64,000 nt of DNA, taken from the NCBI RefSeq assembly GCF_014610845.1, contig NZ_JABTCG010000003.1:124001-188000 (forward strand). Reading direction: 5' to 3'. A model generated the notes under the pieces. It did no database searches, was not told where the DNA came from, and was given only the letters and a program-made list of their open reading frames with translations. A program made the translations under genes and the position numbers. The stretch comes from Maribacter arenosus (GTDB lineage Bacteria; Bacteroidota; Bacteroidia; Flavobacteriales; Flavobacteriaceae). Below, one piece after another: positions 1 to 64,000 of this stretch (positions are counted from its first letter, which is position 1; each line of letters opens with the position of its first letter).

Positions 1-215
1 TGGTTCGCAACCACCCCAACTTTCTTTCCCTTTAACAATTCTAGATAGGCTTCAGTACTGTTAGCACCAACAACAATCGGCTTTTTTTCCACCTGTTCGG
101 CATTGTCGCTTTTCGAGTCCTGATTGTTTTTAGTCTGTTTTTCAGTGTTTCCACAAGATGACACAATTAAAACCCATAAGAAAACTGTACTTTTGAAACT
201 GGATAAAAATGCCAT
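1..215 (-). CDS. NamZ/DUF1343-like exo-beta-N-acetylmuramidase, N-terminal part
   Basis: Only the first 71 codons are inside the window; the gene runs off the left edge. It starts at an ATG (213-215) and opens with a lipoprotein signal ending in the lipobox LIVSSCG, so the product should be a membrane-anchored, exported protein. After a polar linker, the segment VVGANSTEAYLELLKGKKVG followed by VVAN matches the start of the DUF1343 family as I know it. NamZ in that family is an exo-acting N-acetylmuramidase used in peptidoglycan recycling. The catalytic part is outside the window, so the call rests on the N-terminal motif. Its start codon lies only three bases from that of the divergent permease gene. 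Confidence 0.7.
   Translation of the reverse strand, partial: MAFLSSFKSTVFLWVLIVSSCGNTEKQTKNNQDSKSDNAEQVEKKPIVVGANSTEAYLELLKGKKVGVVAN
188..195 (+). promoter_or_regulatory. Possible -7 promoter box (TACTTTTG) for the LolE-like gene
   Basis: TACTTTTG fits the Bacteroidota -7 consensus TANNTTTG and lies about 24 bases before the proposed TTG start. It falls inside the signal-peptide codons of the divergent NamZ-like gene. I see no clear -33 TTG at the right distance, so this is weak. Confidence 0.3.
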
Positions 216-218
216 AAT

Positions 219-1457
219 TTGAATTTAGAATATTTTATAGCCAAAAGACTCATTAAGGGATCGGCGCATAAAATTAGTATATCTGCACCGATAATAAAAA
301 TAGCTATCACGGCCATAGCCATTAGTGTTTTTATGATGTTGATCGCCATTGCCACGGGGGTTGGTCTAAAGCACAAGATTCGGGAAAAAGTAGCTGCCTT
401 CAATGGCCATATACAGATTTACAATTACGATAATAATACCTCCGATGTTTCTGTGGTACCGGTTTCAAAGGAACAGGATTTTTATCCCAATTTCACCGCT
501 GTGCATGGTATTGTACATATACAGGCCGTGGCCACCAAAGGGGGCATAATACGCACTGAGGATACCTTTGAAGGTTTTATAGCAAAAGGGGTAGGTGCCG
601 ATTATAATTGGGAAGTTTTCAAGGAATATTTAGCGGAAGGGTCATTGCCTGATTATTCAAATGATTTGAATACCGATGTACTACTGTCAAAATTAATGGC
701 CAACAGGTTGCAATTGAAGGTTGGTGATTCTTTTTCGGCTTTCTTCCCGAAAGAGGAAGATCCCTTAAAACCAAATCAGAGAAGATTTCAAGTATTGGGT
801 ATTTATGATAGTGGCTTTGAGGAAATTGACGGCATGTACGTATTTGTCGATATTCGCCATATTCAACGTATGAACAAATGGGAGGAAAACCAAGTGGGTA
901 ACTTTGAGGTTTTTCTCAATGGTTTTGAAGATTTGGAACAAAAGAACCGGGAGATTTATGGCACTATTCTATCGACTTTGGATACACAAACGATTACCGA
1001 TAAGTATTACAAGATTTTTGAATGGATCGGATTGTTCGACTTTAATATCGCATTGATTATTGGCATTATGATCATTGTGGGGGGCATTAATATGATCACT
1101 GCCCTTTTGGTATTGATCCTTGAACGCACCCAGATGATCGGAATTTTAAAAGCTTTGGGTACTGTGAATTGGAGTATTCGAAAGATATTCCTATATAATG
1201 CCGCATATTTGATCGCCATTGGTCTTTTTTGGGGAAATTTATTGGGACTTGGATTTGTCTGGGTACAAGGGAAATACCGTCTCCTTAAATTTCCAAATCC
1301 CCAAGAATATTATATGGAATATATACCGGTACACCTTGATATGGTCACTGTGATATTGCTTAATCTTGGAGTATTGATCCTATGCTTGTTGATGCTGTTG
1401 GTGCCCTCTTATATCATAACAAGGATTAGCCCTGTAAAGGCCATAAAATTTGAATAA
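219..1457 (+). CDS. LolC/LolE-like ABC transporter permease (FtsX family)
   Basis: Predicted 412-residue inner-membrane permease of the FtsX/LolCE type, which works with an ATPase to release lipoproteins from the inner membrane or to move other envelope substrates. The layout is typical: one transmembrane segment near residues 25-48, a periplasmic domain of about 220 residues, then three more segments near 272-296, 325-345 and 375-400. The N-terminus MNLEYFIAKRLI and the motif GGINMITALLVLILERT are what I expect of the family. The start is a TTG at 219; no ATG gives the normal N-terminus. No LolD-type ATPase is nearby, so the partner must be encoded elsewhere. The exact substrate is not shown by the sequence. 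Confidence 0.85.
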   Translation: MNLEYFIAKRLIKGSAHKISISAPIIKIAITAIAISVFMMLIAIATGVGLKHKIREKVAAFNGHIQIYNYDNNTSDVSVVPVSKEQDFYPNFTAVHGIVHIQAVATKGGIIRTEDTFEGFIAKGVGADYNWEVFKEYLAEGSLPDYSNDLNTDVLLSKLMANRLQLKVGDSFSAFFPKEEDPLKPNQRRFQVLGIYDSGFEEIDGMYVFVDIRHIQRMNKWEENQVGNFEVFLNGFEDLEQKNREIYGTILSTLDTQTITDKYYKIFEWIGLFDFNIALIIGIMIIVGGINMITALLVLILERTQMIGILKALGTVNWSIRKIFLYNAAYLIAIGLFWGNLLGLGFVWVQGKYRLLKFPNPQEYYMEYIPVHLDMVTVILLNLGVLILCLLMLLVPSYIITRISPVKAIKFE

Positions 1458-1521
1458 TGACTATGATTCAAATGTAAGGTTATTGGCAGAGAAACGATAT
1501 CTTAGCTGAAAATATTCCTTC

Positions 1522-2922
1522 ATGAAATTAACATTACGGCATTTTTATTCCAAATGCTCCCTAAGGGCGTTTTTACTTCTTTTATTCCTAACGACTGCCT
1601 GCAGTAAAGATGGGACAAGTATAGAAAAAGAAATTGAAAAAGAAGGGATAACTATTGCCGATGCGGATAAAATACCGTTGGTTAATATCAATACCAATGG
1701 GGCAACTATTCCTGATGAACCGAAAATCGATGCGGAAGTGACCGTATCCGAAAAAGGTGAAATAACGTTTGTGAACAATATCGGAATCGAGATTCGTGGG
1801 TCTTCCTCCCAGATGTTTCCCAAAAAATCATATGGTTTTGAAACAAGGGATGAAAACAACGAGGATATCGATCTACCATTTCTTGGATTTCCCGAGGAAG
1901 AAGATTGGATTCTTTACGCGCCATACAGCGATAAGACTTTGGTGCGGAACAAATTGATTTTTGACCTTGCAAGGGATTTGGGGGGGTACGCTAGTCGCAC
2001 AGAATTTGTCGAATTGGATTTAAACGGCAGTTATAAAGGCGTTTATGTTTTGATGGAAAAAATAAAGCGGAATGCTTTCCGGGTCGATATCAATAAATTA
2101 AAGACCGATGAAAATACAGGGGAAGACCTTACCGGGGGATATATATTAAAAATTGATAAAACCACAGGAACTTTAGGTGGGGAATTGAACGAACTGAATT
2201 CTTTTACCTCCCCATACCTTCCGAATAATGCCTCGACGACCCAGACAATAGCATTTCAATATGAATATCCAAAAGCAGAAGATATCACATCGGAACAACG
2301 AACGTATATATCTGATTATGTGACCCAATTTGAGAATGCGCTGGCCAGCGACGATTTTATGGATCCGGATATGGGTTATAACGCGTATATCGATGCGGAT
2401 AGTTTTGTCGATTTTTTCTTATTGAACGAGCTTTCCAATAATGTGGATGGGTATCGCCTAAGTACTTTTATGTACAAGGACAAAAATGAAAAACTCAAAA
2501 TGGGACCTATCTGGGATTTCAACCTTGCCTTTGGCAATGCCGATTATTGCGGGGGTGGAGCCTATGATGTATGGGCATATCGTTTTAATGAACGCTGTTC
2601 GGAAGATTATTGGTTGGTCCCCTTTTGGTGGGATAGGTTATTACAAGACCCATCCTTTTTGGCAAAAGTAAAGACCCGTTGGTCGGAACTTCGTGGTGGG
2701 GTTTTTGCTGAGGGGTCCATTCAATCCAAACTTGACGGGTATATAAATACTTTGGACAAAGCCGGAGCTTTGGAAACCAATTTTGAGACCTGGGCTATTT
2801 TCGGAATGTATATTTGGCCCAATAACTACATAGGTGAAAGTCATGCCGATGAAATGGGCTATATGAAAAGCTGGATAAGCAATCGCTTGGATTGGTTAGA
2901 TCAGGCTATCGGCGATCTGTAA
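1522..2922 (+). CDS. CotH kinase family lipoprotein
   Basis: 466 residues with a lipoprotein signal (LFLTTACSKD, lipobox Cys27). Residues 90-180 contain the CotH-family stretch IEIRGSSSQMFPKKSYGFET followed by a run ending YSDKTLVRNKLIFDLARDLG, and near residue 329 GPIWDFNLAFGNAD supplies the acidic metal- and ATP-site residues seen in CotH kinases. Those enzymes phosphorylate proteins in Bacillus spore coats; many Bacteroidota carry exported lipoprotein versions whose targets are unknown. An exported kinase lacks an obvious ATP source, so the activity here is uncertain while the family call is firm. It is not clearly in an operon with its neighbours. Confidence 0.85.
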   Translation: MKLTLRHFYSKCSLRAFLLLLFLTTACSKDGTSIEKEIEKEGITIADADKIPLVNINTNGATIPDEPKIDAEVTVSEKGEITFVNNIGIEIRGSSSQMFPKKSYGFETRDENNEDIDLPFLGFPEEEDWILYAPYSDKTLVRNKLIFDLARDLGGYASRTEFVELDLNGSYKGVYVLMEKIKRNAFRVDINKLKTDENTGEDLTGGYILKIDKTTGTLGGELNELNSFTSPYLPNNASTTQTIAFQYEYPKAEDITSEQRTYISDYVTQFENALASDDFMDPDMGYNAYIDADSFVDFFLLNELSNNVDGYRLSTFMYKDKNEKLKMGPIWDFNLAFGNADYCGGGAYDVWAYRFNERCSEDYWLVPFWWDRLLQDPSFLAKVKTRWSELRGGVFAEGSIQSKLDGYINTLDKAGALETNFETWAIFGMYIWPNNYIGESHADEMGYMKSWISNRLDWLDQAIGDL

Positions 2923-2973
2923 TTCTTTGCTATGGCACATAACAAATAAACGAGCCAACTTATTCAACACAAT

Positions 2974-3750
2974 ATGATACTACTCTCAACGGGAAACCAA
3001 ACGATAAAGATAGATGCTGGTGAATTAATTGGTTATACGGTTGATGGGCATGAGTACATCCACCAAAAAGGGAGTCCAGGATGGCGCAACTCGGATACCG
3101 AAATGTTTCCCATTATCGGGCCTACAGAAATGGCCGATTTCAAGGTAAAAACCCCAAGAGGAACGGCAATTCAAGACCAACACGGACTGTTAAGGGAGCT
3201 TGAATATGAACTTGTGCAACATTCAGATCATCATGCTGTTTTTCAAAAGAAGTACTTAGCCAACACACCAGTAAAAAATTCCAAATTTCCTGATAAATCA
3301 TCGGTCAATGAATTGTTTTGGCCTTACAGCTTCACTTTTGTAAAACAATTTGAACTCCAGGAAAATGGACTTAAAATTACATTCAAGGTGTCGGGGGAAA
3401 CGGGTATGCCTTTTATGTTAGGATATCATCCGGCATTCAAATTACACACAAGAAAACCTATCATCGAAATAGATGAACGAAATATAGATCTTGCCCAAGT
3501 ACTTGAAGTAGGGGGTCGGGCCCTGCAAGTCGAAAATTGCGAAACCCTGATATTGAAAGACGCCATGAGGCTTAAAATTAAAACCCAAGGTTTCGGTAAC
3601 TTTATGTTATGGACCGAAGTGCCTACTATGATTTGTATTGAACCCATAACTTTTTACCCGTATGCTGTTGAACAGCATAATTTGAATAAAGGTTTTATGG
3701 TTTTAAATGAAAAAGAAGTAAATTTTGTGGTACGGATAATGCCATTTTAA
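2974..3750 (+). CDS. Aldose 1-epimerase (galactose mutarotase-like) family protein
   Basis: 258-residue cytoplasmic protein with no signal peptide. The start (LLSTGNQTIKIDAGELIGYT), the segment FPIIGPTEMADF and the His motif GYHPAFKL near residues 150-157 are those of the aldose 1-epimerase superfamily, which interconverts alpha and beta anomers of sugars. The C-terminal part IEPITFYPYAVEQ is in the usual place of the catalytic Glu region. The short length and the divergent N-terminus resemble the LacX/YeaD-like branch, which may act on sugar phosphates or other sugars. Substrate unknown. It lies 51 bases after the CotH gene, with the same orientation. Confidence 0.8.
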   Translation: MILLSTGNQTIKIDAGELIGYTVDGHEYIHQKGSPGWRNSDTEMFPIIGPTEMADFKVKTPRGTAIQDQHGLLRELEYELVQHSDHHAVFQKKYLANTPVKNSKFPDKSSVNELFWPYSFTFVKQFELQENGLKITFKVSGETGMPFMLGYHPAFKLHTRKPIIEIDERNIDLAQVLEVGGRALQVENCETLILKDAMRLKIKTQGFGNFMLWTEVPTMICIEPITFYPYAVEQHNLNKGFMVLNEKEVNFVVRIMPF

Positions 3751-3785
3751 TCACCTAATTTTACACGATAAATTATAGGTCCCCT

Positions 3786-4376
3786 ATGAAATTGTATTTT
3801 AGTTTACTGGCAATCCTTGTTATTAGTTTTACCTTAGCCCAAGAAGTTATGAATGAAAAGCTGCCTTATGATAAAATTCCTGAAGCCCCTTCTCAATATA
3901 CGCCTGGCACTGTTGTTGCGCGAATGATCGATGGTCTGGGTTTTAGATATTTTTGGGCCACGGAAGGATTATCGGATGAAGATTTGGAATATAGGCCCAG
4001 TGAGGAAGGCAGGACTATTACCGAGACCATGGATCATATATATTCCCTATCTACTACCATCTTAAATTCCGCTAAAAACCAGCCAACCGATTTTTCGGCC
4101 GAACCAGAGGAATTAACGATGATCGAGAAGCGAAAAAGAACCCTGGGGAATTTTAAAAATGCAAGTGATTTGTTCAAGGTGTCCAAAAATTTAGCCGAAC
4201 ACAAGATTGTTTTTATACGAAAAAATGGCAATGCCGAATTTCCTTTCTGGAATCTAATAAATGGACACATTGAAGATGCTGTTTGGCATGCTGGTCAAAT
4301 TGTCATGATGCGAAGGGCTGCCGGAAATCCATTCAACTCCAAAGTCAACTTGTTTATGGGTAATGTCAAACAATAG
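3786..4376 (+). CDS. DinB-like putative metal-binding protein, exported
   Basis: 196 residues with a signal peptide (MKLYFSLLAILVISFTLAQ). The rest is a DinB-like four-helix bundle: MDHIYSL near residue 82 and WHAGQIVMMRRA near residue 168 carry two of the three His that normally bind a divalent metal; NGHIED just before the second could give the third. DinB/YfiT relatives include thiol-dependent transferases, but many Bacteroidota copies have no known role. The signal peptide puts this one outside the cytoplasm. The next gene (an acetyltransferase) begins two bases after its stop, so the two are probably co-transcribed. Confidence 0.7.
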   Translation: MKLYFSLLAILVISFTLAQEVMNEKLPYDKIPEAPSQYTPGTVVARMIDGLGFRYFWATEGLSDEDLEYRPSEEGRTITETMDHIYSLSTTILNSAKNQPTDFSAEPEELTMIEKRKRTLGNFKNASDLFKVSKNLAEHKIVFIRKNGNAEFPFWNLINGHIEDAVWHAGQIVMMRRAAGNPFNSKVNLFMGNVKQ

Positions 4377-4378
4377 CG

Positions 4379-4834
4379 ATGATTAAAACTGTTCGAACAG
4401 ATTCCGAAAACAATGATTTTAAAGGGCTCGTACAGCTACTTGATGGCGAATTGGCAGATCGCGATGGGGACGAGCATTCTTTTTACGATCAATTTAATAG
4501 CATAGAAGGCCTCAAGTATGTTGTGGTTCTCTTTGAGCATCTTAAGCCAGTCGCTTGTGGTGCCATTAAGCCATTGGACAAGAAGACCATGGAGGTAAAA
4601 CGCATGTTTACCCTTCCAAAGGATAGAGGAAAAGGTTTGGCGACAAAAGTACTATCGGAACTCGAAATTTGGGCAGAGGAGATGGGCTATACGACCTGTA
4701 TGCTAGAAACAGGCAAAAGGCAACCCGAGGCGATTTCACTATATGTTAAAAATGGATATCAGCCCATCCCTAATTATGGGCAATACAAAGGGGTGGAAAA
4801 CAGTGTGTGCTTCAAGAAATCGCTACGCCAATAA
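4379..4834 (+). CDS. GNAT family N-acetyltransferase
   Basis: 151-residue GCN5-related acetyltransferase. MFTLPKDRGKGLATKVLSEL holds the acetyl-CoA pyrophosphate-binding RGKGLA signature at about residues 82-87, and the following LETGKRQPEAISLYVKNGY is the usual strand-helix end of the fold. The substrate cannot be told from sequence. It starts two bases after the DinB-like gene, so the two genes look translationally linked. Confidence 0.85.
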   Translation: MIKTVRTDSENNDFKGLVQLLDGELADRDGDEHSFYDQFNSIEGLKYVVVLFEHLKPVACGAIKPLDKKTMEVKRMFTLPKDRGKGLATKVLSELEIWAEEMGYTTCMLETGKRQPEAISLYVKNGYQPIPNYGQYKGVENSVCFKKSLRQ

Positions 4835-4952
4835 ACCTTTGGCAAACTTGGTTTTGGGCTGCTTCTTAATGGTCGTTTTAGTTTAATGCCCCTGCAACCT
4901 GTTAAAGTATAGGGTCATAGTGTTAAATCAACCTCACTTGTCCGTTTTTTTG

Positions 4953-4960
4953 TACCTTTG
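4953..4960 (+). promoter_or_regulatory. Possible -7 box (TACCTTTG) before the NMO-like gene
   Basis: TACCTTTG matches TANNTTTG and lies 59 bases before the ATG at 5019. The leader that would follow contains the palindrome at 4991-5002. There is no clean -33 match. Confidence 0.35.
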
Positions 4961-4975
4961 CCAATTCATTTAAAG

Positions 4976-5005
4976 CCTAGGGGAAAGTTTAGGAAGCTTC
5001 CTAGG
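4976..5005. promoter_or_regulatory. Palindromic possible operator with repeated CCTAGG
   Basis: AGGAAGCTTCCT at 4991-5002 is a perfect 12-base palindrome 16 bases before the start codon at 5019. CCTAGG, itself a palindrome, occurs at 4976-4981 and again at 5000-5005. This could be a repressor site or an mRNA hairpin near the ribosome-binding region. The symmetry is seen directly; the role is inferred. Confidence 0.35.
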
Positions 5006-5018
5006 AAATTAGTCTACT

Positions 5019-6839
5019 ATGACAAATAAACACACATTCCATATTCCTGTAATGGGCATTGGATTCACCGTAGATACCCCTTTGAAAGTTGCCCAATATG
5101 GTATAGATTCGGTTATTTCGCTGGTTGATGATATTCTTCTTGAGAAGTTAAGGAAAATGTACTGCGAGTTCTATGAGATCCCCTATAAGGAAATAACCGA
5201 TAAAATTGACGATTTCAGGGCGAAACGAATTACGTCCTATCTCAATTTGATCAATACTTTGGCAGAGCAAAAATTCGAGGAGTTAAAAGATACCACGATC
5301 AATAAAGGTAACGAGCTGAAGGAATACATAAGCATGTTACCCGATGGAAATTCCATAAAAAGGGAATTCAAGAACCTATCGGAAAAATATATGAACCTCA
5401 ATGAGGCCGGTAATTGGATAAAGGACCAGTTATCATTAGGCAGCATCGACGTGAATATAATGACCAAGGTAGATAAAGTGAATTATTCGAAAGGCGAAAA
5501 ATTACCTACCGAATATAATGATGCCCATGCGGCTTTAAGGGGTTTTGCAGAAAGTGATCTGAAATCCTCCGTAATACTTTCAGCGGGTATGAGTCCCAGG
5601 TTATATGGGTATATGGAGCAGTTCGAAGATTTCTACCCTAACGAAAATGGGGAATTGAGGAAGAAGATTGTCTTAAAGGTCAGCGACTTCCGTTCGGCAT
5701 TCATTCAAGGGAAATTCTTTGCAAAAAAGGGGCTTTGGGTATCGGAATACCGAATTGAATCCGGACTGAATTGTGGAGGGCATGCCTTTGCTACCGATGG
5801 GTATCTTCTTGGGCCTGTTTTAGAGGAATTCAAAGAAAAACGAGAAGAGTTGATCGCATCGACTTATGAAATTCTGGCACAGTCCCTGGAAAGTAAAAAT
5901 CGCCCAATACCCAAAACTGCTTTACCGTTAAGAATTACGGCCCAAGGCGGGGTGGGAACTGCAGAGGAACATCAATTTCTCCTGGATAACTACCAATTGG
6001 ATTCAGTGGGTTGGGGTACACCTTTTCTATTGGTTCCTGAAGCCACTACGGTAGATAATCCTACCTTGGAAAAACTAATGGATGCTACCGAGAAAGATTT
6101 GTATTTAAGTAATATCTCCCCTCTGGGCGTACCTTTCAATAGTCTTAAAGGGAATACGAAGGATGTGGAAAAAGAGGCATTGATTGCCAAGGGAAGACCC
6201 GGTAGTTCGTGTCCGAGAAAATTTGTGTCATTGAACAGCGAATTTACCGAAAAGGATATCTGTGTGGCTTCAAGACAGTACCAGCATTTAAAATTGAAGC
6301 AACTGGAAACGCTGGGACTGCCTGAAAAAGAACATAATGAACAATATGGGAAGATAGTTGATAAGTCTTGTATTTGCGTGGGCTTGGGAACATCTGTTTT
6401 ACTGGTGAACAATATAGATACCCGGGTAGAAGGAACAGGAGTCTCTATATGTCCGGGACCCAATATGGCTTATTTTTCAAAATTGATGAGCCTAAAAGAG
6501 ATTACGGATCATATTTATGGTAGGGCCAATGTGCTTATGACTTCAGATCGTCCTAATATGTTCGTCAAGGAACTTATACTATATATCGATTATTTAAATA
6601 ACAAAATAGAGGAGCTAAAGAACGCCTTTAATAAAAAACAAGAGAGCTACCTTACTGGGTTTATCAATAATCTGAACGACGGTATAGCCTACTATGAATC
6701 ATTGTTCAATAGCTCAAAAGAAGTATTCCGGGAAACCAAGGAATCCCTCCTGAAAGAATTGGACAGTAATAAAAAAAGATTACAACATTTGCATGTTGAA
6801 ATAGGGAAACTGGGCGAACTCAATACCATTGGCGCTTGA
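5019..6839 (+). CDS. Uncharacterised protein with a nitronate-monooxygenase-like motif
   Basis: 606 residues, no signal peptide or membrane segment. Residues 8-35 (HIPVMGIGFTVDTPLKVAQY) resemble the first strand of FMN-binding TIM barrels, and near residues 309-343 AQGGVGTAEEH followed by DSVGWGTPFLLVPEA follows the GGIGT...GTxFLxxPE phosphate-binding signature of nitronate monooxygenase/FabK-type enzymes. Between these is a charged helical insert (about 45-150). Several Cys are in short motifs (NCGGHAFATDG, SSCPRK, KSCICVGLGTS, SICPGPN) and could bind metal or an Fe-S cluster. The last 80 residues are predicted coiled coil. It stands alone, with its own probable promoter. I know no function; an FMN oxidoreductase is the best guess. 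Confidence 0.6.
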   Translation: MTNKHTFHIPVMGIGFTVDTPLKVAQYGIDSVISLVDDILLEKLRKMYCEFYEIPYKEITDKIDDFRAKRITSYLNLINTLAEQKFEELKDTTINKGNELKEYISMLPDGNSIKREFKNLSEKYMNLNEAGNWIKDQLSLGSIDVNIMTKVDKVNYSKGEKLPTEYNDAHAALRGFAESDLKSSVILSAGMSPRLYGYMEQFEDFYPNENGELRKKIVLKVSDFRSAFIQGKFFAKKGLWVSEYRIESGLNCGGHAFATDGYLLGPVLEEFKEKREELIASTYEILAQSLESKNRPIPKTALPLRITAQGGVGTAEEHQFLLDNYQLDSVGWGTPFLLVPEATTVDNPTLEKLMDATEKDLYLSNISPLGVPFNSLKGNTKDVEKEALIAKGRPGSSCPRKFVSLNSEFTEKDICVASRQYQHLKLKQLETLGLPEKEHNEQYGKIVDKSCICVGLGTSVLLVNNIDTRVEGTGVSICPGPNMAYFSKLMSLKEITDHIYGRANVLMTSDRPNMFVKELILYIDYLNNKIEELKNAFNKKQESYLTGFINNLNDGIAYYESLFNSSKEVFRETKESLLKELDSNKKRLQHLHVEIGKLGELNTIGA

Positions 6840-7169
6840 TCGACCGATTTATTTTCTGGATTGGATTCTAAAATATAGTTTTACCAACGAATTGCATTGG
6901 CAAAAGGCCGGCGGACAATTTTTCTTTCTTCCATATTAAACCTTCATCCCTGTGTTGATTTTGGCTTATGCAGTGCCGTTTATACATGACTCTTAAATTT
7001 CAATCCATCGGAAGTTTATTTTTTTAGGATGAAAGTAAAGTTTGCCACTTTCCCTAATCCCCAACAATAGTAAGCCCTGAAAATGGTTACGTACTTCTAT
7101 TCCATATTTAAACCTTGTAGTTCCTATGATTTTTCCATAAAAAACACTCGATTTGATTAAATTTGACCA
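6840..7169. other. Non-coding gap, nothing recognised
   Basis: 330 bases between the NMO-like gene and the SulP permease. I found no convincing short gene, RNA or strong hairpin. TAAATTTG at 7158-7165 fits a -7 box but is only four bases from the ATG. Confidence 0.5.
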
Positions 7170-8894
7170 ATGCGAAAGTTTTTTCCCTTTGTAGATTGGG
7201 TTTCCAATTACGATAAAAGGTACTTGTCAAAAGATTTGATAGCCGGACTTACCGTGGGTATCGTTCTAATTCCGCAAGGAATGGCATACGCCATGGTCGC
7301 TGGGCTTCCCCCAGTCTATGGGCTCTACGCTTCTGTTTTTCCGCTTTTGGTCTATATGTTTTTAGGGACCTCCAGGCAAGTGGCCATTGGTCCAGTCGCA
7401 ATGGATTCCCTTTTGGTTGCGGTTGGTTTGGGGACCTTAGCCATTACCGGGGTTGAAAACTACATTGCCACGGCTATCTTTTTGGCTTTTATGGTAGGGC
7501 TGATACAGTTGGTTTTGGGGCTTTTGAGAATGGGTTTTTTGGCCAACTTTTTGTCCAGACCCGTGATTAGCGGATTTACCTCGGCAGTGGCCTGTATTAT
7601 TATATTCAGTCAATTAAAACATCTGCTGGGCATCGAAATGGAAAATAGCAGCAAGTTTCATGAACTGCTCATCAATGTCTCTGGGAAAATGGGCGATATC
7701 AATTTCTATGATTTTTCCATCGGATTATTTGGGATAGTGTTCATTGTACTCCTTAAAAAATGGAATAAAAAAATCCCTTCGGTACTATTGGTGGTATTTT
7801 CAGGGATTCTTATTGTTTATCTATTCGATCTACAGCAATATGGGGTAAAAATAGTGGGCGAAATCCCCATTGGCCTCCCCAATTTTAAAGTACCGGATTT
7901 TGATCTACAAAAAGGTTTGGAACTCTGGCCTATAGCCTTGACGTTGGCATTGGTCGGTTATCTTGAGATGATTTCGATCGGTAAGTCTATAGAGGAAAAA
8001 AATAAGGAAGATCGTATCGATGCCAATCAAGAACTAGTTGCCTTGGGCGCTTCCAATATGGTTGGTTCGTTCTTTCAGTCCTATCCTGTTACCGCTAGTT
8101 TTTCACGCTCAGCGATAAGTAACGATGCTGGGGGTCAAACAAATGGGTTTGCACTGTTCAGTGTGACCATGGTCATCATCACCTTGTTGTTTTTAACCCC
8201 ATTGTTTTTTTATTTGCCCAATGCCGTCCTGGCCAGTATAATTATGGTTTCGGTATTCGGTTTAATAGATTTTACCTATCCGAGAACACTTTGGAAATAT
8301 CGGAAGGATGAATATTGGCTATTGATATGTACTTTTTTGATTACCTTGTTTATTGGTATAAAGGAAGGGGTACTTATTGGGGTTCTTTTTTCTTTGTTAT
8401 TGATGGTATACCGCATATCAAAACCGCATTATGCCGTTTTAGGAAAAGTCCGTGGATCTGAATATTACAAAAACATAAACCGTTTTGGTGAGGATATTGA
8501 GCAAAGGGATGACCTGCTTATCATCCGTTTCGATTCACAATTGTTTTTTGGAAATAAGAACTATTTTAAGAAACATTTGCTAAAAGAGGTCAATGCAAAG
8601 GGAACCTCCTTAAAAGGGGTCATCCTAAATGCGGAACCCATCAATTATATAGACTCAACGGCTGCAAGCATGTTGATATCCGTGATTGAGGAATTGCATA
8701 ATCGCAATATCCAGTTTTATATCGTGGGCGCCACTGGCCCCACAAGGGATATTATTTTTAGTAGTGGTATCGCTGAGGCATTAGGAAATGAGTTTCTTTT
8801 TGTACGTACAAAAGAGGCAGTCGCGTGTTTTGATGATCCTAGGAATATTCAGGACACGTGTCAGAAAATTGCGCACCAAAGGAAATCTAAATAG
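7170..8894 (+). CDS. SulP family anion (sulfate) permease with STAS domain
   Basis: 574 residues. The N-terminal half is a polytopic membrane domain with the SulP signature GIVLIPQGMAYAMVAGLPPV at about residues 30-49 and repeated hydrophobic segments to about residue 420. The C-terminal part (about 430-560) is a cytoplasmic STAS domain, including INYIDSTAASMLISVIEEL. The family moves sulfate, bicarbonate or other anions across the inner membrane. The next gene encodes a persulfide dioxygenase, whose products are sulfite/sulfur oxyanions, so sulfate or sulfite transport is the more likely job here. That link is inferred from position only. Length is normal for the family. Confidence 0.9.
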   Translation: MRKFFPFVDWVSNYDKRYLSKDLIAGLTVGIVLIPQGMAYAMVAGLPPVYGLYASVFPLLVYMFLGTSRQVAIGPVAMDSLLVAVGLGTLAITGVENYIATAIFLAFMVGLIQLVLGLLRMGFLANFLSRPVISGFTSAVACIIIFSQLKHLLGIEMENSSKFHELLINVSGKMGDINFYDFSIGLFGIVFIVLLKKWNKKIPSVLLVVFSGILIVYLFDLQQYGVKIVGEIPIGLPNFKVPDFDLQKGLELWPIALTLALVGYLEMISIGKSIEEKNKEDRIDANQELVALGASNMVGSFFQSYPVTASFSRSAISNDAGGQTNGFALFSVTMVIITLLFLTPLFFYLPNAVLASIIMVSVFGLIDFTYPRTLWKYRKDEYWLLICTFLITLFIGIKEGVLIGVLFSLLLMVYRISKPHYAVLGKVRGSEYYKNINRFGEDIEQRDDLLIIRFDSQLFFGNKNYFKKHLLKEVNAKGTSLKGVILNAEPINYIDSTAASMLISVIEELHNRNIQFYIVGATGPTRDIIFSSGIAEALGNEFLFVRTKEAVACFDDPRNIQDTCQKIAHQRKSK

Positions 8895-8929
8895 TAACTA
8901 TTGTTACCGAGTAAAGGTGTCATAAGCGT

Positions 8930-8937
8930 TATTTTTG
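8930..8937 (+). promoter_or_regulatory. Possible -7 box (TATTTTTG) before the persulfide dioxygenase gene
   Basis: TATTTTTG fits TANNTTTG. It would give a leader of about 18 bases with an AGGAAG ribosome-binding site just before the ATG at 8962. A TTG at 8901-8903 is somewhat too far to be a normal -33 box. Confidence 0.3.
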
Positions 8938-8961
8938 AATAAATTTTTGAAAAGGAAGAAG

Positions 8962-10374
8962 ATGAATATCCAACAGATTTATACAGGTTGTTTGGCCCAA
9001 GGGGCTTATTATATAGAAAGCAAAGGAGAAGTAGCCATTATTGATCCCTTGCGTGAAGTAGAACCCTATATACAAAGGGCAAAAGCTGATAATGCCAAAA
9101 TCAAATACATCTTTGAGACCCATTTTCATGCTGATTTTGTAAGTGGACATATTACTTTGGCCAAGGAGACCGGTGCATCTATAGTTTATGGGCCTTTGGC
9201 AAATCCATCTTTTGATGCGATCATAGCAGCCGATAATCAGGAATTCAAACTAGGGGATATTACGATCAAAGTGCTCCATACTCCAGGGCATACCATGGAG
9301 AGCACCACCTATCTATTAAAGGATGAAGTGGGAAGGGATCATGCCATCTTTTCAGGGGACACCTTGTTTTTGGGGGATGTAGGTCGACCTGATCTGGCCC
9401 AGAAAGCGGCCGATATGACCCAAGAGGACTTAGCTGGTATTTTGTTTGACAGTCTTCGTAATAAAATAATGCCATTGGCAGATGATGTAATCGTTTATCC
9501 CGCCCATGGTGCAGGATCGGCCTGTGGTAAGAACATGATGAAGGAAACTGTAGATACACTGGGGAATCAAAAAAAGATGAATTATGCCTTACGGGCGGAT
9601 ATGACCAAGCAAGAGTTCATTGCTGAAGTGACCGAAGGATTATTGCCGCCCCCCAAGTACTTTCCCTTGAATGTAAAAATGAACAAAGAGGGGTATGAAG
9701 ATATAGGGGCGATACTCGAACGAGGTAGAACCGCGTTGAGTCCCGAAGACTTCGAGATTGCTGCTAACGAAACAGGTGCTGTGGTTTTGGATGTGAGACA
9801 TCAGGATGAATTTGTGAAAGGCCATATTCCGCGTTCCATTTTCATAGGTTTAAATGGTGATTTCGCACCCTGGGTGGGGGCTCTGCTTGCCGATGTAAAA
9901 CAGCCCATTTTACTAGTGGCCCCTGTGGGTAAGGAAAAGGAATCCGTAATCCGATTGTCACGTGTAGGTTTCGATGGTACCCTCGGCTATTTGAAAGGTG
10001 GTTTTGATGCCTGGAAGAGTGCTGGGAAAGACTATGATAAGATTACCGCCGTGACCGCCGATGAGGTAAGTGAGGAAATCAATGCGAACAAAGTGCCCTT
10101 ATTCGATGTCCGCAAGGAAAGTGAGTACAAGAAAGAACATGTGGTCAACGCCATCAATATACCCTTGGATTTTTTAAATGAACAGTTTACAGAATTCCCA
10201 AAGGACCGTATCTTTTTATTGCATTGCGAAGGCGGCTACCGATCTGTAATTGCAGCTTCAATTTTAAAGGCTAGGGGAATCCATAATTTAATCGATATTT
10301 CGGAAGGTTTTTCGGCTATAAAGGCATCAGGTATCAAGGTAACTGATGCTGTTTGTCCAACCACTTTTAAATGA
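8962..10374 (+). CDS. Persulfide dioxygenase-like metallo-beta-lactamase with two rhodanese domains
   Basis: 470 residues from the ATG at 8962, chosen over a TTG nine codons upstream because AGGAAG lies just before it and MNIQQIYTGCLAQGAYYI is the usual family start. Residues 1-240 are an ETHE1/Blh-type metallo-hydrolase: THFHADFVSGH near residue 53 holds the metal-binding His/Asp. Two rhodanese domains follow, near 270-360 and 375-470. The second has its active Cys422 in LLHCEGGYRS; the first has LLVAPVGKEK at that place and no Cys, so it is probably inactive. Such enzymes oxidise glutathione or other persulfides to sulfite in sulfide detoxification. The neighbours (SulP, DUF2892) fit that role. 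Confidence 0.9.
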   Translation: MNIQQIYTGCLAQGAYYIESKGEVAIIDPLREVEPYIQRAKADNAKIKYIFETHFHADFVSGHITLAKETGASIVYGPLANPSFDAIIAADNQEFKLGDITIKVLHTPGHTMESTTYLLKDEVGRDHAIFSGDTLFLGDVGRPDLAQKAADMTQEDLAGILFDSLRNKIMPLADDVIVYPAHGAGSACGKNMMKETVDTLGNQKKMNYALRADMTKQEFIAEVTEGLLPPPKYFPLNVKMNKEGYEDIGAILERGRTALSPEDFEIAANETGAVVLDVRHQDEFVKGHIPRSIFIGLNGDFAPWVGALLADVKQPILLVAPVGKEKESVIRLSRVGFDGTLGYLKGGFDAWKSAGKDYDKITAVTADEVSEEINANKVPLFDVRKESEYKKEHVVNAINIPLDFLNEQFTEFPKDRIFLLHCEGGYRSVIAASILKARGIHNLIDISEGFSAIKASGIKVTDAVCPTTFK

Positions 10375-10469
10375 GTAAATCCAAGATATTAAAAATTGCA
10401 ATGGCTTGTGTGTTATGCGTAACACTTATTACCATTATGGTTATGACCATTGAGTATTTAGTAACTTAA
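10371..10469 (+). CDS. Very small membrane protein (32 aa), coupled to the dioxygenase gene
   Basis: The ATG overlaps the dioxygenase stop as ATGA, a usual sign of translational coupling. The 32-residue product begins MSKSKILK and is then almost wholly hydrophobic (IAMACVLCVTLITIMVMTIE), so it would be a single-pass membrane peptide with two Cys in the membrane part. It lies between the dioxygenase and DUF2892 genes in one probable operon. I do not recognise a family. The overlap and the clean membrane profile make it a likely real gene despite its size. Confidence 0.6.
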   Translation: MSKSKILKIAMACVLCVTLITIMVMTIEYLVT

Positions 10470-10479
10470 GTAAGAAGAT

Positions 10480-10686
10480 ATGAAGAAAAATATGGGTGGA
10501 ACGGACAAGCTGATTCGGGTGATATTGGCCTTGATTATTGGACTTTTGGTCTATTTTGAAGTAGTCGAAGACACTTTGGCCTATATTTTATTGGCCTTAG
10601 CCGGTATTTTCGTGCTCACGGGTTTGGTTGGTTTTTGTCCGTTATATGGCGTTTTGGGAATCGATAGTTGTAGCAAGCAAAGATAA
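10480..10686 (+). CDS. DUF2892 family (YgaP-type) inner-membrane protein
   Basis: 68 residues with the DUF2892 start MKKNMGGTDKLIRVILALII and two transmembrane helices (about 14-31 and 35-55), ending with FCPLYGVLGIDSCSKQR. The two Cys in FCPLYG and DSCSK are typical of the family. DUF2892 domains are commonly fused or linked to rhodaneses, as in YgaP, and are thought to help move sulfur compounds at the membrane. This matches its place ten bases after the 32-residue peptide gene and close behind the two-rhodanese enzyme. Confidence 0.85.
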   Translation: MKKNMGGTDKLIRVILALIIGLLVYFEVVEDTLAYILLALAGIFVLTGLVGFCPLYGVLGIDSCSKQR

Positions 10687-10789
10687 GAACGTTCTAAAGC
10701 TACCGATATTGGTTGTACCTGACTTTTATCATATTTTCAATTGTTAAAGTCCTATATTTTTACGCAATCTAGATATAAAATTTGATGGT

Positions 10790-10921
10790 ATGGCATACGT
10801 ACTACCTTTGGTAAATTGGGGCAACGGAATTATTATGATCGGTGTTTTTGGTGCCGTCGTAATAGGGTTGGTCGTTACACTTATAATCTTCATGAATAGC
10901 GGAAAAAGGGATAAAAACTAA
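10790..10921 (+). CDS. Small membrane protein (43 aa), unknown
   Basis: Starts at ATG 10790 and ends at TAA 10919-10921. The product begins MAYVLPLVNWGNG, has one strongly hydrophobic segment (IIMIGVFGAVVIGLVVTLII) and a basic tail NSGKRDKN, so it should be a single-pass membrane protein. No family is recognised. The positive-inside tail supports a real coding gene rather than chance. Confidence 0.5.
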   Translation: MAYVLPLVNWGNGIIMIGVFGAVVIGLVVTLIIFMNSGKRDKN

Positions 10922-11077
10922 ATCCTTATTCCTAATAAATTCGTAGCCCGGGTCTGGCGACCTATTTAATACCGGTGATGGTTGTAAACGTATCGCAACC
11001 TTCTTCCTGTTTTTTGTATTTCATTTTATTAGCTTTAATTCATTTAATAGTTATATTTAGTCAGTAATACACTAGTA

Positions 11078-11260
11078 ATGATAAAGAATTTTATTGAGCG
11101 GATTGGGGTTATGAACTGCATTATGCTGCTCGTTGTGATTTCAATAATTATAGTTTCAGAAGTGATATTTCTTACGGGGGACAAGTTGGACGCCATTTTC
11201 ATCGCGTTTTGGGCACCCACCATATTAGGGTTCATGAACTATTTAAAATATAAGAAATAA
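11078..11260 (+). CDS. Small two-pass membrane protein (60 aa), unknown
   Basis: 60 residues: MIKNFIERIGVMNCIM, a hydrophobic segment (LLVVISIIIVSEVIFL), a short polar loop TGDKLD, a second hydrophobic segment (AIFIAFWAPTILGFM) and a basic tail NYLKYKK. Predicted as a two-helix membrane protein. Its stop overlaps the start of the next small gene (TAATG), which supports translation of both. No family is recognised. Confidence 0.55.
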   Translation: MIKNFIERIGVMNCIMLLVVISIIIVSEVIFLTGDKLDAIFIAFWAPTILGFMNYLKYKK

Positions 11261-11355
11261 TGGAGTTTATCCTGATTTACTCTATTATCGTATCCATCTT
11301 TTTTGTGATATGGATCCTCTTTGTCATACGTATGTATAACAAACTGAACGACTGA
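11260..11355 (+). CDS. Very small membrane protein (31 aa), coupled to the gene before it
   Basis: The ATG at 11260 shares its A with the preceding TAA. The product (MEFILIYSIIV, then SIFFVIWILFVIRMYNKLND) is one membrane helix with a short polar tail. It ends two bases before the stop of the convergent exonuclease gene. No family is recognised; the overlap with the preceding gene is the best support. Confidence 0.5.
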   Translation: MEFILIYSIIVSIFFVIWILFVIRMYNKLND

Positions 11356-11357
11356 GC

Positions 11358-12743
11358 TCAGTGGGCATCATCGGTTGTTGTGAACTGTTGTACGTTGTGT
11401 GGGTTTCTTGTAAGATATGACTGAATGATCCGTTCGGTTTCCAAAGTGTTTTTCTGAGGGATCAAATAGGCTTCCAAATCTTCAACGGTACTGATTTGGA
11501 TATCTTTGTCGACAAAGCCATAGCCCATATAAATTCCATTCTTAAGCATTACAAAGGCTCTTTCACTATACGTCCTTCCTTTCTCCTGAATGAGAAGGCT
11601 TTCACTATTATCACGCATGAAGGATAGGGCCTCCTCTACCTTTTTGTTATAGGCATCCACGGTTTCGTCCCCACGACATATACCATCGCATTCTTTTATT
11701 CGATAATGCGAACATGTATCCACATTTTCCTGTAAATGACAGTACTTCGCACACAAGGAAAATGTTTTACAGACTTCCTCCAAATACAAACGGCAATCCG
11801 TTGTATTATAAAAGATGGCAACAGGATCAGGGGCCTGTTTTATTTTGTTGAAGGCCAGATGAAGAATACCGTTCCTGTCCTCATAACTGAAAATACCATA
11901 CCGCTGTACCGTTCTTTTTTGTGATCGGTTGTATTCAGGGTAATGGTGTTTTATTGACGCTGATTCCATTAGAAGGGCAACTAATTCGTTTCCAGAAAGT
12001 TCAAAATCGATATCCGCGGTTACGGCACACATTTGAATCTCTTTGGTAGCCTTATCGTAGAAATGACTCAAAACCCTTTTTTTAATGTTGATGGCCTTGC
12101 CCACATAAATGATCTTGCCCTTTGCATTTTTAAAATAGTAGATACCCGGAGCATTGGGCAAATCATCATAGATTTTCTTGGGCAATGCAGGAGGTAAGGT
12201 GATTTCCTGGGAACGGGCGTTCAAAAAAGTCTTGAAAACGTCTTCCGCTCCTTCCGTTCGTAAAAGTTTTTGAAACAATATAGTGGTGGCTTGGGCATCA
12301 CCTCGGGCCCTATGCCTGTCGGTCAAAGGAATATCCAATGCGGAACATAATTTACCCAGACTGTACGAATTATAGCCCGGGATCAGTTTTCGGGACAAGC
12401 GTACCGTACAGAGTTTTTTTCGGGTAAACTCGAGCCCCAAGGATTTAAATTCATTCTTAATGACATTGTAATCGAAACCCACACTGTGCGCTACAAATAT
12501 GCTATCCCTGGTAATTTCAAGAATCTGATCGGCAATTTCAACCAAGGTAGGGGCATCACGGACCAAATCATTGTCAATCCCTGTTAATCCGGTAATGAAA
12601 TAAGGAATCTCACATTCGGGATTGACCAAAGAGGTAAACTCATCCACGATGTCGTACCCATCATATTTGAATATGGAGATTTCCGTGATTTTGTTTCCCT
12701 TAATTCCGTTTCCGGTCGTCTCTATGTCAACTATTGAATACAG
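11358..12743 (-). CDS. DnaQ-like exonuclease fused to a UvrC/Cho-type GIY-YIG nuclease domain
   Basis: 461 residues if read from a CTG at 12741-12743. The first ATG/GTG/TTG in frame is a GTG at 12647, but starting there would remove the exonuclease I motif: the 32 codons upstream read YSIVDIETTGNG and on without a stop, and a TAG closes the frame at seven codons before CTG. So the true start is CTG (giving the standard MYSIVDIETTG form) or a nearby ATT. Residues 1-170 are the DEDDh exonuclease (later motif RHRARGDAQAT). Residues 195-280 are GIY-YIG (APGIYYFKNAKGKIIYVGKA). The C-terminal part is Cys-rich (CAKYCHL, CDGICRG). Such fusions are thought to act in nucleotide excision repair. Confidence 0.85.
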   Translation of the reverse strand: MYSIVDIETTGNGIKGNKITEISIFKYDGYDIVDEFTSLVNPECEIPYFITGLTGIDNDLVRDAPTLVEIADQILEITRDSIFVAHSVGFDYNVIKNEFKSLGLEFTRKKLCTVRLSRKLIPGYNSYSLGKLCSALDIPLTDRHRARGDAQATTILFQKLLRTEGAEDVFKTFLNARSQEITLPPALPKKIYDDLPNAPGIYYFKNAKGKIIYVGKAINIKKRVLSHFYDKATKEIQMCAVTADIDFELSGNELVALLMESASIKHHYPEYNRSQKRTVQRYGIFSYEDRNGILHLAFNKIKQAPDPVAIFYNTTDCRLYLEEVCKTFSLCAKYCHLQENVDTCSHYRIKECDGICRGDETVDAYNKKVEEALSFMRDNSESLLIQEKGRTYSERAFVMLKNGIYMGYGFVDKDIQISTVEDLEAYLIPQKNTLETERIIQSYLTRNPHNVQQFTTTDDAH

Positions 12744-12775
12744 ATCAATGAATTTAATAAACTAGTTTATTTTGT

Positions 12776-12783
12776 CAAAGTTA
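12776..12783 (-). promoter_or_regulatory. Possible -7 box (TAACTTTG, minus strand) for the exonuclease gene
   Basis: On the minus strand TAACTTTG fits TANNTTTG, 33 bases before the CTG start. A transcript starting just after it would have a leader of about 26 bases, which supports a start near 12743 and not at the GTG at 12647. Confidence 0.35.
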
Positions 12784-13006
12784 CTTGAAAATATATTGTT
12801 TGCCCATTAAATTACACCAGTCAATTAGGCTTCAAGACTTCGCGTTATGGGCTTTATCGACATTGACCGGACTCGTATTACAAAAAATGGGGTAATTGGT
12901 AACACCCAAGAATCGATATGGAAACTTTAGAAATAAAAGCGGGAAGAAATGTAATGATTGCTTATTTTTAAAGTAAATCCCGCGAAGCATAGGTATATAA
13001 TTAAAT

Positions 13007-14614
13007 ATGAAGGCGATATCATTGCTATTTTTACTGTTTGTCCCATGCGGTATTTTATTTTTGACCGGGTGTAAAGAAGCCCCTGAAAAGGATGAAACGA
13101 CCGAGCAATTACCGAATATCATTTATATTTTGGCCGACGATCTTGGGTATGGCGATATCCATGCTTTTAATCCCAATGGAAAAATTACGACCCCGAATAT
13201 CGATGCGTTAGCAACGAATGGCATTAAATTCATCGATGCACATACCTCATCCGCCGTTTGTACACCCACACGTTATGGCATATTGACCGGGCGGTACAAC
13301 TGGCGGAGTGCGATAAAAAGCGGTGTGCTTACGGGAAAATCAAAAGCCTTGATCCCTAAACAAAGAACAACGGTTGCATCCTTATTGAAGCGCAAAGGGT
13401 ATCATACTGCTTTTATTGGAAAATGGCATCTTGGGTGGGACTGGGCCTTTAAAGATTCCACGGATTTCGGGGGTGAAGGTTGGAATTATGGGGATTTTGA
13501 GAATATGGACTTTGAAAAGCCCATTAAAAACGGACCCAATGATCTGGGATTCGATTTTTCCTACGGCCACTCCGGTTCATTGGATATGGCACCTTATATT
13601 TATATTGAAAATGGTCGTCCAACAGCTGCCGTAGACCGTGTTACTGAGGATACAGGTAAGTACACCTGGTGGCGTAAGGGTCCCACAGCTTCCGATTTTA
13701 TCCATGAGGAGGTGACCCCCAATTTTTTTAAGAAAGCAATCTCCTATATTGAAGAAAAAGCCACCCAGGCCCACCCCTTCTTTCTGTATCTGGCCTTACC
13801 TTCACCCCATACCCCCATATTACCAAAGAAGGAATGGCAGGGTAAAAGCAACACGAATCCGTATGGTGATTTTGTGGTTATGATCGATGCTTATGTCGGC
13901 GAAGTGGTGGAAGTGCTAGCTCAAAAAGGATTAACAGAAAATACCATTGTGATCTTTACCAGCGACAACGGATGTTCACCAGAGGCCGATTTTGAGGTTT
14001 TAAAGGAGAAAGGACATCATCCAAATGCCAATTTCAGAGGCCATAAAGCCGATATTTATGAAGGGGGACATCGAGTGCCCTTTATAGTGAAATGGCCAAA
14101 ACAAATCGCCTCGAACACCGTTTCGGAAAAGACCATATGCACCACGGACTTAATGGCCACCTTGGCCGATGTCGCAAAGATAGACCTAAGGGAAAATGAA
14201 GGGGAGGACAGTTATTCACTTTTACCCATTTTTAAAGACCCTAACACGACCGACTTTAAACGGGAGGCCACCGTACACCATTCCATAAACGGTAGTTTCG
14301 CTATTCGCAAAGACCAGTGGAAAATGATTTTTTGTGCTGGTTCTGGGGGTTGGAGCCATCCCAAGCCTGATGCGGATGGGATAGGGGAACTTCCTATTTT
14401 CCAGCTGTATGATTTGGCAATCGACCCTGGGGAACAAGCCAATCTTTACGGGAAACATCCCGAAGTGGAACATCAATTACGGCAATTGATGCTTCAATAT
14501 ATCGAAGATGGTCGAAGCACTCCGGGAACAAAGCAGGAGAACGACCCTGAAAAGTATGGTTCCAAAAACTGGAAACAACTTGCGATGTTAAAAGAGAAAC
14601 TACATAAAACATGA
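13007..14614 (+). CDS. Family S1 sulfatase, lipoprotein
   Basis: 535 residues with a lipoprotein signal (ILFLTGCKEA, Cys22). NIIYILADDLGYGDIHAFNP gives the first metal-binding Asp pair, and AVCTPTRYGILTGRYNWRS holds Cys85 in C-x-P-x-R, the residue converted to formylglycine in type I sulfatases. SPHTPILPKKEW and FTSDNGCSPE are the further active-site regions. It should remove sulfate from a polysaccharide or oligosaccharide at the cell surface or in the periplasm. It is the first gene of the degradation cluster, and its stop overlaps the next start (ATGA). The substrate is not told by the sequence; a sulfated algal glycan is inferred from the neighbours. Confidence 0.92.
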   Translation: MKAISLLFLLFVPCGILFLTGCKEAPEKDETTEQLPNIIYILADDLGYGDIHAFNPNGKITTPNIDALATNGIKFIDAHTSSAVCTPTRYGILTGRYNWRSAIKSGVLTGKSKALIPKQRTTVASLLKRKGYHTAFIGKWHLGWDWAFKDSTDFGGEGWNYGDFENMDFEKPIKNGPNDLGFDFSYGHSGSLDMAPYIYIENGRPTAAVDRVTEDTGKYTWWRKGPTASDFIHEEVTPNFFKKAISYIEEKATQAHPFFLYLALPSPHTPILPKKEWQGKSNTNPYGDFVVMIDAYVGEVVEVLAQKGLTENTIVIFTSDNGCSPEADFEVLKEKGHHPNANFRGHKADIYEGGHRVPFIVKWPKQIASNTVSEKTICTTDLMATLADVAKIDLRENEGEDSYSLLPIFKDPNTTDFKREATVHHSINGSFAIRKDQWKMIFCAGSGGWSHPKPDADGIGELPIFQLYDLAIDPGEQANLYGKHPEVEHQLRQLMLQYIEDGRSTPGTKQENDPEKYGSKNWKQLAMLKEKLHKT

Positions 14615-16020
14615 AAAACCTTAGAAAATTCATTTCCATTTTATGGGTCATTGGAACGGTCCAAATTTGTTCGGCCAAGATATGGCTTCCTTCGATCCTA
14701 TCCGATAATATGGTGCTTCAGCAAGAGTCGAACGTTACGATTTGGGGATGGTCCACGGCTACCTCCGATTCCATAACGATCAAAGGCTCTTGGAACAATA
14801 TTTCGGTGACCACAGAGGCCTATCAAGGGGTTTGGTCGGTTAGCCTACCCACACCTGCTGCTGGGGGTCCATTTACGGTCACTATAGAGGGACATGAGAA
14901 AGTGGTCATCGATAATGTGTTGATCGGTGAGGTGTGGTTGGCTTCCGGACAATCCAATATGGAATGGTCCGCCAACTCCAAAATTGTCAATGCTGAAACC
15001 GAAATTTCAAATGCCAGGTATCCGAATATCCGCTTTTTTCACGTTGATAGGCATTTGGCTCGACATCCACAGGATGACACACCCGGATTTTGGGTAGAAT
15101 GTACTCCCGAAACTACGGCAAATTTCAGTGCCGTTGCGTATTTCTTTGGTAGGGATATCCATAAAAAAACCGGATGGCCCATGGGATTGATCGGTTCGAG
15201 CTGGGGGGGCACCCCGATTGAGACATGGATTCCTAAAACGGTGCTTTCCATGAATCCGGAATTAGTTGAAGCAGCAAAAAAAATAGAGCCCAGAAAGTGG
15301 TGGCCCAATGAACCGGGATGGGCCTATAACGCCATGATACACCCATTGGTTAATTTTAGGATTGCTGGGTGTATATGGTATCAAGGGGAATCGAACCGGC
15401 AAAATGCCACTTCCTATTACAAGTCCTTTCCCCTGCTAATCAAAACATGGCGAGAGGTTTGGGATAATGAATTCCCCTTTTATTACGCTCAATTGGCCCC
15501 ATTTAAATATGAAGCCGCTGATGCTTTGGATGTGGCAATTGTAAGGGATGCCCAATTACAGACCCAATTGCAAATTCCCAAAACCGGAATGGCCGTGACC
15601 AATGATATTGGAAATCTGGAAGACATACATCCTAGGAATAAACAGGAGGTGGGTCGACGATTGGCCTTATGGGCTTTGGCCAAAGATTATGGGGTGTCGT
15701 CATTGGAGTATTCAGGACCTGTTTATAAATCGATGGAAATAAGGAAGGACAAAATCACACTCCTGTTCGATCATGCCCAGGAGGGATTGGTGAAAAAAGG
15801 AAAAAGACTCACCGATTTCATGGTAGCAGGCCCCGATCGTGTTTTTTATCCCGCAAAAGCTAAAATTGTTGGGAATACGGTTATGGTTTCGGCAAAAAAT
15901 GTAAAAAACCCCGTAGCGGTACGATTTGCTTTCACAGATACGGCCCAACCCAATTTATACAATACTGAAGGTCTCCCAGCTTCTGCTTTTAGGACGGATT
16001 CCTGGGAATTTGAAGAATAG
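14611..16020 (+). CDS. Sialate O-acetylesterase-like SGNH esterase
   Basis: 469 residues with a cleavable signal (ending about QICSAK). GEVWLASGQSNMEWS near residues 106-120 carries the nucleophilic Ser of the SGNH/SASA family, GCIWYQGESNR is the oxyanion block, and NLEDIHPRNKQEVG contains the catalytic DxxH. The name comes from sialate 9-O-acetylesterases, but in marine Bacteroidota these enzymes usually deacetylate other glycans. Here it would remove acetyl groups so that the sulfatases and fucosidases can act. It overlaps the sulfatase by four bases and lies 19 bases before the GH95 gene, so the three form a tight operon. Confidence 0.88.
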   Translation: MKNLRKFISILWVIGTVQICSAKIWLPSILSDNMVLQQESNVTIWGWSTATSDSITIKGSWNNISVTTEAYQGVWSVSLPTPAAGGPFTVTIEGHEKVVIDNVLIGEVWLASGQSNMEWSANSKIVNAETEISNARYPNIRFFHVDRHLARHPQDDTPGFWVECTPETTANFSAVAYFFGRDIHKKTGWPMGLIGSSWGGTPIETWIPKTVLSMNPELVEAAKKIEPRKWWPNEPGWAYNAMIHPLVNFRIAGCIWYQGESNRQNATSYYKSFPLLIKTWREVWDNEFPFYYAQLAPFKYEAADALDVAIVRDAQLQTQLQIPKTGMAVTNDIGNLEDIHPRNKQEVGRRLALWALAKDYGVSSLEYSGPVYKSMEIRKDKITLLFDHAQEGLVKKGKRLTDFMVAGPDRVFYPAKAKIVGNTVMVSAKNVKNPVAVRFAFTDTAQPNLYNTEGLPASAFRTDSWEFEE

Positions 16021-16039
16021 CACAACAAACCCATAACTC

Positions 16040-18400
16040 ATGAAAATACGATATAGTGCCTTTTGTATTTGTTTCCTTTTATTGCTGACCGCTTGTAAGG
16101 AAGAGGAAGGAATATATACCGATAAATTATGGTACGATCAACCTGCAGAACATTGGATGGAGGCCTTGCCCGTTGGCAATGGTCGACTTGGGGCCATGGT
16201 TTTCGGTGACCCCAACCATGAGCGTATTCAACTGAATGAGGATTCTATGTGGCCTGGCGGTCCCGATTGGGGAGATGGGCGCGGTACACCACAAGATTTG
16301 GAAGAAATTCGGAAGCTTTTAAAACAAGGCAGAACGAGGGAAGTTGATAGTCTAATGGTTGAACGTTTCTCTTATAAGACCATTGTACGTTCGCACCAGA
16401 CCATGGGAGAGCTGTATATCGATTTTCTAGAGGACAAAAGTGTTGAGAATTATTCCCGTGAATTGAATTTGGATGAAGGGGTGGTTACTATTACGTATTC
16501 ATCGGAAGGCCATGAGTATTTCCAGACCGTATTCGCTTCAAATCCAGATGACGTTTTGGTTATAGAGTTGTCAACTACCAATCCCAATGGAATGGATTTC
16601 AACCTGAAACTCGACCGCCCAAAGGATGAAGGTCGGCCAACGGTAACAACTAACAATCCGTCCGATAATGAAATCAGTATGATGGGCATGGTTACCCAAT
16701 TCAATGGAAAAAGGGATTCCAAATCCTTACCGCTCGATTATGGGGTGCAATTTGAAACCAGATTAAGAGTAGAGAGCGAAACAGGGATTATTAGCCCGAA
16801 TAACGGACAGTTAGCATTGAAAAACGTAAAAAAAGCCAAGCTTTTGATCGTCGAAAACACCTCCTTTTATCATGCCCAAGGGTATGAACAAAAAAATGCC
16901 GAAACTTTGGCCAAAGCCTCAAACCAATCTTTTGAGACCCTTTTAAAAACACATAAAAAAGATCATCAACGGTTCTACAATCGAGTGGACTTGGATTTGG
17001 GAGGGAAGGAATTGGATAGCCTTCCAATTAATGAGCGTTTACAACGGATGAAAGACGGTTTTGACGACCCTGATTTAGGCGCCAAATTATTCCAATTCGG
17101 ACGCTATTTATTGATTGCTTCTTCACGTCCGGGAACCAATCCGGCCAACCTACAAGGGATTTGGAATGAGCATATTACCGCTCCTTGGAATGCCGATTAT
17201 CATTTGAATATCAATCTACAGATGAATTATTGGCCGGCCGAGGTTACCAATTTAAGTGAATTACATCAACCGTTCTTTGATTTTTTGGATAAGGTTCTGG
17301 AACGCGGAAAAGTAACGGCTCAAAAACAATATGGTATAGAACGGGGAACGATGGCGCATCATGCCTCCGATTTATGGGCTACTCCATTTATGCGGGCCGA
17401 ACAGGCCTATTGGGGTTCTTGGATCCATGGTGGGGGTTGGGGCGTGCAGCACTATTGGGAACATTATCGATTTACCCAAGACGAGGAATTTTTAAGAAAT
17501 AGGGCATATCCTACTTTAAAAGGTCTTGCTGAATTTTATTTGGATTGGTTGGTATGGGATGAAAAGAGTAAGAGATGGGTCTCCGTTCCGGAAACGTCTC
17601 CAGAGAATTCCTATATCGCCCCAAATGGGAAACCGGCTGCGGTTTCCTATGGGAGTGCCATGGGACATCAGATTATTGGCGAAGTGTTTGACAATGTGCT
17701 TGAAGCTTCCGAAATTTTGGGAATTGAGGATGATTTTACAAGGGAGGTTACTGCCAAACGGGATAAATTGTTTCCGGGCGTGGTAGTTGGGGAAGATGGC
17801 AGGTTATTGGAATGGAACGAACCTTACGAAGAGCCTGAAAAAGGCCATAGGCATATGTCGCACTTATATGCACTACACCCCGGGGATGAAATCACTTCCG
17901 ATAATACAGAAGCGTTTGCAGCAGCCCAAAGGACCATTGATTACCGCTTACAACATGGCGGGGCAGGTACGGGTTGGAGTAGGGCTTGGATGATTAATTT
18001 GAACGCCCGATTATTGGATGCAACATCCGCAACGGAAAATATCAAAAAATTCTTCCAGATTTCCGTAGCCGACAATTTATTCGATGAGCATCCACCATTT
18101 CAAATCGATGGTAATTTTGGATATACCGCTGCAGTCGCAGAGTTGTTGCTACAATCCCATGAAGGTTTTATACGCCTATTGCCAGCACTACCTGTCAATT
18201 GGAAAAATGGAAGCATAAAAGGGCTTAAGGCCCGGGGCGATATCGAAGTCGATATCGAATGGAAAGATGGGGTATTATGGCAAGTGGGGTTAAGGGCCAA
18301 TGCTAAAAAATCGATTCGTTTGAAATATGGCGAGATGGAAGTTCAAGTTAATTTGCCTAAAAACAAAAAAGTACTTTTGAATGGAAATCTTAGTCGCTAA
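16040..18400 (+). CDS. GH95 family alpha-L-fucosidase / alpha-L-galactosidase, lipoprotein
   Basis: 786 residues with a lipoprotein signal (LLLLTACKEE, Cys19). The start ALPVGNGRLGAMVFGDPNHE is typical of GH95. NADYHLNINLQMNYWPAE near residue 385 holds the Asn pair that activates the catalytic water, HRHMSHLYALHPGDE near residue 600 and PPFQIDGNFGYTAAV near residue 683 carry further active-site residues, including the general base region. GH95 enzymes invert and cleave terminal alpha-1,2-L-fucose or L-galactose. In a sulfatase-rich marine cluster either is possible. Last gene of the first tight operon; a paired hairpin repeat follows it. Confidence 0.93.
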   Translation: MKIRYSAFCICFLLLLTACKEEEGIYTDKLWYDQPAEHWMEALPVGNGRLGAMVFGDPNHERIQLNEDSMWPGGPDWGDGRGTPQDLEEIRKLLKQGRTREVDSLMVERFSYKTIVRSHQTMGELYIDFLEDKSVENYSRELNLDEGVVTITYSSEGHEYFQTVFASNPDDVLVIELSTTNPNGMDFNLKLDRPKDEGRPTVTTNNPSDNEISMMGMVTQFNGKRDSKSLPLDYGVQFETRLRVESETGIISPNNGQLALKNVKKAKLLIVENTSFYHAQGYEQKNAETLAKASNQSFETLLKTHKKDHQRFYNRVDLDLGGKELDSLPINERLQRMKDGFDDPDLGAKLFQFGRYLLIASSRPGTNPANLQGIWNEHITAPWNADYHLNINLQMNYWPAEVTNLSELHQPFFDFLDKVLERGKVTAQKQYGIERGTMAHHASDLWATPFMRAEQAYWGSWIHGGGWGVQHYWEHYRFTQDEEFLRNRAYPTLKGLAEFYLDWLVWDEKSKRWVSVPETSPENSYIAPNGKPAAVSYGSAMGHQIIGEVFDNVLEASEILGIEDDFTREVTAKRDKLFPGVVVGEDGRLLEWNEPYEEPEKGHRHMSHLYALHPGDEITSDNTEAFAAAQRTIDYRLQHGGAGTGWSRAWMINLNARLLDATSATENIKKFFQISVADNLFDEHPPFQIDGNFGYTAAVAELLLQSHEGFIRLLPALPVNWKNGSIKGLKARGDIEVDIEWKDGVLWQVGLRANAKKSIRLKYGEMEVQVNLPKNKKVLLNGNLSR

Positions 18401-18449
18401 ATAATAGTTTAAATTCTTTGTTGCATATTTTGATTGATTTTGTAAGAAT

Positions 18450-18577
18450 GTCAGTTCGAGTGCTTGATTTACCGATTTTGTCATCGGAAATCGAGCGTAT
18501 CGAGAACGATTTTATGACTAAATTGGTTCTCGATACATTTTTTCTTCATTGCATTCCGAAAAAACACTCGAACTGAC
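18450..18577. repeat. Paired inverted hairpin element (REPIN-like)
   Basis: Two related imperfect palindromes in opposite orientation. The first runs 18450-18507 (GTCAGTTCGAGTG ... TATCGAGAAC) and the second 18526-18577 (GTTCTCGATAC ... CACTCGAACTGAC), with 18 bases between. Each has its own inner stem: TTGATTT.CCGAT against ATCGGAAATCGA in the first, and an A/T-rich stem in the second. The outer arms match the elements at 21.8-23.1 kb. The pair fills the gap between the GH95 and GH29 genes and could also fold as one long hairpin. Confidence 0.8.
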
Positions 18578-18665
18578 TCCCGAAGTCAATTCAATACTAT
18601 CAAAATGCACAACAGATTTAAATTGAAATGTCATAATGAAACGAGCATTAAGAAATTTTAATCAT

Positions 18666-20000
18666 ATGAAAAAACTGTTTACCATAGTCCTACTGTCGAT
18701 GGGGTTAGCGATGCATTCACAGACCCAGGACTCCTTATCGGTTCATCAGGAAAAAATGCAATGGTTCCAAGATGCCAAACTGGGCATATTCATTCATTGG
18801 GGATTGTATGCCGTAGACGGTATCGATGAATCCTGGTCGTTCTTTAATGGCTATATATCCCACGAAGACTATCTAAAGCAGACCAAGGGTTTCACGGCAA
18901 AGCGATATAATCCCCAAGCTTGGGTAAATCTAATCAAGGAAAGTGGTGCAAAGTATTCCGTGATTACCTCAAAACACCATGACGGATTTGCATTGTGGAA
19001 CACAAAGTTCGGGGATTTAAACGTGGTAAAAAGCACCCCCGCGAAAAAAGATGTTTTGACCCCCTTTGTGAATGCGCTCCGTAAAAATGGGTTAAAGGTG
19101 GGAATCTACTTTTCGTTACCCGATTGGTCTTATCCAGATTATACCCATTTTACAAGGGATTCCTTGCGATATGATATAAAGGACCAACCCGAGCGTTGGC
19201 ATAGGTTCTTGGACTATTACCAAGGACAATTAAAGGAACTTTCCGAAAACTACGATCCCGACCTCTATTGGTTCGATGGGGATTGGGAACATAATTCCGA
19301 AGAATGGCAGGCCCCAGAGGTAAGGCAGTTATTACTTGATAAGAATCCTAACACCATCCTGAATTCCAGGCTTCGGGATCAGGGCGACTATGCTACACCT
19401 GAACAGGGTATGCCCATAACCAGACCTAAAAGTAAGTACTGGGAACTGTGTATGACCATGAACAACTCATGGGGTTTTCAAAAGAACGACCTTGATTATA
19501 AGACCAGCGATCAGATTATCGGGATCTTTGCCGATGTGCTATCGAATGGGGGGAATTTACTTTTGGATATCGGCCCAAAAGCAGATGGAACCATTCCGGA
19601 GGAGCAAGAGCATATTTTAAAAGATTTGGGAAGGTGGACCCACAAGCACAAAGAGGCTATTTATGGTACGGTTGCCGGAATACCCAAAGAACATTTTTAT
19701 GGGCCCACCACCTTGTCCAAGGACGGTACTATACTGTATTTGTTCGTAAAAGGGGATCCCAAGGGTGAAGTTGTCATTCGAGGGTTAAAGAATAAGATCA
19801 ACCGCATTTGGGTAGTAGGCCAAGGCTCAAAATTGGAGCATCAAGTGGTGGGGAAGGTATATTGGAGTCATTATCCCGGGATTACCTATATTAAAATACC
19901 CGACTATGTTTTGGACGGGCAATTGACGGTACTTGCGGTTTTATTGGATGGAAAAATCGAATTGTACCGGGAAGACGGTGCGGTCATAGAAAGTAATTAG
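18666..20000 (+). CDS. GH29 family alpha-L-fucosidase, exported
   Basis: 444 residues from the ATG at 18666, preferred to an ATG ten codons upstream because the signal peptide MKKLFTIVLLSMGLAMHSQ then starts cleanly. MQWFQDAKLGIFIHWGLYAV, ITSKHHDGFALWNTK and LYWFDGDWEHN (nucleophile Asp near residue 203) are GH29 hallmarks. The enzyme is retaining and removes terminal alpha-L-fucose. LDIGPKADGTIPEEQ marks the end of the catalytic domain, followed by a small beta-sandwich. It pairs with the sulfatase gene 18 bases downstream, suggesting that fucose and sulfate are removed from the same substrate. Confidence 0.93.
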   Translation: MKKLFTIVLLSMGLAMHSQTQDSLSVHQEKMQWFQDAKLGIFIHWGLYAVDGIDESWSFFNGYISHEDYLKQTKGFTAKRYNPQAWVNLIKESGAKYSVITSKHHDGFALWNTKFGDLNVVKSTPAKKDVLTPFVNALRKNGLKVGIYFSLPDWSYPDYTHFTRDSLRYDIKDQPERWHRFLDYYQGQLKELSENYDPDLYWFDGDWEHNSEEWQAPEVRQLLLDKNPNTILNSRLRDQGDYATPEQGMPITRPKSKYWELCMTMNNSWGFQKNDLDYKTSDQIIGIFADVLSNGGNLLLDIGPKADGTIPEEQEHILKDLGRWTHKHKEAIYGTVAGIPKEHFYGPTTLSKDGTILYLFVKGDPKGEVVIRGLKNKINRIWVVGQGSKLEHQVVGKVYWSHYPGITYIKIPDYVLDGQLTVLAVLLDGKIELYREDGAVIESN

Positions 20001-20018
20001 CACGACATAATTTAGGCT

Positions 20019-21626
20019 ATGGGAATTATTAAATTTAGAAGTATCACAATTGAAGTGTCAGTAATTGCCTTATTGTTCATTGCATTTAGCGCATGTGAAC
20101 CTGAGGAAATCCCCAAACCCAAACCCAATATCATAGTGTTCATGGTAGATGATATGGGGTGGCAAGATACCTCTGTGCCTTTTTGGTATAAGCAGACGCC
20201 GTTCAATGAAAGCTATCAAACCCCTAATATGCAGCGTTTGGCGGCTGACGGAATTGCCTTTACCCAAGCATATGCTACGGCCGTTTGTTCTCCCACCCGC
20301 GTAAGTTTAATGACCGGAATGAATGCGGCGCGCCATCGGGTCACCAATTGGACCCTACATAAAGACAGCCTTCAACCTATGGAGAAAAATCATCCAACCC
20401 TGGAGTTTCCCCATTGGAACGTGAACGGAATGAGTCCTGTTACTGGGGATTCCCTAGCCGTTTATGCAACGCCACTCCCCAAGTTATTGAATGAAGCGGG
20501 GTATTATACTGTTCATACGGGTAAGGCTCATTTCGGGGCCATAGGCACGCCTGGGGAAAATCCGTTAAACCTAGGTTTTGAGGTGAATATTGCCGGACAT
20601 GCGGCGGGGGCACCGGAAAGTTATCTGGGTACCGAGAATTTTGGTAATGGTAAGGAAGGCAAGGAAATTTGGGCCGTTCCAGGATTGGAAAAATACCAAG
20701 GTAAAAATATTCATTTAAGTGAAGTATTGACTTTTGAGGCATTATCGGCCATCGATTCCGTAGTGACTACCCAACAACCTTTTTTCCTCTATATGGCCCA
20801 TTATGCTGTGCACACCCCAATAATGCCCGATGACCGATTTGTACAGAAATATCTTGAAAAAGGAATGGATTCCATCGAAGCCAACTATGCCTCTATGATC
20901 GAGGGAATGGATAAGAGTCTGGGTGATATCATGGATTATTTGGCGGATAAGAAAATAGCGGAGAATACGATTATCCTTTTTATGTCAGACAACGGTGGGT
21001 TGAGCGCTCATGCACGGGGTGGAGAGCCTAATACCCATAATAAACCGCTAGCAAGTGGTAAAGGTTCGGTATATGAGGGAGGAATCCGGGTACCCATGTT
21101 GGTCAAATGGCCAGGAAAGATCGCTCCGAATACGCAATCAGAGAACTACGTGATTATTGAGGATTTCTACCCAACTATAGTGGAGATGGCCGGGTTGGAA
21201 ACCGTTGAAACCGTTCAAACCATCGATGGTAAGAGTTTTGTGCCTTTGCTTATGGAAGAAGAGATAGAAGCGGGAGTGCCAAATGCTCCCAAAGAGGAAG
21301 TACGCCCTTTATTCTGGCATTACCCCAACGAATGGGGACCCGAAGGACCAGGTATAGGAGCTTCAAGCGCTGTAAGAAAAGGGGATTGGAAATTCATTTA
21401 TTTTCATGCCGATAGACGTATGGAATTGTATAACCTGCGGTTGGATATTGGGGAAACCAACAATTTGGTGGCACAACAATCCGATAAAGTGCAGGAGCTG
21501 GCAAGGGTACTGACAGATCATTTGAAAACGGTAAAGGCCCAAATGCCTATAGATAGGATTACTGGGAAGCAGGTGGAATATCCTGTGGATATTTTAAGTT
21601 CGAATACTGTTAAATCAGAAGAATAA
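20019..21626 (+). CDS. Family S1 sulfatase, lipoprotein
   Basis: 535 residues with a lipoprotein signal (LLFIAFSACEPEE, Cys26). IIVFMVDDMGWQDTSVPFW gives the metal-binding Asp pair, and AVCSPTRVSLMTGMNAARH contains Cys90 in C-S-P-T-R for formylglycine formation. LFMSDNGGLSAHARGG is the second metal-binding block. It differs clearly from the first sulfatase (WYKQTPFNESYQTPNM and a longer segment before the His region), so the two probably remove sulfate from different positions. It follows the GH29 gene by 18 bases and is followed by the repeat field. Confidence 0.92.
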   Translation: MGIIKFRSITIEVSVIALLFIAFSACEPEEIPKPKPNIIVFMVDDMGWQDTSVPFWYKQTPFNESYQTPNMQRLAADGIAFTQAYATAVCSPTRVSLMTGMNAARHRVTNWTLHKDSLQPMEKNHPTLEFPHWNVNGMSPVTGDSLAVYATPLPKLLNEAGYYTVHTGKAHFGAIGTPGENPLNLGFEVNIAGHAAGAPESYLGTENFGNGKEGKEIWAVPGLEKYQGKNIHLSEVLTFEALSAIDSVVTTQQPFFLYMAHYAVHTPIMPDDRFVQKYLEKGMDSIEANYASMIEGMDKSLGDIMDYLADKKIAENTIILFMSDNGGLSAHARGGEPNTHNKPLASGKGSVYEGGIRVPMLVKWPGKIAPNTQSENYVIIEDFYPTIVEMAGLETVETVQTIDGKSFVPLLMEEEIEAGVPNAPKEEVRPLFWHYPNEWGPEGPGIGASSAVRKGDWKFIYFHADRRMELYNLRLDIGETNNLVAQQSDKVQELARVLTDHLKTVKAQMPIDRITGKQVEYPVDILSSNTVKSEE

Positions 21627-21811
21627 AACAAGTTCTATTTTCTTCTAGTTTATTGTAATCAGATTCATAAAAACATATCAAGTAGGAGTGAGGTCCCAAA
21701 AAGTCATTCTGGTGTATTGGCAACTTTTGGCCTATCATTGACGTAATTGTGTAGCTTCTTGAAATATATTTCACTAGTTTTTGACAATATCCACTTGTCG
21801 TAGATCATCCT

Positions 21812-21870
21812 AAATGTCACTTCGAGTGGTTTTTGACGAGCGCAGCGTGGTCAAAAATTGTATCGAGAAG
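21812..21870 (+). repeat. Hairpin repeat, direct copy 1
   Basis: AAATGTCACTTCGAGTGG ... TATCGAGAAG. The inner stem is TTTTTGAC (loop about 12 bases, GAGCGCAGCGTG) GTCAAAAA. The outer arms are shared with all copies in this region. The spacer after it contains AAATCGTAAATTGAA, also found after copies 2 and 3. Confidence 0.85.
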
Positions 21871-21948
21871 CCATACCAATTGTATACCAAATCGTAAATT
21901 GAATAATACTTTACTATTTGATTCTACCTACCTGTTACGAATAGCCCT

Positions 21949-22007
21949 AAATGTCACTTCGAGTGGTTTTTGACAAGCGCAGCGTGGTCAAAAATTGTAT
22001 CGAGAAG
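21949..22007 (+). repeat. Hairpin repeat, direct copy 2
   Basis: Nearly identical to copy 1 (one base different in the loop) and 137 bases after it. It is followed by a 33-base leader (22008-22040) that is repeated without change before the GIY-YIG gene. Confidence 0.85.
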
Positions 22008-22040
22008 TCTTTATGGTCATTTAGTAAATCGTAAATTGAA
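22008..22040 (+). repeat. 33-base leader, first copy
   Basis: Identical to 22156-22188. It starts TCTTTATGGTCATTTAG and ends AAATTGAA, and an ATGAAA follows three bases later in both copies. In this copy the frame after the ATG stops after 13 codons and is not GIY-YIG. Confidence 0.75.
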
Positions 22041-22096
22041 GCCATGAAACGAGCAAACAATATTAATTTTTTGCGTACCATCTAAATAATAATCCC

Positions 22097-22155
22097 AAAT
22101 GTCACTTCGAGTGGTTTTTGACAAGCGCAGCGCGGTCAAAAATTGTATCGAGAAG
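22097..22155 (+). repeat. Hairpin repeat, direct copy 3, next to the GIY-YIG gene
   Basis: Same element as copies 1 and 2, 148 bases after copy 2; the loop has GCGCGG in place of GCGTGG. It ends 36 bases before the GIY-YIG start codon. Confidence 0.85.
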
Positions 22156-22188
22156 TCTTTATGGTCATTTAGTAAATCGTAAATTGAA
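22156..22188 (+). repeat. 33-base leader, second copy, directly before the GIY-YIG start
   Basis: Identical to 22008-22040. It fills the space between hairpin copy 3 and the ATG at 22192, so hairpin plus leader move as one unit. It may hold the gene's promoter or ribosome-binding region. Confidence 0.75.
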
Positions 22189-22191
22189 AGC

Positions 22192-22485
22192 ATGAAAATC
22201 TACTACGTCTATATCTTGGAATGCGCTGACAAAACGTACTACACTGGGATAACATCCAACCTTACCAAACGATTGGAATCACATCAATGGGGAACTTATA
22301 AAGGGAGTTATACGAGTACCAGGAGACCAGTTAAATTGGTTTTCCATTGTGAGTTTACCGATCCGAATATAGCCATTGAATCCGAAAAGCAAATCAAGAA
22401 ATGGTCACGGGAGAAGAAAAAGGCATTGATTGCTGGGAAGAATGATACATTGCCTAATCTGTCCAAGAAAAAATTCAGGGAGTGA
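22192..22485 (+). CDS. Small GIY-YIG nuclease-like protein inside a hairpin repeat field
   Basis: 97 residues. The GIY-YIG fold is visible: YVYILECADKTYYTGITSNL (residues 5-24) holds both aromatic motifs, Lys26-Arg27 is the usual basic position, and Glu65 in SEKQIKKW is the probable metal ligand. The C-terminal part is very basic (KKWSREKKKALIAGK). It belongs to the small UPF0213/YhbQ-like group. The stop codon is one base from an inverted hairpin copy (22487), and a direct copy with its leader lies just before the start, so the gene sits between facing repeats. I infer a role in movement or repair of those repeats; a plain DNA repair role is the alternative. Confidence 0.85.
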   Translation: MKIYYVYILECADKTYYTGITSNLTKRLESHQWGTYKGSYTSTRRPVKLVFHCEFTDPNIAIESEKQIKKWSREKKKALIAGKNDTLPNLSKKKFRE

Positions 22486-22486
22486 G

Positions 22487-23035
22487 GCTTCTCGATACAG
22501 ATTTTCTCGTACCTCGAAAATCCACTAACATGGACGTAATTGATTAACATACTGAAAAAGAGTCGAATACTTTATTACATTAAATCAATCTTAAATGTCA
22601 GTTCGAGTGGTTTTTCCTTTAAGTGAAACGCAAAGGAAAAATTGTATCGAGAACCATTGGTATGTGAAAGCTTCTCGATACGGATTTTCTCGTACCTCGA
22701 AAATCCACTAACATGGACGTAATTGATTTACATACTGAAAAAGAGTCGAATACTTTATTACATTAAATCAATCTTAAATGTCAGTTCGAGTGGTTTTTCC
22801 TTTAAGTGAAACGCAAAGGAAAAATTGTATCGAGAACCATTGGTATGTGAAAGCTTCTCGATACGGATTTTCTCGTACCTCGAAAATCCACTAACATGGA
22901 CGTAATTGTTTGACATACTGAAAAAGAGTCGAATACTTTATTACATTAAATCAATCTTAAATGTCAGTTCGAGTGGTTTTTCCTTTAAGTGAAACGCAAA
23001 GAAAAAATTGTATCGAGAACCATTGGTATGTGAAA
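22487..23035. repeat. Three tandem 183-bp units, each with an inverted and a direct hairpin
   Basis: Units start at GCTTCTCGATAC at 22487, 22670 and 22853, exactly 183 bases apart, and differ at only a few positions. Each begins with a degraded inverted hairpin (inner stem ATTTTC/GAAAAT; its far arm has lost the TCGAAGTGAC end), then a spacer, then a direct hairpin at 22593-22654, 22776-22837 and 22959-23020. The direct hairpins have the inner stem TTTTTCCTTT against AAAGGAAAAA. The near-identity points to recent tandem amplification. Confidence 0.9.
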
Positions 23036-23084
23036 GCTTCTCGATACAAATTTTCTCGTGCCTCGAAAATTCACTCGAAGTGAC
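23036..23084 (-). repeat. Terminal inverted hairpin closing the repeat field
   Basis: A full inverted copy: CTTCTCGATACAAATTTTCT at one side and CACTCGAAGTGAC at the other. Its inner stem is AATTTTCGAG against CGAGAAAATT, different again from the others. Unlike the inverted copies in the 183-bp units it has both outer arms intact. Confidence 0.8.
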
Positions 23085-23180
23085 ACATTCATACATCGGT
23101 CTTAATCGTTTTTCATATGCACATAGAGGTTCCCTGCCAAGTCCATTTGGACTATGTGCTTAAATCGATTTGGAAGATCA

Positions 23181-23224
23181 ACTACAAAGAGCACTAAGAT
23201 TTACATAGGGCACACAAAGGTTTT
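23181..23224. repeat. Four degenerate 11-base units (phased array)
   Basis: ACTACAAAGAG, CACTAAGATTT, ACATAGGGCAC and ACAAAGGTTTT follow one another without gaps, each with an A-rich CANNANG-like core at the same place. The 11-base period is the same as that of the arrays around the GxxExxY gene at 36.7-37.2 kb. Low copy number and divergence make this tentative. Confidence 0.4.
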
Positions 23225-23272
23225 ATTCGAAATGCTTTTGTTAAATTCGTCGTAAAATCATATGTATCTAAA

Positions 23273-25417
23273 ATGAGAAATTCTACCCTGGTCATTTTTA
23301 TGTTTATAGCAAACGTATTCTGCTTCGCCCAAGAAACTAAAAAAGATTGGTTACTTAACAATTCGGACTATACCGCTGAAATTGTTCAGCACGGAAACGA
23401 CCTTATTTTAAGGAACGGACTTGTAAGCCGCACCCTTAGGATTGAACCCAATGTGGCCACTATCGAATTTAGAAATTCAACAACAGGTGAATCTATGCTG
23501 AGAAGTATAAAGCCCGAGGCTGAGGTTTCAATCAACGATAAAACCTATGCCGTCGGAGGTCTGTTTGGATTGAAGGAACACGGTTATCTTTTGGAAGAAT
23601 GGATCGATGGACTTGCGGCGGATTCCGCTTCATTCAAATATGACACCCATACAATTGAAGATATAAAACCTAAATTAAATTGGAACAGCGCTAAAAGATA
23701 TCACACGGCAGCACCCTCTGTGCCAAAGGGCAAAGCTTTGATCCTTCAATTTAAACATCATTCAAGAGAACTCAAAGACATTATTGTAAACGTTCATTAT
23801 GAAATATATGATGGTATTCCGCTGTTATCGAAATGGATAAGTTTGGAAAACAATACCAATAAACCCATACAGATCTCAGGGTTCAAAAGTGAGATATTGG
23901 CATTTCCTGAAACGGAAAACTATGTGGAAACCCCAAAAAGATGGCGTCGTCCAAATATGCATGTCGAAAGTGACTATTCTTTTGGTGGCTTCACCTCAGG
24001 GGAATCCGAAACGTCTATATTTTGGGAGCAAGACCCTGAATATACCTCCCAAGTAAATTGGTTATTGCAAACGGAATGTTTATTGACAAGCACCCTAAAA
24101 GTTGGTCCTGCCGTAGCATTGGATCCAAAATCCACCTTTACAAGTTTTCGAACCTATGAATTGTTGCAAGATGGTTCGGACCGAGAGCGAAACTCGTTGG
24201 CCATTCGAAGAATGTATCGATTATTAGCGCCTTGGGCAACGGAAAACCCCATTTTTATGCATTTAACGACCACCGATCCCAAAAAGGTGAAAACGGCCAT
24301 AGACCAATGTGTGGCCACGGGGTACGAAATGGTCATTTTGAGTTTTGGCAGCGGATTAAATATGGAGGATAATTCTACCGGGAATATCGAAAAATTCAAA
24401 AAACTGGCCGACTATGCCCATGCCAATGGAATAGAATTGGGCGGGTACTCACTTTTCTCCAGTCGAAAGATCGATGATTCGGTAGACGTAATCGATAAGG
24501 ACACAGGGAAACCAGGGGGTGCCAAATTCGGGAATGCGCCTTGTTTGGCATCCGAATGGGGACATTCCTATCTAGAAAAATTGAAATATTTTCTCGAAAA
24601 AACAGGATTTGATCTTTTAGAGCATGATGGACCGTATCCAGGGGATTATTGCGCGTCTACCACCCACAAATACCATAAAGGTTATGAAGATTCCCAATGG
24701 GTACAATGGAATATTACCAAGGACTTTTATCACTGGCTCAAAAAAAAGGATATTTACTTGAATGCCCCTGATTTCTATTATTTGCAAGGTTCTAATAAAT
24801 GTGGTATCGGGTATCGGGAAGTAAATTGGTCATTGCCCAGGGACCAGCAGATCATATTAGGCAGGCAGAATATTTATGACGGCACTTGGGAAAAAACACC
24901 TTCAATGGCTTGGACTTTCGTTCCCTTGACGGAATATCATGGGGGCGGAGCGGCCGCAACTCTGGAACCATTGAACGAACACCTCGATTCGTATGAGGCC
25001 CACATGGCACAAAACTATGGTTCAGGCGTACAGGCCTGCTATAGGGGCCCGCGGCTCTATGATACCGATACGACCAAATCCTTAGTACTTGAACAAATTG
25101 CACATTATAAGAAATACAGGGATATTCTGAATTCGGATATCATCCATTTACGAAGACCGAATGGTCGTACCTGGGATGGGTTTATGCACGTAAATCCGCA
25201 ATTGGAGGAAAAGGCGTTTGTTATGTTTTTTAATCCAACATCTAAAAACATTGAGGAAAAAATTGAAGTCCCCTTATACTATACGGGTTTAGACGATACG
25301 GCCCTCATTTCGGAAAAAGGAGGGAACCCTATAACCTCAAAATTGAACCGGAAATACGGATCGGAAATCAAGGTTCGTATACCAGCTAATGGCTATACCT
25401 GGTTTGTTGTAAAATAA
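23273..25417 (+). CDS. Exported alpha-galactosidase-like glycoside hydrolase (GH27/36-type)
   Basis: 714 residues with a signal peptide (VIFMFIANVFCFAQ). The N-terminal 270 residues are a beta-rich domain like that of GH36 enzymes. A TIM barrel follows, with YEMVILSFGSGLNMEDNS and, near residue 450, FDLLEHDGPYPGDYC, where the Asp is in the place of the catalytic acid of clan GH-D. The Cys/Asp-rich LNAPDFYYLQGSNKCG region is the likely acceptor side. The exact family is uncertain because it is far from the classical alpha-galactosidases. A role in removing alpha-galactose or a related sugar from a red or brown algal glycan fits the neighbours. The GH16 gene starts 23 bases after it. Confidence 0.6.
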   Translation: MRNSTLVIFMFIANVFCFAQETKKDWLLNNSDYTAEIVQHGNDLILRNGLVSRTLRIEPNVATIEFRNSTTGESMLRSIKPEAEVSINDKTYAVGGLFGLKEHGYLLEEWIDGLAADSASFKYDTHTIEDIKPKLNWNSAKRYHTAAPSVPKGKALILQFKHHSRELKDIIVNVHYEIYDGIPLLSKWISLENNTNKPIQISGFKSEILAFPETENYVETPKRWRRPNMHVESDYSFGGFTSGESETSIFWEQDPEYTSQVNWLLQTECLLTSTLKVGPAVALDPKSTFTSFRTYELLQDGSDRERNSLAIRRMYRLLAPWATENPIFMHLTTTDPKKVKTAIDQCVATGYEMVILSFGSGLNMEDNSTGNIEKFKKLADYAHANGIELGGYSLFSSRKIDDSVDVIDKDTGKPGGAKFGNAPCLASEWGHSYLEKLKYFLEKTGFDLLEHDGPYPGDYCASTTHKYHKGYEDSQWVQWNITKDFYHWLKKKDIYLNAPDFYYLQGSNKCGIGYREVNWSLPRDQQIILGRQNIYDGTWEKTPSMAWTFVPLTEYHGGGAAATLEPLNEHLDSYEAHMAQNYGSGVQACYRGPRLYDTDTTKSLVLEQIAHYKKYRDILNSDIIHLRRPNGRTWDGFMHVNPQLEEKAFVMFFNPTSKNIEEKIEVPLYYTGLDDTALISEKGGNPITSKLNRKYGSEIKVRIPANGYTWFVVK

Positions 25418-25440
25418 TGGAAGTTTAAATAAAGATCAGC

Positions 25441-26268
25441 ATGAAAAATAAAGTAGGTATTTACGGCATCGTTTTACTTCTCTTGGTCGGTTGCAAGGTG
25501 ATGACACCTGAAGAACCGATTCCGACCCTATTGGTGCAAAAGGAAAATAGGCCAAAGAAAGCTTGGAAATTGGTATGGCAGGATGAATTTGAAACCAAGG
25601 AATTGGACACAACGAAATGGACACGCATACCCCCCAACAATGCGGATTGGGGTAATTATATGACCAGTGACGACCAGTGCTATGAAATTACTGATGGGCT
25701 GATGTACCTCAAAGGAATCAAAAACAACGATACCCTTAAGGATCCAAGGCCCTATTTAACAGGGGGTATTTATACCAAAGGAAAATTAGCCTTTCAATAT
25801 GGTAAAATAGAAATTCGGGCCAAATTGGAGAGTGCCCAAGGGGCTTGGCCCGCTATTTGGATGCTTTCGGAGCAAAAAAAATATGGGGACTACCCGAGAA
25901 ATGGGGAAATTGATATCATGGAACATTTGAATTATGATTCCATCATCTATCAAACGACCCATTCGTACTATACTTTGGAACTTAAACAAAAAGAGAATCC
26001 ACCGTATTATACCACCGTGCCATGTGATACGGAACAATTCAATACGTTTGGTCTAGAGTGGTATCCCGATAGGTTGGTGTATACCTTAAACGACAAGGAA
26101 TCCTATACCTATCCAAGAATGGAAGGGGTAGATCCATCACAATGGCCTTTCGATCAACCTTTTTACCTGCTCATAGACCAGCAGTTGGGAGGATCTTGGG
26201 TAGGGGAAGTAGACCCCAAGGACTTACCGGTTCAGATGATCATCGATTGGGTAAAACTATATCAATGA
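25441..26268 (+). CDS. GH16 family endo-glycanase, lipoprotein
   Basis: 275 residues with a lipoprotein signal (VLLLLVGCKV, Cys18). A single GH16 domain follows: KLVWQDEFETKELDTTKW at the start, GAWPAIWMLSE in the cleft, and the catalytic motif NGEIDIMEH near residues 154-162 with nucleophile and acid/base Glu (E-I-D-I-M-E). GH16 enzymes are retaining endo-enzymes acting on beta-1,3-glucan, agar, porphyran, carrageenan and related chains. The subfamily cannot be told safely here. The surrounding sulfatases and fucosidases favour a galactan. It would be the only endo-acting enzyme recognised in this cluster. Confidence 0.9.
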   Translation: MKNKVGIYGIVLLLLVGCKVMTPEEPIPTLLVQKENRPKKAWKLVWQDEFETKELDTTKWTRIPPNNADWGNYMTSDDQCYEITDGLMYLKGIKNNDTLKDPRPYLTGGIYTKGKLAFQYGKIEIRAKLESAQGAWPAIWMLSEQKKYGDYPRNGEIDIMEHLNYDSIIYQTTHSYYTLELKQKENPPYYTTVPCDTEQFNTFGLEWYPDRLVYTLNDKESYTYPRMEGVDPSQWPFDQPFYLLIDQQLGGSWVGEVDPKDLPVQMIIDWVKLYQ

Positions 26269-26294
26269 GTATCTTTAAGGTGAAAATCAAAAAA

Positions 26295-26352
26295 GCTCCT
26301 TCCCTTGGTCAAGGGAAGGTGGCCCTGACGATAACGTTAGGGTCGGAAGGGT
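26295..26352 (+). repeat. 58-base double-hairpin repeat, left copy
   Basis: GCTCCTTCCCTTGGTCAAGG at the start, ending GGTCGGAAGGGT. It has two stem-loops: CTTCCCTT/AAGGGAAG and CCCTGACG/CGTTAGGG. It ends five bases before the DUF559 ATG. Its partner at 26789-26845 is the same sequence with a few changes and one base less. Confidence 0.85.
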
Positions 26353-26357
26353 AGAAA

Positions 26358-26780
26358 ATGTCTAGAAGAATACATAACAACAAAGATACAGTAGCGTATC
26401 GTAAGGAACTGAGAAATAAGCTTACCCCTGCAGAGGCTTTTTTGTGGAATCACTTGAAAAACAGACAGCTGGAAGGTAGAAAATTCAGAAGACAGCACAG
26501 TATAGAAAAATTTATAGTTGATTTTTACTGTTATGAAGAACAACTTATAATTGAATTGGATGGAGAGGTTCATAATGAGCCTAAGCAGGTGGCTTATGAT
26601 GATAGAAGGACAAAAAGATTGGAAAAATTGGGAAATAGGGTGTTACGATTTGAGAATAAAATGGTTTATGATAACCTTGGCTCAGTAATACAAGAAATTA
26701 AAGAGAACTTTAAAAATTCAACCACCTCGTCTTCGCCTTTGGCGAATCCACTCCTCCTAAATCCAGGAGGAGAGTTTTAG
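26358..26780 (+). CDS. DUF559 (Vsr-like PD-(D/E)XK) nuclease-like protein between direct repeats
   Basis: 140 residues. LTPAEAFLWNHLKNRQLEGR, KFRRQHSIEKFIVDFYCYEE (Asp55) and LIIELDGEVHNE (Glu66, Asp68) are the DUF559 core, a restriction-endonuclease-like fold related to Vsr. The last residues (SSSPLANPLLLNPGGEF) are coded by hairpin DNA: TTCGCC/GGCGAA at 26732-26746 and CTCCTCCT/AGGAGGAG at 26751-26772. So the reading frame runs into the repeat on its right side. The gene interrupts the polysaccharide cluster and is unrelated to it in function. I infer a selfish or repeat-linked nuclease; no activity is proven for the family to my knowledge. Confidence 0.85.
   Translation: MSRRIHNNKDTVAYRKELRNKLTPAEAFLWNHLKNRQLEGRKFRRQHSIEKFIVDFYCYEEQLIIELDGEVHNEPKQVAYDDRRTKRLEKLGNRVLRFENKMVYDNLGSVIQEIKENFKNSTTSSSPLANPLLLNPGGEF
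26732..26772. repeat. Two stem-loops inside the 3' end of the DUF559 gene
   Basis: TTCGCC-TTT-GGCGAA (26732-26746) and CTCCTCCT-AAATCC-AGGAGGAG (26751-26772) are perfect stems within the coding sequence. With the downstream repeat they make a run of four hairpins over about 115 bases. Confidence 0.8.
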
Positions 26781-26788
26781 AGGGGAAC

Positions 26789-26845
26789 GCTCCTTTCCTT
26801 GATTAGGGAAGGTGGCCCTGACGATAGCGTCAGGGTCGGAAGGGT
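26789..26845 (+). repeat. 57-base double-hairpin repeat, right copy
   Basis: GCTCCTTTCCTTGATTAGGG at the start, ending GGTCGGAAGGGT. The stems are CCTT..AGGG and CCCTGACG/CGTCAGGG. Relative to the left copy, the change of TT to TC in the second stem restores perfect pairing. It ends seven bases before an ATG and 28 before the chosen start of the next GH29 gene. Confidence 0.85.
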
Positions 26846-26872
26846 TGAATTATGGATTACAAAACATGGAAT

Positions 26873-28963
26873 ATGAAAAAATTTAGGATTGTAATTTTAA
26901 TGCTTTTGGTCCTCCTACAAGCCTGCAATAAGACAACATCCCCAGAACCTATTAAGCCCCTGCCTTATGAACGACAGTTGGCTTGGCATGGACTGGAATA
27001 TTACGCGTTTGTGCATTTCAATATGAATACCTTCACCAATATGGAATGGGGTACCGGTGCCGAAAAACCGGAGCAATTCAATCCATCGAATCTTGATACG
27101 CGACAATGGGCCAAAGTGGCCAAAGAGGCGGGTATGAAGGGTATTATCCTAACAGCCAAACACCACGATGGCTTTTGTTTATGGCCTACCCAGACCACAG
27201 AACACTCTGTAAAAAATTCGCCATGGAAAGAAGGTAAAGGAGATGTTCTGAAAGATCTTTCGGAAGCCTGTAAGGAATATGGACTCAAATTCGGGGTATA
27301 TCTTTCCCCTTGGGATAGAAACCATAAGGACTATGGCCAACCCGAGTATGTGGCCGTCTTTCATGAACAATTGAGGGAATTGCTGACCAATTATGGTGAG
27401 GTCTTCGAGGTGTGGTTCGATGGGGCCAATGGTGGTTCTGGATATTATGGAGGTGCCAACGAAACCCGAAAAATTGACAATAGAACCTATTATGAATGGG
27501 ATACGGCCGTTGATATTGTACGTGAATTACAACCCAATGCCGTGATTTTTAGTGATGGGGGTCCTGATATCCGATGGGTAGGCAATGAGGAAGGATGGGC
27601 CAACGAGACCAATTGGAGCATCATGCGCAGAAATGAAATCTATCCCGGATGGCCACGCTATGTGGAGTTGCGATCCGGCCATGAAGATGGCACCCATTGG
27701 TTACCGGCAGAGGTCGATGTTTCCATTCGTCCAGGATGGTATTATCATCCAGGTGAGGACCATCAGGTAAAGACCCTGCCGCAGCTATTGGATATTTATT
27801 ATCACTCCGTAGGTAGAAATGCATCCTTATTATTGAATCTTCCTGTCGATAATCGAGGGTTGGTCCATGAAAAAGATCAAGAACAATTGATGGCCTTACG
27901 CAAACAATTGGACTTGGATTTTGGGACCAAACTGGCCCAAAACCGTAAAGTAACGGCCACAAATGAACGCGGTGATGATTTGGCATACAAAGCGATTAAT
28001 GTCAATGATGGTAATCCAGAGACCTATTGGGCTACGAACGATACGGTTACCAGAGCGGCTTTGGTATTTGAATTTGAAGCTCCCACCGAGGTAAATAGGA
28101 TCCTGTTACAGGAATATATACCCCTTGGGCAACGCATAAAGAATTTTATCATCTCAGCCGAGATCGATGGCAAATGGCATGAAATAGATGGACAAACCAC
28201 GATAGGCTACAAGCGCATCCTAAGATTCAAAACGGTCAAAGCCGATAAGATCAAGGTGCATATCATGGATTCCAAGGGCCCCATTGCCCTATCGAATATT
28301 GAATTGTACAGGGCTCCTAATTTATTGGTAACCCCACGTATTCAGCGATCAAAGGAAGGCATGGTACGCCTGTCTGTCCCTGATAAACAAGTGGAGGTCT
28401 ATTATACCTTGGATGGGAACGAGCCAACGACATCCTCGATCAAATATGAAAGACCCATTCTAATCAACACACCCACAACATTGAAATGTTTCGCCTATGA
28501 CCCTAAAACAATGGCAAGCACTGAAGTGTCGACAAAGAAGTTTGATATCGCCAAAACCAACTGGAAAATTTTGCATACCACCACGGGGAATATGGTCGAA
28601 GCCAACAAATTGATCGATGATAACCCCAAAACCTTTTGGGCCACGGAGAAAGGGGTCACCACCATACAGGAAGTGGTCATCGACCTGGGCAAGACGTATT
28701 CGCTTAAAGGGTTCACGTATTGGCCAATGCAAGAACGTTTTCCTTTTGGGATCATCACCAATTTCGAGTTTTATGTAAGCACGGATGACCGTAATTGGGA
28801 AAGGGTAGTTAGGGGCGAATTCGCCAATATCGTCAACAGTCGTATTGAACAAAAAATAACGTTTAAACCGACCAAAGGCAGGTATATTAAATTAAGGGGG
28901 ATTAAGGTGGCCAGTGATGATTATCAAACGTCTTTTGGTGAGATCGGGGTACTGACCAAATAG
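26873..28963 (+). CDS. Multidomain GH29 alpha-L-fucosidase with carbohydrate-binding domains
   Basis: 696 residues from the ATG at 26873, chosen because the lipoprotein signal MKKFRIVILMLLVLLQACNK begins there. Residues 25-345 are a GH29 catalytic domain: LTAKHHDGFCLWPTQTTEHS and FEVWFDGANGGSGYYGG (nucleophile Asp near 183). An F5/8 type C-like beta-sandwich follows (about 350-475; VNDGNPETYWATND), then a short chitobiase C-terminal/Fn3-associated segment (about 480-555; VEVYYTLDGNEPTTSS) and a second F5/8 domain (about 560-696; LIDDNPKTFWATEKG). The added domains suggest binding to a polymer or cell wall. It is clearly different from the shorter GH29 at 18.7 kb, so probably has another linkage preference. 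Confidence 0.92.
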   Translation: MKKFRIVILMLLVLLQACNKTTSPEPIKPLPYERQLAWHGLEYYAFVHFNMNTFTNMEWGTGAEKPEQFNPSNLDTRQWAKVAKEAGMKGIILTAKHHDGFCLWPTQTTEHSVKNSPWKEGKGDVLKDLSEACKEYGLKFGVYLSPWDRNHKDYGQPEYVAVFHEQLRELLTNYGEVFEVWFDGANGGSGYYGGANETRKIDNRTYYEWDTAVDIVRELQPNAVIFSDGGPDIRWVGNEEGWANETNWSIMRRNEIYPGWPRYVELRSGHEDGTHWLPAEVDVSIRPGWYYHPGEDHQVKTLPQLLDIYYHSVGRNASLLLNLPVDNRGLVHEKDQEQLMALRKQLDLDFGTKLAQNRKVTATNERGDDLAYKAINVNDGNPETYWATNDTVTRAALVFEFEAPTEVNRILLQEYIPLGQRIKNFIISAEIDGKWHEIDGQTTIGYKRILRFKTVKADKIKVHIMDSKGPIALSNIELYRAPNLLVTPRIQRSKEGMVRLSVPDKQVEVYYTLDGNEPTTSSIKYERPILINTPTTLKCFAYDPKTMASTEVSTKKFDIAKTNWKILHTTTGNMVEANKLIDDNPKTFWATEKGVTTIQEVVIDLGKTYSLKGFTYWPMQERFPFGIITNFEFYVSTDDRNWERVVRGEFANIVNSRIEQKITFKPTKGRYIKLRGIKVASDDYQTSFGEIGVLTK

Positions 28964-28983
28964 TACCCAAACCGGATTTAAGT

Positions 28984-29991
28984 ATGAAACGAAGGGAGTT
29001 TATAAATAGGATGGGTCTTGGGGCGACCATGGCGGTTTGGCCTACCACCCTACTTTCGTTTACCCCTTCGAATTCAGTAAAAGGGGCAACCGGAGTGTTG
29101 AATTTCGGGATCGTGGCCGATGTGCACAAAGACCTAATGCCCGATGCGAATGCTCGATTGGAAAAGTTCATTGACGAAGCGATTGACAGAAAAGTCGATT
29201 TCATCATCCAATTAGGGGATTTCTGTATGGCCGATGTGAAGAATATGGACTTCCTGGATATATGGAACACCTACAAAGGGCCAAAATACCATGTGTTGGG
29301 CAACCATGATATGGATCGAAATTCAAAACCGGAAATGCTCGATTTCTGGGGAATGCCAAAAACCTATTATTCCTATGATTTTAAAGGATTCCATTTTATC
29401 GTGTTGGATGCCAATTTTTTATATGAGGATGGCAAATTTACAGATTATAATAAGTCCAACTTCTATGTGGATAGTAGTCTCCGAACCTTTATCAATGACG
29501 AACAGATCGAATGGTTCAGGGCCGATTTGGAAGCCACGAAGTTGCCGACCATTGTTTTTTCACACCAAAGCCTTTGGCACTACCAATGGGGCGTTAAAAA
29601 TCGTTTGACGTTGCAAATAATCATGGAAGCCCACAAAGCAAAGGTGATATGTTGTATGAATGGGCACAACCATATCGACTTTCACCATCATCAAAACGGG
29701 ATTGATTATATAGAGATCAACAGTATGTCGTACCAATGGATGGAGGACAAATACAAAAACACGGACCGTTATCCCAAAGAAATGTATGCATCCTATAAAT
29801 GGTTGCCCAATTTAGCCACCTATAAAGATCCCTTATATGCGTTTGCATGTCTGGATCCAAGAGGGAGTATGGTCATAGAAGGAGTCGAAAGCGAATGGAT
29901 AGCCCCATCGCCCTTTGAGTTGGGAATGCCCCAAGGAATTTTGGGGTCTGAATACTCTGCCCGTATTTCTGATTATGATTTGAGGTTTTGA
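28984..29991 (+). CDS. Exported calcineurin-like metallophosphoesterase
   Basis: 335 residues. The start MKRREFINRMGLGA has a twin-arginine-like motif followed by a hydrophobic stretch, so export in folded form is likely. The metallophosphoesterase blocks are in order: GIVADVHKD (about 42), QLGDFCMAD (76), VLGNHDMD (105), FSHQSLWH (192) and MNGHNHIDFHHH (226), which give the two-metal site. The protein could act on a phosphate ester released from a glycan or envelope molecule. It lies 20 bases after the GH29 gene and ends the degradation cluster. The actual substrate is unknown. Confidence 0.88.
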   Translation: MKRREFINRMGLGATMAVWPTTLLSFTPSNSVKGATGVLNFGIVADVHKDLMPDANARLEKFIDEAIDRKVDFIIQLGDFCMADVKNMDFLDIWNTYKGPKYHVLGNHDMDRNSKPEMLDFWGMPKTYYSYDFKGFHFIVLDANFLYEDGKFTDYNKSNFYVDSSLRTFINDEQIEWFRADLEATKLPTIVFSHQSLWHYQWGVKNRLTLQIIMEAHKAKVICCMNGHNHIDFHHHQNGIDYIEINSMSYQWMEDKYKNTDRYPKEMYASYKWLPNLATYKDPLYAFACLDPRGSMVIEGVESEWIAPSPFELGMPQGILGSEYSARISDYDLRF

Positions 29992-30399
29992 TATTGAGTG
30001 AAGGAAAAGAGGCGGTCTAAAAACCGAATACAAGTCGTCGTTACGATTGCCCTATAGATTTCGAATATTGGTTTGTAGTATTGACCATTATTTTTTGGTC
30101 ATCGGGAAGGTCTTCCAAAGAACCCTTGAAAACCTTATATCCAAGACTATTAATATAGCTGTGCTTTCCCATAGACTGAATAAATCTCTTTTTATATCAT
30201 GAGTTTAGGGAGAAGGATTCTCAAACTTTGAACTAAAATATATTTTGGTTAAGATAACCCATTCCGCAGGGTTTTGTCAAATTCATAATTCATTGAGGCC
30301 TACAGCCCATCTATAATTCATGGATTAATTCTACATTCTTTACAATACTATATAACCCGCTACATACATGTAAAAAAAATCAGTTGTTATAATTTAGTA
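29992..30399. other. Convergent gap, nothing recognised
   Basis: About 400 bases between the convergent metallophosphoesterase and sugar transferase genes. One short stem (CGGT ... ACCG near 30013-30026) has no T-run after it. No gene or repeat was found. Confidence 0.5.
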
Positions 30400-31755
30400 C
30401 TAATACGCCTTTTCATGCCCTTTAAAAACATGTATTATCGTTTTCCAAAAGATATAGAGATCTAACCATATCGACCATTTCTCCACATAAAAGATATCTA
30501 AACGTACCCGATTTAGAATATCGGCGGATTTTTCTATTTCCCCTCTATACCCTTTAATCTGGGCTAAGCCCGTTATGCCGGGTTTTACAAAATGCCGTAC
30601 CATATATTTATCAACGGAGGTTTCATAGTCCCAAGTTTGTAGTGTCATATGTGGCCTTGGACCTACCACGCTCATATCTCCTAAAAAGACATTAAAAAAT
30701 TGGGGAAGTTCATCAATACTGGTCCTACGCATAAACTTACCGATGCGTGTAATACGAGCATCGTTTTTGAGGGTCATTTTTAAATGTGAAGAATCGTTAT
30801 TATGCATCGACCTAAACTTATAGCACCAGAACATTTGACGCCTAAGTCCATGCCGTTCTTGCTTAAAATATAATGGGCCGGGCGACTCCAATTTTATTAA
30901 CACATATAATATGGGAGTCAACCAGGATAGCACTAGGATTATAAACAATGTTGATACAACCAAGTCGAATAATCGCTTCACAATACGCGCGAATGCAGTG
31001 TCTAAGGGAACTTTTCTTAAATTAAGAACAGGAATATTTTCGTAAGTCTCAATAGACATGGCCCGAGAAAATATTTCCTTGTTATCTAATATAATGTTGA
31101 ATTTAATTAAATTGTTATCTGCAAAATCTATCAAATTCTTGAGTTGTAGGCGGTTGAATTTTGAGGCAACGCAATAGATCTCCTCAATATTGTTTTCTAG
31201 AATGTACAGAAAACAATCTTCAATCTTTCCTAAATAAGTAAGGCTAGGGGAATATTGGTCATCAAAGTAACCATGGTAGCGGTATCCAAAATAAGGCTTG
31301 TCAAAGACTTTTCTAATTTTTTTAAGATTGGCATCCCTTCCGATAACTACCAATGAAATGGAGTTACCCCCTAATGCCCTGTACTTATTTCGCAACCAAA
31401 AGAAAAACATCCTGTAGCAGGTCAGAATTAGATATATCAGCAATAAAACAAATACCTGAAATTTTAGGGAATTAATTAGGGTGCCAGTAAAACCAAAAAG
31501 GGCAAAATATGCCAAGCCGAATATCAGATATAACTGAAACATCTTCTTGATTTTGGTTAAGAACGTCTCTTTTCTTTCAGTCGAATAATAGCCTAGTGCA
31601 AGGGTGATCAGCACCCAGGTAAGATTATAATAAACAATATGGAACCAATTAAGATAAGTCTCAGGCGTAAGCACATACAGAATACCATTAATAAGCCCCA
31701 AGTTGACCATTAATGATATGGGAATTATCCAAATAGAATTCTTGAATCTTTTCAT
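30400..31755 (-). CDS. Undecaprenyl-phosphate sugar phosphotransferase (WbaP/PglC-like), copy 1
   Basis: 451 residues. Four N-terminal membrane segments (about 9-27, 40-58, 76-95, 104-122) are followed by a soluble part (VVIGRDANLKKIRKVFD), a fifth hydrophobic segment near residue 272-295 and a bacterial sugar transferase domain: ESPGPLYFKQERHGLRRQMF, YKFRSMHNN, RRTSIDELPQFFNVFLGDMS and VGPRPHM. Such enzymes attach the first sugar-1-phosphate to undecaprenyl phosphate and begin repeat-unit synthesis. It is a close paralog of the 38.5-kb gene along its whole length but faces away from the main locus. Perhaps it starts a second glycan, or is a leftover of a duplicated locus. Confidence 0.92.
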   Translation of the reverse strand: MKRFKNSIWIIPISLMVNLGLINGILYVLTPETYLNWFHIVYYNLTWVLITLALGYYSTERKETFLTKIKKMFQLYLIFGLAYFALFGFTGTLINSLKFQVFVLLLIYLILTCYRMFFFWLRNKYRALGGNSISLVVIGRDANLKKIRKVFDKPYFGYRYHGYFDDQYSPSLTYLGKIEDCFLYILENNIEEIYCVASKFNRLQLKNLIDFADNNLIKFNIILDNKEIFSRAMSIETYENIPVLNLRKVPLDTAFARIVKRLFDLVVSTLFIILVLSWLTPILYVLIKLESPGPLYFKQERHGLRRQMFWCYKFRSMHNNDSSHLKMTLKNDARITRIGKFMRRTSIDELPQFFNVFLGDMSVVGPRPHMTLQTWDYETSVDKYMVRHFVKPGITGLAQIKGYRGEIEKSADILNRVRLDIFYVEKWSIWLDLYIFWKTIIHVFKGHEKAY

Positions 31756-32139
31756 TTATTCATTGAATATTTCCGCTTTATTTTCAGAAACAAAAATAGG
31801 TTCTAAAAACTTAGGGTGCGAAGAATTAGCCTTACGGAGATTTATTAAATAGACCAATTAGGATAAATCCCATAGTAAACTTTTCTCGCTTTAATGAGAT
31901 CTTAAAAATGTAATATTCCTGATATTACGGGGGTTTAAGAAAAGAACTGTTCAAATATAACGTACTAAGTATAATCTTTCAAAAAAAAACGTTGAACTAC
32001 TTGATGTTTATGACAAAATTTTTAAACCATAATAATCTTTGGCAAAAGCGATAGCTTAAGCAGCAAGTATTAGTAGAATAAATCGATTTAAGATCGATCT
32101 TTTCAATAGATATATTAAATTGTCATCTTAATTTTTTTT
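31756..32139. other. Divergent gap between the sugar transferase and the VanZ remnant
   Basis: 384 bases, AT-rich. On the minus strand a TATTTTTG -7-like box is at 31791-31798. No other gene or repeat is supported. Confidence 0.5.
31791..31798 (-). promoter_or_regulatory. Possible -7 box (TATTTTTG, minus strand) for sugar transferase copy 1
   Basis: Fits TANNTTTG on the minus strand, 36 bases before the ATG. No good -33 box is seen. Confidence 0.3.
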
Positions 32140-32526
32140 ATGCGTTCGCCTATTTATTATTCGCTTCTAGTATTTGGAATAATTACAGTTCTCTATTTCA
32201 GTTGGTTAGCCGGTCCAACACTTGGGTTAAGCGGTGTACTTCCATAATGGATTGCCAATTGGGCATATGATCAGGAAAATGATACAATTAGAACTGCTGT
32301 GCCTTTTATTTTTTTAAGTGTTTTAATAGGAATACAGCTTCTACTTAAAAAAGCACCTTTAAATTCGTGGTTTGTTGGATATATAGCCTTACTTTTTTTA
32401 CTCTTCCTGGCAGAACTAGGTCAACTTTTTTTACCACATCGTAGTTTCGATTGGAAAGATATTTCTTGGGGAGTAGCTGCGTCTACCATGGGTTTAATTG
32501 CTATGTACGACATAAGTAAATTGTAG
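32140..32526 (+). pseudogene. VanZ-like membrane protein gene broken by an in-frame stop
   Basis: One frame reads from ATG 32140 to TAG 32524-32526 and is interrupted only by TAA at 32245-32247. The first part (MRSPIYYSLLVFGIITVLYF) is a membrane helix ending GLSGVLP, then stop, then WIANWAYDQENDTIRTAVPF and a normal VanZ-like C-terminus (AELGQLFLPHRSFDWKDISW). The intact paralog at 50947 has PGWLSDWADSVHNDRKRTGV at the same place, so a sense codon has become TAA between P and W. A short protein from an internal start is possible but would lack the first helix. Confidence 0.8.
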
Positions 32527-32790
32527 AACTAAAATTGAATAATTGAAAAACCTTCTGATAATTGGCCTGAAATTGGTTAGTTCCCCTTTCGATTATATTG
32601 TGGTTCAAACTCGTTCTTTTTATTAGGCAATGACTTTTGGCTGCATTTAAACGAATAAAAAAAGATAATTGGAATAAATATAATATATTGCAAACCAATT
32701 ATTTAACTTATTTCAAAATATAATTTCCTCCTATTATGGGGAAATTAGCATTAAGGACGAAAAGAGAGAATAAGAGCCTTTAACCAACCT

Positions 32791-33540
32791 ATGACCTATA
32801 TTCTAGACTTATTTTCCGACCTTTATTTTTTGGGTTTGCTTTCCATGCTTGTGGCATTTTTACTATCGATAAGAATGTTCGCCTTGACAATCTATTTTAT
32901 ACGGACAAAGAATCTTAAGTCTGAACCGATAGATCGCAGGAAGTATACCCTAAAAACAACTTTCCTTGGAAGTGCTGGCTTATTTGCCACTTTTTCATTG
33001 GTACTGGTGATATTTGGTATATACGCTGGTTTAGACCTACTGGATTTAGCCAAACTTATATCCTTATCGTTTACCATTGTATTGTTATTTTGGGGATTAC
33101 GAATCACTTTAAATGGGCTTATAGGGCGATACAATGAATTAAGCGTCGATAAAGAGGTAATAAGCAAAGTGTCTTTACAAAAAACCATTCAGTCTTCCAT
33201 AGTTAGTAAAGTAAAATCCACCACTGACAATGACATCCCAATAGGAAGTTTACAGGAAAGAGCAGTGAGGTTTACTGAGGAAAGGGCAGCGAAGTTTACT
33301 GAGGAAAGTCATTTTCTGAGACGAAGGAAAATTGCTAAAGGATATGCAGAAGAATTTAAAAAAATCACTGCACAATCTTCCAATAGTTCTATAGAAGAAG
33401 AGTCTTCCGCTCATAATGATAGCCCGATCTTAAGTTTACCGGCAAGTACAGAAAGGCTAGCCAAGGCAAAAAAATCGAAGTTTAGAAGAGGTGTTGCCAA
33501 AGGATTTAAGGAAGTTGGAAAACAAACCGAACTGCATTAG
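32791..33540 (+). CDS. Three-helix membrane protein with a charged repeat-bearing tail, unknown
   Basis: 249 residues. Three predicted membrane helices (about 9-33, 52-75 and 85-107) are followed by a polar C-terminal half. That half has a short internal repeat (ERAVRFTEERAAKFTEES) and two similar basic segments (RRRKIAKGYAEEFKKI and KFRRGVAKGFKEVGK). I recognise no family. It stands alone between the VanZ remnant and a minus-strand gene, upstream of the exopolysaccharide locus. The tail composition suggests a cytoplasmic interaction region. The reading frame looks real because of its length and consistent composition. Confidence 0.6.
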   Translation: MTYILDLFSDLYFLGLLSMLVAFLLSIRMFALTIYFIRTKNLKSEPIDRRKYTLKTTFLGSAGLFATFSLVLVIFGIYAGLDLLDLAKLISLSFTIVLLFWGLRITLNGLIGRYNELSVDKEVISKVSLQKTIQSSIVSKVKSTTDNDIPIGSLQERAVRFTEERAAKFTEESHFLRRRKIAKGYAEEFKKITAQSSNSSIEEESSAHNDSPILSLPASTERLAKAKKSKFRRGVAKGFKEVGKQTELH

Positions 33541-33804
33541 TCAATCAACCTCTACTATACCATTCAACAAAATTATTCCCTATTGATGTAAAAGCAACTA
33601 TTTTTGCACGAGCATATATATTTATAATTAATATTTAGAAAAGAAAGGAGTTGAAATAGAAAACACGTAATGGGGAATTACCTTACTTCGTTTCTATCAA
33701 GACGATGGCGTTGGTTATGGTTTTTTGGCTTTGTCGTATACCCAGACTTTAAATAACGGGCGTCCGTTATCCATATTGGGAATTTTAGAATAAGAGTGCG
33801 TTGT

Positions 33805-34119
33805 TTACCGGCTAAATAAAGTGACTTTAGTATCCTTTTTGCCAAGAGGGGTACGCTGCATTTTTTCTTTAAATAATTGGGCATAGGCCAATTGGTTCCT
33901 CGCGATGTTTTCAAGTTCGGCAGGGGAATGACCCGTATAGGTATTGGCCTTCACTTTCCTCTCCTGAACGGTATCTTTAGGGTCGGTATCGCTTTTTGCA
34001 AATTTGATACCTAGTTCGGCTAGTAGGCGTTCCAAAGCAAGAAAAGACGATTTTTGGAGTTTTTTTGACTTTTTATCGGCCGTGTGGTTTTTCTTGGATG
34101 AAAATAGGGTAGCGAACAT
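33805..34119 (-). CDS. Hypothetical protein (104 aa), unknown
   Basis: 104 residues, hydrophilic and basic: it begins MFATLFSSKKNHTADKKSKK and has a helical centre (FLALERLLAELGIKFAKSDT) and a second helix (SPAELENIARNQLAYAQLF). No signal peptide or membrane helix. No known family comes to mind. An overlapping 78-codon frame on the same strand is less protein-like, so this frame is preferred. It lies divergent to the UpxY gene; the 326 bases between them probably contain both promoters. Confidence 0.5.
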   Translation of the reverse strand: MFATLFSSKKNHTADKKSKKLQKSSFLALERLLAELGIKFAKSDTDPKDTVQERKVKANTYTGHSPAELENIARNQLAYAQLFKEKMQRTPLGKKDTKVTLFSR

Positions 34120-34445
34120 AGATGTGCGATTTGGGATCGTCTATTAATAACGCAGGCTTTGGTGTATTTAGTATCTATTATCGGTTCTTAATATCAGAAA
34201 AAACTTACAATACTTAACTATTTTTATGAAAAATCTTCTTTATTCCATGACATCCATGAAATACGTATACATAAGAAGGTTTGAAAACCATTCAATTACA
34301 GGTAAATTTTATGGCGATGGTCTTGCTATCGGTTGCTGATTATCGTAATTAATATATAATCAACAATTTTATCCTATTTTTAAAGTGAATAAATACATTA
34401 TTTGATCGTTATGTTATTAATTTAATGTTTATTAGTAATGTGTGT
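34120..34445. other. Divergent control region in front of the exopolysaccharide locus
   Basis: AT-rich stretch between the 104-residue gene and UpxY. It should hold the main locus promoter, but no full -33/-7 pair is clear. TTATTTGATCG near 34399-34409 recurs just before the Wzc-like gene (about 39977). Confidence 0.4.
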
Positions 34446-34919
34446 ATGAATTGGTATGTCTTATATGTAAAACCGAAATCTGAAAAGAAGGTGGCCGAAA
34501 TGCTGCAAAAAATGCAGATTGAGGTGTATTGCCCTTTGATTAAGGAAGTTCGTCAATGGAGTGATCGTAAGAAGACCATAGAAAACGTCTTGTTTAAATC
34601 CTATGTATTTGTGCGTTTAACGGATCGGGAGCGCCATAGGGTATTTGGGGTGCCAGGTGTGGTCCGATATCTTTTTTGGTTAGGAAAACCGGCAATTGTC
34701 AGGGACGAGGAAATACAGACCATTGAAAAATGGTTGAACGATGATGATATTGCCGACATCAGCCTTTCCAAATTGATTCCCGGGGATGAATTGTACATAA
34801 AAAATGGTATTTTAAAGGACCAAAAAGCCATCATTCAAAAGGTTGGCAAAAAACGCATACGATTGGTCATACCCGGTCTGGGGGTTGTACTTAATGCAAG
34901 AATCAAGGATGTGGTTTAA
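34446..34919 (+). CDS. UpxY-type NusG-like antiterminator for the exopolysaccharide locus
   Basis: 157 residues from ATG 34446, where MNWYVLYVKPKSEKKVAEML starts as in NusG; an upstream TTG frame start adds seven unlikely residues. Residues 1-105 are the NusG N-terminal domain (SYVFVRLTDRERHRVFGVPG), and residues 110-157 contain a KOW-like part (GDELYIKNGILKDQKAII). In Bacteroides, UpxY proteins are coded by the first gene of each capsule operon and keep RNA polymerase going through the long leader. Its place in front of gmd and the long untranslated stretch after it fit that role. Confidence 0.88.
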   Translation: MNWYVLYVKPKSEKKVAEMLQKMQIEVYCPLIKEVRQWSDRKKTIENVLFKSYVFVRLTDRERHRVFGVPGVVRYLFWLGKPAIVRDEEIQTIEKWLNDDDIADISLSKLIPGDELYIKNGILKDQKAIIQKVGKKRIRLVIPGLGVVLNARIKDVV

Positions 34920-35569
34920 GAGACTTGCACTGAAGGGTATTCATGACATGCCTTTATATCCACTAAAGCGATCTTCGATTGCTTTTTGGCTGTTTTTCAG
35001 CAACATACATACATACTGTTACGATAAAAAGCCATCATAAAAGGCAAAATATTGCGATTTATAATAGATAATTGCTTATGCTTTCCTTAATTTGGCCATT
35101 GAAAACGGGGAATACATCCCTAGGCTATTTTTTTATCGTTCAATAACCATTGGCAATATCATAAAGTTGGGTAGCGGTTACTGGCATATGTTCATTTTGC
35201 GAACCCGTATATCAATAACCTCGTAATACTTGACCGATTTTTTAAAAAAACATTGCGACCTAAAAAAAAGCCTTTTATTTTCGTCTAAATTTTGTAGGGG
35301 ATATTCTAAGCCTTACAAGCACAGAATGCCGGGTCAACGCTAAGTACCCATTCTTAAAACTTATGCAAGTATTGTTGCCAAAAATTCATGTGGCTGACAT
35401 TGCGAAGCGCTATTTACCATTCAAATTTTACGGATTAAAGTGTAAGGTAATACTTCCTTAAATTACAGAATTAAAAGCTTTAAGTCCATTGATTTTTTGA
35501 ATCTCCCAAAAAAAGTCTTTGAGTAGGATATGGCCAAAAAAAATAAAAATAAATAATTCAGCAAATAGT
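34920..35569. other. 650-base leader between UpxY and gmd
   Basis: No convincing gene. Two short open frames here lack protein-like composition. A possible stem pairs GCTTTTT (near 34980) with AAAAAGC (near 35025). By analogy with other UpxY loci this may hold the site at which the antiterminator acts, or a premature terminator; neither is recognisable from sequence alone. Confidence 0.4.
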
Positions 35570-36682
35570 ATGAAAGTAGCATTTATCACCGGGGTAACGG
35601 GACAGGATGGGGCTTATTTGAGTGAGTTCCTATTAAAAAAAGGATATGAGGTACATGGCCTTAAACGAAGGGCCTCCTTGTTCAATACCGATAGGATCGA
35701 TCATTTATATCAGGATCCCCATGTTGAAAATCGAAATTTTGTTCTGCATTATGGCGATATGACCGATAGTACCAACCTCATACGCCTGATAAAGGAAATA
35801 CAGCCCGATGAGATCTATAACCTGGCCGCTATGAGCCATGTTCAGGTGTCGTTTGAAATTCCTGAATATACCGGGAATGCCGATGGTTTGGGTACCCTTC
35901 GTATATTGGATGCCGTTCGTTTGTTGGGCTTAGAGAAGAAAACCCGTATTTATCAGGCGTCCACTTCAGAACTGTACGGTAAGGTACAGGAAGTACCCCA
36001 ATCCGAGACCACCCCTTTTTATCCGCGTAGTCCCTATGCCGTGGCCAAAATGTATGCGTATTGGATTACGGTCAATTATCGGGAAGCTTATGGGATGTAT
36101 GCTTGTAATGGTATATTGTTCAACCACGAATCCCCGATACGGGGTGAGACTTTCGTGACCCGTAAAATCACAAGGGCAGCTGCCCGTATTTCCCTGGGCC
36201 TTCAAGACAAGTTTTATTTGGGTAACCTCGATGCCAAAAGGGATTGGGGCCACGCCAAGGATTATGTACGGATGATGTGGATGATCCTTCAGGCCGAGGA
36301 AGCCGAAGATTGGGTAATTGCCACTGGTAAGACGACCCCGGTAAGGGAGTTTGTAAGGATGGCCTTTAACGAAGTCGGCATTACTTTGGAGTTTAAAGGG
36401 AAAGGCATCAATGAAAAAGGATACGTGAAATCCTGTTCCAATCCGAAATTCCAATTGGAAATAGGGAAAGAGGTATTGTCGATAGATCCAAAATACTTTA
36501 GACCTACCGAAGTGGATCTTTTGATCGGCGATGCGAGCAAGGCGAACAACAAATTGGGTTGGATCCCTGAATATGACCTACAAGGGCTCGTCAAAGATAT
36601 GATGCAAAGCGATTTAAAACTGATGAATAAGGACCAGTATTTGAATAAAGGAGGATTTGATACACTTAATTATTATGAGTGA
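35570..36682 (+). CDS. gmd: GDP-mannose 4,6-dehydratase
   Basis: 370 residues from ATG 35570 ([20 protein letters not shown]); a TTG 17 codons upstream gives a poor N-terminus. [15 protein letters not shown] is the NADP-binding Rossmann motif, [15 protein letters not shown] and [17 protein letters not shown] are family signatures with the catalytic Thr/Ser-Glu, and [12 protein letters not shown] is the YxxxK pair. It converts GDP-D-mannose to GDP-4-keto-6-deoxy-D-mannose, the first committed step to GDP-L-fucose. The second-step gene is the next metabolic gene downstream (37212), with a small unrelated gene in between. No GDP-mannose-forming genes are in the window. Confidence 0.96.
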
Positions 36683-36695
36683 GATGTATATGGAT

Positions 36696-36724
36696 GCGAA
36701 TTTAGTGCGAATTAGATGCGAATT
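36696..36724 (+). repeat. Three GCGAATT units at an 11-base period, left of the GxxExxY gene
   Basis: GCGAATT is at 36696-36702, 36707-36713 and 36718-36724, so exactly 11 bases apart. On the other side of the gene the complement AATTCGC occurs at 37108, 37127 and 37138. The two arrays therefore face each other. Confidence 0.7.
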
Positions 36725-36738
36725 TCTATGAATAAATT

Positions 36739-37122
36739 ATGACTGAAATTGTCTTTAAAGAAGAAAGTTATAATATAATTGGGGCATGTATGAGGGTTCA
36801 TGCCGAGTTAGGTGCAGGGTTTCTTGAAGCAGTTTATCAAGAGGCATTGGAAAAAGAATTTATGGATAATAATATTCCATTTGAAAGGCATACCAAGTTA
36901 TCATTGTATTATAAAGAAGAAAAATTAAAGAAATACTATATAGCCGATTTTTTATGTTATGGCAAGATTATTTTGGAGTTGAAAGCATTACAATTTTTAC
37001 ATACGAACATAAACGATCAATTAGGAAATTATTTGAAAGCAACCAATTCGAGATTGGGTTTATTGGTAAATTTTGGCAAACCATCATTAGAGTATAGACG
37101 TATTTTAAATTCGCAGGCTTAG
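36739..37122 (+). CDS. GxxExxY family protein (PD-(D/E)XK nuclease-like), inserted between gmd and fcl
   Basis: 127 residues. Gly27-F-L-Glu30-A-V-Tyr33 is the motif that names the family (TIGR04256 as I recall). YIADFLCYGKIILELKAL has Asp70, Glu80 and Lys82 spaced like a PD-(D/E)XK nuclease site. Function unknown in the family. It has no part in fucose synthesis but splits the gmd-fcl pair, which is normally adjacent. The gene is flanked by facing arrays of GCGAATT at 11-base steps, and the left-most AATTCGC on the right side is inside its own last codons (N-S-Q-A-stop). Inference: a repeat-linked mobile or selfish nuclease-like gene. Confidence 0.85.
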   Translation: MTEIVFKEESYNIIGACMRVHAELGAGFLEAVYQEALEKEFMDNNIPFERHTKLSLYYKEEKLKKYYIADFLCYGKIILELKALQFLHTNINDQLGNYLKATNSRLGLLVNFGKPSLEYRRILNSQA

Positions 37123-37155
37123 TATAAATTCGCACCTAATTCGCAAGAATTTGTC
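37108..37155 (-). repeat. AATTCGC units right of the GxxExxY gene, facing the left array
   Basis: AATTCGC is at 37108-37114 (inside the gene end), 37127-37133 and 37138-37144, with a weaker ATTTGTC 11 bases further. They are the reverse complement of the GCGAATT units at 36696-36724. Confidence 0.65.
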
Positions 37156-37211
37156 AAAATCATTTATTATTTCTGTGAAATCCTTTTCTAAATCCGTGTA
37201 ATAAGAATAGC

Positions 37212-38294
37212 ATGATTAAATCATCAAAAATATATATTGCGGGCCATAGGGGTTTGGTCGGTAGTGCCATTTTAAAGAACCTGGAGGCCAAAGGGTATAG
37301 CAATTTTGTGACCCGGACCCATAAAGCGTTGGATTTAACGGACAGTACGGCCGTGGCCAATTTCTTTGCGCTCGAAAAACCGGAATATGTGTTTTTGGCA
37401 GCGGCCAAGGTAGGGGGTATCGTAGCCAATAATACCTATAGGGCAGATTTTATCTATGCCAACCTGATGATCCAAAACAACGTGATCCACCAAGCCTATC
37501 TGCACGGGGTAAAAAAATTGCTGTTCTTGGGGAGCACCTGTATTTATCCTAAGAATTGTCCACAACCGATGAAGGAAGACTATCTATTGACCGATGTTTT
37601 GGAGTATACCAATGAGCCCTATGCCATTGCGAAGATAGCGGGTATAAAAATGTGTGAGAGTTACAACCTGCAATACGGCACTAATTTTATTTCGGTAATG
37701 CCCACGAATCTTTATGGTCCCAATGATAATTTTGATTTGGAAAAGTCCCATGTGCTACCGGCCTTGGTTCGGAAAATGCATTTGGGAAAGGCCCTTGAAA
37801 ATAACGATTGGGAGGGCATTCGTAAGGATTTGGACCGTTTGCCTATTGAAGGTGTCAATGGTTCCTCGGAAAAGGATGTGATCTATAGCATTCTCGACAA
37901 ATATGGCATTCAACAAAAAGAAGATGCAGTGTATCTCGAAATTTGGGGAAGCGGCAAGCCCATGCGCGAATTCCTTTGGAGCGAGGATATGGCCGATGCC
38001 TGTGTGTTTTTAATGGAAAACAGGGATTTTAAGGATTGTTATGCCGATGGCACCAAGGAAATCCGGAATACCCATATAAACATTGGTACCGGGAAAGACA
38101 TCGCGATCAAGGACCTGGGTGAAGTTATTAAAAAAACTGTTGGTTTCAAGGGTACCCTCTTTTTTAATACCGATAAACCAGACGGTACCCTCAAGAAACT
38201 CACCGATCCCTCCAAACTACATCAACTGGGCTGGAAACACACCATCGAATTGGGGGAGGGTGTGGCCAAGGCCTATCAGTGGTATACCCGTTAA
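37212..38294 (+). CDS. fcl: GDP-L-fucose synthase
   Basis: 360 residues. IYIAGHRGLVGSAILKNLEA is the NADP-binding start, KVGGIVANNTYRADFIYANL and FLGSTCIYPKNCPQPMKED are family signatures, and NEPYAIAKIAGIKM holds the YxxxK pair. The enzyme epimerises and reduces GDP-4-keto-6-deoxy-mannose to GDP-L-fucose. It is longer than the E. coli enzyme because of an insert around residues 200-235 (IRKDLDRLPIEGVNGSSEKD), which I recall as usual in Bacteroidota. With gmd it supplies fucose for the exopolysaccharide built by the transferases downstream. Confidence 0.95.
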   Translation: MIKSSKIYIAGHRGLVGSAILKNLEAKGYSNFVTRTHKALDLTDSTAVANFFALEKPEYVFLAAAKVGGIVANNTYRADFIYANLMIQNNVIHQAYLHGVKKLLFLGSTCIYPKNCPQPMKEDYLLTDVLEYTNEPYAIAKIAGIKMCESYNLQYGTNFISVMPTNLYGPNDNFDLEKSHVLPALVRKMHLGKALENNDWEGIRKDLDRLPIEGVNGSSEKDVIYSILDKYGIQQKEDAVYLEIWGSGKPMREFLWSEDMADACVFLMENRDFKDCYADGTKEIRNTHINIGTGKDIAIKDLGEVIKKTVGFKGTLFFNTDKPDGTLKKLTDPSKLHQLGWKHTIELGEGVAKAYQWYTR

Positions 38295-38489
38295 CACTAT
38301 TTAAAAAGACTTTTAATAAGTTAAACATCAATTCGCTGAGGTGCTGCCCCAGCTTGGTAATAGCACCAAACCAATTTGTTGTTTTTAGGCAATCGTGATA
38401 ATAAGTACATGTTCCCCTTCTTTTTAATTGTAGCTAGGATATTCATTGCATTTTTGAAGGCCTAATTCATTACAAGATCCATCAACCAT

Positions 38490-39842
38490 ATGAAATTTAA
38501 AAGAGCCTACTATATTATTCCTATTTCATTACTGTTTCATCTTGTTACCATAAACCTGATGTCTTATGTATTGACGCCGGATACCTATATAAATGCGTTT
38601 AGTATTATATATTTGAATACCACCTGGATAATGGTAACCCATATGTTGAATTTTTATCCTACAGCTAGGCGGGAGGGGTTCATGACCAATCTCAGTAACT
38701 TTCTTCGGGTGTTCTTTTTTTATGCCTTGGCATATTTTGCCTTATTCGCCCTGTTAGGTCATAATCCGTATTCCATAGATTACCTAACCATGGTCTATCT
38801 TTTCATGTGTGTTTTGTTCACACTATATAGAATGTTTTTCTTTTGGGCAAGAAACAAGTATCGTACCAGTGGGCATAACTACGTAAAGGTAGTAGTGATA
38901 GGTAGGGACAAGAATTTAAAAAAAATAAGGCATGTCTTTGATAATTCTAACTTTGGGTATTGGTATTTAGGGTATTTCGATAATTCCATTTCTAAAAGTC
39001 CAACTTATTTAGGGGATATAAGGTCGGCCTTTACCTATATTTTTGAAAATGATATCGATGAGGTATATTGTATGGCCTCTCGCTTATCAAAGGAAGAGTT
39101 GCAACAATTGATGTCTATAGCCGACAACAGCTTAAAACGGATAAAGATCATCCCCGACAATAAGGAGTTGATTTCAAGGGCCATGTCCATTGAACTCTAT
39201 GACAGTGTACCTGTGTTGAATTTGCGGGCATCCCCTTTGGAACTGGAATATGCAACTATGGTGAAACGTATTTTTGATATTATATTTTCAAGTACGGTGA
39301 TCATCCTTGTACTTTCTTGGCTTACCCCTTTGGTTTATATCCTAATGAAATTCGATTCCAAAGGGCCATTGTTTTTTAGACAAAAAAGGCATGGGGTCAA
39401 TCGCGAAAGTTTTTGGTGTTATAAGTTTCGGTCCATGACTCAGAGCAACGAAAGCGATACCATGATGGCCACCAAAAACGATATGCGAATTACGCGACTG
39501 GGTAGAATATTACGTAAAACCAGCATAGATGAACTGCCCCAATTTTATAATGTGTTCATTGGTGATATGAGCGTGGTAGGGCCACGGCCCCATATGGAGT
39601 TCCATACCGAACAATACGAAAAATCCGTGGACAAATATTTGGTCCGCCACTTTCTAAAGCCGGGAATTACGGGCTTGGCCCAGATAAAAGGATATCGAGG
39701 GGAAATCGTAGAACAGTCCGATATTGTAAACAGGGTCCGTTATGATATTTTCTATTTGGAAAAATGGTCCATCCTATTGGATTTCAGGATAATTTATAAT
39801 ACCGTTTTCAACGCTGTAAAAGGTGAGGAAAGGGCTTATTAG
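38490..39842 (+). CDS. Undecaprenyl-phosphate sugar phosphotransferase (WbaP/PglC-like), copy 2
   Basis: 450 residues and a full-length paralog of the 30.4-kb gene: four N-terminal membrane segments, VVVIGRDKNLKKIRHVFDNS, a fifth segment (about 262-288), then the transferase domain with FDSKGPLFFRQKRHGV, YKFRSMTQSN, RKTSIDELPQFYNVFIGDMS and VGPRPHM. It should load the first sugar phosphate onto undecaprenyl phosphate for this locus. It is followed by the Wzc-like gene after a 146-base gap. Being within the locus, it is the more likely initiating enzyme of the two. Confidence 0.94.
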   Translation: MKFKRAYYIIPISLLFHLVTINLMSYVLTPDTYINAFSIIYLNTTWIMVTHMLNFYPTARREGFMTNLSNFLRVFFFYALAYFALFALLGHNPYSIDYLTMVYLFMCVLFTLYRMFFFWARNKYRTSGHNYVKVVVIGRDKNLKKIRHVFDNSNFGYWYLGYFDNSISKSPTYLGDIRSAFTYIFENDIDEVYCMASRLSKEELQQLMSIADNSLKRIKIIPDNKELISRAMSIELYDSVPVLNLRASPLELEYATMVKRIFDIIFSSTVIILVLSWLTPLVYILMKFDSKGPLFFRQKRHGVNRESFWCYKFRSMTQSNESDTMMATKNDMRITRLGRILRKTSIDELPQFYNVFIGDMSVVGPRPHMEFHTEQYEKSVDKYLVRHFLKPGITGLAQIKGYRGEIVEQSDIVNRVRYDIFYLEKWSILLDFRIIYNTVFNAVKGEERAY

Positions 39843-39988
39843 TTTTGCGTTTTGGTCTTTGGTGTCAAAAATTGAATTTCAAATTAATATGATTATACCG
39901 ATTAAAAACTACAAACAGAGACGACCCCAGGTTTTCTTGTTTTTGTTATTCGGAATTACAACTTGATAAAATTTTTATTTGATCGCAT

Positions 39989-42286
39989 ATGAATGAGTTA
40001 AGAAATGAATTTTTAGGTTCGGAAGAAAATAACCTTAGTGATGTTTTTAGAAAGTATCTAAGATACTGGCCCCTATTCATTATTGGGGTCATAATTGGGG
40101 TAGCGGTAGTTTTTCTTCATCTTAGATATTGGGCACAGCCCGAATATCAAATAAGCAGTAGTATATTGATAAAGAATTCTGGAGGTAGTAAGGCTCTAGG
40201 TGAAATGGATGTATTTAATGACTTAGGGTTGTTAAAAAAATCACAAAGTCTTGAGGATGAGATCGGTATATTAACCTCCTCTGGGATTATGGAAGAGGTC
40301 ATTTCAAAAAATTCATTGAATATCACCTACTATATAAAGGGTAATATACGTGATGTGGAAATTTATGGGGATGAGGTGCCCGTTCAAATAAGGGTCGATG
40401 AAACTGCCCAGAATTTAGCCTACGATTTGCCTATAAACCTTCGGTTGTTAAATGGGGAAACCTATGAGATCAGTACCATTTATAATGATGAGGAGTTGGT
40501 ATCCGAACACTCCTTTGGGGATTTGGTCGTACTCCCTTATGGTACAATGACCATTGTAGCAAAAACGAATATTTCTGATTTTGACATTTCCCATCAAATG
40601 TATTTCATGATTGGGAATAAAGATGAATTGGTGAACAATTTCCTTGGTAGCCTTAGTGTACTACCTGATAACGATACCGGTAGTTTATTACGGTTGAGTT
40701 TTATTTCTTCCCATAAAGCGAAAGGAGAGGAGCTACTTACAAAAGTAATAGAAACATATATTGAGAAAACCATAAAGTATGAAAATGAATTGGCTGAGAA
40801 CACCATCAAGATGATCGATGATCGTATAAGATTGTTGTCCGGTGAGATTGAGGTTGTGGAAAATACGGTGGTCGATTTCAAACGGGAAAATGCAGTGACC
40901 GATGTGGCGAGTAATGCGGATAGTTATATACAACAGGCCAATGAATATAAAAATCAAGCAGCGGAATACGATACCCGGATAAACGTCCTATCGAGTATCG
41001 AACAATCGCTTATGGCAGGGGATATGTCATCTACCATCGGAGGGTCCTATTCGATCAATGACCCGGCCTTAATGAACCTTATCGATAAATACAATGAAGC
41101 TTTAATTAAAAAACAGGGTTTATCGCAGTCGGCTGTAACCTCCAACCCCCTTATCGTAAGCTTGGATGCTAGTTTAAAGAATTTAAGGGCATCCATATTA
41201 CAGAATGTTAAAAGCAATAAAAACGGACTGATCATAGCAAGGGGCAATTTATATTCCAACGCTAGTAGGTATGATGCACAAATCGCCAAGGTGCCGGGTA
41301 TGGAGAAAGAATTACTGGAGATTAGCCGGGATAAGAGTACCAAAGAAGGGTTATACCTATATTTATTGCAAAAGCGGGAAGAAGAAATACTTTCACTGGC
41401 TGCACCAGTTTCTTCGACGAGAATAGTAAACTTGCCAAAAGCAGGGTTATATCCTATCCGTCCAAATAAAAGAATGTTTTACTTAAGTGGTTTGCTCTTA
41501 GGGGTTTTGATCCCATTTTCATTGATTTATATTAAAGATACCTTGAATACCAAGGTTCGGTCGATTGAGGATCTAACAAGATTGGTAACGGCGCCTGTAT
41601 TGGGGAAGATTTCCAGAAATAAGGAGAAAGGAGTTATGTTGACAAATGGGGATAGGGAATCCCCAACGATAGAACTTTTTCGCTTATTGCGGTTTAATCT
41701 GGATTATTTAAAACAGACGGATAATAACCAGACCATTTTGGTGACCTCCTCCGTTAAGGGAGAAGGAAAAACCTTTATTGCCTCTAATTTGGCGGTCACC
41801 CTAGCTTCTACTGGGGAAAAAGTAGTGGTATTGGCCTTTGACCTTAGGGAACCCCAATTGATGGATGATTTTGGGTTGCCCAACTCACCGGGTATAACAG
41901 ACTTTATATTGAAGAAAGGGTTGGATATAAATCAGGTCATTCAAAAACATCCCACCCTAGAGAACCTATCGCTAATAGGTTCGGGTTTGGTACCCTCCCA
42001 CTTAGGTAGTTTAATGCTGAGTAAGCGCATTGCCCTATTAATGGATACCTTGAAAAAAGAGTACGATCGAATTATCATCGATACGGCACCCATAGGCTTG
42101 GTATCTGATGCCTTTGCCTTAAACCAATATTTGGATAGTACTATCTATGTGGTTCGTAAGGATGTGACCAAAAAAGAATATTTAAAAAATATCAATGCAA
42201 TACATAAGAATGGAAAATTAAAGAACTGCATGGTATTACTGAACGATGATACGGAAGTGGTTGCGACCTATGGCTATGGTAAGTAA
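39989..42286 (+). CDS. Wzc-like chain-length regulator and tyrosine-kinase (BY-kinase)
   Basis: 765 residues. Membrane segments near 28-48 and 497-517 enclose a large periplasmic Wzz-type region with predicted coiled coil (about 260-460). The cytoplasmic part is a BY-kinase: Walker A in SSVKGEGKTFIASN (about 587-595), Walker A' in VVVLAFDLREP (about 612-620) and Walker B in RIIIDTAPIGL (about 694-701). The C-terminus ends TYGYGK with two Tyr only, without the long Tyr cluster of E. coli Wzc. It should control length and export of the polymer. The outer-membrane partner (Wza/OPX) is not in this window. Confidence 0.93.
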   Translation: MNELRNEFLGSEENNLSDVFRKYLRYWPLFIIGVIIGVAVVFLHLRYWAQPEYQISSSILIKNSGGSKALGEMDVFNDLGLLKKSQSLEDEIGILTSSGIMEEVISKNSLNITYYIKGNIRDVEIYGDEVPVQIRVDETAQNLAYDLPINLRLLNGETYEISTIYNDEELVSEHSFGDLVVLPYGTMTIVAKTNISDFDISHQMYFMIGNKDELVNNFLGSLSVLPDNDTGSLLRLSFISSHKAKGEELLTKVIETYIEKTIKYENELAENTIKMIDDRIRLLSGEIEVVENTVVDFKRENAVTDVASNADSYIQQANEYKNQAAEYDTRINVLSSIEQSLMAGDMSSTIGGSYSINDPALMNLIDKYNEALIKKQGLSQSAVTSNPLIVSLDASLKNLRASILQNVKSNKNGLIIARGNLYSNASRYDAQIAKVPGMEKELLEISRDKSTKEGLYLYLLQKREEEILSLAAPVSSTRIVNLPKAGLYPIRPNKRMFYLSGLLLGVLIPFSLIYIKDTLNTKVRSIEDLTRLVTAPVLGKISRNKEKGVMLTNGDRESPTIELFRLLRFNLDYLKQTDNNQTILVTSSVKGEGKTFIASNLAVTLASTGEKVVVLAFDLREPQLMDDFGLPNSPGITDFILKKGLDINQVIQKHPTLENLSLIGSGLVPSHLGSLMLSKRIALLMDTLKKEYDRIIIDTAPIGLVSDAFALNQYLDSTIYVVRKDVTKKEYLKNINAIHKNGKLKNCMVLLNDDTEVVATYGYGK

Positions 42287-42332
42287 GGTATATAGGAAAA
42301 GAAAACCATAAATTCTATTTAAGAAAGTAAAA

Positions 42333-43700
42333 ATGACTTTAAAAAAAAGGCTGTTGAGCAATGGACTTGCCTCTGTTTTTCAAAAAGGGGTTCGGGTATT
42401 GGAGCAATTATTATTGGTGCCTTTTTTTATAACGTCTTGGGGGGCTGCGTATTATGGGGAGTGGTTGACGCTTACTATAATCCCAAGTGTCATTGCCTTT
42501 TCCGATTTAGGCTTTGGTACGGCTGCCGCCAATAGTTTTGTGTTGCGCTATGCTGCTGGTGAAAGCCAAAAAGCCGCAAACATAAACAAGACGGGCATGT
42601 ATATCATTACCATAATGGTTTTGGTGGCCATGATAATCAGTCTCTTGACCATTTTTATATTGGATTATTTTCATGTTTTTGATAAATCTTTAATAAATAG
42701 CAACGAGGCTATATTAGCCGTGTCCATTCTAATTCTGGCCTGTTTATTGAATTTTTACAATCAATTGATTGAATCCTATTATAGGGCGGCCCAAAAGGCT
42801 GCTTTGGCTATTAATTTACTTACTGTTAAGGCTGCTTTAAATTTAGGGGCAGGATTATTAGTATTATTATTAGGCTTTGGAGTGGTGGCATTTGCACTTT
42901 CACAACTTTTAGTAAGTCTCATTTTTAATCTTTTTTACTGGGTAAAAGGAAAACAAGTATTAAGTCTGTTTGATGACTATAAAGGAAAAAGGGATAAGGT
43001 GATTTTAAAGGAAATTACCAAAAAAGGGTTGGGGTATTTAATGTTTCCTGCGTGGCAGGCCATCTATTTTCAGGGGACCACCTTTGTAGTGCGGATAGTA
43101 TTAGGCCCAGAGGCTGTTGCGATCTTCAATACGGTACGCACCTTAAGTAGGTCGGTGAACCAGTTGTTGAATATTGTAAGTTCTAGTATTTTTCCCGAAT
43201 TACAGTTTGAAATAGGACAGGGAAACGAAGAAAAAGCCCAAAAGATTTATAGGTTTTCAATTGTTTTCTCATTTCTAATTGCATTTGTTGGGGTGGTATT
43301 TTTGGCTTTCTTTGGGTTATGGTTTTATAAACTTTGGACACAAAATGAATTGGTAGTACCCCCTCTGATGTGGTATATATTTGTAGTAGGGTTATTGTTC
43401 CATGCTTTTTGGTGGTCTTCGGAACCAGTTTTTAGGGCCAAAAACGAACCCTATAAATTTGCCATGTCAGGTGTTTTTTCTGCTTTGGTTTCTGTGGGGT
43501 TAACCTATATATTTTCAAAATATTTGGGAATAACAGGTGCTGCATTGGGAGCTTTGGGATTGGATGTTTTAATGGCGCTGATCATCATGCCTTTAAGCGC
43601 AAAAATGTTGAATATGAGGGTTATAGATATTTTTTCCCATGGTCTAAATGACATGAAAAAAATATATAACGAAATTAAGTTAAAACTAAAAATTTCTTGA
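42333..43700 (+). CDS. Wzx-like polysaccharide flippase
   Basis: 455 residues with about 12-14 hydrophobic segments through the whole length and a short basic tail. The start FQKGVRVLEQLLLVPFFITS and SDLGFGTAAANSFVLRYAAG fit the MOP/Wzx group of repeat-unit flippases. It should turn the lipid-linked repeat unit to the periplasmic side for polymerisation. Its stop overlaps the TTG start of the next glycosyltransferase (TTGA), so the two are translated together. Sequence within this family varies widely, so the substrate cannot be told. Confidence 0.9.
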   Translation: MTLKKRLLSNGLASVFQKGVRVLEQLLLVPFFITSWGAAYYGEWLTLTIIPSVIAFSDLGFGTAAANSFVLRYAAGESQKAANINKTGMYIITIMVLVAMIISLLTIFILDYFHVFDKSLINSNEAILAVSILILACLLNFYNQLIESYYRAAQKAALAINLLTVKAALNLGAGLLVLLLGFGVVAFALSQLLVSLIFNLFYWVKGKQVLSLFDDYKGKRDKVILKEITKKGLGYLMFPAWQAIYFQGTTFVVRIVLGPEAVAIFNTVRTLSRSVNQLLNIVSSSIFPELQFEIGQGNEEKAQKIYRFSIVFSFLIAFVGVVFLAFFGLWFYKLWTQNELVVPPLMWYIFVVGLLFHAFWWSSEPVFRAKNEPYKFAMSGVFSALVSVGLTYIFSKYLGITGAALGALGLDVLMALIIMPLSAKMLNMRVIDIFSHGLNDMKKIYNEIKLKLKIS

Positions 43701-44851
43701 AAGTAACACAAATCACTCCAGCTAGGTTTCATCATTTCCATTTAGCACGACAAATGGAAAAACACGGATTGCTGGATAAAATATATACAGGCTACCCAAG
43801 GTTTAAGTTAAAGGATGAACTGGGTATCCCTAAGGAGAAAATTATAACCTTTCCTTGGATCCAAGCCCCTTATATGAAAAGGGGTGTTTTAGGTTTGGAT
43901 AAATTTGAATGGTTGAATAAGGAATGGTCACATTTAGGAGCTCAAACTTTTGATAAATATGTGGCAAATAAGATACATAATAAAGGAGTATTAATTGCTT
44001 TATCTAGCAATGGACTAAATGCGGGGAAAAAAATGCAGGCATTGGGTGGCAAATATATTTGTGATCGGGGATCTTCCCATATTATTTATCAGAATGAAAT
44101 ATTAAATGAGGAATACAAGCGTTGGGGTTTTCAATGGGAAGGGATTGATAAACGTATCATAGACAAAGAGCAACAGGAATATGAGCAGGCGGATTACATT
44201 ACCATTCCTTCCGATTTCGTGATGAATTCTTTTATCGAAAAAGGGGTTAAGAAAAGTAAATTGGTAAAAATACCCTATGGGGCACGGTTGGATCGATTTA
44301 AAAAAATAGGGGAACCGGAAAAGAACAAATTCAGGGTATTATGGGTAGGGGGTGTGAGCTTACGAAAAGGGTTTATGTATGCGCTCAATGCTTTTGAAGC
44401 TTTTAAACATCGCAATAAGGAGTTTGTCGTAATTGGGGCAATGACCTCTGAAATTAAATCGATACTGGGTACAAGGCAAGTGAAAAATGTAATTTTTAAA
44501 GGAAATGTCCCCAATGCCCAACTTTTGGAATATTATAGTTATTCGGATGTGTTTTTATTAACCTCATTGGAGGAAGGGCTTGCCATGGTACAAGGCGAAG
44601 CAATGGCCTGTGGTTGTCCAATAATAGCAACTCCAAATACAGGGTCTCAAGACTTAATTTCTAATGGAAAAGAAGGTTTTATTGTTCCTATTCGGGATGA
44701 ACGGGCCATATTGGACTGTTTTCAAAAACTTATGGATAATCCGGGGTTACGAGCGGAAATGAGCGAAATAGCAATAAACAAAGTTCAATTTTTAGGTGGT
44801 TGGGATACATACGGCACAAATTTTAAGGCGCTGATAGATAAATTTGCATGA
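43697..44851 (+). CDS. GT4 family glycosyltransferase
   Basis: 384 residues starting at TTG 43697, overlapped with the flippase stop. The C-terminal half is a GT-B domain: VLWVGGVSLRKGFMYALNAF and EEGLAMVQGEAMACGCPIIA, where the E-x7-E motif binds the nucleotide-sugar. The N-terminal part (ARFHHFHLARQMEKHGLLDK) is the acceptor side. It should add one sugar to the growing repeat unit in the cytoplasm. Donor and linkage are unknown. A gap of about 600 bases follows it. Confidence 0.9.
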   Translation: MKVTQITPARFHHFHLARQMEKHGLLDKIYTGYPRFKLKDELGIPKEKIITFPWIQAPYMKRGVLGLDKFEWLNKEWSHLGAQTFDKYVANKIHNKGVLIALSSNGLNAGKKMQALGGKYICDRGSSHIIYQNEILNEEYKRWGFQWEGIDKRIIDKEQQEYEQADYITIPSDFVMNSFIEKGVKKSKLVKIPYGARLDRFKKIGEPEKNKFRVLWVGGVSLRKGFMYALNAFEAFKHRNKEFVVIGAMTSEIKSILGTRQVKNVIFKGNVPNAQLLEYYSYSDVFLLTSLEEGLAMVQGEAMACGCPIIATPNTGSQDLISNGKEGFIVPIRDERAILDCFQKLMDNPGLRAEMSEIAINKVQFLGGWDTYGTNFKALIDKFA

Positions 44852-45454
44852 CAAAATCGAGGGATCGGATCCAAAACGGATAAGATTTCGTCCTGATGGA
44901 TCAGAGAGGAACCATTAATACATTTAATTTAAATAAAATAGATTTTAATTAATTCAAGATTGTTAGTTATTCTCCATATAAGAAGGTATTTTCCCCACAG
45001 TCAAAGTCTTAGTTAATTAAAATATCTTCCCAATTACACGTTTTTATATTTATATAAGGAGGTCATATCGTATTTAATAGTAATGAGGAAGAAAGAAGAT
45101 GGAAAGTATTCAAAATAAGTTTTCTTAGTTCAATTTTTTAAATGGCAACTAATTAATACAGTTATATTCAAGGATTCCAATTTATTGATTTTGTATGTTG
45201 AATTTATAAGGTTCAACCTACTCTATTAGGAGTAAAAAACCGTCGAATTTGTAGTTTGCTTTATAAACTAAGTAATGATATAAAAGATTTACACCTGTTT
45301 TTTTAAATTATTCATACCTAAATAAACATGTACGGTAGACGAATTACTTCTCAACCTAGAATAAAATGATAAGATATAATACCCTTAAACCGTATTATCC
45401 ATAATTTTTTTAATTGATTTATAACAAAGTTTTTTGAAATTTAATACAAATCCT
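44852..45454. other. AT-rich gap inside the glycosyltransferase run
   Basis: About 600 bases, much richer in A/T than its surroundings, with stops in all frames. No recognisable pieces of a glycosyltransferase or repeat. A gap this long within an otherwise tight operon suggests a lost gene, but the sequence no longer shows which. Confidence 0.5.
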
Positions 45455-46249
45455 ATGATACCGAAAATCATTCACTATTCTTGGTTCAGCAATGATCCAA
45501 TTCCCGACCATATTAAAAAAATGATGGAAACGTGGAAAATGCATATGCCGGAATACGAATATAGATTATGGGATGGTAAAAAATTGGCAAAAATTGACAA
45601 TGCCTTTGCCAATGAGGCGGTTAGTGTTCGGAAGTGGGCATTCGCTTCTGATTTCTTAAGACTGTATGCCGTTTATCATCACGGCGGCATATGGTTCGAT
45701 ACGGATATAGAAGTCTATAAATCTTTTGATCCTTTGCTGAATAATCGTGTTTTTATAGCGAATGAGGCTGGTGCCAAAGGATATGGAAAAAAATTTCATT
45801 GGTTAACAGCCCATTGTTTTGGCGCTGAGAAAGGACATCCTTTTATAAAAGACTGTTTGGATTTTTATCTGGAACGGAATTTCATTCGTACCAAGAGTAA
45901 GAATTTCCCACCTCATTTTCAATTTGATTTAACAATAAGCCCAGAAGTATTGGCAACAATAGCCCTTAACTATGGCTATGATTCCAATGGGTTTAAAGAT
46001 GAAGAACAATTTCTGAAAGAAGGAATTCATGTGTACCCTTCAGACTTTCTTGATTCGCCTCAATACAAATCAATGAAACGGGTGTATAGTATTCATCGGG
46101 AGGCAGGCAGTTGGAGACCTGGAAATGAGGGAAAAATGCCCAACTATAAGGGGACCAATCCCAAAAAAGGTAAAATTATCCATTATTTTAAAATTTTATT
46201 TCAAAAGACGCTGTTAAAGTTTAACATAGCAATAATTCGAGTCCGTTAG
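45455..46249 (+). CDS. GT32-like glycosyltransferase with DXD motif
   Basis: 264 residues from ATG 45455, where MIPKIIHYSWFSNDPIPDHI gives the standard family start; a TTG seven codons upstream is not needed. FASDFLRLYAVYHHGGIWFD followed by TDIEV contains the DXD metal- and sugar-nucleotide-binding motif. Relatives (capsule and Och1-like transferases) usually move hexoses such as galactose or mannose. It acts in the cytoplasm on the lipid-linked unit. The stop is 11 bases before the next gene. Confidence 0.88.
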   Translation: MIPKIIHYSWFSNDPIPDHIKKMMETWKMHMPEYEYRLWDGKKLAKIDNAFANEAVSVRKWAFASDFLRLYAVYHHGGIWFDTDIEVYKSFDPLLNNRVFIANEAGAKGYGKKFHWLTAHCFGAEKGHPFIKDCLDFYLERNFIRTKSKNFPPHFQFDLTISPEVLATIALNYGYDSNGFKDEEQFLKEGIHVYPSDFLDSPQYKSMKRVYSIHREAGSWRPGNEGKMPNYKGTNPKKGKIIHYFKILFQKTLLKFNIAIIRVR

Positions 46250-46260
46250 GTTAATTGAAA

Positions 46261-47298
46261 ATGAGAATATTATCTGTGGGTTGGTTTCGGAGTGCTAGCA
46301 GTACCTCATTGCATCGTCATTGGGCATTGGAAAAGAATGCGAAGTATATTGATAAAATAGAAGCCGGTATGCCCAAGATGACTTTGCGGTCTCGATTGGC
46401 CTACCATTTGTTCCAAAAGGGGATTCCTATCAAGCTGCCAGACCAAACGAAAGCGAATAAAAAGATCAAAGCATTGGTTACTGAAAAGGCATATGACGTG
46501 GTTTGGATAGACAAGGGGGTGACCATTAATAAAGCTACCTTACGATTTATAAAGGAAAAATCCCCTAAAACAATGATTGTAAGCTATTCCCCCGATAATA
46601 TGGCCCTAAGGCATAACCAAAGTCAAAATTACCGGGAGGCCTTGCCCGAATACGATATGATCTTTACTAATAAGTCCTATATTTTGGGGGATATGCGTAA
46701 ATTGGGAGCTAGGGAAATACATTTTATCCATAATATGTATGAAGAGACCTTTCATTATCCCAGGGAGCTGTCCCTTGCCGACAAAGAACGATTAGGGGGG
46801 GATGTCGGTTTTGTGGGAGCTTGGGAAAAGGAACGTTGTGAAAGTATTTTGTTCCTTGTGAATAATGGGATTCAAGTAAGGGTTTTTGGGGACGGCAAAT
46901 GGAACGAATATAAAAATACCTCTCCTAATTTAACCATATTACCCGGTATTTTTTCTGAGGATTATTCCAAGGCCCTTCAGGCCATAAAAATATCGTTGTG
47001 CTTTTTAAGAAAGATGAACTTTGATCAACAAACGACCCGTACCATGGAAATTCCGGCTTGTGGGGGGTTTATGTTGGCGGAACGCACCGAGGAACATCTG
47101 GACTTGTTCGAAGAAGGTAAAGAAGCCGCCTATTTTTCCTCCAATGAAGAACTCTTGGAGTTATGCCGGTATTATCTAGGTCATGAGGACGAGCGAAAAC
47201 GTATCGCAGCGGCCGGTTTGGAACGCTGTAAAATATCGGGCTATTCCAATGAAAAGACCATAAAGAAAATGTTAGAGACCGTTCTAGGGCATGATTAA
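46261..47298 (+). CDS. CgeB-like GT-B glycosyltransferase
   Basis: 345 residues from ATG 46261; a TTG two codons earlier is also possible. MRILSVGWFRSASSTSLHRH begins the N-terminal domain; the C-terminal domain has DVGFVGAWEKERCESILFL, and CGGFMLAERTEEHLDLFEEG is the typical CgeB/Glyco_trans_1_2 signature. A sugar transferase acting on the repeat unit is likely; donor unknown. Its C-terminal part has a diverged relative fused to a membrane segment in the following gene, with which it overlaps by eight bases. Confidence 0.85.
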   Translation: MRILSVGWFRSASSTSLHRHWALEKNAKYIDKIEAGMPKMTLRSRLAYHLFQKGIPIKLPDQTKANKKIKALVTEKAYDVVWIDKGVTINKATLRFIKEKSPKTMIVSYSPDNMALRHNQSQNYREALPEYDMIFTNKSYILGDMRKLGAREIHFIHNMYEETFHYPRELSLADKERLGGDVGFVGAWEKERCESILFLVNNGIQVRVFGDGKWNEYKNTSPNLTILPGIFSEDYSKALQAIKISLCFLRKMNFDQQTTRTMEIPACGGFMLAERTEEHLDLFEEGKEAAYFSSNEELLELCRYYLGHEDERKRIAAAGLERCKISGYSNEKTIKKMLETVLGHD

Positions 47299-47815
47299 AG
47301 AACCTGTACATATTTTAGGGCAAATAAAAAAAGTCTTGAGGGCTATTCTGATTCTTGCGGTTGTTGGCGAACTATTGTTTTTCCCTACACTTCCCAACCT
47401 CTATGGTTGCATTATGGCGATAATAGCCTATTGGGTTTTTTCTTATTTTTTAAAGGAAAAATATATACGTCTGTATCCTTTTGCGTTTTTAATGTACCTC
47501 TCTATGTTTATGTATCGCTATTTACCCCTAATTGCGACACTTGCGGAAAGGAAACCCATAACGTATGGTTTTGAAAGACCATATATAGGGAGTCTTTTGT
47601 TTGCTGAAAGAACGGAAGTACACTTGGCGCTGTTTCAAGAAGATATAGAAGCTGTTTTTTGGAATGATCCAAAAGAGTGTGCTGAAAAATGCTTGAAACT
47701 TTTAGGGGATAAAGTACTAATTAATGAAATAACGAAAAAAGGACAAAATAGACTATTAACTGATCAAAGAGGAAATGAGGATGTGGTCAATTATATATTG
47801 GGTCAATTTATTTAA
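47291..47815 (+). CDS. Chimeric remnant: Wzy-like membrane N-terminus joined to a CgeB-like C-terminus
   Basis: 174 residues in an open frame, made of two unrelated parts. Residues 1-98 are hydrophobic with about three membrane helices (LLFFPTLPNLYGCIMAIIAY, FLMYLSMFMYRYLPLIATLA) and look like the start of a flavobacterial O-antigen-polymerase-type protein. From about residue 99, SLLFAERTEVHLALFQEDIE to the end aligns with the last quarter of the CgeB-like transferase just upstream (FMLAERTEEHLDLFEEGKEA), but is too diverged to be a recent copy. The join near 47585 is best explained by an in-frame deletion between a polymerase gene and a second transferase gene. Probably non-functional. Confidence 0.7.
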   Translation: MIKEPVHILGQIKKVLRAILILAVVGELLFFPTLPNLYGCIMAIIAYWVFSYFLKEKYIRLYPFAFLMYLSMFMYRYLPLIATLAERKPITYGFERPYIGSLLFAERTEVHLALFQEDIEAVFWNDPKECAEKCLKLLGDKVLINEITKKGQNRLLTDQRGNEDVVNYILGQFI

Positions 47816-47824
47816 ATTAAGAAT

Positions 47825-49177
47825 ATGCTTTTGATTAAGGTCCTATCCCTTATTTTGATATTTCCATCATTATTCGTGGTTCATAAATTAATTCAAAAAA
47901 AGGATTTGAATTTTTTTGATCTACTCTTAATTTTCAATACTTTATATTTTGCTATAATACCTCTCAAATCAAATGAAGTAGTTTTCGATTCTATAGGTAG
48001 GTTGTCAGAACGTACTTCGATTTTTGTCTTTATATATTTGCTGTTCTTCTTTGTATCCCTTTTAATAGCCAGCAACTTAAGTATAAAGGAAAGTGATTCT
48101 CCACTGAATGTGACCAGGTTTTTGAAAAATTTGTATGAATTGAAGGTGACTCTATATTTTAAAATACTTTTAATTATTCTTCCGATTTTCTCATTGATTT
48201 ATTATGTACCGCAAGTTTCCATTATTTCTGCTTTTGGGGAAATTCAAGATACAAATGCGAATATAAGTTATGAACAGTCTTCTATGGTTAAGTTTTTTGG
48301 CACCATTTTTAAACTTGGAATAACAATTACGATTGTTTTATTTTTCCAAATAATTAAAAAGAAGAAATTTGATGTATTAATTGCCATTTCATTGCTGTTG
48401 TTCTTAGTTAATCTCTTATTATTACCCCGAAGGACATTGTTGGTATTCTTCTTATTTGCAGCAATTGTTTTTTATAGTACCAATAGGGAGTTGATAAACA
48501 AAAAGATGATGATGTATGCTTTAGGTTTTGCAGCTTTTATGTACTTCATATATTTTCCTTTTTATAATATAATTAGGCATTCACCAGTAAAAGTTGATTT
48601 GCAGGATCCGATATCTTCCATTTCGGAAATTTATGATTATGGAATAACGAGCTTTAGTGATGCAGACAAAAACTCTTCAGTGAGAACAGATGATCGAGCA
48701 TTAGGCTTATATAGGGCTGTATATTGGTTAATGGACTATGATAGTGAAAAGGAAATTACGTGGGGCCGCATAACTTTGGCGGCCATTGATCATGCTATTC
48801 CAAAGGTAGTTAATCCAAGTAAAGGTCAAGGCTCTGAAATTCTATTACAGGAAAGAATGAATACAAAAAAGGACTCTGCAGATTCAGTTCTACTTTTAGC
48901 ACTCGCTGATTATTCTATGTTCGGGGGCATTTTCACGGTTATAGTTTACTTGTTGGTTTATAAGATATGGTTCTTAATTGCAGGTTGTTCTGAGTTTTTT
49001 TTCGGAAAAACAATAGTATCTCTTTATATAGTGTTTTTTCTTTTTGACACTGCTTTTAGTATTGAAAGGAAATTGGATGGAATTTTGGCGAATACTGTGT
49101 CCTATTTTTTAGTAATTGTGGTAATTGTTTTGGTCCATAGGCTGAATTTTATCACTTTATTACAAAGAGAACATTAA
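47825..49177 (+). CDS. Wzy-like repeat-unit polymerase (membrane protein)
   Basis: 450 residues with around 10-12 hydrophobic segments and a large loop between about residues 255-345 (SDADKNSSVRTDDRALGLYR). This layout, in the middle of a Wzx/Wzc locus, fits an O-antigen/oligosaccharide-repeat polymerase. Wzy proteins have little sequence conservation, so the call is mostly by topology and position. It would join flipped repeat units into the long polymer. Its base composition is AT-richer than the GT genes further downstream, as usual for wzy. Confidence 0.7.
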   Translation: MLLIKVLSLILIFPSLFVVHKLIQKKDLNFFDLLLIFNTLYFAIIPLKSNEVVFDSIGRLSERTSIFVFIYLLFFFVSLLIASNLSIKESDSPLNVTRFLKNLYELKVTLYFKILLIILPIFSLIYYVPQVSIISAFGEIQDTNANISYEQSSMVKFFGTIFKLGITITIVLFFQIIKKKKFDVLIAISLLLFLVNLLLLPRRTLLVFFLFAAIVFYSTNRELINKKMMMYALGFAAFMYFIYFPFYNIIRHSPVKVDLQDPISSISEIYDYGITSFSDADKNSSVRTDDRALGLYRAVYWLMDYDSEKEITWGRITLAAIDHAIPKVVNPSKGQGSEILLQERMNTKKDSADSVLLLALADYSMFGGIFTVIVYLLVYKIWFLIAGCSEFFFGKTIVSLYIVFFLFDTAFSIERKLDGILANTVSYFLVIVVIVLVHRLNFITLLQREH

Positions 49178-49192
49178 TCGTAAATCTGAATT

Positions 49193-49459
49193 ATGACGTC
49201 AAATGACAAAAGGGAATTTGGAAGACTAAGATTTTAATATAGTATTCGAGGAGTAGCTGCATTGATGGGGGTTTTTGGGTTCTTGGGAATGTTTCGTAAT
49301 TCGAATGGGGTGCTAGGAGATTTTAGTTATGTAATTCGAGGTTCTTTATAAGGGGTGGTCACCTATATAATAATTTTTTACTTTATAAGGTTCGTACTAT
49401 GGGCAATGAATCTAAAATATATTAAAAACCAAGATAAAAAGGTTTTAATAGCTGAATGA
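49193..49459 (+). pseudogene. Possible decayed small membrane protein gene
   Basis: One frame of 89 codons from ATG 49193 to TGA 49457-49459 has two TAA stops within it but otherwise reads as protein: MTSNDKREFGRLRF, stop, YSIRGVAALMGVFGFLGMFR with more to VIRGSL, stop, GVVTYIIIFYFIRFVLWAMN and a basic tail. Two membrane helices with polar ends are visible across the stops. It may be a damaged gene or chance; no homolog is recognised. Confidence 0.35.
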
Positions 49460-49761
49460 ATATAGTAGCTATGGGATGGTAATTTTGGTTCGGATTTAGT
49501 AAAGGATATTCCCAGTTTTGGTATTATGTTGATTTATGGGTCGTTATCCTTACCCGCTTAAGATATTTTGATATTTTGAATTTCATATCTATGTGAGTTG
49601 AAAAACATGGGCAAACAGCTATCGACACATTGGACATATCCTATAATTCTTCACCATTCTAAAGTATTCAATGATCTTCGTGGTTTGTAAAAGCCTAGGT
49701 GAAGTTATTCATGTAGTTTAGGAATCGAGTACAATACTCAATTAATTCTTGTCATTTTATT
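49460..49761. other. Non-coding gap after the decayed frame
   Basis: About 300 bases, AT-rich, stops in all frames, nothing recognised. With the decayed frame before it, this makes the second long hole in the transferase operon. Confidence 0.45.
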
Positions 49762-50931
49762 TTGAAAATCATTTTTTTAAACCATCACGAGGATTTTCAA
49801 AGTTTTAGTATGGTCAGGTATGCCTCGTTTTTAAATGAGGGGATGCGACATAGGGGGCATAACACCGAAATTTGGGCGCCAAAACCCTTTTTGTCGAATA
49901 ACAACCTTCCGGAAGGCATCAAAAAATGGTTGCGGTATTTGGATTCCTTTGTGCTGTTCCCCCTTCGTTTTAAAATACAAAGTAGAAAATTACCAAAAGA
50001 CACCCTTTATGTATTGATCGATCAGGCCTTGGGCATGTGGATGCCATTGCTCCGGAATAAAAAACACGTTGTGCATTGTCATGATTTTATAGCCTTAAAA
50101 TCCGCTTTGGGCCAAATAAAGGAAAATCCGACCAGTGGAACAGGTAAAACCTACCAACGTTTAATTTTAAAGGGCTTTTCCAAGGCAGATAATTTTATTT
50201 GTATATCCGAAAACACCCATAGCGAATTATTGCGTTTCCTGGATAAGGACCCGATTCGTGTCGAGCAGGTATATAATGCCCTAGATCCTGCATTTAAGCC
50301 CGGGAATATTGAGGAGGCCAGAAGGCTGGTGGGCAACTTTGTTAAACAGGATCTTAAAGAGGGCTATATCCTAAATGTTGGGGGGAATGGGTTTTATAAA
50401 AACAGGATTGGCGTTATCGCCATCTATACCGCATGGCGAAAGCAAACCCAATCGTCTTTGCCCTTGTTGATGATCGGTTATCGACCGTCAGCGAGTATTC
50501 AAGCCCATTTCGAGGCCTCCCCTTATAAAAAAGACATTCATTTTTTAGTGCAGGTATCCCAAGAGTTGCTTTTAAAGGGGTATCAAGGGGCTAGTGTATT
50601 TGTATTTCCATCTTTGGCCGAAGGTTTTGGCTGGCCCATAGCAGAAGCCCTAGCGGCCGGCTGCCCGACAATTACCACCGACGCGGCGCCCATGAACGAG
50701 GTGGGGGGTAAAGCCGCTACTTATATAGAACGTTGTCCGAGTTATGGGGAAATACCGATCTGGGCGGCCGAATCCGCAAAGGTTTTGGAAGCAACACTAC
50801 AGATGGGCACTAAAGAACGGGCCGTGATGATCCAAAAAGGATTGGATAATGCACTTAGATTCAAAGAGGACAAAATTTTAGACCGCTTGGAAGGTATTTA
50901 CAACGACATTATGGCTGATGATTTTATTTAA
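49762..50931 (+). CDS. GT4 family glycosyltransferase
   Basis: 389 residues. It starts at TTG 49762 (KIIFLNHHEDFQSFSMVRYA); the next ATG would cut the first strand of the fold. ILNVGGNGFYKNRIGVIAIY and VFPSLAEGFGWPIAEALAAG (E-x7-E) are GT4 features, with FICISENTHSELLRF in the usual linker. Related to mannosyl- and glucosyltransferases, but the donor cannot be told. The stop is 15 bases before the VanZ-like gene, so it is part of the operon. Confidence 0.9.
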   Translation: MKIIFLNHHEDFQSFSMVRYASFLNEGMRHRGHNTEIWAPKPFLSNNNLPEGIKKWLRYLDSFVLFPLRFKIQSRKLPKDTLYVLIDQALGMWMPLLRNKKHVVHCHDFIALKSALGQIKENPTSGTGKTYQRLILKGFSKADNFICISENTHSELLRFLDKDPIRVEQVYNALDPAFKPGNIEEARRLVGNFVKQDLKEGYILNVGGNGFYKNRIGVIAIYTAWRKQTQSSLPLLMIGYRPSASIQAHFEASPYKKDIHFLVQVSQELLLKGYQGASVFVFPSLAEGFGWPIAEALAAGCPTITTDAAPMNEVGGKAATYIERCPSYGEIPIWAAESAKVLEATLQMGTKERAVMIQKGLDNALRFKEDKILDRLEGIYNDIMADDFI

Positions 50932-50946
50932 TTACTGCTTTAGCAA

Positions 50947-51387
50947 ATGACTAACGGTTTAAACAAAAAAAAAGCAAATTGGGTCATCCTGTTTTTATTG
51001 GGTATAGGCATCGTATTGGTGTTCTTTTTAAGTTGGAAAACCAATCCCAACTTAAAGGGGATGCCATTTATTCCGGGATGGCTTTCCGATTGGGCCGATA
51101 GCGTGCACAATGACCGCAAGCGTACGGGGGTGCCCTTTATAGGCTTGGGCCTCCTGGTCGGGAGCTACCTGATCTATGTTCAAAGAACCAAACCGTTATA
51201 TTGGCTACTTGTTTGGTCGAGTCTGTGCTTGGTGGTCCTTATTGCAGAAGGGGTGCAATATTTTTTGCCTTCGAGAAGTATGGATGGTAAGGATATAATA
51301 TGGGGTATCTTGGGGTCAAGCGTCGGTCTGGGGCTGCCCTTTTTTACTTGGCATATTGTAAAAAGCTTTAAAAAGAAATCGTCTTGA
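50947..51387 (+). CDS. VanZ-like membrane protein, intact copy
   Basis: 146 residues, four predicted membrane helices. FIPGWLSDWADSVHNDRKRT is a conserved loop, and AEGVQYFLPSRSMDGKDIIW is the VanZ-family signature. VanZ was named for teicoplanin resistance, but such proteins are common in polysaccharide loci, with unknown function. The copy at 32.1 kb is a broken version. It overlaps the next gene (TTGA), showing that it is coupled to the WcaI-like transferase. Confidence 0.85.
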   Translation: MTNGLNKKKANWVILFLLGIGIVLVFFLSWKTNPNLKGMPFIPGWLSDWADSVHNDRKRTGVPFIGLGLLVGSYLIYVQRTKPLYWLLVWSSLCLVVLIAEGVQYFLPSRSMDGKDIIWGILGSSVGLGLPFFTWHIVKSFKKKSS

Positions 51388-52640
51388 CACAAAAAGCAAA
51401 GAAACGCATTTTATTTATAGGGTATAACTTTTCCCCCGAATTGACCGGTATTGGTAAATATTCGGGGGAAATGATGCATTGGTTGGCCAAGGAAGGCCAT
51501 GATTGTACCGTACTTACGGCCTTTCCCTATTATCCCTATTGGAAGGTACAGGAACCCTATAGGCAACACCGATTTTGGTACAAAAAAGAGGTAAGAAAAT
51601 ATGATTCGGGGGGGCAACTAAAAGTGATTAGATGTCCTATGTATGTACCCCAAAACCCAAGTGGGCTAAAGCGTATGATTTTGGATACCTCTTTTTCCGC
51701 CACGGCTTTTATGGCCATGTTGCCCAGACTCTTTCAAAAAAAATGCGATTGGGTAATCTCGATAGCCCCTTCTTTTCAATTTGGGCTTTTAGGGGTATTC
51801 TATAAAAAGTTGAAGGGGGCAAAACATTTGCACCATATACAGGATATGCAGATTGAGGCTGCACAAGATCTGGGGCTGATCAAATCTCCCAAACTATTGA
51901 ATCGACTATATGCGGTGGAACGCTCTATTTTCAAAAATACGGATGTCATCAGTAGTATTTCCGATGGAATGATGGAACGGATCGGTAGAAAAGCCAAAAA
52001 ACCGATTTTGTTCTTTCCCAATTGGACCGAAACCCATAGTTTTTTCCCAATAAAAGACAAAGGGTCATTAAAAGAACAGTTTGGTTTTACCACTACCGAT
52101 TGGGTGGTGTTATACTCCGGGGCCATTGGGGAAAAACAGGGGTTGGAGGCTATTTTAAAGTCGGCGGATACCCTTCGTTCCTATGGGCAATTGAAGTTTG
52201 TAATTTGTGGAACAGGTCCTTATAAGGAAGTATTGAAAGAGAAGGCAGGGAACATGGCCTTGAAAAATGTATTTTTTATGCCCTTACAACCCAAAGAAGA
52301 CTTCAATGCCTTTTTGAATATGGCCGACTTGCATTTGGTCATCCAAAAAGAAAAGGCCAGTGATTTGGTGATGCCTTCGAAATTGACCACGATTCTGGCC
52401 GTGGGGGGGGTGGCCCTTATAACCGCCAATATACAATCTACCTTATACCAAGTGGTAAGTAAATACCAAATGGGGCTATTGGTGGCCGCAGAAAATCAGG
52501 AGGCCTTGAATTCCGGGATATTAAAGGCCTTTAACAGCAAAAATAATACTGCCATTAAAAAGGCGGCCAGATGCTATGCCGAACAGTATTTGGCCATAGA
52601 TACCGTAATGCGATCTTTTGAGGAAGCCTTGTACAGATGA
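51384..52640 (+). CDS. WcaI-like GT4 glycosyltransferase
   Basis: 418 residues from TTG 51384, overlapping the VanZ stop. ILFIGYNFSPELTGIGKYSG and TVLTAFPYYPYWKVQEPYR are the standard start of the WcaI group, which includes the colanic acid fucosyltransferase-like enzymes. VVLYSGAIGEKQGLEAILKS and LVMPSKLTTILAVGGVALIT are in the GT-B C-terminal domain. Because the locus makes GDP-fucose, this is a reasonable candidate to use it, but the sequence alone does not prove the donor. Confidence 0.9.
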   Translation: MTQKAKKRILFIGYNFSPELTGIGKYSGEMMHWLAKEGHDCTVLTAFPYYPYWKVQEPYRQHRFWYKKEVRKYDSGGQLKVIRCPMYVPQNPSGLKRMILDTSFSATAFMAMLPRLFQKKCDWVISIAPSFQFGLLGVFYKKLKGAKHLHHIQDMQIEAAQDLGLIKSPKLLNRLYAVERSIFKNTDVISSISDGMMERIGRKAKKPILFFPNWTETHSFFPIKDKGSLKEQFGFTTTDWVVLYSGAIGEKQGLEAILKSADTLRSYGQLKFVICGTGPYKEVLKEKAGNMALKNVFFMPLQPKEDFNAFLNMADLHLVIQKEKASDLVMPSKLTTILAVGGVALITANIQSTLYQVVSKYQMGLLVAAENQEALNSGILKAFNSKNNTAIKKAARCYAEQYLAIDTVMRSFEEALYR

Positions 52641-52845
52641 TTTGCCGTGTTCGATGGAATTTTATCGATTAAAAAGCCGATCAACTTATACTATTATGAA
52701 ATAGGGATACTTACGATACTTTTATGATTTTTCCTTTTAGTAAATGTTCCCAATACCTTACGCAAATACCGACAATGCCAAGATTTTTTGTTATAGAATA
52801 TTCATTTAAAATGTCCACCTCCATAAAGATAAAATAGTGCCCCAT

Positions 52846-54189
52846 ATGAAGGAAAGCCTAACAAAAGCCGTTTTTTCATTTAAAACGAAAATTTTAAACC
52901 CACGCTTACACAAGCTACATCAAAGAACCGAAACCAATTTATTGGCAGAAGACCTATCTGCCTATAATTTTAAGAAACGACAAGCACTTTTTCAACATGC
53001 TATGGGGCATTCCAAATTCTATAAAGGCAAATATGCGAATTTGTCCATGGCTGAAACAGGATTACAGTCCCCTCAGGATTTTTTACTACTGCCTCCATTG
53101 ACAAGAGAGGACTTACGTGAAAATTTTAAGTCTATAAAGGCCGATAATGTGGCGTCGTCCCAATATTATAAAGCCAGTACTTCCGGGAGTACGAGTGCTC
53201 CTGTAGCCGTATTACATGATAAAAGGCATCCAGAAACCCCGATCCGCTGGCGTATCTTACAGTTTTGGGGGGTAAAGCCTTGGGAGAACCAGGCCTTTAT
53301 CTATCGCTTTAAAAAGCCTTTTTGGGAGCGGGTAATGAATGCCATCATGTGGTGGCCGACAAAGCGGATATTTTTGGCTGCCGCCAACCCAAGCATCAAG
53401 GAATTGGAGCAATTTGTATGTAATTATAACAGGATCAAGCCCACGCTGCTCCAAGGGTATGTAGATGTGGTGTACGAGTTTGCCCTATACCTTTTGGATA
53501 ACAATATAAAAATACATCCCCCAAAAATGGTTTGGGTTACCTCGGCCCCCCTTTTTGAGGAGCAACGGGAATTGATGGAGAAAGCCTTTGGGGCCCCCGT
53601 ATGCGATCAATATGGCAATACCGAAATCATGTTGATTGCGGCCGAATGTCCTGAGCAAAATGGCCTGCATATGATGCAGGATTCCGTACATGTCGAATTT
53701 GTAGATAAGAACAATCAACCCGTACCCCCGAATACGACGGGCAAAATCTTATTGACCGATTTAACCAATTATGCTTTTCCCATTATTCGTTACGAAATAG
53801 GGGATGAAGGTAAATACAGGGACCATATGTGCACTTGCGGGAGCCCCTTGCCGCTAATGGATAATGTACGGGGGCGCCAATCGATGAATATTGAAACCCC
53901 TTCCGGGCTCCAGATCAAGGGCGAACATTTGATGGCCATGTTCAAGGGGTTTATGAAATATTTCAAGGAACTGCAATTGGTACAGGAAGCGGATTATTCG
54001 GTAACCCTAGTTTATATCCCAAGGGATATTCGAAAAGCCAAGGATGCCGTTCAAAAAATGCAATCGAGTTTGGAAAAGCGGGCAAGGCATGAAATAAAGG
54101 TGACCACTCTAGAAACACAAAGTATTATACGAAAAAATGTAAAGTCCCCTTTGATTGTAAGTAAATTACACGCAAATCAAAACAATTGA
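52846..54189 (+). CDS. CapK-like adenylate-forming enzyme (phenylacetate-CoA ligase family)
   Basis: 447 residues from ATG 52846 (GTG three codons earlier is less likely). YKASTSGSTSAPVAVLHDKR is the phosphate-binding AMP motif, and VCDQYGNTEIMLIAAECPEQ is the second AMP-binding block. TCGSPLPLMDNVRGRQSMNI is the C-terminal hinge. CapK-type members lie in capsule loci and probably activate an acid or modify a sugar with an acyl or amino-acid group. Cysteines in HMCTCGSPL are typical of the group. It has its own 200-base upstream gap and may start a separate transcript. Confidence 0.85.
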   Translation: MKESLTKAVFSFKTKILNPRLHKLHQRTETNLLAEDLSAYNFKKRQALFQHAMGHSKFYKGKYANLSMAETGLQSPQDFLLLPPLTREDLRENFKSIKADNVASSQYYKASTSGSTSAPVAVLHDKRHPETPIRWRILQFWGVKPWENQAFIYRFKKPFWERVMNAIMWWPTKRIFLAAANPSIKELEQFVCNYNRIKPTLLQGYVDVVYEFALYLLDNNIKIHPPKMVWVTSAPLFEEQRELMEKAFGAPVCDQYGNTEIMLIAAECPEQNGLHMMQDSVHVEFVDKNNQPVPPNTTGKILLTDLTNYAFPIIRYEIGDEGKYRDHMCTCGSPLPLMDNVRGRQSMNIETPSGLQIKGEHLMAMFKGFMKYFKELQLVQEADYSVTLVYIPRDIRKAKDAVQKMQSSLEKRARHEIKVTTLETQSIIRKNVKSPLIVSKLHANQNN

Positions 54190-54461
54190 GGCGACGATAA
54201 AGGACTTTGTTCGAATGTAAACTTAAAGATGGTCGGATACCTAAAAATAAATTTAAGAAATAGTAATACCGGCAATACAGGCTAAATATCAAAAAGTCAT
54301 TGGTTAATTGACCATGGCGCTACGAAATTGTTCTGTGCTTTACACCTTTTATATTGAACAAAAAGGGGACGTACGTAGGTATTTACCTTATTGAATTTTA
54401 GTAAAGTCGAGGATTACGGATAAAATAGACCAGCGCATCGGCCACCGTATAAAGAACACAA

Positions 54462-55451
54462 ATGAAAGTAATTTACTTTTTTAGACACCCAAAGGTCGGG
54501 CACTCCATGCATAGGGTCTTTCGTACCCTATTACAAGAAATGGAACGTAAAGTTCAAATAGAGGTATATGATATGCCCAATAGAGGCTCCATGCCATGGG
54601 ATGTTTATAAAAATTGTTGGTTCACCTTTAAAAGAAGGGGTAAAAATACAATCCACCATGTAACCGGGCATATCCATGATGTGCTAATGGCCCTAATCGG
54701 GGTGAAAACCGTGTTGACCGTACATGATCTGGTTTTTTTGGACAATGTTAAAAACCCGATCAAACGTTGTTACAAATGGTTGTTTTGGTTGTATTTGCCC
54801 ATAAAAATTGCAGACAAGGTAGTGTGTATTTCAAACCAAACCAAGCGCAACATAATCAGTAAAATCAAAACGGATAAATTGGTGGTGATCCACAATGCCG
54901 TGGACCCTATTTTTACACATTCTGAAAAGCCTTTCAATCAAGAGAAACCGGTGATTTTACATATAGGGACCGGTTGGAACAAAAATTTGGATAAAACCAT
55001 AGAAGCATTGGAAGGAATAACCTGTCATCTTCGGGTTATCGGTAAATTAAACGAAATTCAAGTCAAGCTACTCAAAGCGTATAAAATCGAGTATTCCAAT
55101 GTCTGCGATATTTCGGACGAAGACATAAGGCAAGAATATATCAATTGTGATATCGTGAATTTCCCTTCGGTTTATGAAGGATTTGGGATGCCGGTGATTG
55201 AGGGCCAACAAACCGGAAGGGTCGTTGTTGCTTCTAGGATTGAACCGATTATAGAGGTGGCTGGGGATGCGGTAGCTTATGTAAATCCCACGGATGTTGA
55301 TTCTATTTGCAAAGCCTATGGTAAAGTGTTGGCCGATGCGGTTTATCGAAAGGATTTAGTCGAGAAGGGACTGGTAAATGCCCAAAGGTTTTCCGTAAAG
55401 AACATTGCACAACAGTATGTTGAATTATATCAAAACCTAGCCAAAGCATGA
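54462..55451 (+). CDS. GT4 family glycosyltransferase
   Basis: 329 residues, somewhat short for GT4. VIYFFRHPKVGHSMHRVFRT starts the N-terminal domain, TVLTVHDLVFLDNVKNPIKR is the inter-strand region, and HIGTGWNKNLDKTIEALEGI with FPSVYEGFGMPVIEGQQTG (E-x7-E) form the donor domain. It overlaps the next GT4 gene by four bases (ATGA). Donor unknown. Confidence 0.9.
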   Translation: MKVIYFFRHPKVGHSMHRVFRTLLQEMERKVQIEVYDMPNRGSMPWDVYKNCWFTFKRRGKNTIHHVTGHIHDVLMALIGVKTVLTVHDLVFLDNVKNPIKRCYKWLFWLYLPIKIADKVVCISNQTKRNIISKIKTDKLVVIHNAVDPIFTHSEKPFNQEKPVILHIGTGWNKNLDKTIEALEGITCHLRVIGKLNEIQVKLLKAYKIEYSNVCDISDEDIRQEYINCDIVNFPSVYEGFGMPVIEGQQTGRVVVASRIEPIIEVAGDAVAYVNPTDVDSICKAYGKVLADAVYRKDLVEKGLVNAQRFSVKNIAQQYVELYQNLAKA

Positions 55452-56617
55452 AAATATTACGTATTATTCCCAGTATGGATCCCCAGCAAGGGGGGCCTTG
55501 CCAAGGCATCCGAAATGCCATACCCGAACTGCATAAATTGGGCGTGCAGAATGAAGTGGTTTGCTTGGATGATCCCAATTCGGATTATTTGGGGAAAGAT
55601 CCGTTTCAAATCCATGCCCTTGGTAAAAGCAATAATCCTTGGAACTATAATAAAGCATTGATACCATGGCTTCTCGCACATTTTCAACGGTTTGAGGCGG
55701 TCATCATCCATGGCTTATGGCTGTATCATAGTCATGCGGCCATCAAGGCCATGATGGCATTTAGAAAGACCAGTACGACTTGCCCAAAGGTATATGTCAT
55801 GCCCCATGGGATGTTGGATCCCTATTTTCAAAAAGCCAAGGAACGAAGGTTAAAGGCACTTCGCAATGTTATTTATTGGAAAGTGTTTGAAAATAAGTTG
55901 GTCAACCAAGCAGACGGTATTTTGTTTACCTGTGAAGAGGAATTAGTATTGGCCCGGACCACCTTTCCAAATTATAAGCCCCAAAGGGAAATCAATGTAG
56001 GTTACGGCATACAACCCCCGCCAAGATACGATCCAACCATGCGACAGGCCTTTGCCGCAAAAGTACCCCAATGGAATGGAAAACCGCATTTCATTTTTTT
56101 AAGTAGGATACATCCCAAAAAAGGGGTAGATCTTTTGATAAAGGCGTATCTACAATTAGAGAAAGAATTGGGAAGTTTGCCCCAACTGATCATTGCCGGG
56201 CCAGGGTTAGAGCAGCCATATGGGGAGGCGATGCAAGAACTGGCGGCCGGATCCACCAACATCCTATTTCCGGGCATGTTAAGCGGGGATGCCAAATGGG
56301 GGGCTTTTTTTGAAAGTGAAGCCTTTGTGTTACCCAGTCACCAAGAAAATTTTGGGATAGCAGTGGTCGAAGCCTTGGCCTGTGCCAAACCCGTATTGAT
56401 TAGTGATAAGGTGAATATATGGCGGGAAATAGAAAAAGGTAAAGGGGGTATAGTCAAAAACGATACTGAAGCGGATACTTATCAAGCGCTAAAACAATGG
56501 ATGTCTCTGAATAAGGGTGAAAAGACGGCCATGTCCAAATCCGCTCAAGGTGTTTATCAGGGCTATTTTACAATCGCCCAGGCAGCCCTTCAATTTAGAA
56601 ATGGCATTAATTTATAA
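55448..56617 (+). CDS. GT4 family glycosyltransferase
   Basis: 389 residues. ILRIIPSMDPQQGGPCQGIR is a glycine-rich acceptor loop, YVMPHGMLDPYFQKAKERRL is a conserved block of one capsule GT4 subgroup, and FLSRIHPKKGVDLLIKAYL with LPSHQENFGIAVVEALACAK (E-x7-E) form the donor domain. It begins within the stop of the preceding transferase and ends six bases before the next. The three adjacent GT4 genes probably add sugars one after another. Confidence 0.92.
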   Translation: MKILRIIPSMDPQQGGPCQGIRNAIPELHKLGVQNEVVCLDDPNSDYLGKDPFQIHALGKSNNPWNYNKALIPWLLAHFQRFEAVIIHGLWLYHSHAAIKAMMAFRKTSTTCPKVYVMPHGMLDPYFQKAKERRLKALRNVIYWKVFENKLVNQADGILFTCEEELVLARTTFPNYKPQREINVGYGIQPPPRYDPTMRQAFAAKVPQWNGKPHFIFLSRIHPKKGVDLLIKAYLQLEKELGSLPQLIIAGPGLEQPYGEAMQELAAGSTNILFPGMLSGDAKWGAFFESEAFVLPSHQENFGIAVVEALACAKPVLISDKVNIWREIEKGKGGIVKNDTEADTYQALKQWMSLNKGEKTAMSKSAQGVYQGYFTIAQAALQFRNGINL

Positions 56618-56623
56618 AACTCA

Positions 56624-57814
56624 ATGGCCAACATACTTTTTGTAATCGGCTTATATCCCAATTATGGTGGGACCGAAAAGGTAACCACTGTATTGGCCAA
56701 TGCCTTTGTAGATAGAGGGCATAAAGTTTCAATCGCCTCGTTTGAGCAGCCACATCTTGAATTAAAGGATGAAGAATTAAACCCGTCGATTCAATTGGTG
56801 GCCTTGAGTTTTCCCCTTCGAAAAAAATCGAATGTTAGCATATTGGAAAATGTCCTTGATAGTAAAAAAATCGATGTAATCATAAATCAATGGTGTTTGC
56901 CCTATTATGTGACCTCTTTAATCAATAAAGCCAGAAAGAAACATAAATGTATCCTGATTTCAGCGCTCCATGGAGTTCCTGATCAAAACAAACGCTTATT
57001 GACCATATTGCACCATAAGAATACCACGGAAAACCCTGTCAAACGTTTTTTATACGGACAGGCTCATAAGGCTATGGTTTTCGTGACCGGTCTAAATCTT
57101 AAATATGTTTATAAACATAGCGATCAATATGTAGTGTTGTCAAAAAGTTTTATCCAAACGTTTAGGGCTCTTTCGAAAATAAAGGAAAGCGCTAAAATTA
57201 GGGCAATCGCCAATCCGGTGACCATAGAGGCACCGCAAAGTTTTGATTGCCTCAACGAAAAGGCCAAAGAGAACAGTATTTTGTATGTTGGTCGTATGGA
57301 TCATGCCAACAAAAGGGTACATCGGGTAGTGGAAGCATGGGAGGAAATACACAGGAAACACGAAGATTGGAAATTGGTTTTGGTTGGTGATGGTCCGGAG
57401 AAAGAAACCTTGCAATCATATGTAAAAATAAATGATATTCAACGGGTTGTATTCGAGGGCTTTAAAAAGGAGGCTCCTATTGCATTTTACCAAAAGGCAT
57501 CCGTATTGTTGCTGACCTCCGATTTGGAAGGTTTCGGTTTAGTGGTCATAGAAGGCATGATTTATGGGGTCGTACCAATAGTATATGGTAGTTATTCCGC
57601 TATTTATGATATTATTGAAAATGGCAAGTCTGGTTTTATAACTCCAGCACCATACCAAAGGACCAATACCGTTCAACAACTTGAAAAGCTTATAACGGAC
57701 AAGGTGTTACGTCAAGAATTGTCTAGGGCAGCTTACGATCGGGCACAGCATTTCGCTCTGGATAGGATCGTTAACGAATGGGAAAATATGATTCAAGAAG
57801 TATACGAGAAGTGA
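56624..57814 (+). CDS. GT4 family glycosyltransferase
   Basis: 396 residues. FVIGLYPNYGGTEKVTTVLA is the N-terminal acceptor loop; ILYVGRMDHANKRVHRVVEA and TSDLEGFGLVVIEGMIYGVV (E-x7-E) belong to the donor domain. The group resembles galactosyl/N-acetylgalactosaminyl transferases of LPS and capsule synthesis, but the donor is not certain. It is the last of the three tightly packed GT4 genes and is followed by a 244-base gap. Confidence 0.9.
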   Translation: MANILFVIGLYPNYGGTEKVTTVLANAFVDRGHKVSIASFEQPHLELKDEELNPSIQLVALSFPLRKKSNVSILENVLDSKKIDVIINQWCLPYYVTSLINKARKKHKCILISALHGVPDQNKRLLTILHHKNTTENPVKRFLYGQAHKAMVFVTGLNLKYVYKHSDQYVVLSKSFIQTFRALSKIKESAKIRAIANPVTIEAPQSFDCLNEKAKENSILYVGRMDHANKRVHRVVEAWEEIHRKHEDWKLVLVGDGPEKETLQSYVKINDIQRVVFEGFKKEAPIAFYQKASVLLLTSDLEGFGLVVIEGMIYGVVPIVYGSYSAIYDIIENGKSGFITPAPYQRTNTVQQLEKLITDKVLRQELSRAAYDRAQHFALDRIVNEWENMIQEVYEK

Positions 57815-58058
57815 TTTTTTTAAGAATAAGTTAATTAAACCGTTTTTAAAATTAAATCAAGGGCATTCCAATGTAAAAGAATGGAACGTATGGTTGGTTC
57901 GACCGCTTTCGGAATAATTCTTTTTTCCAATTAGGAGAGCACTAGGCCCAACTGGATATCCTTTGGGAAGTCAATACACTCTTATCGGTAGCCAACTACC
58001 GATTTCAGTAAATTTTTATGCATTAAGCAAAACAACAGTTGAACAAAATACCTGAAAT

Positions 58059-58595
58059 ATGGATTTATCAAATTATAAAGAGCCAAAGCCGAACCATTTA
58101 AAAAGAATAGTTTGGTATTTTATTAATAGAACGATTTTTTATTGCATCCCAGGAACCCCCTTGCGATCGTTACGGAATTTACTTTTACTTGCATTCGGGG
58201 CTAAGGTACCTTTAAAGGTGATGGTGTATTCTTCAGCGAAAATTTGGGCCCCTTGGAATTTAGAGATGGATGAACATAGTTGTATAGGGCCGAATACCAA
58301 TATTTATAATAAGAATAAGGTTGTGATCGGGAGACATTGTGTGGTTTCCCAAGGTGCTTATCTATGTACTGCGACCCATGATATCATGGACAGTAAACAT
58401 TCTTTGATAAGTTCTCCAATATTATTGAAAGAAAAAAGTTGGGTGGCAGCGGATGTTTTTGTAGGTCCCGGAGTAACCATAGGGGAAGGGGCAATAGTTG
58501 GTGCGCGGGGAGTGGTGTTTAAGGATGTGGACCCTTGGACCGTGGTTGGAGGTAATCCTGCAAAATTTATTAAAAAACGAGAAATCAAGGGCTAA
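58059..58595 (+). CDS. WcaF-like hexapeptide-repeat acetyltransferase
   Basis: 178 residues. The C-terminal two-thirds are left-handed beta-helix hexapeptide repeats (VIGRHCVVSQGAYLCTATHD, SWVAADVFVGPGVTIGEGAI, VGARGVVFKDVDPWTVVGGN). The His in TATHD is the usual catalytic base. WcaF enzymes O-acetylate a sugar of colanic acid. Here it would acetylate a fucose or other residue of the repeat unit. Its stop overlaps the next start (TAATG). The presence of both an acetyltransferase here and an acetylesterase in the degradation cluster is notable but not proof of a link. Confidence 0.9.
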   Translation: MDLSNYKEPKPNHLKRIVWYFINRTIFYCIPGTPLRSLRNLLLLAFGAKVPLKVMVYSSAKIWAPWNLEMDEHSCIGPNTNIYNKNKVVIGRHCVVSQGAYLCTATHDIMDSKHSLISSPILLKEKSWVAADVFVGPGVTIGEGAIVGARGVVFKDVDPWTVVGGNPAKFIKKREIKG

Positions 58596-59500
58596 TGAAT
58601 GATATAACTACCATCATCCTAACGTATAATGAAGAACTACATATTGAACGTTGTATAAAAAATGCACAGCAATTTTCCCAGGACATTTTTTTGGTCGATT
58701 CCTATTCTACAGATAACACCGTGGCCATTGCGGAATCCTTGGGTGCTAAGGTGTACCAGAACAAATGGGAAAATAATCATGCCAAACAGCTTAATTGGGG
58801 GTTGGAGAATCTACCTATTACTACGGAATGGGTCTTTCGCTTGGATGCCGATGAGTATTTAGTGGATGGGCTTATCGCTGAGATTAAAGAAAAATTGCCA
58901 ACCCTCGGGACTACTGTTTCGGGAGTAGTTTTTGAGCGAAAACAATATTTTCTAAATACTTTAATGACCAAGGGAATGATTCAAATGAACATGTTACGCT
59001 TGTTTAGATATCGGCATGGTTTCTGCGAAGAGCGTTGGATGGATGAACATATCGTCTTGACCCAAGGAAAGAGCATTCAATTTGATGGATTTTTTGTGGA
59101 TCATAATTTAAATCCTTTGGGATGGTGGATTGAGAAACATAATAATTATTCCATTCGTGAGGCTATTGAGCTTTTGAATTTAGAGTATAATTTTCTAACC
59201 CCAAAACCAGCGGCCGCACAACAATATGAAATGTCCGCAGATGCCCAATCCAAACGGGATAAGAAGAAAAAGTACGCCAACATGCCACTCTTTTGGCGTT
59301 CGTTCCTCTATTTTATATATCGCTATGTCTTTAAACTGGGTTTTGCCCAAGGGAAGGAAGGTTTTTTATGGCATTTTTTACAAGGGTGGTGGTACCGTAC
59401 CTTGGTCGATGCCAAGGTGTATGAAGTAAAAAAAGCCTGTGGGGATGATACGGAAAAAATAAAGCACTATATCTTCCAAAACTATCAAATCAAGGTATAG
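58595..59500 (+). CDS. GT2 family glycosyltransferase
   Basis: 301 residues, GT-A fold. ITTIILTYNEELHIERCIKN and VDSYSTDNTVAIAESLGAKV are the nucleotide-binding start, and FRLDADEYL provides the DXD metal motif. EERWMDEHIVLTQGKSIQFD is in the acceptor side. Such WaaE/WcaA-like enzymes add glucose or a related sugar to LPS or capsule intermediates. Its start is coupled to the acetyltransferase gene; it is the last clear gene of the locus. Confidence 0.9.
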   Translation: MNDITTIILTYNEELHIERCIKNAQQFSQDIFLVDSYSTDNTVAIAESLGAKVYQNKWENNHAKQLNWGLENLPITTEWVFRLDADEYLVDGLIAEIKEKLPTLGTTVSGVVFERKQYFLNTLMTKGMIQMNMLRLFRYRHGFCEERWMDEHIVLTQGKSIQFDGFFVDHNLNPLGWWIEKHNNYSIREAIELLNLEYNFLTPKPAAAQQYEMSADAQSKRDKKKKYANMPLFWRSFLYFIYRYVFKLGFAQGKEGFLWHFLQGWWYRTLVDAKVYEVKKACGDDTEKIKHYIFQNYQIKV

Positions 59501-59533
59501 CCACCTGAACGGGGATATATAAAATGATGTGAA

Positions 59534-61282
59534 ATGAATGGTAAAATAAAAAAATTACTGGTTGTATTGCTGGCAATGGGATTGGTAATTCTTGTATTTT
59601 ATCCGAATAGGTTAAACAGATACGTTAAAAGAAAATTTCGGGCATATGCCACTACGCCCAAAGGTACTATGGAAGGGGTTATGTTCCAAAAAATAGTATT
59701 GGGCGAAGGGGTCAAGGGGCAGTTTACCAGTTTGTTGATCGGCCCCGATGATAAATTGTATGCAGCTGCCATAGATGGAAAGATCAGGCGGTTTCTGTTT
59801 TTGCCTTCAGGGGATTTACAGTTGGAACATACGTTTCAACCGTTTGGGGAGGCTTCAAAATTAACCATTGGCCTGGCTTTTGATCCAGCCTCGAGATCGG
59901 ATAGTTTGATCGTTTGGACCACCTATTCGGAAGTTCCTACGAGTTGGGTAACGTTTGCCGATGCTCCAAAGGTTTATGATACATCCAAGTGGGCGGGTAG
60001 TATGGCGCGTATGCATTTGGACGATACGACCGACAAAGTCCTTAAAAATGAATGGGTCATCAAAGACCTACCCCTATTTGGTCCGAACCATGAAAATTTT
60101 GCCAATTCCATCGCCTTTGGGCCCGATGGAAAGCTCTATTTTGGACAAGGGGCGAATACGGGTATGGGGTTATGCGATTGCGAGGAGCATCAGGAGCCAT
60201 CCCGGGAGGCCTTATTATCCGGTGCTGTTTTATGTCTTGATCCCAACAAACTTCCACAAACGTTACCCCTTTCGGTCAAAACCTCCGACGGCGGGGGAAG
60301 TTATGACCCCTATCAAGATATAGCGCCTTTAAAGATATATGCCACGGGCCTAAGAAATGCCTATGATTTGGTTTGGCATAGCAATGGTCAACTCTATGCA
60401 ACCATCAATGGCTCTGGGGGAAATGAAAATACCCCGACCTCAGATCCTGGATCCCCTTATTATATTCCCCCATATACAACCATTGATTATACCGGCCCAA
60501 AAAATATCCCGGCTGTTAGGGGCGCCCAACCCGATCAAAATGATTTTATGGCACGGGTAGAGCAGGGCGGGTATTATGGGCACCCCAACCCCCTTAGGGC
60601 AGAGTACGTCCTGAACCATGGGGATGCGGATGTGGATAATTATGAATACAATGGGGTAGCACCGGATGTGAATTTTAGGGGATTTGCCTATGATTTTGGC
60701 CCCCACATTGCCCCTACCGGCATTATGGAATATAAAAGTGAAACTTTTAACGGGAAGTTACAAGGGTGCTTGATTGTAGCCCGGATGGGACGGAACGATT
60801 TGGTAATTGTCAAACCGGGTGGTGAAAAATTGGATATTGTAAACGATTATAACGGAGCCACAGTGGGGTTGAAAGTAGGGAGTGGACCCTTGGATGTGGT
60901 AGAAGATACCAAAACAGGGAATCTTTATGTATCGGAATTCGGGAACGGGACGATCACCTTATTCCATCCTATCGAAAAGGAAACCGATAGGCTTGTGCAT
61001 GATAGGGTTGATTCATCAAAAGAAATAATGGATCCTTTGGAAGGGGGGAGGCTGATTTATAAGCAAAATTGCCAGATTTGCCACGGGGCAGAAGGGCAAG
61101 GGGCCATAGGACCCAGTTTGGTCGATGGGGAATGGATTTATGGCAAAGAAGATATGATGCGAATCATCGAAAATGGATCGGAAAAAGGGACCATGCCCGC
61201 ATGGAAAGATACCCTTTCGAATAAAGAAACCAATTGGGTGGTACGGTATGTTTTATCTTTGGAAAAACGGGAAAAGGAATAA
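59534..61282 (+). CDS. Membrane-anchored sorbosone-dehydrogenase-like propeller with cytochrome c domain
   Basis: 582 residues. An N-terminal hydrophobic helix (about 6-26) anchors the protein facing the periplasm. Residues 50-480 are a beta-propeller like PQQ-dependent glucose/sorbosone dehydrogenases: FTSLLIGPDDKLYAAAIDGK, NHENFANSIAFGPDGKLYFG, YATGLRNAYDLVWHSNGQLY. A C-terminal cytochrome c domain has the heme motif CQICH (Cys513, Cys516, His517) and TMPAWKD, whose Met is the likely sixth ligand. The protein would oxidise a sugar or similar substrate and pass electrons to the respiratory chain. It follows the GT2 gene by 33 bases, but a role in the polymer is not clear. Confidence 0.82.
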   Translation: MNGKIKKLLVVLLAMGLVILVFYPNRLNRYVKRKFRAYATTPKGTMEGVMFQKIVLGEGVKGQFTSLLIGPDDKLYAAAIDGKIRRFLFLPSGDLQLEHTFQPFGEASKLTIGLAFDPASRSDSLIVWTTYSEVPTSWVTFADAPKVYDTSKWAGSMARMHLDDTTDKVLKNEWVIKDLPLFGPNHENFANSIAFGPDGKLYFGQGANTGMGLCDCEEHQEPSREALLSGAVLCLDPNKLPQTLPLSVKTSDGGGSYDPYQDIAPLKIYATGLRNAYDLVWHSNGQLYATINGSGGNENTPTSDPGSPYYIPPYTTIDYTGPKNIPAVRGAQPDQNDFMARVEQGGYYGHPNPLRAEYVLNHGDADVDNYEYNGVAPDVNFRGFAYDFGPHIAPTGIMEYKSETFNGKLQGCLIVARMGRNDLVIVKPGGEKLDIVNDYNGATVGLKVGSGPLDVVEDTKTGNLYVSEFGNGTITLFHPIEKETDRLVHDRVDSSKEIMDPLEGGRLIYKQNCQICHGAEGQGAIGPSLVDGEWIYGKEDMMRIIENGSEKGTMPAWKDTLSNKETNWVVRYVLSLEKREKE

Positions 61283-61488
61283 GTTGGTACACAGCAAATA
61301 ACTAGACTATCTACCGATATAGGTGTAATTGGTGTTTAACGAACATAAAATTTGAAACTTTTGGCACCTCTCCCCAGGGTTGGTGGCGATATAACTCTGA
61401 TGATAACCCTAAGCGCTCAAAATATAATCTTTCAGTTAGGATTCTGGGAACCTGAAAATCCTGATCTAGGATTCAAATTAAAATGTTT

Positions 61489-63750
61489 CTAATTGCCAAC
61501 CGTTGTACGCCCTAAAACCAATTCAACCAAAATCTTCCCCTGATTATCGAAATCGTCATTGGCTACCAAATATAGGGCTTGACTCGAGGTATGGGCGGTG
61601 GTACTGCTGAAGGTTTTGGAAATGCTGCCCGTAATAGCGGAGATTTCAGTTAGCCAAGAGTTACTGCTGGTACTGTTACCACTGGTCGACAAATAGACTT
61701 CCAACCCGTCTTCCAAAGCCTCAAGGGTCGTTAAATTTACACGCTGCACGTAAAGATTCCTTGGGATATTAAGATTTAATAACTGGCTAGTCCCACTCCC
61801 TAATTCGACTTCCTCGGTACGTGTCCAAGCATCCTGTTTTACTGTACTTTCCTGCTCAATGGTAAACCCGTTAGCGGTGTCGATTATTTTGGCATAATTG
61901 TCATTGGTATTGGAAGCATATTGTAAAAGCATACGAATAGACAGCCCTTCAGGATCATCACTGATATCCCGCCACCCATTGACTTCGATCTCATAGTGAT
62001 TGTTGGCCCCGTTGTCCAAGGTTTCATTATTATGATAGACTACAGCTTTATAAGTTTCCGTTCCCGTATGGTTCTGAATGTTAAGACTTGAATTTAAAAT
62101 TGTATTGTTAGAGCCACTGATGCCAAAGGGGCCATGTGGGGTGTGTAAAAGTTCATTGACATAAACATGCACATTGTCCATGGTGACGTAATCGCCTCCT
62201 GTTACATCCAAAGGATAACGCTCCAAGATTTCAGAATTATCTTTTATGGTCATGTTTTCAAAAGTCACATTGGTTAAATCTCCCACAAAACGTAATGAAG
62301 TAAATCCAAAAGTTGGATTAAAAATGTCTATGGTACTTTCTGCATAGATATTTTTAAAAACGCCGTTCGTTATTCCTCCTAAATCCCCTAATCCATCCCT
62401 TCGGAATGATTTATAATTGTCAACATATACATTTGATGCTCCTATTAACTTCAATGAATTACAATATCCACCACCACCTCTGACGTCTGAATTGCCTACA
62501 TATTTTCCATGATCATATACATTTCTGATACTAATATTACTAGGGTCATAGTCCAAAGACCCGTCTTCATTTAAATAGAATAAATGAGGTGGGGGAAATG
62601 TATAGTTTACCCAACCTATATTTGTTCCTTGTGCTGTTTGTACATCCGAATATCTGAAAGAATTCAATCCATCTACGGCCAACCCAATTACAGGCCCTTG
62701 AATACCCATTATAACCCCATCAAGAACCATATTTGTAAGGGTTACATTCCGACATATATCTGTTGTACCTCCGGAACTTGTGATTGTTTGATTGTCCGCA
62801 TACTGCTCTTTAAATTTAATGCCCATTAGAATAAATGTATCAGCCGTATCCCCTTTGGCTACAAAATTCACCCCATCAAAAGTGATATTCTTGCTTGCAT
62901 CAAAAAGGAACATTGCCGTAAAGTCGGTAGCCGAAATAGTTTTAGCGTTGACACCAGATTCAAATACAACGTTCCTGTATGTTTCCATGTAATTTTTAAT
63001 AGCAGTATTATTAGCATACCTATCACTATTCGTAAAATCTGTTGACGCGTTATAGGCGTTATCGTATAAGAATGTTACATTTTTAATTGTTATACCATCG
63101 GCTAAAATACCCTGAAAAGCAGGGGAAAGTATTTGATTTACTATAATATTGACATCATTTGCCCCTTCTATCCAAGTGTTGTCCTCCAAGAATATCGATT
63201 TTGTGCCGGTTTCCTCAACATCTAAAAAGATGTCTTTTTCTACCAATACTTTTAATCCTAAGGTATTGGCATGGGCCAATGTGGCCACAAAGGCTTCCCT
63301 GTCATCGGTAACCCCATCCATAGCGGCCCCAAACCAATAGGGCATGATATAGTCATTTTCAAAGGTGCCTGTAAGCGATATCGCATCAAATACTTGAGAA
63401 GAACCCTGGGAGGCAATTAGGGTTTCACTGCCCGTAAGGGTGCCGTTGGTCAATTCGCCCCCATTAAAATAGAGGGTCACGCCTTCAGGTAAGCGTATAC
63501 TTGCTTCTTCCAGATCAAAAGATCCCGTAATTTCCCAAACGGTATTTTCGTAACCTTCCGGTATATTGGTCCAGTCAAAATCCGAGGGTATACGTAAGGC
63601 GTTTTCTAAATCAATAACACTTATATATTCAGGGTTTTCCTCAATGATGTAATCCGTAAACAAATCAGAATCCTTTGCACAGGAATAATGAAACACAAGT
63701 ACACAAATAAATAAAATAGCATGGAAGGGGTAGCTGGGGCGATATTTCAT
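61489..63750 (-). CDS. Large right-handed beta-helix lipoprotein (pectate-lyase-like fold)
   Basis: 753 residues from ATG at 63748-63750, chosen because the lipoprotein signal MKYRPSYPFHAILFICVLVF ending HYSCAKD (Cys24) starts there. The middle (about 120-560) has repeated short strand patterns such as ITIKNVTFLYDN, NVTLTNMVLDGVI, LIGASNVYVDNYKSF, FENMTIKDNSEI and VTMDNVHVYVN, typical of right-handed parallel beta-helices of lyases and glycoside hydrolases. MDGVTDDREAFVATLAHANT matches the usual pectate-lyase-superfamily start. The C-terminal 150 residues look like a separate beta-sandwich. Probably a surface polysaccharide lyase or hydrolase; the substrate is unknown. It faces the propeller gene. 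Confidence 0.75.
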   Translation of the reverse strand: MKYRPSYPFHAILFICVLVFHYSCAKDSDLFTDYIIEENPEYISVIDLENALRIPSDFDWTNIPEGYENTVWEITGSFDLEEASIRLPEGVTLYFNGGELTNGTLTGSETLIASQGSSQVFDAISLTGTFENDYIMPYWFGAAMDGVTDDREAFVATLAHANTLGLKVLVEKDIFLDVEETGTKSIFLEDNTWIEGANDVNIIVNQILSPAFQGILADGITIKNVTFLYDNAYNASTDFTNSDRYANNTAIKNYMETYRNVVFESGVNAKTISATDFTAMFLFDASKNITFDGVNFVAKGDTADTFILMGIKFKEQYADNQTITSSGGTTDICRNVTLTNMVLDGVIMGIQGPVIGLAVDGLNSFRYSDVQTAQGTNIGWVNYTFPPPHLFYLNEDGSLDYDPSNISIRNVYDHGKYVGNSDVRGGGGYCNSLKLIGASNVYVDNYKSFRRDGLGDLGGITNGVFKNIYAESTIDIFNPTFGFTSLRFVGDLTNVTFENMTIKDNSEILERYPLDVTGGDYVTMDNVHVYVNELLHTPHGPFGISGSNNTILNSSLNIQNHTGTETYKAVVYHNNETLDNGANNHYEIEVNGWRDISDDPEGLSIRMLLQYASNTNDNYAKIIDTANGFTIEQESTVKQDAWTRTEEVELGSGTSQLLNLNIPRNLYVQRVNLTTLEALEDGLEVYLSTSGNSTSSNSWLTEISAITGSISKTFSSTTAHTSSQALYLVANDDFDNQGKILVELVLGRTTVGN

Positions 63751-64000
63751 AGCAAAGCGGAGAGTTAAAAAATCAAACAGGTATATTTTGGGGTTTAAAA
63801 TCATTTAAAAAAATACATATTCACATTGAATACTGGTAAATGCCCGATAAAATGCAGAATCAAAATGACTATCAGTGTGGTTGAACGATGAAATAGTTTT
63901 GGAGGATTGAAATTTTATTGCAGAGGAGGGGAATAAGTTAGTATTTTTCATAGCCCTTGAAATATCGTTTTAATGTCTTTAGGTTATTTATTTTAATATT

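Follow-up and report, generated by a model that had tools for sequence, protein, structure and literature searches.

A GxxExxY nuclease gene between facing four-unit sites: a probable compact selfish DNA unit in operon junctions of Bacteroidota

Between the gmd and fcl genes of Maribacter arenosus, a gene for a small nuclease-like protein of the GxxExxY family is framed by two inward-facing sites, and this arrangement recurs, with variation that follows the clade of the protein, across the protein family. The locus belongs to a 64,000-nt stretch of DNA (hereafter, the window) and appears to represent a compact selfish unit of DNA, with a nuclease that recognises the sites at the unit's own ends (probability of roughly 0.6). 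Such a unit would consist of a single gene for a small PD-(D/E)XK nuclease resembling Cas4 and lambda exonuclease, located between two sites, each composed of four degenerate units of 7 bases that follow one another at intervals of roughly one helical turn. The nuclease would recognise these units, its subunits probably lined up along a single face of the DNA, one to each unit, and would act at both sites as the ends of the element; the gene together with both ends could then enter intergenic junctions of operons and be expressed by read-through, and solo sites as well as facing pairs that lack the gene would be non-autonomous or decayed derivatives.

The element in the gmd–fcl junction

The insert between the stop codon of gmd and the start of fcl is 529 nt long (36683–37211, forward strand). 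According to the ORF listing, it is preceded by gmd (GDP-mannose 4,6-dehydratase; 35519–36682, forward strand; TIGR01472, E = 8e-181, above the cut-off) and followed by an fcl-like gene (GDP-L-fucose synthase; 37212–38294, forward strand), which matches NF047922 with E = 2e-133 and 444 bits, under the model cut-off of 500. The gene in between (36739–37122, forward strand) encodes a protein of 127 amino acids which, by both curated models, is a near full-length member of the GxxExxY, or PDDEXK_3, family, so named from a motif only (PF13366, E = 7e-37, 126.8 bits, cut-off 22; TIGR04256, E = 4e-39, 133.6 bits, cut-off 35). Searches of Pfam and NCBIfam with this protein returned only this family, and the gene is the sole PF13366 match in the 4.17-Mb assembly.

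The first-pass annotation placed GCGAATT at 36696, 36707 and 36718, and its complement at 37108, 37127 and 37138, in two arrays with an 11-base period. All these positions were confirmed, as was the orientation of the two arrays, which face each other around the gene, but there are four units per side, not three. The 11-base period holds for the GCGAATT copies upstream but not for the downstream ones, which are spaced by 19 and 11 bases; the 19-base gap conceals a degenerate unit, CTTAGTA (37118–37124), and upstream, the fourth unit is also degenerate (TATGAAT, 36727–36733). The upstream site points toward the gene (36695–36733, forward strand; three copies of TGCGAAT and TATGAAT, spacing 11-11-10), and the downstream site faces it (37109–37145, reverse strand; TGCGAAT, TGCGAAT, TACTAAG and TGCGAAT, spacing 11-10-9); relative to the family consensus YRCNRAK (see below), the former has one mismatch and the latter none. 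The downstream site begins within the gene, with the first unit in the last codons and the second over the stop codon.

When the entire window was scanned for coherent sets of four units, one mismatch being tolerated, only the two sites flanking the gene (the downstream one in two overlapping registers) and a lone site at 23183–23219 were recovered; the same scan of three shuffled windows yielded none at this threshold and 0, 4 and 0 sites at two mismatches. The lone site (TACAAAG, CACTAAG, TACATAG, CACAAAG) precedes a 714-aa ORF, 13.5 kb from the only PF13366 match in the window. Just before fcl, visual inspection detects what looks like the remnant of an array from a different unit class (CACGGAT .. 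CACAGA; 37172–37204, reverse strand) ending in GTGTAATAA, an outer end that, compared by eye, is frequent in CACAGAG-class elements; it is possibly the trace of an earlier element in this junction.

Viewed in isolation, the window might be explained by chance, that is, low-complexity repeats beside an ordinary gene: GCGAATT alone is only mildly enriched (17 copies in the whole window against 10.3 expected, with 6 of the 17 within 450 bases at the GxxExxY gene), and elsewhere in the bacterial family, triple GCGAAT patterns are about as frequent as their reversed control. The looser GCGAAT pattern is not discriminating, being found in 13 of the 397 genomes (7 with the gene and 6 without) compared with 7 genomes for the reversed control. 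At the level of the family, the chance explanation is refuted by shuffled and distal controls at 130 loci and by a hold-out set of 89 genes, and we consider it negligible.

Facing arrays across the GxxExxY family

Genes matching PF13366 are present in 102 of the 397 genomes of the bacterial family to which M. arenosus belongs, and TIGR04256 genes in 152 of the 296 genomes of its phylum. Altogether, 140 loci were fetched, mostly the best-scoring places among the matches listed rather than random draws; the gene was found by profile in 138 of these, and 132 of the 143 gene matches were used, the other 11 being partial or identical proteins. In the 200-nt flanks, identical 6-mers recur at lags of 8, 9, 10, 11 and 12 bases in 162, 250, 281, 82 and 93 pairs, respectively, compared with 14–17 in shuffled sequences. 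With 150-nt flanks and two of the 132 loci omitted from the per-locus test for their short flanks, 80 of 130 loci reach the 0.01 level on their own, by facing matches or by period, compared with 1 of 129 distal controls; at 22 of the 130, no array is significant at 0.05 when exact k-mers are required.

The array units match YRCNRAK, with CACAGAG, CGCAAAG, CACGGAT, CACGAAT and TGCGAAT among the variants. At the 132 genes, the density of this motif per 120 nt is 2.37 toward the gene and 0.76 away from it upstream, 2.43 and 0.80 downstream, and 0.57 and 0.48 in distal controls. Successive units are mostly 8–11 bases apart, with phased units on both sides at 73 loci. The combination of phased arrays that face each other with active-site residues of the nuclease kind, described at first for the window, is real and present family-wide, and the presence of arrays on at least one side at 105 of the 132 loci speaks against the possibility, raised in the first-pass annotation, that the gene occurs in such places without them. 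Strict 11-base phasing is not general in the family and is ruled out by spacings of 8–12 bases that differ between unit classes, 10-11-10 being the commonest.

Because the motif had been derived from the 132 training loci, it was tested on a hold-out set of 89 genes. These belong to the same phylum but to other families, orders and classes, and were likewise taken from the best-scoring matches listed; a copy of a training locus (L175) and 2 of 91 domain matches had been dropped beforehand. In this set, the motif densities toward and away from the gene are 2.62 and 0.82 upstream, 2.78 and 1.07 downstream, and 0.52 and 0.52 in the control; the spacing again peaks at 8–11 bases, and units are present on at least one side at 74 of the 89 genes and on both sides at 49. 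In a copy from Arenibacter latericius (L115), the gene contains in-frame stops and the arrays are still recognisable.

The four-unit site and its match to the protein clade

When the best four-unit site was taken for each flank of 221 genes, it had no more than two mismatches in 108 of the upstream flanks and 95 of the downstream flanks, compared with none of 442 shuffled flanks. The commonest spacing, 10-11-10, is followed by 10-12-10 and 9-11-9, so that the layout is one of two unit pairs with a slightly longer gap between the pairs and about one helical turn per unit; of the 58 sites without mismatches, 56 stop at the fourth unit. The 10-11-10 spacing occurs mainly with CACAGAG-type units; that of window-type sites (G at position 2, T at position 7) is more mixed and includes 11-10-10 and 11-11-10. 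Outside the Bacteroidota, the scan gives a weak signal: sites with at most two mismatches were found, on one side each, at two (L127 and L138) of the seven named loci scanned (the others being L129, L130, L132, L133 and L135), and several named loci of other phyla have arrays that look related by eye.

In the protein tree, which covers the 86 members with three or more units (46 of the 132, with fewer, were left out), position 7 of the unit (44 G, 40 T) changes only twice, compared with a mean of 28.3 changes and a minimum of 23 in 200 shuffles; for positions 2, 5, 1 and 4, there are 7, 9, 1 and 7 changes against shuffled means of 26.1, 27.1, 5.8 and 17.4, respectively. The unit-class distance between copies in the same genome (2.12; 25 pairs) is close to that between copies in different genomes (2.16; 1082 sampled pairs). 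The class of the units, as judged from these comparisons, follows the clade of the protein, not the genome. When the majority letters in the hold-out set were predicted from the nearest training protein, 43 of 61 were correct at position 2 (shuffled mean 30.8, maximum 43) and 36 of 55 at position 5 (25.0 and 36); the 55 of 59 at position 7 (49.7 and 55) make a weak test because nearly all letters are G, and position 4 carries no signal (17 of 26 against a baseline of 17.7).

The link between unit class and protein owes part of its strength to the shared descent of the gene and its flanks, and in non-coding flanks of proteins with 35–45% identity, units would hardly be kept without selection. 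Recognition of the units by the protein is well supported by these comparisons, and the protein presumably binds them. Residues 10, 17, 22, 92 and 116, among others, are linked to the unit class and are candidates only, because clade effects are still in the data. At the level of comparison among loci, the architecture of the element, the four-unit site and the match of class to clade can be considered established.

The protein is predicted to be a PD-(D/E)XK nuclease

The nuclease-like residues pointed out initially, Asp70, Glu80 and Lys82, are conserved in 221, 218 and 221 of the 221 family proteins, respectively; E30 is present in 220 of 220, and Q94 and Y98 in 98–99%. The window protein has the intact E30-D70-ExK-QxxxY set, and its AlphaFold2 model (mean pLDDT 95) retrieves PD-(D/E)XK nucleases, mainly DNA nucleases, as the top Foldseek matches. 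The nearest solved fold is that of Cas4 SSO0001 (4ic1; E = 5e-4; VIA Z 8.6, rmsd 4.1 over 101 residues), and lambda exonuclease (E = 3e-3), LHK-Exo and AddAB are other near folds; the remaining VIA rows, with Z <8, indicate a restriction-endonuclease kind of fold only. By the modelled fold and the E..D..ExK residues, the protein can be assigned to the PD-(D/E)XK superfamily; a search by sequence returned no convincing solved relative (best E = 0.29).

Cas4 typically contains four cysteines for an iron–sulphur cluster. The window protein resembles Cas4, lambda exonuclease and AddB in its nearest solved folds and its E-D-ExK-QxxxY set but differs from Cas4 in its size of 127 amino acids, in its link to repeat sites of its own and in having two cysteines only, C17 and C73, and therefore no four-cysteine iron–sulphur site.

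Insertion into operon junctions and exchange of modules

The gene was suspected to be an insertion in view of the usual adjacency of gmd and fcl, and this interpretation is upheld by the 11 relatives with an fcl match. In 8 of the 11, the two genes directly adjoin, overlapping or lying at most 10 nt apart, and in G404, they are separated by a 91-nt spacer without a gene (the gaps of L148, L151, L153 and L154 were settled by eye; the automatic values for L148, L151 and L154 were negative, reflecting overlap or the choice of an upstream start codon). In G258, which belongs to the same genus, the junction holds a truncated 23S-IVP gene (PF05635, E = 4e-20) with a short-period array of its own, and in G406, from another family of the same order, a GxxExxY gene of another clade (L150:90-630; TIGR04256, E = 5e-45) with sites of the CACAAAG/CACAGAG type, the downstream one spaced 10-11-10. 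GxxExxY genes with GCGAATT-type arrays are also found between gmd and fcl in Cerina litoralis, Arenibacter nanhaiticus and an Ichthyobacteriaceae MAG, after fcl in Prolixibacteraceae, and in the cysD/cysN gap of several Flavobacteriaceae, all these neighbours being putative, as read from the flanks.

A second junction lies between map (TIGR00500) and a methyltransferase-like gene that is present in 19 of 20 chosen genomes. Here, G395 and G013 carry an element of the CACAGAG class and G244, from the same genus, one of the CACGAAT class; the class likewise differs in G084/G291, G248/G019 and G088/G292, in four genera altogether. By eye, this difference involves the gene and both sites together. 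There is no GxxExxY gene at this place in G247, G073, G018 and G148 (gaps of 11, 42, 168 and 331 nt, respectively). Junctions without an insert, the kind of empty allele that a homing endonuclease would cleave, exist at both gmd–fcl and map–methyltransferase, and no target-site duplication was seen by eye at either, the flanks being too diverged; the compared loci show no excision footprint or movement. On the strength of these comparisons, the occurrence of different modules, each a gene with its matching sites, at the same junctions, the empty junctions and the conservation of the active site can be considered established.

Sites away from the gene

A three-unit CACAGAG pattern is present in 42 of the 397 genomes of the bacterial family, 39 of which carry PF13366, that is, in 39 of the 102 genomes with the gene compared with 3 of the 295 without it (Fisher p = 1e-22); the reversed pattern was found in a single genome. 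Thus, at least in the CACAGAG class, arrays are rare in gene-free genomes and do not occur everywhere regardless of the gene, a possibility that had also been raised at the outset. Among the fetched genes, from lists that are incomplete, a class-G gene is present in 29 of the 42 pattern-positive genomes compared with 14 of the 38 fetched pattern-negative ones. The exact window-class pattern occurs in the M. arenosus genome only at the window gene, with no solo arrays.

Many CACAGAG matches are located away from any gene of the family. The 20 stretches around such distant sites contain lone four-unit sites, facing pairs (with a short loop in G365, G027 and G395), diverging pairs and tandem copies. 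Two genomes have many CACAGAG sites, yet the sole known gene of G135 is of class T, and the one gene match of G291 is weak (E = 3e-9). In G135 and G084, CACAGAG sites are found inside dispersed repeats with a common outer sequence (L276-L288, L296-L305), exemplified in G084 by TTACTCTTGCGGGGTGATTA, and some of these repeats bear a second, CACGAAT-type array. At one orthologous intergenic place (L291 / L373 / L072), G395 and G013 have a facing pair with 50 of 56 unit positions and 9 of 19 spacer positions identical, and G244 has a differently built pair with a GxxExxY gene beside the pair, not inside it; the comparison of these three genomes at this place lends no support to an origin of solo sites by simple deletion. 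Eight plasmid records contain relatives of the protein, all with <60% identity, and no phage record with the protein was found.

The solo sites in several genomes would also be expected if the protein were a regulator with a nuclease fold that represses its own operon, with the sites as operators and the solo sites as its regulon, and the position of the sites next to the gene and the match of unit class to protein fit this scheme as well. A further site after the gene, facing back, the nearly invariant catalytic residues, and the finding that the same junction in relatives is empty or holds an element of another class all count against such a regulator, which we consider quite improbable.

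DNA or RNA

A different kind of selfish element, acting at the RNA level, is suggested by the intervening sequences of 23S rRNA. Under this explanation, the arrays pair in the transcript to form a long stem that closes the gene; the stem is cut by a host double-strand RNase or by the protein itself, so that insertion into an operon is tolerated, and the protein reads the stem or the single-stranded array rather than duplex DNA. In Coxiella, the intervening sequence has been described as selfish; it contains heptameric repeats, and RNase III cuts its terminal stem of 28 bp (PMC4990558). The 23S-IVP family (PF05635), an unrelated four-helix protein, is found in 89 of 120 genomes of the bacterial family, with 11 matches in M. 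arenosus itself, and 30 pooled IVP loci (L325-L354) also have facing arrays, with a period of 7–8 bases and multiples thereof (103 and 42 pairs at lags 7 and 8 compared with 2 and 1 in one shuffle; facing pairs 19.4 compared with 6.5). A further IVP place is L146:1132-1389, and IVP genes have been reported in cas loci (PMC3936711).

Several observations on the GxxExxY loci are compatible with an RNA stem. The predicted duplex between upstream and downstream arrays is stronger for a locus's own pair than for class-matched swaps (−40.6 against −33.8 kcal/mol; own stronger in 91 of 134), which favours this explanation, and the spacers are more alike within a locus (identity 0.41 against 0.33 for swaps); the predicted RNA fold of the window element has both arrays paired around the gene; and, of 213 loci, 166 have the gene co-directional with both neighbours and 7 have it opposite to both (8 of the 221 loci, without both neighbours, were left out). 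However, the fold of the whole element is only mildly better than that of shuffled sequences (z = −1.64; 4 of 100 shuffles equally good), some four-unit sites located far away from a gene of the family stand singly and unpaired while others form diverging pairs, and the nearest folds are mainly those of DNA nucleases. DNA is favoured by the spacing in helical turns, by the solo sites that have no partner and by a fold of the DNA-nuclease kind, and we regard the RNA stem as unlikely. In the preferred reading, a selfish DNA unit, DNA would be the substrate that the nuclease cuts, and movement would be driven by the nuclease.

Relation to known systems and implications

The similarity to the 23S rRNA intervening sequences lies in a small ORF between inverted arrays of short repeats in a selfish element (PMC4990558), and in the truncated IVP gene that occupies the gmd–fcl junction in the same-genus relative. 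The intervening sequences, however, encode a four-helix protein, have repeats of about 7 bases and, in the described cases, lie within 23S rRNA genes, whereas the GxxExxY element encodes a nuclease, has four-unit sites with 8–12-base spacing and is located between protein genes; the window protein, while it is surrounded by inverted terminal repeats, matches PF13366 only and not PF05635.

RAYT genes lie between inverted copies of a short element, further copies of which are dispersed without the gene, and the RAYTs are HUH tyrosine enzymes that act on hairpin REPs. The GxxExxY element shares with REPIN/RAYT the gene between inverted copies of a short element; gene-free copies are seen in other genomes, and in M. 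arenosus the exact class pattern occurs only at the gene. The element differs in that the window protein is of the PD-(D/E)XK kind, not an HUH tyrosine transposase, and in that the sites are arrays of four units. Among 5.39 million open papers of PubMed Central, with subscription papers and preprints outside the scope, two mention the GxxExxY protein, both in passing, and one contains PF13366, and no description of flanking four-unit sites was found; open papers on REPIN/RAYT with Bacteroidetes and on intervening sequences likewise yielded nothing on a GxxExxY system.

The element looks like a very compact and so far undescribed kind of selfish DNA. Somewhat more tentatively, at slightly under even odds, it may represent a kind of mobile DNA not recognised before, namely, an autonomous unit of about 0.5 kb with one nuclease of about 125 amino acids and two four-unit ends, in which one subunit would read each helical turn with an evolving code (YRCNRAK in Bacteroidota). 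Under this broader proposal, the gene would have relatives in several other phyla, facing pairs without the gene would be satellites, and the units would compete for operon junctions with a parallel guild of IVP elements characterised by a four-helix protein and 7-base units.

The gene is widespread in the family and the phylum, and the papers found assign it no function; now that it is linked to a defined four-unit site specific to the clade, this function can be tested directly, as binding, cutting or movement. The covariation of protein and site over many examples provides a natural recognition code. If the proposal is correct, it would account for a class of dispersed CACAGAG-type repeats, and the parallel with the IVP loci suggests that the intervening sequences of rRNA may belong to a broader class of tiny elements that carry facing arrays, of which they would form one corner.
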